Shown piece by piece: positions 1 to 17,400 of a stretch of DNA of 17,400 nt. How positions within the stretch are numbered: the first letter of the stretch is position 1; every line of letters begins with the position of its first letter. The position numbers were made by a program, and so were the translations under genes. The DNA is from Candidatus Sulfotelmatobacter sp. (lineage in GTDB: Bacteria; Acidobacteriota; Terriglobia; Terriglobales; SbA1): the NCBI GenBank assembly GCA_030151135.1, contig JASLEQ010000079.1, positions 1 through 17,400 of the forward strand, written 5' to 3'. The notes below the pieces were generated by a model, which was not told the DNA's origin, did no database searches, and saw only the letters and a program-made list of their open reading frames with translations.

Positions 1-660
1 GGGCAGCGCTTGCGCCAGCAGAATCGAATTCGCTGTTACCTCCGCAACTCGTCCCACGTTGAATGTCACTCGCCGTACATAATTCGGATCCCACTTCACC
101 GCCGCCGCATTGCTCACGTACGCCCCGGCAATTCCCGATCCCACATATCCCGTCTGTTGTTGATAATCCACGTCTACCGCCAGCAATGTTCCCACCGGAA
201 ACGCACTCGTCGTTCCAGGTCCAAACATCAACTCGCTCGCAGTCGATCCCGGCAGTACCGCGATTCCCGCTGCGGGGGTTCCTCCCGAAGGGGACGGCGC
301 ACTTCCGGCCATCGGCGCCAGCACGTTCATATGTTCCGATCCGCACGATAGCGCCATCTGCAACTTTCCCCACTCCACGAAACTGAAATCGACGCGCGCT
401 TCGAGGGGTCCGCGGAATTGGGCCGCCGGTAGCGACCGTGCTCCGGATTGAACAGCATTCGTCGGTGTCGAATACGACCGTTCGAAGTTTTCAATCCATC
501 CCAGGTCGATCCACGGACTCGGCGGCGCACTGAACGGGAATGCCCCACTTCCCGGATCAAAGATCGTCGGCGTCTCCGTCTCGCGGTTAACCGGAGCAAA
601 GTAGGCCCGCATCTGCCGCGTGACCGGAACCATCGCTGCCCGCAATGCAGAAGTGCTCAT
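1..660 (-). CDS. Putative major tail (tail tube) protein, 5' part; runs off the window
   Basis: The minus-strand frame starting at ATG 660 stays open for 220 codons to the window edge, so the C-terminus is missing. The start is convincing: a perfect GGAGGTGA ribosome site lies 7 nt upstream, and the ATG overlaps the stop of the preceding gene (TGATG), a sign of translational coupling. The protein begins MSTSALRAAMVPVTRQ and is rich in Gly, Ser, Thr, Ala and beta-prone stretches (for example WIDLGWIENFE, EARVDFSFVEWGK and TLLAVDVDYQQQTG), with no signal peptide or membrane segment. In the HK97 and gene-transfer-agent order, the gene after adaptor, stopper and tail terminator is the tail tube protein, which polymerises into the tail bore. 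The coding status is well supported. The role rests mainly on position; a tail-sheath or other tail structural protein is the alternative. Confidence 0.8.
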   Translation of the reverse strand, partial: MSTSALRAAMVPVTRQMRAYFAPVNRETETPTIFDPGSGAFPFSAPPSPWIDLGWIENFERSYSTPTNAVQSGARSLPAAQFRGPLEARVDFSFVEWGKLQMALSCGSEHMNVLAPMAGSAPSPSGGTPAAGIAVLPGSTASELMFGPGTTSAFPVGTLLAVDVDYQQQTGYVGSGIAGAYVSNAAAVKWDPNYVRRVTFNVGRVAEVTANSILLAQALP

Positions 661-1226
661 CACAGCGTCACCTCCGAAAAGAAGTAAATGGTCACTCGAG
701 CCTTGCGTTCCACCCGCGCGTCCTGACTCGTCTCCGCTGAATCAGTAACACCACTCCTCACGAGCTCCGGAAATGATGTTCGTCCCCAGTACACTCCAGA
801 ACCTTTTCCTTCACTGAATGAAGGTTGCGTCCAGAAAACGCAAGTCCCCAAATCCACGCTCGGCGATTGCGTATAGTCCCGCTTCTCTGTGTTCGGTGGC
901 TCACAAATCCCGAGCAGCTCTGAATCAAGCTGCGCCAGGAGCCTGCCACGATCCACCATGCTCGCCACCGAACCCGTGCTGTAATACGAGATCACCACGT
1001 CGAGGCTCATCATCGGGGAGTTGCTGGCTTTCGCAAGCAACACTTCCGCTCCGCCCCACTCGATGTAGAACGTGTTCGCCTCTGGCTTTGCCGACGATGG
1101 CGGAAGATTTTCCACCACCACAATCGCCGGCACGGTCGCCCCGTTGATCGTGACCGTCCTCGCCGGATTCAGCGCCGCCAGCCTTTGTTGCAGCGCCAGG
1201 AAAAAACTGTCCTTCGCAAATTGCAT
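660..1226 (-). CDS. Putative tail terminator / tail completion protein
   Basis: This 188-residue protein begins MQFAKDSFFLALQQRLAAL, an amphipathic N-terminal helix followed by alternating beta segments, and ends in a strand (VTIYFFSEVTL). There is no signal peptide. An AGGA element lies about 9 nt before the ATG. The stop overlaps the start of the tail-tube-like gene by one base (TGATG). Its size and its place between a stopper-position gene and the tail tube gene fit the tail terminator family, which caps the tail and joins it to the head. I do not recognise a diagnostic motif, so the role is inferred from gene order. The reading frame stays open for about 56 codons upstream of the ATG but contains no ATG, GTG or TTG, which supports the ATG as the start. 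Confidence 0.72.
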   Translation of the reverse strand: MQFAKDSFFLALQQRLAALNPARTVTINGATVPAIVVVENLPPSSAKPEANTFYIEWGGAEVLLAKASNSPMMSLDVVISYYSTGSVASMVDRGRLLAQLDSELLGICEPPNTEKRDYTQSPSVDLGTCVFWTQPSFSEGKGSGVYWGRTSFPELVRSGVTDSAETSQDARVERKARVTIYFFSEVTL

Positions 1227-1354
1227 ATAGGTGTTCCTGATCTTTCTGAGAGAGCGCTCACCGGCGAGTGCGGGCTGAACCGCACCCGTTGCCGCTTTTG
1301 CCAGAACTCGATTCGACCGCCCGTGCTCTCCGTGGGTTCGCGAAAAGCTTCTGC

Positions 1355-1762
1355 CTACTCGACTGCAGTCAATACATAAAAGCAGACCGTCCCGTTATAG
1401 CTTTCCGGAACCACGCTCTCGATGTGGAATAACTCGCTCCCATACGTCAGCCCGATGACCGCGTTAAACAAATCGTCGCTAGTCCCCATTCCTAGCGACG
1501 CCAACTGATTGGCAACCGCCGAAGCAGGCAGAGTGAATTCAACTCGCCGCCGCGGGCCGAGGTTCCCCGTGGTCATCTCTCTCAATACCACCGGTGAAAT
1601 CACGACTTCCTGCACTCCCGGATCCACCAATCCCAACTGCCCCGCTGCGTCTCCTGCCATCGCTGTCGCCGGCAACAGCAGGCTGACAGTCTCCCCACCC
1701 AATGCCTTCAACATTGCATCGGCCGCACGCAAGAGCCCCGACCCGCAAATTCCTCCACCCAT
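1355..1762 (-). CDS. Putative head-tail stopper or neck protein, 135 aa
   Basis: The open frame reaches back to 1882, but the best start is ATG 1762 (MGGGICGSGLLRAADAML), preceded by a strong GGAGGGG site. The upstream extension is arginine-rich and overlaps nothing recognisable. The protein has a short N-terminal helix, then Gly/Ala/Val-rich beta segments (ETVSLLLPATAM, VQEVVISPVVLRE, RRRVEFTLPASAV), and ends in a strand (GTVCFYVLTAVE). The gene lies 76 bp downstream of the gp6-like adaptor gene and upstream of the putative tail terminator, exactly where HK97-like phages and gene transfer agents encode the stopper that closes the portal channel. I recognise no family signature, so the function is positional inference. 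Alternatives are a minor neck or head-decoration protein. Confidence 0.7.
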   Translation of the reverse strand: MGGGICGSGLLRAADAMLKALGGETVSLLLPATAMAGDAAGQLGLVDPGVQEVVISPVVLREMTTGNLGPRRRVEFTLPASAVANQLASLGMGTSDDLFNAVIGLTYGSELFHIESVVPESYNGTVCFYVLTAVE

Positions 1763-1838
1763 ATCCCCTCCGACCTTCCAGAAAATTTTGCGACCGACCA
1801 CTCGCGCAGCTGCTCTTCCTGATTCGCGCCTCGATGTT

Positions 1839-2462
1839 CTACGCTCTCCTCGCCACGAACGGCTCGAGCAGACTTCGTACATTTGCGTCCACCAGCGTGT
1901 CGCCGAAATAATCCAGCCGCATTCGATCCAGCGTCCCCGACTTCACATTCAGGGCAGGTGTAGCCTGCGCGTTCTTCACAATCTGTGCGCATGCCACCTT
2001 TACGCTCGAAGGAATGCTCGTCATTCCGGCGTTGTAGACAACGTCCACTTCGTTGAAGAACAATCCCAGAGCGTTCACCGGGAACGTTAGCTCTCCCTTG
2101 TCACTCCAGATATCGATCGTGCTCGGGTCAATCTCCGTCCATGACCCCGGCAGCGCAAATACCAGCGCAAACTCCAGGCTCATTTCCGGGTAAGGCCATT
2201 CCCCTCGCCGTGGAATTCCATACCGGCCCTGCAGACTCACGATCGGTGAAGTCGCTGGCGCGACCGTAACCAGCGGCAGGTAACTAAGCCTCACCGTGTT
2301 GAGCTCCGGAGGCAGTTTCAACCGCTCTTCATACTGGTTCACCGCCAGCGTCGCCCTTCGGCAATGCGCATCGATAATCGCCGATGCCGCTGTTACCCAC
2401 GATGGATCAGTCGTCGCGTCAAGCCCGTACGTCAGATAGTCCGTAGTATCTAAATAGTTCAT
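1839..2462 (-). CDS. Head-tail connector (gp6-like adaptor) protein
   Basis: A 207-residue protein starting MNYLDTTDYLTYGLD. The N-terminal third is mostly helical, with the pattern typical of phage gp6-like DNA-packaging/adaptor proteins: a helix ending in a paired-basic region (IIDAHCRRAT) and a QYEERL segment. A beta-rich middle (LSYLPLVTVAP, IDIWSDKGELTF) and a C-terminal helix with a basic tail (FVARRA) follow. Adaptor rings of this family dock under the portal after DNA packaging. The position immediately downstream of the major capsid gene matches the HK97 order. The ribosome site is weak (AGAG about 10 nt from the ATG). The 146-bp gap before it holds a long hairpin repeat. Confidence 0.8.
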   Translation of the reverse strand: MNYLDTTDYLTYGLDATTDPSWVTAASAIIDAHCRRATLAVNQYEERLKLPPELNTVRLSYLPLVTVAPATSPIVSLQGRYGIPRRGEWPYPEMSLEFALVFALPGSWTEIDPSTIDIWSDKGELTFPVNALGLFFNEVDVVYNAGMTSIPSSVKVACAQIVKNAQATPALNVKSGTLDRMRLDYFGDTLVDANVRSLLEPFVARRA

Positions 2463-2482
2463 GATGATTTCTCTGTGTCACT

Positions 2483-2540
2483 CGGGATGCCCCACCTTTG
2501 CCTTCGCGCATTCTTGCGAAGACAAGGTGGGGAATTGCCT
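2483..2540. repeat. Hairpin repeat, TGCCCCA family, copy 1
   Basis: Long imperfect inverted repeat with arms 2490-2507 (CCCCACCTTTGCCTTCGC) and 2516-2532, and an 8-nt loop. It is flanked on the left by GGGATG and on the right by AATT. An outer inverted pair, CTCGGGA (2481-2487) and TCCCGAG (2557-2563), brackets it. It lies in the gap between the capsid and adaptor genes. There is no U-tract on either strand, so it is better called a dispersed palindrome than a terminator. Similar elements lie at 6126, 6857 and 10781. Confidence 0.8.
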
Positions 2541-2608
2541 CAACCGAAATCCCGTGTCCCGAGATCAGTACGACAACACTGCTTACATCCCGGGCACGGG
2601 TACCGTTC

Positions 2609-3571
2609 CTATCTTTGGACTTTGATTTCGTAATGCGCGAAGTTCGCGCCCTTGACCACGGGAGCTCCAAACTTCACCACGACTTGTTGCTGCGCCAACG
2701 AATTCGGAAGACCGAGCTTGAACACCCGGGGGTTCGGGTCCGTCAGCCAGTGATACTCGATCAGATCCTCGGTCACGATGTAGCACGGGTACACACTCGG
2801 CGAACCCGTGGTGTATCCCAGCGCCCACTCCGGAATCAGCGGCAGATCGCCCGCCTGGGTTGATAAGGCCTTCACTCGAATCCCACCAGTGATCTCGACC
2901 GAATTGAGAACAACGTTGAACTCCGCCTTCATCTCTCGGTCAATCAAGTCCAGCAGCACGGGATTTGCGTAGATCGCCGTCGGCCTGACTTGGTACGACG
3001 AATTCGCGACCATCGATGCCACCGTCCCCTTGATTCCATCGACGATGCTCGCGCTTGTGCCGATTGTCGTTGTGTTTCCACCCGCCTCGATCTGCCCGAT
3101 CACGCCAAAGTATTGCGCCGTGGTCGGAGCGCTTAACGAGGTGTCGTTGCCATTCCAAAGAGCAACGTCATGCGTCCGCATCAGCCCGTCGACAGCATCG
3201 GCCAGGTCCTTCGCCTGCAAATACGCAAACTGGCTCTGCTGTGCCGTCACTTCCAGATCGAACAGGTTGTAATTGATCTGCGAAACCAGCGCTTTCAGCG
3301 GAACCGACAGCTCAACTCGCGTCGGTGCCTGCGACGTCGGCGCGATGTTGCGCGGATCGACAAAGGCCTGTGCCGCGCTTGGCGATGCAATCGCAGTCTC
3401 CTCGAAAAACCGCGATGGATGCCCAGTCGCGGGCATCTGCTTGATCCTTTGCCCAAACACACCGCGCCGTCGCACGATGTCAAAGATCTCTGTCTGGTAA
3501 CGGTCAACTTCTACTGCTGCGGGACCCAGATAGTCCGCCGCGGCCATCAAATCCACAAATTTTCCCTGCAT
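2609..3571 (-). CDS. Major capsid protein, HK97-like
   Basis: A 320-residue protein beginning MQGKFVDLMAAADYLGP. An AAGGAG site 5 nt before the ATG gives a confident start. Features typical of HK97-fold capsid proteins are visible: a long N-terminal segment, a helical region around residues 110-140 (QQSQFAYLQAKDLADAVDG), a spine-helix-like region (IVDGIKGTVASMVANS) followed by a beta segment with YANPVLLDLIDREM, and C-terminal strands with LGLPNSLAQQQVV. It lacks a long N-terminal coiled coil (delta domain), in keeping with a separate scaffold-like gene just upstream. The gene is in the expected place after portal and protease. A terminator lies between it and the scaffold-like gene, so the capsid gene may be transcribed from a promoter in the 3572-3696 gap. 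Confidence 0.85.
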   Translation of the reverse strand: MQGKFVDLMAAADYLGPAAVEVDRYQTEIFDIVRRRGVFGQRIKQMPATGHPSRFFEETAIASPSAAQAFVDPRNIAPTSQAPTRVELSVPLKALVSQINYNLFDLEVTAQQSQFAYLQAKDLADAVDGLMRTHDVALWNGNDTSLSAPTTAQYFGVIGQIEAGGNTTTIGTSASIVDGIKGTVASMVANSSYQVRPTAIYANPVLLDLIDREMKAEFNVVLNSVEITGGIRVKALSTQAGDLPLIPEWALGYTTGSPSVYPCYIVTEDLIEYHWLTDPNPRVFKLGLPNSLAQQQVVVKFGAPVVKGANFAHYEIKVQR

Positions 3572-3624
3572 GTCGTCTCCTTGAATTGATTTCTTAGTCT
3601 GCTTTCGAAACTCACATCAAAGCC

Positions 3625-3680
3625 CTGTCATCCTTGGCGAAACAGCCGAGCCCGAGGGCTTGCCTTCTGTAGCGCGGAAG
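3625..3680 (+). repeat. Degenerate copy of the TTGTCATCCTGAG dispersed repeat
   Basis: This segment reads CTGTCATCCTTGGCGAAACA, then a small AGCCC-GA-GGGCT palindrome, then GTAGCGCGGAAG. It keeps the layout of the better copies at 5218 and 6770 (core, internal hairpin, GTAG tail) but is diverged. It lies in the gap upstream of the capsid gene, in the same orientation as the other copies. Confidence 0.55.
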
Positions 3681-3692
3681 CCTCTTCCATCC

Positions 3693-3722
3693 AAAGAAAA
3701 AGGCGTGACAGAAAGTCACGCC
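3693..3722 (-). terminator. Intrinsic terminator between scaffold-like and capsid genes
   Basis: A perfect 8-bp stem GGCGTGAC/GTCACGCC (3702-3709 and 3715-3722) with a 5-nt loop is followed on the minus strand by TTTTTCTTT. It also has an A-run on its other side, so it could act on plus-strand transcripts too. It is in the gap upstream of the capsid gene (minus-strand sense), so a transcript coming from beyond the gap meets it before reaching the capsid gene. Confidence 0.8.
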
Positions 3723-3785
3723 CAAAAAACTTCCCGGCTCAAGCCAATCCCAAACGCTCGAAGCGAGAAGACAGAAGCAGTTTGC

Positions 3786-4214
3786 CTACTCGATCATTCC
3801 CGCTCGTGCTAACTCCGCTTTCACCGCGATCCGCTGCTCCACGCTTAAGCTCTGCAGGGTCTTGTCGAGAACACCTTTATCCATCTTCTCGCCCGACGTC
3901 TCCATGCCGCTCTTCGCCAGGATGGTCGAGACCATTGCGGGCAGCGTCTTCCGCGCCATTCGTGCCGCCTGCGCTTTCAATTCGTTGTTTGACTTCTCGA
4001 GTTCCGCTACGCGCTCCTGCAACTGCCGCGTCGCATCGCCCGATGAAGCTTCGATTTCCTGATGTTCGTCCACCGACGCCACAATCCGGTCGACTTTCGT
4101 ATTCAGTGCTTCCTGTTGTGCATCCAGTCGCCCGAGCACGCGATCCAACGATTCGGCCGCCGTAGCCAGCCGTTCCGCAGTCGCCATCAACTGCTGCATC
4201 ATCTCTTCATTCAT
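3786..4214 (-). CDS. Coiled-coil protein, putative capsid scaffold
   Basis: A 142-residue, highly charged, almost entirely helical protein beginning MNEEMMQQLMATAERLA. The frame is open back to 4292, but the upstream part is derived from a dispersed repeat and the internal ATG 4214 has a GGAG site. Residues about 8-100 form a continuous heptad-like coiled coil (LDRVLGRLDAQQEALNTKVD, LQERVAELEKSNNELK). A short C-terminal helical bundle (LSVEQRIAVKAELARAGMIE) follows. Small coiled-coil proteins encoded between the protease and the capsid are commonly scaffolds that guide procapsid assembly, and the adjacent capsid protein seems to lack its own delta domain. The role is inferred from structure and position only; a head accessory protein is possible. 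Confidence 0.7.
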   Translation of the reverse strand: MNEEMMQQLMATAERLATAAESLDRVLGRLDAQQEALNTKVDRIVASVDEHQEIEASSGDATRQLQERVAELEKSNNELKAQAARMARKTLPAMVSTILAKSGMETSGEKMDKGVLDKTLQSLSVEQRIAVKAELARAGMIE

Positions 4215-4266
4215 CCTGTTGTTCTCCTTTCGGAAATCTCCATCCGACTTCAGATCAGTCCTCGAA

Positions 4267-4294
4267 CTTGTCATCCTGAGTGGAGTAAGCAATC
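4267..4294 (+). repeat. Partial copy of the TTGTCATCCTGAG dispersed repeat
   Basis: ACTTGTCATCCTGAGTGGAG matches the 5' core of the repeats at 6770 and 5218 and then diverges, without the internal hairpin. It sits in the 177-bp gap upstream of the coiled-coil gene. The same gap holds a short tandem duplication, ACTCGGGACTCGCA then ACTCGGGACACG, at about 4355-4380. Confidence 0.5.
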
Positions 4295-4391
4295 GAACTG
4301 ACGTTGACTTCTAGCTCACCCCTATGTCCTCTGACGCGCATGTTGTTCGTCCACGACTCGGGACTCGCAACTCGGGACACGCCACTCACGC

Positions 4392-5147
4392 CTAACTCAA
4401 CTCAATCCACGTCTCCTGGTACGCGGCCTTGTTCTTTCTCAAGATCGCCGCCCCGGTAAACGTCACGTCGATTAACCGCAGGATCCTGGCATTCGGGTTC
4501 AAGACATTCACGTTCGTCACTTCAAACGACATCCCGAGGCGCTCGCCAGACTTCGAATGGGACGACTGCAAACCCAACGCCGCCTCGGACCTCAACGTAG
4601 TTGGGCCTGCCTGTCTCATCGCCGGTCCGGCGATCATCGCCCGAATTTCACGAACGGCTGCCGAAAGAGAATTACGCAGCCGTGCTCCCTCGCTTCGCAC
4701 CGAACTTGAATGTTCGAGATCCCAGGCCCGGGCGCTGCCGTCGGAAGCCGTGGCTCGACAGCGGCAAGCCGAAAGCCTCGCACCAGAAACTGGCTTTCGT
4801 CCGCCCCGCGCGATCTCCGACACAATTTCCGGAAAATCCTTCCCATATAGAAACCCGCCCACTTCTAGATTTCGGCCTACGAGTTCTGCGCGTGTTATCA
4901 CTCCCACCTTCCGCTTTTGATCGTGCTGATCCAGTGATGGCGCGTAATCCACCGCCATCCCGATCAGAGACGGAATCGCTCTCTCCGCCGCCTTGCGCGT
5001 CAGCACCACTCTCTTTCCTCGCGATCCCGAAGGTGCCCGGTCCGACGTTACATCGACCACCGTCAATACTCCCCGGAACGCCACCCGGTTCGGATGCCCC
5101 TCCACCTCCGGCATCTCCACCGCCATGCTCTCCAATTCCATCGCCAT
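4392..5147 (-). CDS. Prohead serine protease-like (S78/HK97 type), with an internal insertion
   Basis: ATG 5147 (MAMELESMAVEMPEVEGHP) is chosen because a GGGGAG site lies 8 nt upstream; the longer frame to 5174 begins inside a dispersed repeat. Numbered from 5147, the protein has 251 residues. The first 115 or so match my expectation for HK97-type prohead proteases, with a candidate catalytic His75 in the DQHDQKRKVGVITRAEL segment. The C-terminal part carries the candidate nucleophile Ser207 in GMSFEV, then DVTFTGAAILRKNKAAY. Between them, residues about 115-199 form an Arg/Ser/Ala-rich low-hydrophobicity block that looks foreign to the fold. In the family this enzyme cleaves scaffold and capsid during head maturation. 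Catalytic residues are retained, but activity is uncertain because the insert separates them. Neighbours are the portal gene upstream and the scaffold-like gene downstream. Confidence 0.75.
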   Translation of the reverse strand: MAMELESMAVEMPEVEGHPNRVAFRGVLTVVDVTSDRAPSGSRGKRVVLTRKAAERAIPSLIGMAVDYAPSLDQHDQKRKVGVITRAELVGRNLEVGGFLYGKDFPEIVSEIARGGRKPVSGARLSACRCRATASDGSARAWDLEHSSSVRSEGARLRNSLSAAVREIRAMIAGPAMRQAGPTTLRSEAALGLQSSHSKSGERLGMSFEVTNVNVLNPNARILRLIDVTFTGAAILRKNKAAYQETWIELS

Positions 5148-5167
5148 CACGTCGTCTCCCCGCAAAA

Positions 5168-5206
5168 TTGTCATCCCGAGGCGGATGCCTCTCCGTCGCA
5201 GGACCT
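5168..5206 (+). repeat. Diverged copy of the TTGTCAT dispersed repeat
   Basis: ATTGTCATCCCGAGGCGGA, then CCTCTCCGTCGCAGGACC, resembles the core and tail of the dispersed family but has a different internal hairpin (GAGGCGGA...TCTCCGTC). It immediately precedes the full copy at 5218, so two copies stand in tandem upstream of the protease gene. Confidence 0.5.
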
Positions 5207-5217
5207 AATGCACTCCG

Positions 5218-5283
5218 CTTTGTCATCTTGAGCGAAACAGGCGAGCCCAAAGCTCGCCTGCGTAGTCGAAGGATCCCTACCTT
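5218..5283 (+). repeat. Full copy of the TTGTCATCCTGAG dispersed repeat
   Basis: TTTGTCATCTTGAGCGAAAC is followed by an internal hairpin GGCGAGC-CCAAA-GCTCGCC and the tail CGTAGTCGAAGGATCCCTAC. It is nearly identical to the copy at 6770. It occupies the 194-bp gap between the portal and protease genes. Confidence 0.8.
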
Positions 5284-5341
5284 CATTCCCAAACTCTCAG
5301 CGAGCGAGATTTTGGTTTTCTGTCTGCGTCGAGACCGGCCG

Positions 5342-6646
5342 CTACCCAATCTCCGGCAGCCCCCTCATCCTCCGCACCTCGTTCACGGTCAGAACTCCGT
5401 TCTGCAACAGGATCTGCTGAATCTGCGCTTCCTCCAGCGGATCAGTCGCATCGACATCGGCAAACACAAACTCCAGGTCATCCCACCCGAGTTTCTTCGA
5501 GAGGGCTCCCCGCGTCAGCGACTCGGCCAGCAACCGCGCGGTCGGCACAATCGCTTGCCGGAACGCCAGGTCATTCATCTCCTCCGCGGTGGAGCGGTTC
5601 ACGTCACGCTCCACCCCCAGGTACAGCGGAGGAAGATCAAACGCGGAAGCGACGACTCGCAGCAGGAACTCCTGCCACTGCAGTCGCAAGTCTGCATCGG
5701 TGCCTCCACCGAACCTCAGCACCTCCGGTTTGCTCTCAACCGACAAAATAGGGACCTTTCCTGTTCCTTCAATCTCGTCCTGCCACCACCGGATCAGCCG
5801 CTCATGATGCTCCGGCGTCAGGTCCTGCAACCAAAGCGCATACTGCACCACAGAGTTCGAAGCCAGCCGCCCCGCATACCGATGCGCTCCCAGGAACGCA
5901 TTAATCGTCTCGAATGCAACTTCGAGCCGCCCCAACCCAAATGGCGTATGCGTCCGCGGATTCAACCGGATGTAAATCAACTCGTCATCATCAAGCTCGA
6001 TTTTCGTGTTCGACGAATCGAGCACCTGTTGATACCGCTGCGATTGAGGCGATCCGTCCCACTCCAGGTTCATCCGGATCGAAGCCCCATCCACCGCCCA
6101 CATCGCCAATGGAAGATCCTTGACATAGGGATGCCCCAGGTCTCGCCGCCTTTGCGAGACCTGGGAATTCGGAATTGTGGTGACAGCCGAGCCCAGTTCG
6201 GCAACCTGCTCCCATCCCGGATTCACCTGCACCTCAATTGCCCCATACCCGCCGACAATAATGTCCTCCAGCACCTGCTCCGCCAACGACCGAAACGAAT
6301 CATCCGGATTCGGCGATTCAAAATTCGCGGTCAGAATTCGCACGCGCTCGGCGCCGTATGGCAGCGACTCAAGAGCCAGCCCCTGCCGTGGCTGCACCCT
6401 CCATCGCATGCCGGCAATACGGTCCTTGATGCAGTTGATCGCCCGCCGCGCAATCGGAGTCTCCGAAAATCTCCGCAGGTTATACGGAGTAGGTTTCGGC
6501 ATCGCCTCCGTCAGCGGCCCGTATGAATTGAAGATCGAAGGCAGGCCCGACGTCCGCCGCCTCTTCTCAATTGCCGTCGACGCACTGTCCGCCGACACTC
6601 CCGCCACCCGGCGCCAAGCGCCGCGTACCGCCTCTGTAATTTTCAT
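5342..6646 (-). CDS. Phage portal protein, HK97 family
   Basis: A 434-residue protein beginning MKITEAVRGAWRRVAG. It matches the HK97-type portal family: an N-terminal region with PIARRAINCIKDRIAGMRWR (residues 64-83), a core with VLEDIIVGGYGAIEV (125-139), the conserved FGLGRLEVAFETINAFLGA stretch (about 236-254), the wing/crown region LLRVVASAFDLPP (338-350), and a C-terminal ATDPLEEAQIQQILL...EVRRMRGLPE tail. Portals form the dodecameric DNA entry channel of the head and dock the terminase. Residues about 145-177 look like an insertion, and 161-171 are encoded by a perfect 12-bp-arm palindrome. The ribosome site is weak (AGAG). The gene lies downstream of the accessory cassette rather than directly next to the terminase. 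Confidence 0.9.
   Translation of the reverse strand: MKITEAVRGAWRRVAGVSADSASTAIEKRRRTSGLPSIFNSYGPLTEAMPKPTPYNLRRFSETPIARRAINCIKDRIAGMRWRVQPRQGLALESLPYGAERVRILTANFESPNPDDSFRSLAEQVLEDIIVGGYGAIEVQVNPGWEQVAELGSAVTTIPNSQVSQRRRDLGHPYVKDLPLAMWAVDGASIRMNLEWDGSPQSQRYQQVLDSSNTKIELDDDELIYIRLNPRTHTPFGLGRLEVAFETINAFLGAHRYAGRLASNSVVQYALWLQDLTPEHHERLIRWWQDEIEGTGKVPILSVESKPEVLRFGGGTDADLRLQWQEFLLRVVASAFDLPPLYLGVERDVNRSTAEEMNDLAFRQAIVPTARLLAESLTRGALSKKLGWDDLEFVFADVDATDPLEEAQIQQILLQNGVLTVNEVRRMRGLPEIG
6126..6172. repeat. Hairpin repeat, TGCCCCA family, inside the portal gene
   Basis: Perfect 12-bp arms CCCAGGTCTCGC (6135-6146) and GCGAGACCTGGG (6154-6165) enclose a 7-nt loop. The flanks GGGATGC and AATTCGG match those of the intergenic copies at 2483, 6857 and 10781. 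Here the element is read in frame as portal residues 161-171, SQVSQRRRDLG. Confidence 0.75.
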
Positions 6647-6699
6647 GATTGTTTTTCTCTACCTAAATTCGGTGTAACTCAGAATCAATATCAATATGT

Positions 6700-6741
6700 G
6701 GGAACAGCCGCCCCGGCTGTCCGGTCGAGCAAAGCTCGACA
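6700..6741. repeat. Double hairpin repeat, ACAGCCG / GTCGAGC type
   Basis: Two perfect 7-bp stems stand side by side: ACAGCCG-CCC-CGGCTGT (6704-6720) and GTCGAGC-AAA-GCTCGAC (6724-6740). There is no U-tract. It looks like a third class of dispersed palindrome, present once in this window. Confidence 0.7.
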
Positions 6742-6769
6742 CCTACACGACAGCTCTTAACATCACCAA

Positions 6770-6833
6770 ACTTGTCATCCTGAGCGAAGCAGGCGAGCCA
6801 AAGCTCGCCTGCGTAGTCGAAGGATCCCTACCC
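6770..6833 (+). repeat. Best copy of the TTGTCATCCTGAG dispersed repeat
   Basis: TTGTCATCCTGAGCGAA leads into a perfect 10-bp hairpin GCAGGCGAGC-CAAA-GCTCGCCTGC (6789-6812) and the tail GTAGTCGAAGGATCCCTACC. I use it as the reference for the other copies. It lies in the gap upstream of the portal gene. Confidence 0.85.
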
Positions 6834-6856
6834 TGTTCCCAAAACCAACATCACAT

Positions 6857-6901
6857 GGGTGCCCCATTTCTGGCCGATGTTGCCAGAAGTGGGGATTTGG
6901 A
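6857..6901. repeat. Hairpin repeat, TGCCCCA family, copy 3
   Basis: Arms CCCCATTTCTGGC (6862-6874) and GCCAGAAGTGGGG (6882-6894) pair over 13 bp with one wobble and a 7-nt loop. The flanks are GGGTG on the left and ATTTGG on the right, as in the other copies of this family. Confidence 0.8.
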
Positions 6902-6933
6902 CTTCCGTTCCTCTAGTCGTCCACTAACCAAAC

Positions 6934-6958
6934 AAAAAGCCCCGCACCCTCCGAGGCT
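6934..6958 (-). terminator. Intrinsic terminator of the HipA/DUF3037/membrane cassette
   Basis: On the minus strand, AGCCTCG-GAGGGTG-CGGGGCT forms a 7-bp stem with one G-U pair and runs directly into TTTTTG. It begins 43 nt after the stop of the membrane protein gene, so it closes the three-gene cassette before the portal gene. Confidence 0.8.
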
Positions 6959-7000
6959 GATCACGCGAACATACAATCGACACTCTAACGGTTGCTGTCC

Positions 7001-7381
7001 TCATCGGATGAACGCTGTGGTCCAAGTCACCACTAACCATGTTCCGCCAATGAGTAAAAGCCATCGTCCGCTGCCTCGTCCACCGATACCGCACAATAGC
7101 GCCAATATTGATAGCGGCCAATTGTATCTTCCCCATCGCGAGGCGATTATCGATTCCTTCCAATAGACCAGATGAGCCTGCCTCAGGTACAAGACCACTC
7201 CAAGCTCGCAAACAACGGAAATCGACGCGGCTCCAAGTCCCACGCCGATCAGGTAACGCCGTCCTCTGCTTGGAAGATCCGCCCTGGCGCTCCGCAACCA
7301 AAGGATCCAACCACAAATAATGACCAACAATGGAGCAAGAGAGATCAATAAGTCGACAGATGCATTCAACCAGCGGCTCAC
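7001..7381 (-). CDS. Small four-helix integral membrane protein of unknown function
   Basis: A 126-residue protein with four predicted membrane helices at about residues 10-29, 43-66, 87-101 and 106-123. A short basic loop (RSARADLPSRGRR) lies between helices 1 and 2, and a longer Trp/Tyr-rich loop (RQAHLVYWKESIIASRWGRY) between 2 and 3. The start is GTG 7381, which overlaps the stop of the DUF3037 gene (GTGA), with GGGAGG just upstream; this suggests coupled translation. No enzymatic motif is visible and I do not recognise the family. A terminator lies 43 nt downstream. Because it is joined to a kinase-like gene and a DUF3037 gene, it may be a membrane effector or anchor for that pair, or a superinfection-exclusion protein; this is inference. 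It could equally be a host membrane protein carried along by chance. Confidence 0.7.
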   Translation of the reverse strand: MSRWLNASVDLLISLAPLLVIICGWILWLRSARADLPSRGRRYLIGVGLGAASISVVCELGVVLYLRQAHLVYWKESIIASRWGRYNWPLSILALLCGIGGRGSGRWLLLIGGTWLVVTWTTAFIR

Positions 7382-8190
7382 CCTCCCAACTCCCTCCGCG
7401 CCGTCTCCGCAATTCCCGCCATCTCGCTCGTCTCCGCCACCCGGATCCGGCTCTCCTCCATCATCTCCAGCGCAAACGCAATTTCATTCCTCCCGCGATC
7501 CAAGCCGTCCTCAACCACAGCAGTCAGTAAAGGCCTCGTCGAAGTCACTTCCGCCATCACCGGAGCAATCTTCGGATATCTCGCCGCCAGCATCACCGCC
7601 GAATCCACGCTCGTCCGCATCGACACCGCGTGAAACAACTTCATCTCACTTCCAACTCGATATCCAAAATCAAACTCAAACGGATCCCCCGGCTTCGTAT
7701 AAGGCTCTGCGGGGACTGCATTCAGCAGCCTTAGAATTCCCGCATCCTTAAAAGCCGTTTGCATCGTCTCTAAAATCCTCTGACGCCCTGCAGGCTCTCT
7801 CGTCCGTCGAAGCTGCGACGTCTCCAAGAACATGCGGGCTACCTCATCGACTTCAGCCATTGCAACCTTCTCAGTCAATGCAGGCATGATCCCGGAAAGC
7901 TGAACAACACCCGAAAACGTATCCTCCATCTTCCGCAGCAACATCGATTTGTCGCGGGTCTGTCCAACCTCTTGCTGGATCTCATTCTGCAATGCCTGGA
8001 GCACTTCCAAATCAACCTGCGGATCCAGGCACTGCACCCGCCCCCAATTCTTCGTAAACCGGACATCCGCTAACAACGCGCCCTCATTGCCTTCCTCGAG
8101 CGCGATCAGTCCGATGTTCACAAACTCCCCCTTCACTGCGTCTGGCACATACCGCAGCACGAAGAACTCGAGTTTCCGTTTCTCAGGCAT
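7378..8190 (-). CDS. DUF3037-family protein, partner of the HipA-like kinase
   Basis: A 270-residue soluble protein starting MPEKRKLEFFVLRYVPDAV. The opening FFVLRYVPD and GEFVNIGLIALE (residues 9-32) are the hallmark of the DUF3037 family, which has no established biochemical function that I know of. The rest is largely helical and acidic/basic mixed, with no membrane segment or catalytic motif I can name. The gene starts 59 bp after the stop of the HipA-like gene, and its stop overlaps the GTG of the membrane protein gene, so the three read as one operon. From memory, DUF3037 genes are often found beside HipA-like kinase genes; I could not verify this here. By analogy with kinase toxin modules it could be a neutraliser, substrate or adaptor of the kinase, but this is inference. 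Confidence 0.8.
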   Translation of the reverse strand: MPEKRKLEFFVLRYVPDAVKGEFVNIGLIALEEGNEGALLADVRFTKNWGRVQCLDPQVDLEVLQALQNEIQQEVGQTRDKSMLLRKMEDTFSGVVQLSGIMPALTEKVAMAEVDEVARMFLETSQLRRTREPAGRQRILETMQTAFKDAGILRLLNAVPAEPYTKPGDPFEFDFGYRVGSEMKLFHAVSMRTSVDSAVMLAARYPKIAPVMAEVTSTRPLLTAVVEDGLDRGRNEIAFALEMMEESRIRVAETSEMAGIAETARRELGG

Positions 8191-8249
8191 TAATCTTCAA
8201 TAGAACGTCAGACTTCCTTACCGCCTCTGGCAATCAGCATTTTCCGAAC

Positions 8250-9050
8250 TCAATTCTCTCGCCACTTCGGAAACGGTCGCCTTGCCGAAACTCGAAAAAC
8301 CTCGATCAGCCCGCGAACCAGTTCGCGACGCTCAATCAACTTCGACACCAACGCCTCAAGTTCATCCCACTCCCCGTCGTACCACTCCGGCGGGATCCCT
8401 CCAGCGACTTCCCAAATGACCTGCTCATCCATCTTTTCTACGAGCGAAAGCCAAGGCTCAAACGATTCCCATCCCAGAACTTCTTCATACACTTCATTTC
8501 GCGCATAAACGCCGCGCAGCGGATAGTCCGGAAACGTCCACTCCCCAGCGTTGAAGCAATATCCCTGGTCAATAAACGATGCCGTGTACAGCTTTTCTCG
8601 GCCCTTCCTCCAGAACGCCGCCTGCCTTCCGTTTGCATTTCCAGTCCACTTATCCACCACCAGCATTCCGGAAAATTCCGGGATGTTCCTTACCCGGTTC
8701 AGCATTTCCATCGGCAGGTAATCAAATACCTGCCCTTCCAGCGGGTCCACCACGTATCGCGCCCCGAATTGTAGTCCCGCCTGGCATGGAATCGTACTGT
8801 GCGCCAACTGGATGTTTAACTCCGGCGTGTTCTTGACGAGCCATTCGTCGACTTCCACCACTTCCGTCATCGGCACATGCAATCCGACCTTTTCTGCCAG
8901 CCGCGTCGCCAGCATCTCATTCGCCAGCACCCGCAGATGCTGCGGATTATTTCGGAACTTCACGACATAAAAATGCCCATCCGCGCAGCGCATCAAATGT
9001 CCCTGCGCCCCGCCTCGCATCCTCCGCACGTGTTGGACTGCCTCGATCAA
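8250..9050 (-). CDS. HipA-like kinase domain protein
   Basis: A 266-residue protein from TTG 9050 (MIEAVQHVRRMRGGAQGH). This start is kept because the N-terminal strand and glycine loop belong to the fold; an internal ATG at 9020 has GGAGG directly against it and would cut into the loop. The key elements of a HipA-type kinase are present: Lys31 in YVVKFRNN, Glu45 in ANEMLA, a catalytic loop DKWTGNANGR with Asp133 and Asn138, and a metal-binding DQG with Asp161. It looks catalytically intact. It is shorter than classical HipA (about 440 residues) and lacks the N-terminal subdomain; it fits the shorter HipA-like family. HipA kinases phosphorylate proteins such as glutamyl-tRNA synthetase and cause growth arrest; the target here is unknown. 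No HipB-like DNA-binding partner is present; the neighbour is a DUF3037 gene. Confidence 0.82.
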   Translation of the reverse strand: MIEAVQHVRRMRGGAQGHLMRCADGHFYVVKFRNNPQHLRVLANEMLATRLAEKVGLHVPMTEVVEVDEWLVKNTPELNIQLAHSTIPCQAGLQFGARYVVDPLEGQVFDYLPMEMLNRVRNIPEFSGMLVVDKWTGNANGRQAAFWRKGREKLYTASFIDQGYCFNAGEWTFPDYPLRGVYARNEVYEEVLGWESFEPWLSLVEKMDEQVIWEVAGGIPPEWYDGEWDELEALVSKLIERRELVRGLIEVFRVSARRPFPKWREN

Positions 9051-9061
9051 TGATCTTGTGT

Positions 9062-9084
9062 GGCGCGGGCGCCTCGCCCGCGAA
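9062..9084. repeat. Strong GC hairpin in the leader of the HipA-like gene
   Basis: Perfect 8-bp arms CGCGGGCG (9064-9071) and CGCCCGCG (9075-9082) with a 3-nt loop lie 14 nt upstream of the TTG start. There is no U-tract, so it is not a good terminator for the terminase gene. In an mRNA it would sit next to the weak ribosome site of the kinase gene and could limit its translation. It also looks like a common GC-rich dispersed palindrome. Confidence 0.6.
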
Positions 9085-9229
9085 CGCTATCCATCTTGAG
9101 ATTTCCCAGGGTCGCTCGAGATCCTCCAAAGGGAAGACGCTCTACTCGTCCAGGTCGGAAAACTCGCCAATCCTACCGGAACTTCTATCCCTTGTCTGTG
9201 ACGGATGAACATTCCCGAACCACCGCTTC

Positions 9230-10759
9230 CTACCCCATCTCCACCGCGGCTACTTCCAACCGGCTCCGCGTCCCTCGCCCGCATTCGACCTTCCGAACCG
9301 CCAGCGCGATCGCCATCGCCATTACGCAATCATCATGTGATCCCTCGGCCGCCGCCGAATTCCCGTCCGTATGTCGCACAAAGGTTTTCATCTCCCGTAA
9401 CAGTAGCTCGCTCTGAAAAAGAGTCGGCTCTTCGTCCAACATCGCCCCAAGATTTTCAATCATCATCGGACGCGTCGCCACCGACGTCAGCCAACCATCC
9501 TGCCCGCCCTGAGTAAACAGATTGTGATATCCCATGTCCTTCAAATGCGCAAGCACACCGTATCCATGATTGTTCCGCTCCACCGCAATCAGTGCATTTC
9601 GATACCGCTGCCCCAACCTCACCAGGCGTCGTGCCAACTCCAGCGGAGGGAAATGTCCATGTAGCTCCGCGCATTGCAGTGCCGATGCCCGTTCAACCAC
9701 CTGCGCACACGCGTAATCCCCATCCGTCCCGCCGCCGGCTGCGTCCACCCCAATGATGTATTGCTTCTTGTCTTGTGGAGGCAGCCACACCAGGTATCGC
9801 TCGTTATCGTGGGACTCCGTCGGCTTCGTCGCTGCCTTTCCCGCTTTCTCGATCGCATCCAGCTCGAACACGCACTCTCCGGAAGCAAGAAAGCACGACT
9901 CCGTGTTCTCCGCGTATTCCTGCGCCGCCTGTTTCTTCATAATGCGCAGCCGCGTTCGCCGCCACGAGATCTGTCCCTCCGTCAATCCATACTTCGAACT
10001 CAGCTCTTGCTCTTCCTCGGTCAGCGGCCCCAGCACCCTCTTCGACACATCCTCCTTATAGGAGCTCTCATACCACCACGGAAAAAAATGTGTCCGGTAC
10101 CCCTGCTCTTCTGCTTTCTGCCATTCGTCGTAAAACAATCCCACCGCTCCGCGCGGCGTCGACTCCAGCACAATCTCCCCATCCGGCACCACCGCCGCCC
10201 GCAGGGACGCCAATGTATCTTCAGCCCCGCGGGGCCAGCGGGAGACCTCCGAACAATGCAAATTGTGGATGGTCATCCCGCGTCCCGCGTTGTCGTCCGC
10301 CGTCTCTACCCGGTACTCGCTATCCAGCCGCGGAAACACAATTTGGCGGACGTTGGAGCGCGACTTCACCAGCGCTCCTCTCTGCACTCGCGAATTGGGC
10401 AAGTTCTCCCAAAACCGGTGCACGATGTTGAAAATCGCTTCGGCCGATTCATCGTTATGCGCCACCTGCACCGTCACTGTCCCAGGTTGCGTAATCGTCT
10501 GAATAAAAAATCGAGCCGCAATGTACGTCGTAATCCCGACCTGCCGCGCCTTCAATACAATGTTTCGCTTCGTCGCACAGCGTGAGTATTCCTGTTGCGC
10601 TCGGTTCAGCTTGAAATATCGAAGCCCACCCTTCTTCACCCGGATCTTTAAGAGCTGCCGTATCAACAAATCTCGGATGGATCCTTCGAACCCCTGTGCC
10701 GGACGATCCAGGTAAGCCCCGAATTGTTGCACTAACTCCAAATCAGTCCACTGCTTCAT
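9230..10759 (-). CDS. Phage terminase large subunit
   Basis: A 509-residue protein starting at ATG 10759 (MKQWTDLELVQQFGAYL); a GGAG site lies just upstream. The ATPase domain carries a Walker A-like KARQVGITT (residues 70-78), a Walker B-like NLHCSE ending in Glu171 (an Asp usually precedes the Glu; here it is Ser), and the coupling motif ESTPRG (199-204). The nuclease domain carries an RNase H-like GVDAAGGGTDGDYA (Asp339 and neighbouring Asps), AVERNNHG (Glu394) and SHDDCVMA (Asp476/477). The enzyme pumps DNA into the prohead and cuts concatemers. The usual small terminase gene is not recognisable upstream. Downstream, the accessory cassette separates it from the portal gene, which normally follows directly. 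Confidence 0.93.
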   Translation of the reverse strand: MKQWTDLELVQQFGAYLDRPAQGFEGSIRDLLIRQLLKIRVKKGGLRYFKLNRAQQEYSRCATKRNIVLKARQVGITTYIAARFFIQTITQPGTVTVQVAHNDESAEAIFNIVHRFWENLPNSRVQRGALVKSRSNVRQIVFPRLDSEYRVETADDNAGRGMTIHNLHCSEVSRWPRGAEDTLASLRAAVVPDGEIVLESTPRGAVGLFYDEWQKAEEQGYRTHFFPWWYESSYKEDVSKRVLGPLTEEEQELSSKYGLTEGQISWRRTRLRIMKKQAAQEYAENTESCFLASGECVFELDAIEKAGKAATKPTESHDNERYLVWLPPQDKKQYIIGVDAAGGGTDGDYACAQVVERASALQCAELHGHFPPLELARRLVRLGQRYRNALIAVERNNHGYGVLAHLKDMGYHNLFTQGGQDGWLTSVATRPMMIENLGAMLDEEPTLFQSELLLREMKTFVRHTDGNSAAAEGSHDDCVMAMAIALAVRKVECGRGTRSRLEVAAVEMG

Positions 10760-10780
10760 TCCATCTCCAATTCGAAGCAA

Positions 10781-10832
10781 GGGTGCCCCACCCTTTTTCT
10801 CGCGGATGTCCGCGAAACGGGTGGGATTTTCA
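10781..10832. repeat. Hairpin repeat, TGCCCCA family, copy 4
   Basis: The outer arms CCCACCC (10787-10793) and GGGTGGG (10819-10825) enclose inner arms TCGCGG (10800-10805) and CCGCGA (10810-10815). The left flank GGGTGCC and right flank ATTTTC match the family. It lies between the lipoprotein and terminase genes. A 76-codon open frame ending at the terminase start crosses it. Confidence 0.75.
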
Positions 10833-10891
10833 CTTCCCCTTCCCCATGCGAGCCAGCCGAAACTTCATATCCCAGAGCGGTCGAAAGGCGC

Positions 10892-11605
10892 CTATTGCAG
10901 AACTCCAGCCGAAGCCCAGCGTAAGGCGGCTCCGTGTAGATGAACTTGCAACGCTCGCGCCGCTGAATCCACCGACGCGTTTCCACTCTTAGCCGTCAAT
11001 ACAGAGTTGTAAGACTTAACAAAGTCCCGCGCCGACAGAGGCACTGAAGGCTGTCCCATCCTTGCCGCGTTGTGTGCGACAGCGCCAGGATTTTGGTTGC
11101 CCAGAAGCGATACCTTGGCACTCACCGCACCCGTCGCTGATCCCTGCACCAGCGGCACCACCGCCGCCAGCGACTGGACTTCCGAAATCAACACTCCCAC
11201 GACCGCTGTAATTTTTGCCTGTGTGGCCGCATCCTTAATGTGCAACGCCGGCAAAATCCCTTGCAGATCCGACTGCGCCACATTCAGCGCACTCTGAATC
11301 TGATTCAATATCCCCGGCTGCGCTGAGGCATCTGCCTTCTCATAGGCCGCAATCAACGACTGCACCAACTGCAAATCCGCGCCGGCTTGCGTTCCAGCGT
11401 TCTGTATCACCGCCACGTCCTGCGCCGACACGTTCTTGCCCTGCAACGCTGCCACCAGCGCCACCAGATTGGCCGCCGCCGGAATCAACGCTGCTGAAAT
11501 CTCCTCCGCCTCATTGATCCAGTTCGTCGAACATCCGCCCATCACCAGGCTCATGCTGAGCACCAGCGCCAACATCACTCGCCCAATCGCACTTCCTCGA
11601 CTCAT
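10892..11605 (-). CDS. Lipoprotein of unknown function
   Basis: A 237-residue protein. ATG 11605 (MSRGSAIGRVMLALVLSM) is chosen because GGAGG lies 6 nt upstream; the frame is open back to 11635. A basic n-region, a Leu/Met/Val-rich core (residues 9-22) and a lipobox VMGGC with Cys25 form a lipoprotein signal. The mature part is Ala/Val/Gln-rich and helical through about residue 155 (AALIPAAANLVALVAAL, IQSALNVAQSDLQGILPAL), then a Gly/Ser/Asn-rich tail containing SARDFVKSYNSVL. No enzymatic motif is visible. It lies between the giant secreted protein and the terminase gene. A lysis (outer spanin-like) or surface-exclusion role is conceivable, but it is much longer than usual spanin lipoproteins; I do not assign a function. 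Confidence 0.8.
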   Translation of the reverse strand: MSRGSAIGRVMLALVLSMSLVMGGCSTNWINEAEEISAALIPAAANLVALVAALQGKNVSAQDVAVIQNAGTQAGADLQLVQSLIAAYEKADASAQPGILNQIQSALNVAQSDLQGILPALHIKDAATQAKITAVVGVLISEVQSLAAVVPLVQGSATGAVSAKVSLLGNQNPGAVAHNAARMGQPSVPLSARDFVKSYNSVLTAKSGNASVDSAARALQVHLHGAALRWASAGVLQ

Positions 11606-11774
11606 TTCCATCCTCCAACTTTCGATTTCGAACACACCTTCGCGCCAGATCCGAATGAATCGGACCGCGCTTCGAACTTGTCTCGATTCCTTCTAGGAAC
11701 AGCGCCTAAGCTGCCCGCCGACATTCACCGCGCAGACTGAAATCAGATCGCACTTCGTTAGTTCGCGAACTCCT

Positions 11775-14700
11775 TCATTGCAGCAACATCGGCATCGTCG
11801 TGATAGTCAAATTCCCGCTCAGAGTTCCCGTCCCGCCCATCAAATCTCGATACCCTGAGTACGCCCCTGGCACGGTATAGCTTTTCCCCCCGCTAACCGA
11901 GTCGGTCCAGACCCAAAGCCCCGCGCGTCCATTCGCATCTACAAACGGAGCTGTCCACGTTGCCGGATTGTTCCCATCACTCACAGCCGCCGCCGTGAAG
12001 TACCCGCCGACTAGCATCCCTTCAAGATTCTGATAAACCGTCGCATACGATACCGGCGTCGTCGGTCCGTTCCCGATCGTCGCGTTCCAGTAGTACCACC
12101 ACAATCCCGCCGCCCCATTCGACTCGTGCACAATCTGCCACCGCGCTAGTTGCCCCGCGCAATCTGACTCCGCAAACGGTCCGCTCGTGACATTCACCGT
12201 GAGCCCGCTCGCCGCCGGTGTAGTCGAATCCGTCGTCGCCACGCCGCTCGCGCTCGTATACCCGCTTCCGATCGCCTCGATTTGTACATACGTCACGGTC
12301 GTTCCTGAAACCTGTACCACCGCTCCAATCCCGCCACTCCCCCCAGCTTGGTTGATCGTGAAAAAGTCCCCCAGCTTGTATCCGCTTCCTCCAGCGTTCA
12401 CGGCCAACCCTGCCAGACTCCCGCTCGCCGGACACGCGAACGATGACGTGCTGAAGTTCGTTTCCGAATCGATATACGGAGCCACATTCCATCCCGCCGT
12501 CCCGTTCTGTACAGTCCGGAACGAACTGATCTGCCCGCTCCACGCCTGCTCCGGTGTCTTTGCCGAATTCGATGACGTGTAGGTATGCCAGTCCACAATG
12601 TCTGAGATTCGCCCGTTCGCATTCTCGTAATTCATCCAGGTCTGCAGGTCCGATGCATGTCCCGACGTCACACTCGGCATCATCAGTACCGCACCTGGCA
12701 CATTCGCCCGGATGATCGCTGCAGCCGACGCCACCATCTGGTACATCTGTGCCATCGTTCCTGTCCAATGAATCGTCAGCGTCCATTCATTCGACATCTG
12801 GTACACCTTGATCAAATCCTTCACGCAGTTTGCGCCGTGACAGTACTGCACCAACTTCGTCACGAACGCGTTGAACGTCGTACTTCCCGTCGCTCCCAAG
12901 TCTTCCGGCGGATCCGTGCACGCGCTCGGGCCATACACCCCAACATTTCCGCACGTGGCAGTGTTGATCACGTCCCAGATCGGTGTCGTGGTAAATTGCT
13001 CAACGCCAATCTGTCCGGGATGCGCTGCCAGCATGTCCAGATAGTTGTCCAGGTAAGTCGAGACCCAATCCGACGCGCTCGTCGGCTGCAGCGCCGCCCA
13101 GAAGGTCTTCGCGTCGTGCAGGCGAAGTACCCTCGGCATCGCCGCACTCGCCGGCCATACTAGATACGGTGGCGGATTTGTATTCCCGCAGTTCGTGACG
13201 CCCAGCCCGCACTGCGCTCCAAAGTGTGAGGCCTGCACTGTCTGCGCGGGCACATTCACCGCATAAGACACAACCGCACTATCCACGCTCCCATTTGTCC
13301 CCGAAACCATTTTTAGCGGAGCCGAAGTCGCAAGCGCCACATAGCCCGGATTCGGTGTCCCACTCAGGGTAGGCTGTAACGCCATCCCGCTCGAGCAAGT
13401 CGCGCCATCTCCCTTCGTCGCCGGAGTCGAACCATCCACCGTGAAACAAACCACTGTCGGCCCGCTGCTCGGGTTTATGACCGTCGCCTCCACGCCTCCA
13501 AGCAATCCTGTTGCGAACGTAGCGGACGGCCCGCTACCCGACATCGATCCGACGAATGTGCTGCCCGATCCTCCGCCCTTCCCATACCGTTGCGAGACGT
13601 ACTCCGCCGCTCCAACATCCCACGTCCCCAGCCCTGCTCGATCCGTGCCGTTCATGTCCACTGAATAGGAACTCGCGGTTCCGCGACCCACCGTCGGCGA
13701 GTTCGCTGCCACCACAGCAAAGCTCGCCGACGCGCCCGTCGCATTCAGCACGTATCTCGTCGTCCCGCCAATTCCTATGCCCGCACTGATTGCGCTCGCC
13801 AGGCCCGTATTCGTCATCCAGGCCCCGCCATTCGCCGTCACCGCATCCAGCAGGTATCCCAACTCCGTGTTGCTGATGTCTGGCGTTCCATCACTGCGTG
13901 AGTTGTAGTGCGTAAAAAATCCGTACGGAACGCCCCACGCCGCGGCCCGAAAGACCAGGCTCGCCACCATCTGATTGATCTGGTCCTGGCTCATCCCATG
14001 AATCGTGATCGCCGCCAGGCTGGTAATGTTCTGCACATTCACGCCATTCGAGTACAGCGAGTTCGCCGAGCCCGCCGTATTGTCCTGCCCCTTCATCGCT
14101 AGGCTGCCGCGCGCCGCCGTATAACCTGCGGCCACTGCGTATGCCTCCGTCGACGGATCTTCAATCCCGTCCGGATACACATAGAAGTTCTCGGTCAGCC
14201 CCGTGACGTTTTCCTGAAGTGCGCTCTTCGATGACGCCATCTCGTCAGGCAGCAACTCCGTCTGGTCGTAAAGCAGCGCATACGGAGCAGACTTGATGTC
14301 CTGGCTCGTTATCGCCAGCAGGTTTGTGACGTGGGTATTCGGACGGCTCAGCGGCCAGTTATTCGTTGTCCACAACGGCGAATTCTGCTGTACGGAGTAG
14401 TGCGGAATACCTTGCAGATACTGGTACAGCGTCAGCGCGTTATACGAGGCCAAGGGAATTGACAGGTTGTCCCCCGTCGCTCCCGTCACTGAAGTCGTGA
14501 GCTGGCCGCCAGCGATCGTAAGCGTCGCCGCCGTTCCGCCGCCCGTATATTGAATGACCATCGCCGGCGCGTTCGGATAAGGCGGCGAACACGGCGCGAT
14601 CCCGCACGGATTCGTATTCGTCGTGTAGTACTGATGCGACCACGAATGAGAATCGATCTCGTTTCCGCCCGCATACCAGCTGTTCACATCGCTCCACACG

Positions 14701-15971
14701 ACCGGATACGATGGCACCACCGCCGCGTTGAAATGAATCCCGCGCGTCGAAAACATGCTCACAAATGAATCGATGTATGTCTCTGTCCCTGGTGCCGATC
14801 CGACGTCGTCCACCGTAAATGAAAACCGGGCGGGATATGTCTTGAAATTCGCCAGGATCGGCGCAATCGATGATGAGATGTTTCCGCTGCCCGCAACCGC
14901 CCCGACCACATCCGACGTCGGAAACTGCGCTACGTTATTTCCATAAAAGTGCGAATACGAATAAGTGACGTGCCCCGAGTTGTCCTTCAACCCCGCATCC
15001 CGGTTCGCATATCCACGGCAGTTAGTCATCGTGACTGCCGCCGCCCCATCCACGTGGAACCCGTCATAGTCCAGGTGCGCATCATCATTCACCAGCTGGA
15101 TCGAACTCGCGTTCGGTGCATTCACATAGAACCCGTGAGGCGTCGTGCCATACGGCACCATCCCATCCGATTCCATGTTGGCGAACACCAGATTGTCCGA
15201 TGTCCCTGAAACACTCACGCCCATGTAATCGAACATTTGGATCTTGATGTGCTGAAACACCAGCCAACTCTTGTTCACCACAGAAATCACTGCCAGCCCT
15301 GAGGCCTGGCCAACCACAGCCGTGATCGCGCCGTAATACGAAGAGGGTAGAGTCCCATTGGGCGAGTAGACGTAGAGGGTCGGATACACCAGGCAGAAGT
15401 CGCCAGGCCCGGTGATCACTCCTGCCGTCGTACATGCCGGATTCGGTGTCCGCTTCCGTCCCCAGAAATTTCCCAGCTGCAAACTGTTAATCTGCGGCGT
15501 TGCAATGGAAGTCGATAGCGGCGTCGTATAGATGCTTCCCGAATTGTGTGTCCATGTGGCACTCGAAAGATTGATGACCGGACTCAATACAGGAGCCGCT
15601 CCCGATCCATACGCGTCGAATGCAATCGGGCTGCCCGGTGCTCCGGATGTCGGCGGAATCAGTTGCTCGTTCCACACATCGCCGCGTTTCAGGAACACAG
15701 TGTCCCCTGCAGCCAACGCCAGTCCATTCACCTTCGCCATAGTCTGGAACGGTTGCGCCTGTGTCCCAGGATTCGCATCATTCCCACCGCTCGCACTGAC
15801 GTAATACGAAGTACTCCACAGAGGAGCACTTGACAGTAAAACAAGTCCCAGAACGCCCCTCAAAACTGTCACCCTGAGCGAAGCAGGACGGCGAGCAAAG
15901 CGAGCCATTCTGCGAAGTCGAAGGATCTCGTGTATCTTGCAATCTCTACCGGCCCCGTTAGGAATTCTCAC
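11775..15971 (-). CDS. Giant secreted beta-helix / polysaccharide deacetylase / glycoside hydrolase-like protein
   Basis: A protein of 1398 residues from GTG 15971, chosen for a perfect GGAGGA 7 nt upstream. Other starts are ATG 15908, GTG 15872 and TTG 15863, which give a shorter n-region. Numbered from 15971: a hydrophobic signal core at 36-53 (VLRGVLGLVLLSSAPLWS); a right-handed beta-helix beginning SYYVSASGGNDANPGT (55-70); a NodB-type deacetylase domain at about 382-724 with FTVDD (Asp388/389) and HSWSH (His442, His446); a closing GTWDVGAAEY (782-791); a chitobiase-like domain (FTVDGSTP); and a clan-A TIM-barrel hydrolase at about 914-1398 with SNEW (acid/base Glu1062), DWHTY and DSETN (nucleophile Glu1170). 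A Gly-rich double repeat interrupts the barrel at 1185-1264. It probably binds and trims surface or extracellular polysaccharide, as a phage depolymerase or a secreted host enzyme; the substrate is unknown. Confidence 0.85.
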   Translation of the reverse strand: MRIPNGAGRDCKIHEILRLRRMARFARRPASLRVTVLRGVLGLVLLSSAPLWSTSYYVSASGGNDANPGTQAQPFQTMAKVNGLALAAGDTVFLKRGDVWNEQLIPPTSGAPGSPIAFDAYGSGAAPVLSPVINLSSATWTHNSGSIYTTPLSTSIATPQINSLQLGNFWGRKRTPNPACTTAGVITGPGDFCLVYPTLYVYSPNGTLPSSYYGAITAVVGQASGLAVISVVNKSWLVFQHIKIQMFDYMGVSVSGTSDNLVFANMESDGMVPYGTTPHGFYVNAPNASSIQLVNDDAHLDYDGFHVDGAAAVTMTNCRGYANRDAGLKDNSGHVTYSYSHFYGNNVAQFPTSDVVGAVAGSGNISSSIAPILANFKTYPARFSFTVDDVGSAPGTETYIDSFVSMFSTRGIHFNAAVVPSYPVVWSDVNSWYAGGNEIDSHSWSHQYYTTNTNPCGIAPCSPPYPNAPAMVIQYTGGGTAATLTIAGGQLTTSVTGATGDNLSIPLASYNALTLYQYLQGIPHYSVQQNSPLWTTNNWPLSRPNTHVTNLLAITSQDIKSAPYALLYDQTELLPDEMASSKSALQENVTGLTENFYVYPDGIEDPSTEAYAVAAGYTAARGSLAMKGQDNTAGSANSLYSNGVNVQNITSLAAITIHGMSQDQINQMVASLVFRAAAWGVPYGFFTHYNSRSDGTPDISNTELGYLLDAVTANGGAWMTNTGLASAISAGIGIGGTTRYVLNATGASASFAVVAANSPTVGRGTASSYSVDMNGTDRAGLGTWDVGAAEYVSQRYGKGGGSGSTFVGSMSGSGPSATFATGLLGGVEATVINPSSGPTVVCFTVDGSTPATKGDGATCSSGMALQPTLSGTPNPGYVALATSAPLKMVSGTNGSVDSAVVSYAVNVPAQTVQASHFGAQCGLGVTNCGNTNPPPYLVWPASAAMPRVLRLHDAKTFWAALQPTSASDWVSTYLDNYLDMLAAHPGQIGVEQFTTTPIWDVINTATCGNVGVYGPSACTDPPEDLGATGSTTFNAFVTKLVQYCHGANCVKDLIKVYQMSNEWTLTIHWTGTMAQMYQMVASAAAIIRANVPGAVLMMPSVTSGHASDLQTWMNYENANGRISDIVDWHTYTSSNSAKTPEQAWSGQISSFRTVQNGTAGWNVAPYIDSETNFSTSSFACPASGSLAGLAVNAGGSGYKLGDFFTINQAGGSGGIGAVVQVSGTTVTYVQIEAIGSGYTSASGVATTDSTTPAASGLTVNVTSGPFAESDCAGQLARWQIVHESNGAAGLWWYYWNATIGNGPTTPVSYATVYQNLEGMLVGGYFTAAAVSDGNNPATWTAPFVDANGRAGLWVWTDSVSGGKSYTVPGAYSGYRDLMGGTGTLSGNLTITTMPMLLQ
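15865..15930 (+). repeat. TTGTCATCCTGAG-family repeat overlapping the N-terminus of the giant protein
   Basis: ACTGTCACCCTGAGCGAAGC, an internal GGCGAGC-AAAG-CGAGCC-type segment and the tail GAAGTCGAAGGATC match the reference copy at 6770 over its length. Read on the minus strand it encodes EILRLRRMARFARRPASL, just ahead of the signal-peptide core. Confidence 0.75.
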
Positions 15972-16009
15972 GAACACGTCCTCCGTTGAAGCGCAATTCT
16001 CGATAACCG

Positions 16010-16040
16010 CGCAAAGCAAAACCCCGATCGAAATCGGGGT
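16010..16040 (-). terminator. Intrinsic terminator after the tail-fibre-like gene
   Basis: A perfect 8-bp stem ACCCCGAT/ATCGGGGT (16021-16028 and 16033-16040) with a 4-nt TTCG loop on the minus strand is followed by TTTTGCTTTG. It lies 136 nt after the stop of the tail-fibre-like gene and 39 nt before the ribosome site of the giant secreted protein gene, so the two are probably separate transcripts. Confidence 0.82.
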
Positions 16041-16112
16041 CCATTGAATTCACCCATGTAGGACAGCCAACGCTCGACCAGCTTGCCGCTACGACTCGTC
16101 GAACTCCACTGC

Positions 16113-16160
16113 CTTGTCATTCCGACGTCAGAGGAACCTGATGTCGGCTACCGATCTCCC
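16113..16160 (+). repeat. Diverged copy of the TTGTCAT dispersed repeat
   Basis: CTTGTCATTCCGACGTCAG runs into a hairpin CCGACGTCAG-AGGAAC-CTGATGTCGG (16122-16147, one wobble). It shares the TTGTCAT core and internal-palindrome layout with the family, but the stem sequence differs. It lies between the tail-fibre-like gene and its terminator. Confidence 0.5.
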
Positions 16161-16176
16161 GGCTGTTACCGAATCC

Positions 16177-17400
16177 TTACTTCACCACGAGCGCCGGCAA
16201 GCTAGCTCCCCAACTCCATATATCCGCCGGAGGCGCAAAGCTCACCAACGTCCCGCCGGAGGTCGTCCCGGCAGTCGCCCCATTCTGGAATGTCACTCCA
16301 AGATTGCTGTTGTCCGCTGAAATCGTCGCGCACGACGACGCACAATTGCTCGTGATCACGATGTAGTACTTCCCCGGCTGCAGCGTCTTTGTGCTCTGTA
16401 TCCAGCTCAGGGTCCGCGGTCCGCTCGCCGGCGAAAATGTCGTCCCAGCCGTCGCGCCGATATCTAACATAAGCGTTCCCGACGCATTTGCGATTCCAAC
16501 ATCGTAGTAATTCGACGCCGTGTTATCTGCCGCCACGATGTTATAGGTCAAATAAGTCGTCAGCACGGGATAAGTCAGCACGACTCCCCACATCTTGATC
16601 GTGTTCTGCGTAAACGTAGCGCCCACTCCGCCCCGCAACGCCGTGATCCATGGAATTGCATATGGCCCCGACAGCACTCCACTATCGGTGATCGTCGGCG
16701 TCGGACTGTTCCCGCTGATCTTGGGAATATCGCCCACCGCATTCGCCACGCTCATCGCAGCGAAATTCGAAGTCGCAAACCCGGTCGTTGCGACTTTCGT
16801 CGAGCTGTCTCCCGCGGTCTGCGTCGTCGCCGTAGTTCCATTCGGCAGGGCAGATGCCGCACTCAAACCAGCAGCCGTCCCCGTCGTATTCTGATTTAGC
16901 GTCGGAACATCCGCAGCCACAATCGTCCGGAATCCCGGAGATCCCGCACTCCCGCTCGGCGCTGCCAGAAAAGCATTCGCCGCCTGGCTGGGCCAGTTCG
17001 GCACCGGCTCGGTTACGCTTCCTGTAAATACAGGACTCGCACTCGGCGCGGCTCCCGTAACCTGCGACACGCTGTAGTCGCCGCTCTGCGCAACTACGCT
17101 TCCGGTTCGTCCGAACACTGATGGCACCGCATCGTTAGCGGCCGTCAGCACCTTGCTCGGACTCCCTGAATTCGCCGAGATATAAAAGTTGCCGTCATTC
17201 GAAATGGCCAGCGATGACGTTCCATTCGGAGCGCCCAGCATCATCGATGCCGACGGAGGCGTCGTGATCTGCCACGGTCCCGTCAACACCAGCTGTCCGC
17301 CCACAGTGACGTTTCCACCAAACGTCGCGCTGCTCGCTGAAATCCCACCGCTCCCGGAGTAATTCAGCGTTGTCCCGTTGTCCGCCAACAGTGAATCCCC
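16177..17400 (-). CDS. Tail-fibre-like protein, 3' part; starts outside the window
   Basis: The frame is open through the right edge, giving 407 codons. A TTG at 17388 could serve as a start, but the codons before it (GDSL) continue naturally into LADNGTTLNYSGSGG, so I treat the gene as truncated by the window. The N-terminal part is a low-complexity Gly/Ser/Thr/Asn beta-structure (ATFGGNVTVGGQLVLTG) with the motif SVFGRTGSVVAQSGDYSVS, which is typical of phage tail-fibre and tail-collar repeats. A Thr/Ala-rich linker follows. The C-terminal 150 or so residues form a distinct beta-sandwich-like domain (MWGVVLTYPVLTTYLTYNIV, TLSWIQSTKTLQPGKYYIVI) with a Cys pair in NCASSCA, plausibly receptor binding. 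A terminator follows it. Unusually, it lies upstream of the terminase gene instead of at the end of the tail module. Confidence 0.8.
   Translation of the reverse strand, partial: GDSLLADNGTTLNYSGSGGISASSATFGGNVTVGGQLVLTGPWQITTPPSASMMLGAPNGTSSLAISNDGNFYISANSGSPSKVLTAANDAVPSVFGRTGSVVAQSGDYSVSQVTGAAPSASPVFTGSVTEPVPNWPSQAANAFLAAPSGSAGSPGFRTIVAADVPTLNQNTTGTAAGLSAASALPNGTTATTQTAGDSSTKVATTGFATSNFAAMSVANAVGDIPKISGNSPTPTITDSGVLSGPYAIPWITALRGGVGATFTQNTIKMWGVVLTYPVLTTYLTYNIVAADNTASNYYDVGIANASGTLMLDIGATAGTTFSPASGPRTLSWIQSTKTLQPGKYYIVITSNCASSCATISADNSNLGVTFQNGATAGTTSGGTLVSFAPPADIWSWGASLPALVVK

Follow-up and report, generated by a model that had tools for sequence, protein, structure and literature searches.

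A HipAD-type kinase and DUF3037 gene pair within a candidate domesticated phage-derived cluster of soil Acidobacteriota

The window, i.e., the whole stretch of 17,400 nucleotides that was analysed (Candidatus Sulfotelmatobacter sp., contig JASLEQ010000079.1), carries a phage-derived head-tail block, all genes of which lie on the minus strand. Three open reading frames stand inside this block, with the gene of the terminase large subunit (TerL) upstream and that of the portal protein downstream. The genes and features are as follows.

1..663, minus strand: conserved tail-region gene g1, truncated by the window edge (conserved order)
660..1226, minus strand: conserved gene of the connector/tail end (conserved order; no PHROG match)
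1355..1882, minus strand: conserved small gene of the connector/tail end (conserved order)
1839..2462, minus strand: head-tail adaptor (phrog_442, E 5.7e-11)
2609..3571, minus strand: putative major capsid protein, 320 aa (82% mean column identity over 20 rows)
3786..4292, minus strand: coiled-coil protein, probable scaffold as guessed from position (conserved order)
4392..5174, minus strand: conserved head-region gene, probable protease as guessed from position only (gene order kept in relatives)
5342..6646, minus strand: portal protein (PF04860, E 3.7e-45)
6938..6958, minus strand: terminator-like hairpin with a T run, 43 nt past the ORF3 stop
7001..7381, minus strand: ORF3, small hydrophobic accessory protein, 126 aa (outside the conserved unit)
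7378..8190, minus strand: DUF3037 protein, HipD-like partner, 270 aa
7381..7794, minus strand: C-terminal domain of the DUF3037 protein, residues 133-270 (PD-(D/E)XK-nuclease-like fold in the model)
8250..9050, minus strand: HipA_2-type Ser/Thr kinase, HipA of a HipAD-like pair, 266 aa, TTG start
9065..9081, no strand: GC palindrome on the upstream side of the kinase, seen in the sequence
9230..10780, minus strand: terminase large subunit, TerL (phrog_2, E 2.8e-28; Terminase_6C, E 5.1e-5)
11775..16019, minus strand: large spike/fibre-like protein (polysaccharide deacetylase PF01522, E 1.5e-6)

The layout of the three ORFs is as an earlier note on this DNA had described it: they share one direction, 59 bp separate the kinase gene from the DUF3037 gene, and the latter overlaps ORF3 by GTGA. 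The GC hairpin placed by that note in front of the kinase is also found, as the palindrome listed above. Its intrinsic terminator holds as far as the hairpin itself is concerned (6958-6938), but sites of this class are not clearly in excess, with 4 found versus a shuffled mean of 2.7 (sd 1.6).

Among the structural genes, the capsid identity of the 2609..3571 gene is a weak assignment, since phrog_264 (major head protein) matches it weakly in 3 of 20 members, with the best E equal to 0.0053. The probable protease has no family match in the Pfam or PHROG searches, the probable scaffold has coiled-coil-type matches only, all below cut-off, and the beta-helix signature of the spike/fibre-like protein (PF13229, E 0.0025) is weak and under its cut-off. 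Compared with the phage collection, portal and TerL have matches under 32%, and the capsid protein has none.

According to profile searches, the kinase belongs to Pfam HipA_2 (PF20613, E 2.4e-10, 40.5 bits with a cut-off of 27), its residues 4-124 match PADLOC PDC-M66A (E 5.8e-8), and hhalign relates it to HipA of Escherichia phage PhiR5_1 with 98% probability over 204 columns. Its identity to two phage relatives is 26-28%. Lys31, Asp133, Asn138, and Asp161, the catalytic residues that had been reported as kept, are unchanged in 113 of 113 aligned kinases, and on these residues the kinase is apparently active. As had also been claimed, no HipB-like gene adjoins it, the genes on either side being those of TerL and the DUF3037 protein. 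The DUF3037 protein matches PF11236 (E 2.3e-15) and, over residues 6-83, PADLOC PDC-M66B (E 1.1e-10), and 113 of its N-terminal columns align to HipD of PhiR5_1 (hhalign, 95%). For both proteins the PADLOC and Pfam matches span a part of the sequence rather than all of it. The C-terminal domain of the DUF3037 protein is modelled with a nuclease-like fold, the catalytic signature of which is frequently degenerate among relatives, and the viral fold match ranked third for this model is named DUF1828 domain-containing. No Pfam match was obtained for this second domain.

As for ORF3, a search of 5.8 billion proteins returned a single relative (P0241, 47%, on a 1,231-bp contig), with zero matches across four family libraries and none in IMG/VR viral contigs. 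A role of this putative membrane protein as the effector or sensor of a three-gene module, as proposed earlier, fits poorly with a gene having one relative in that search, and homologous pairs elsewhere lack it, an outcome that the earlier note had named as speaking against its module. The true unit is two genes, the kinase and DUF3037, and ORF3 is a local extra.

The primary paper on HipAD is that of Brenes and Laub from 2025, and PDC-M66 is listed by PADLOC as a candidate defence system. Like the HipAD/DS-6/PDC-M66 systems, which occur in E. coli prophages and beside Retron-Sda1, the window pair consists of the same two families in the same order and on the same strand, with the kinase residues retained and a homologous N-terminal domain in the DUF3037 protein. 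Unlike in HipAD, however, the window sequences are distant and their PADLOC coverage is partial, and the pair is fixed within a vertically inherited head-tail cluster, whereas HipAD is an accessory neighbour in prophages or at a retron. At the sequence level, the second domain of the partner has no match to DUF1829, the second domain reported for DS-6B. With HipBA the window pair shares a kinase of the HipA superfamily, but here the partner is a DUF3037 protein and a HipB-like gene is not adjoining. HipA acts on translation. In the passages on Retron-Sda1 in PMC12548924, loss of the kinase abolishes defence and loss of DUF3037 is toxic. For DS-6/HipAD, the corresponding passages of PMC13092281 report that defence is gone once a predicted catalytic residue is altered, and give the binding of kinase and partner as an AlphaFold3 prediction. 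Based on the behaviour of these homologous pairs and on the profile links to HipA and HipD, the window pair is most likely a kinase restrained by its partner. By the same analogy the DUF3037 protein probably controls the kinase, in line with the earlier suggestion. The kinase pair itself is already known in kind, and what is new is its combination with an inherited phage-derived locus.

The order TerL-kinase-DUF3037-portal, followed by one and the same set of head genes, is found in 15 of 16 kinase-selected IMG/VR contigs. When species genomes were searched with the kinase, 245 loci resulted and the best 80 were taken, 78 of these 80 being labelled Acidobacteriota; with L041 left out for having matches identical to L009, TerL or portal adjoins the kinase in 61 of these 79 loci. 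Because these samples were chosen by the kinase, a capsid-led IMG/VR search (40 loci) was also run. There, 20 of the 23 loci holding both TerL and portal contain the pair (counted by eye); the kinase search had already picked up 15 of these 23 contigs, and the pair is present in 5 of the other 8. In the remaining loci (L203, L204, and L211) TerL lies beside portal. Diverged capsid relatives (38-64% identity; L214-L220, L222-L228) have no kinase or DUF3037 gene within the fetched stretches, and eight of these contigs have a portal gene with TerL not nearby.

A better unbiased count is provided by 150 genomes of one Acidobacteriota family, 97 of which carry the putative capsid gene, with a single match in 96 of the 97. 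In 84 of these 97 the kinase lies on the same strand at most 10.5 kb away; the gene order is standard in 77 of the 84 and permuted in 7. Among the other 13, the kinase is on another contig in 9, was not found in 3, and is distant in 1; contig ends account for G191 and G206. Thus, the earlier notion of a cassette interrupting the terminase-portal junction gives way to a pair that holds this place throughout the element. Median gaps are 114 nt for TerL-kinase, 52 nt for kinase-DUF3037, and 121 nt for DUF3037-portal (19 of 20 regions with the pair), and such short gaps suggest co-transcription. One genome (G176) has the phage element without the pair at this site and another pair elsewhere on the chromosome, which, together with the three pair-less viral loci, indicates that the pair is dispensable to the cluster.

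To characterise the site, 20 capsid-carrier genomes with long contigs were chosen, and genes were called by a custom script in 40 kb of each. Upstream, the block is bordered by the host genes MltG, a LolA-like gene, and an oxidoreductase, and downstream by PurE, PurK, dehydrogenase E2, LipB, Lpd, HemB, and MutS2. At least one common host flank gene is present in 20 of 20 regions (G176 by tblastn only), and no flank gene is universal; by gene clusters, PurK occurs in 14, E2 in 12, and MltG in 6. The 2-oxoacid dehydrogenase beside the element is probably of the pyruvate type. The element spans approximately 13-24 kb, and no Phage_integrase was seen by eye within 20 kb of it among the matches listed for 14 genomes, out of 239 matches in all.

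Trees of TerL, portal, capsid, adaptor, g1, c5, kinase, and DUF3037 have 8-12 of 16-17 splits in common with rpoB, a gene located elsewhere in the chromosome, whereas label shuffling yields at most 2-4. The agreement is therefore partial, yet far above chance; for comparison, the host flanks PurK, Lpd, and E2 have 6/11, 5/8, and 5/9 splits in common with rpoB. In the genome pair G146-G101, dN/dS values are 0.035 for the kinase, 0.041 for DUF3037, 0.040 for capsid, and 0.093 for TerL, with the range being 0.035-0.17 for element genes minus the spike, which is not computable in this pair, and 0.029-0.045 for host neighbours. The pair G265-G216 is more relaxed (0.04-0.45), and in the other two of the four genome pairs dS is close to saturation. 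Wherever dN/dS is computable in the four pairs, it falls within 0.018-0.45, and the structural genes are under purifying selection.

The element thus appears to be a single-copy, vertically inherited chromosomal locus of soil Acidobacteriota. Given one copy at one chromosomal place, the block resembles a tamed particle, possibly one that transfers genes, more than it does a phage with a cargo cassette. The self-contained phage cargo of the earlier note therefore finds little footing here, the element looking fixed, single-copy, and chromosomal and phage-free pairs occurring at the same locus in other Terriglobia. The traits found are those of gene transfer agents (GTAs): a phage-derived head-tail cluster, a single copy, vertical inheritance, and a fixed site. 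RcGTA-type clusters are described as often mistaken for prophages in Kogay 2019 (PMC6821227) and Fogg 2024 (PMC11841831), and, as far as these accounts of RcGTA and other domesticated clusters go, the element resembles them in single copy, vertical inheritance, purifying selection, and compact head-tail organization. In contrast to known GTAs, it belongs to a different phylum, has a kinase pair inside, and has upstream of it, in 13 of the 20 regions, a gene family that is ECF-sigma-like as judged from a scan of one member. A domesticated GTA-like cluster is a strong candidate on this genomic record, not a demonstrated fact. No paper linking gene transfer agents to this acidobacterial element, and none on HipA in acidobacterial prophages, was noticed in the partial literature listings and the literature search, respectively, each being weak evidence of absence.

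The explanation considered reasonably probable is that the pair forms a two-gene HipAD-type switch within a GTA-like element, probably not a free phage, which is single-copy, vertically inherited, and located beside 2-oxoacid dehydrogenase genes. It draws on several kinds of sequence evidence, namely homology, the kinase residues, the fixed order, the host flanks, the agreement with rpoB, low dN/dS, and the phage-free pairs. In such a switch the DUF3037 protein would bind and restrain the kinase. Two events could lift this restraint: recognition of foreign or packaged DNA through the nuclease-like domain, and loss of the DUF3037 protein itself. The freed kinase would then phosphorylate a target, perhaps in translation like HipA, and arrest the cell, the outcome being phage protection or an arrest tied to the state of the element.

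A competing explanation, somewhat unlikely, regards the pair as a long-standing host module that serves a cellular function of its own; its placement between TerL and portal would be accidental and carry no functional link. Consistent with this, in a class sample of 151 Terriglobia genomes the kinase is present in 123 and the capsid gene in 31, once in each. The kinase also spreads independently, as indicated by its many copies in some genomes (eight matches in G235). Twenty kinase loci were fetched from capsid-less genomes, chosen for long contigs: DUF3037 adjoins the kinase in 11 of them, and an SLT/LysM gene lies near 15, EF-G near 6, and dehydrogenase E1/E2 near 7. Of these 11 pair loci, which are free of phage genes, 7 are at the dehydrogenase site (L101-L104, L106, L108, and L109). 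The same site is seen in G137, where the order is MltG-LolA-oxidoreductase-kinase-DUF3037-PurE-PurK-E2 with phage genes absent between, and G122 has the same arrangement over the part read; portal matches are absent from both genomes. Since the pair occupies this dehydrogenase locus in genomes free of phage genes there, the favoured explanation likewise takes it for a probable host module, one that persists when the phage block is gone. An accidental placement, however, is at odds with a pair that almost all carriers keep close to TerL and portal, even the permuted ones (7/84), and with the short intergenic gaps. The orphan housekeeping distribution, which the earlier note had named as speaking against its module, is seen in part: the spread resembles that of housekeeping genes, yet a phage-derived block goes with it.

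Both arrangements are combined in G118, a deep carrier, where the order is EF-G, SLT, regulator, TerL, kinase, DUF3037, portal through tail, and dehydrogenase E2, with a kinase that clusters with a different lineage; G104 resembles it, but its TerL is inverted and approximately 8 kb off. Read most simply, these loci suggest that the phage cluster and the pair met at a single place in the host chromosome, with the pair being retained for its own sake.

A stronger version of the HipAD-type switch appears unlikely. It holds that the element represents an unrecognised Acidobacteriota GTA lineage with the switch wired into packaging, where the nuclease-like domain of DUF3037 would read the state of DNA (packaging or phage attack) and free the kinase, so that particle production is coupled to arrest of the producer, or competing phages are excluded.

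Less probable still is an ordinary temperate prophage with a HipAD-type cassette for defence or superinfection exclusion between terminase and portal, which comes close to the view of the earlier note. In its favour, the HipA/HipD pair of PhiR5_1 adjoins cI, distant capsid relatives occur on IMG/VR contigs as long as 214 kb, some with portal and adaptor relatives, and Eichorst et al. 2018 (PMC5900883) count the same element among predicted prophages as cluster 153. This cluster includes Terracidiphilus gabretensis LAIJ01000009, 700-740 kb, which is the stretch with locus L076, and vertical inheritance, the fixed site, and the kinase pair are not mentioned in the passages on cluster 153. The variable insertion site and the sporadic or multiple copies of active temperate prophages are, however, not what is observed: the element is present once, at one site with common host flanks in divergent species, agrees with rpoB, is short, and has no listed integrase nearby, and the distant capsid relatives are without the pair in the stretches fetched. 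Finally, a role of kinase and DUF3037 as morphogenesis or packaging factors, e.g., phosphorylating TerL, portal, or scaffold, would suit the position kept even in G118 with its different kinase lineage and the capsid-like kinase dN/dS in G146-G101, but is very improbable given elements without the pair (G176, L203, L204, L211) and pairs without any phage genes.

If the HipAD-type switch within a GTA-like element is the correct explanation, one of the most common phyla in soil harbours a domesticated phage cluster at a single locus, until now filed as prophage, and both gene exchange in soil Acidobacteriota and viral counts would need re-examination. A toxin-like anti-phage kinase pair would have a stable home in this cluster, and would outlast it. 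The control of GTA-producing cells would then become a testable question in culturable Granulicella and Terracidiphilus.

Relatives of the putative major capsid protein, with 38-64% identity, are found on viral contigs L214-L220 and L222-L228, which range in size from 5.7 to 214 kb, and several of these contigs also carry relatives of the portal and adaptor. The contigs possibly represent free phages related to the element.

The features considered next are as follows.

Window 11775-16019, minus strand: spike-like protein, with a polysaccharide-deacetylase signature and a weak beta-helix signature
Locus L136, 12008-12328 and 13155-13796: example loci for the ECF-sigma-like and Cro/C1-type HTH genes near the element

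In the closest pair of genomes compared (G146 and G101), the spike has an identity of 31%, versus 80-96% for the other element genes of that one pair. The spike thus looks as if its receptor specificity were diversifying or had been swapped. As for possible regulators, an ECF-sigma-like gene family lies upstream of the phage-derived block in 13 of the 20 element regions (PF08281 match with E-value 5.4e-7 in the one member scanned), and a Cro/C1-type HTH family occupies such a position in 5 of the 20. Both families may be element-specific regulators.

Between ORF3 and the portal gene, the window contains a GTCATCCTGAGCGAAG repeat (approximately 6774-6790). This repeat, an interspersed one in these genomes, is present in 18 of the 193 loci. 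Locus L081, a contig titled Rhodanobacteraceae (Pseudomonadota) that holds a Granulicella-type permuted element, is most likely a misbinned acidobacterial contig.

The arrangement of DUF3037 genes also varies. In L198 (same contig as L009) the kinase is followed by a tandem of two DUF3037 genes, and L029 and L031 probably have such a tandem as well, since the merged match there spans 1.7 kb. Five loci (L023, L036, L037, L053, and L068) have a short DUF3037 gene in the opposite orientation. Some genomes contain 4-8 kinase matches: G235 (8), G248 (5), and G220 (5), all three without the capsid gene, and G255 (4), in which 1 match sits in the element. The kinase spreads in another form too.
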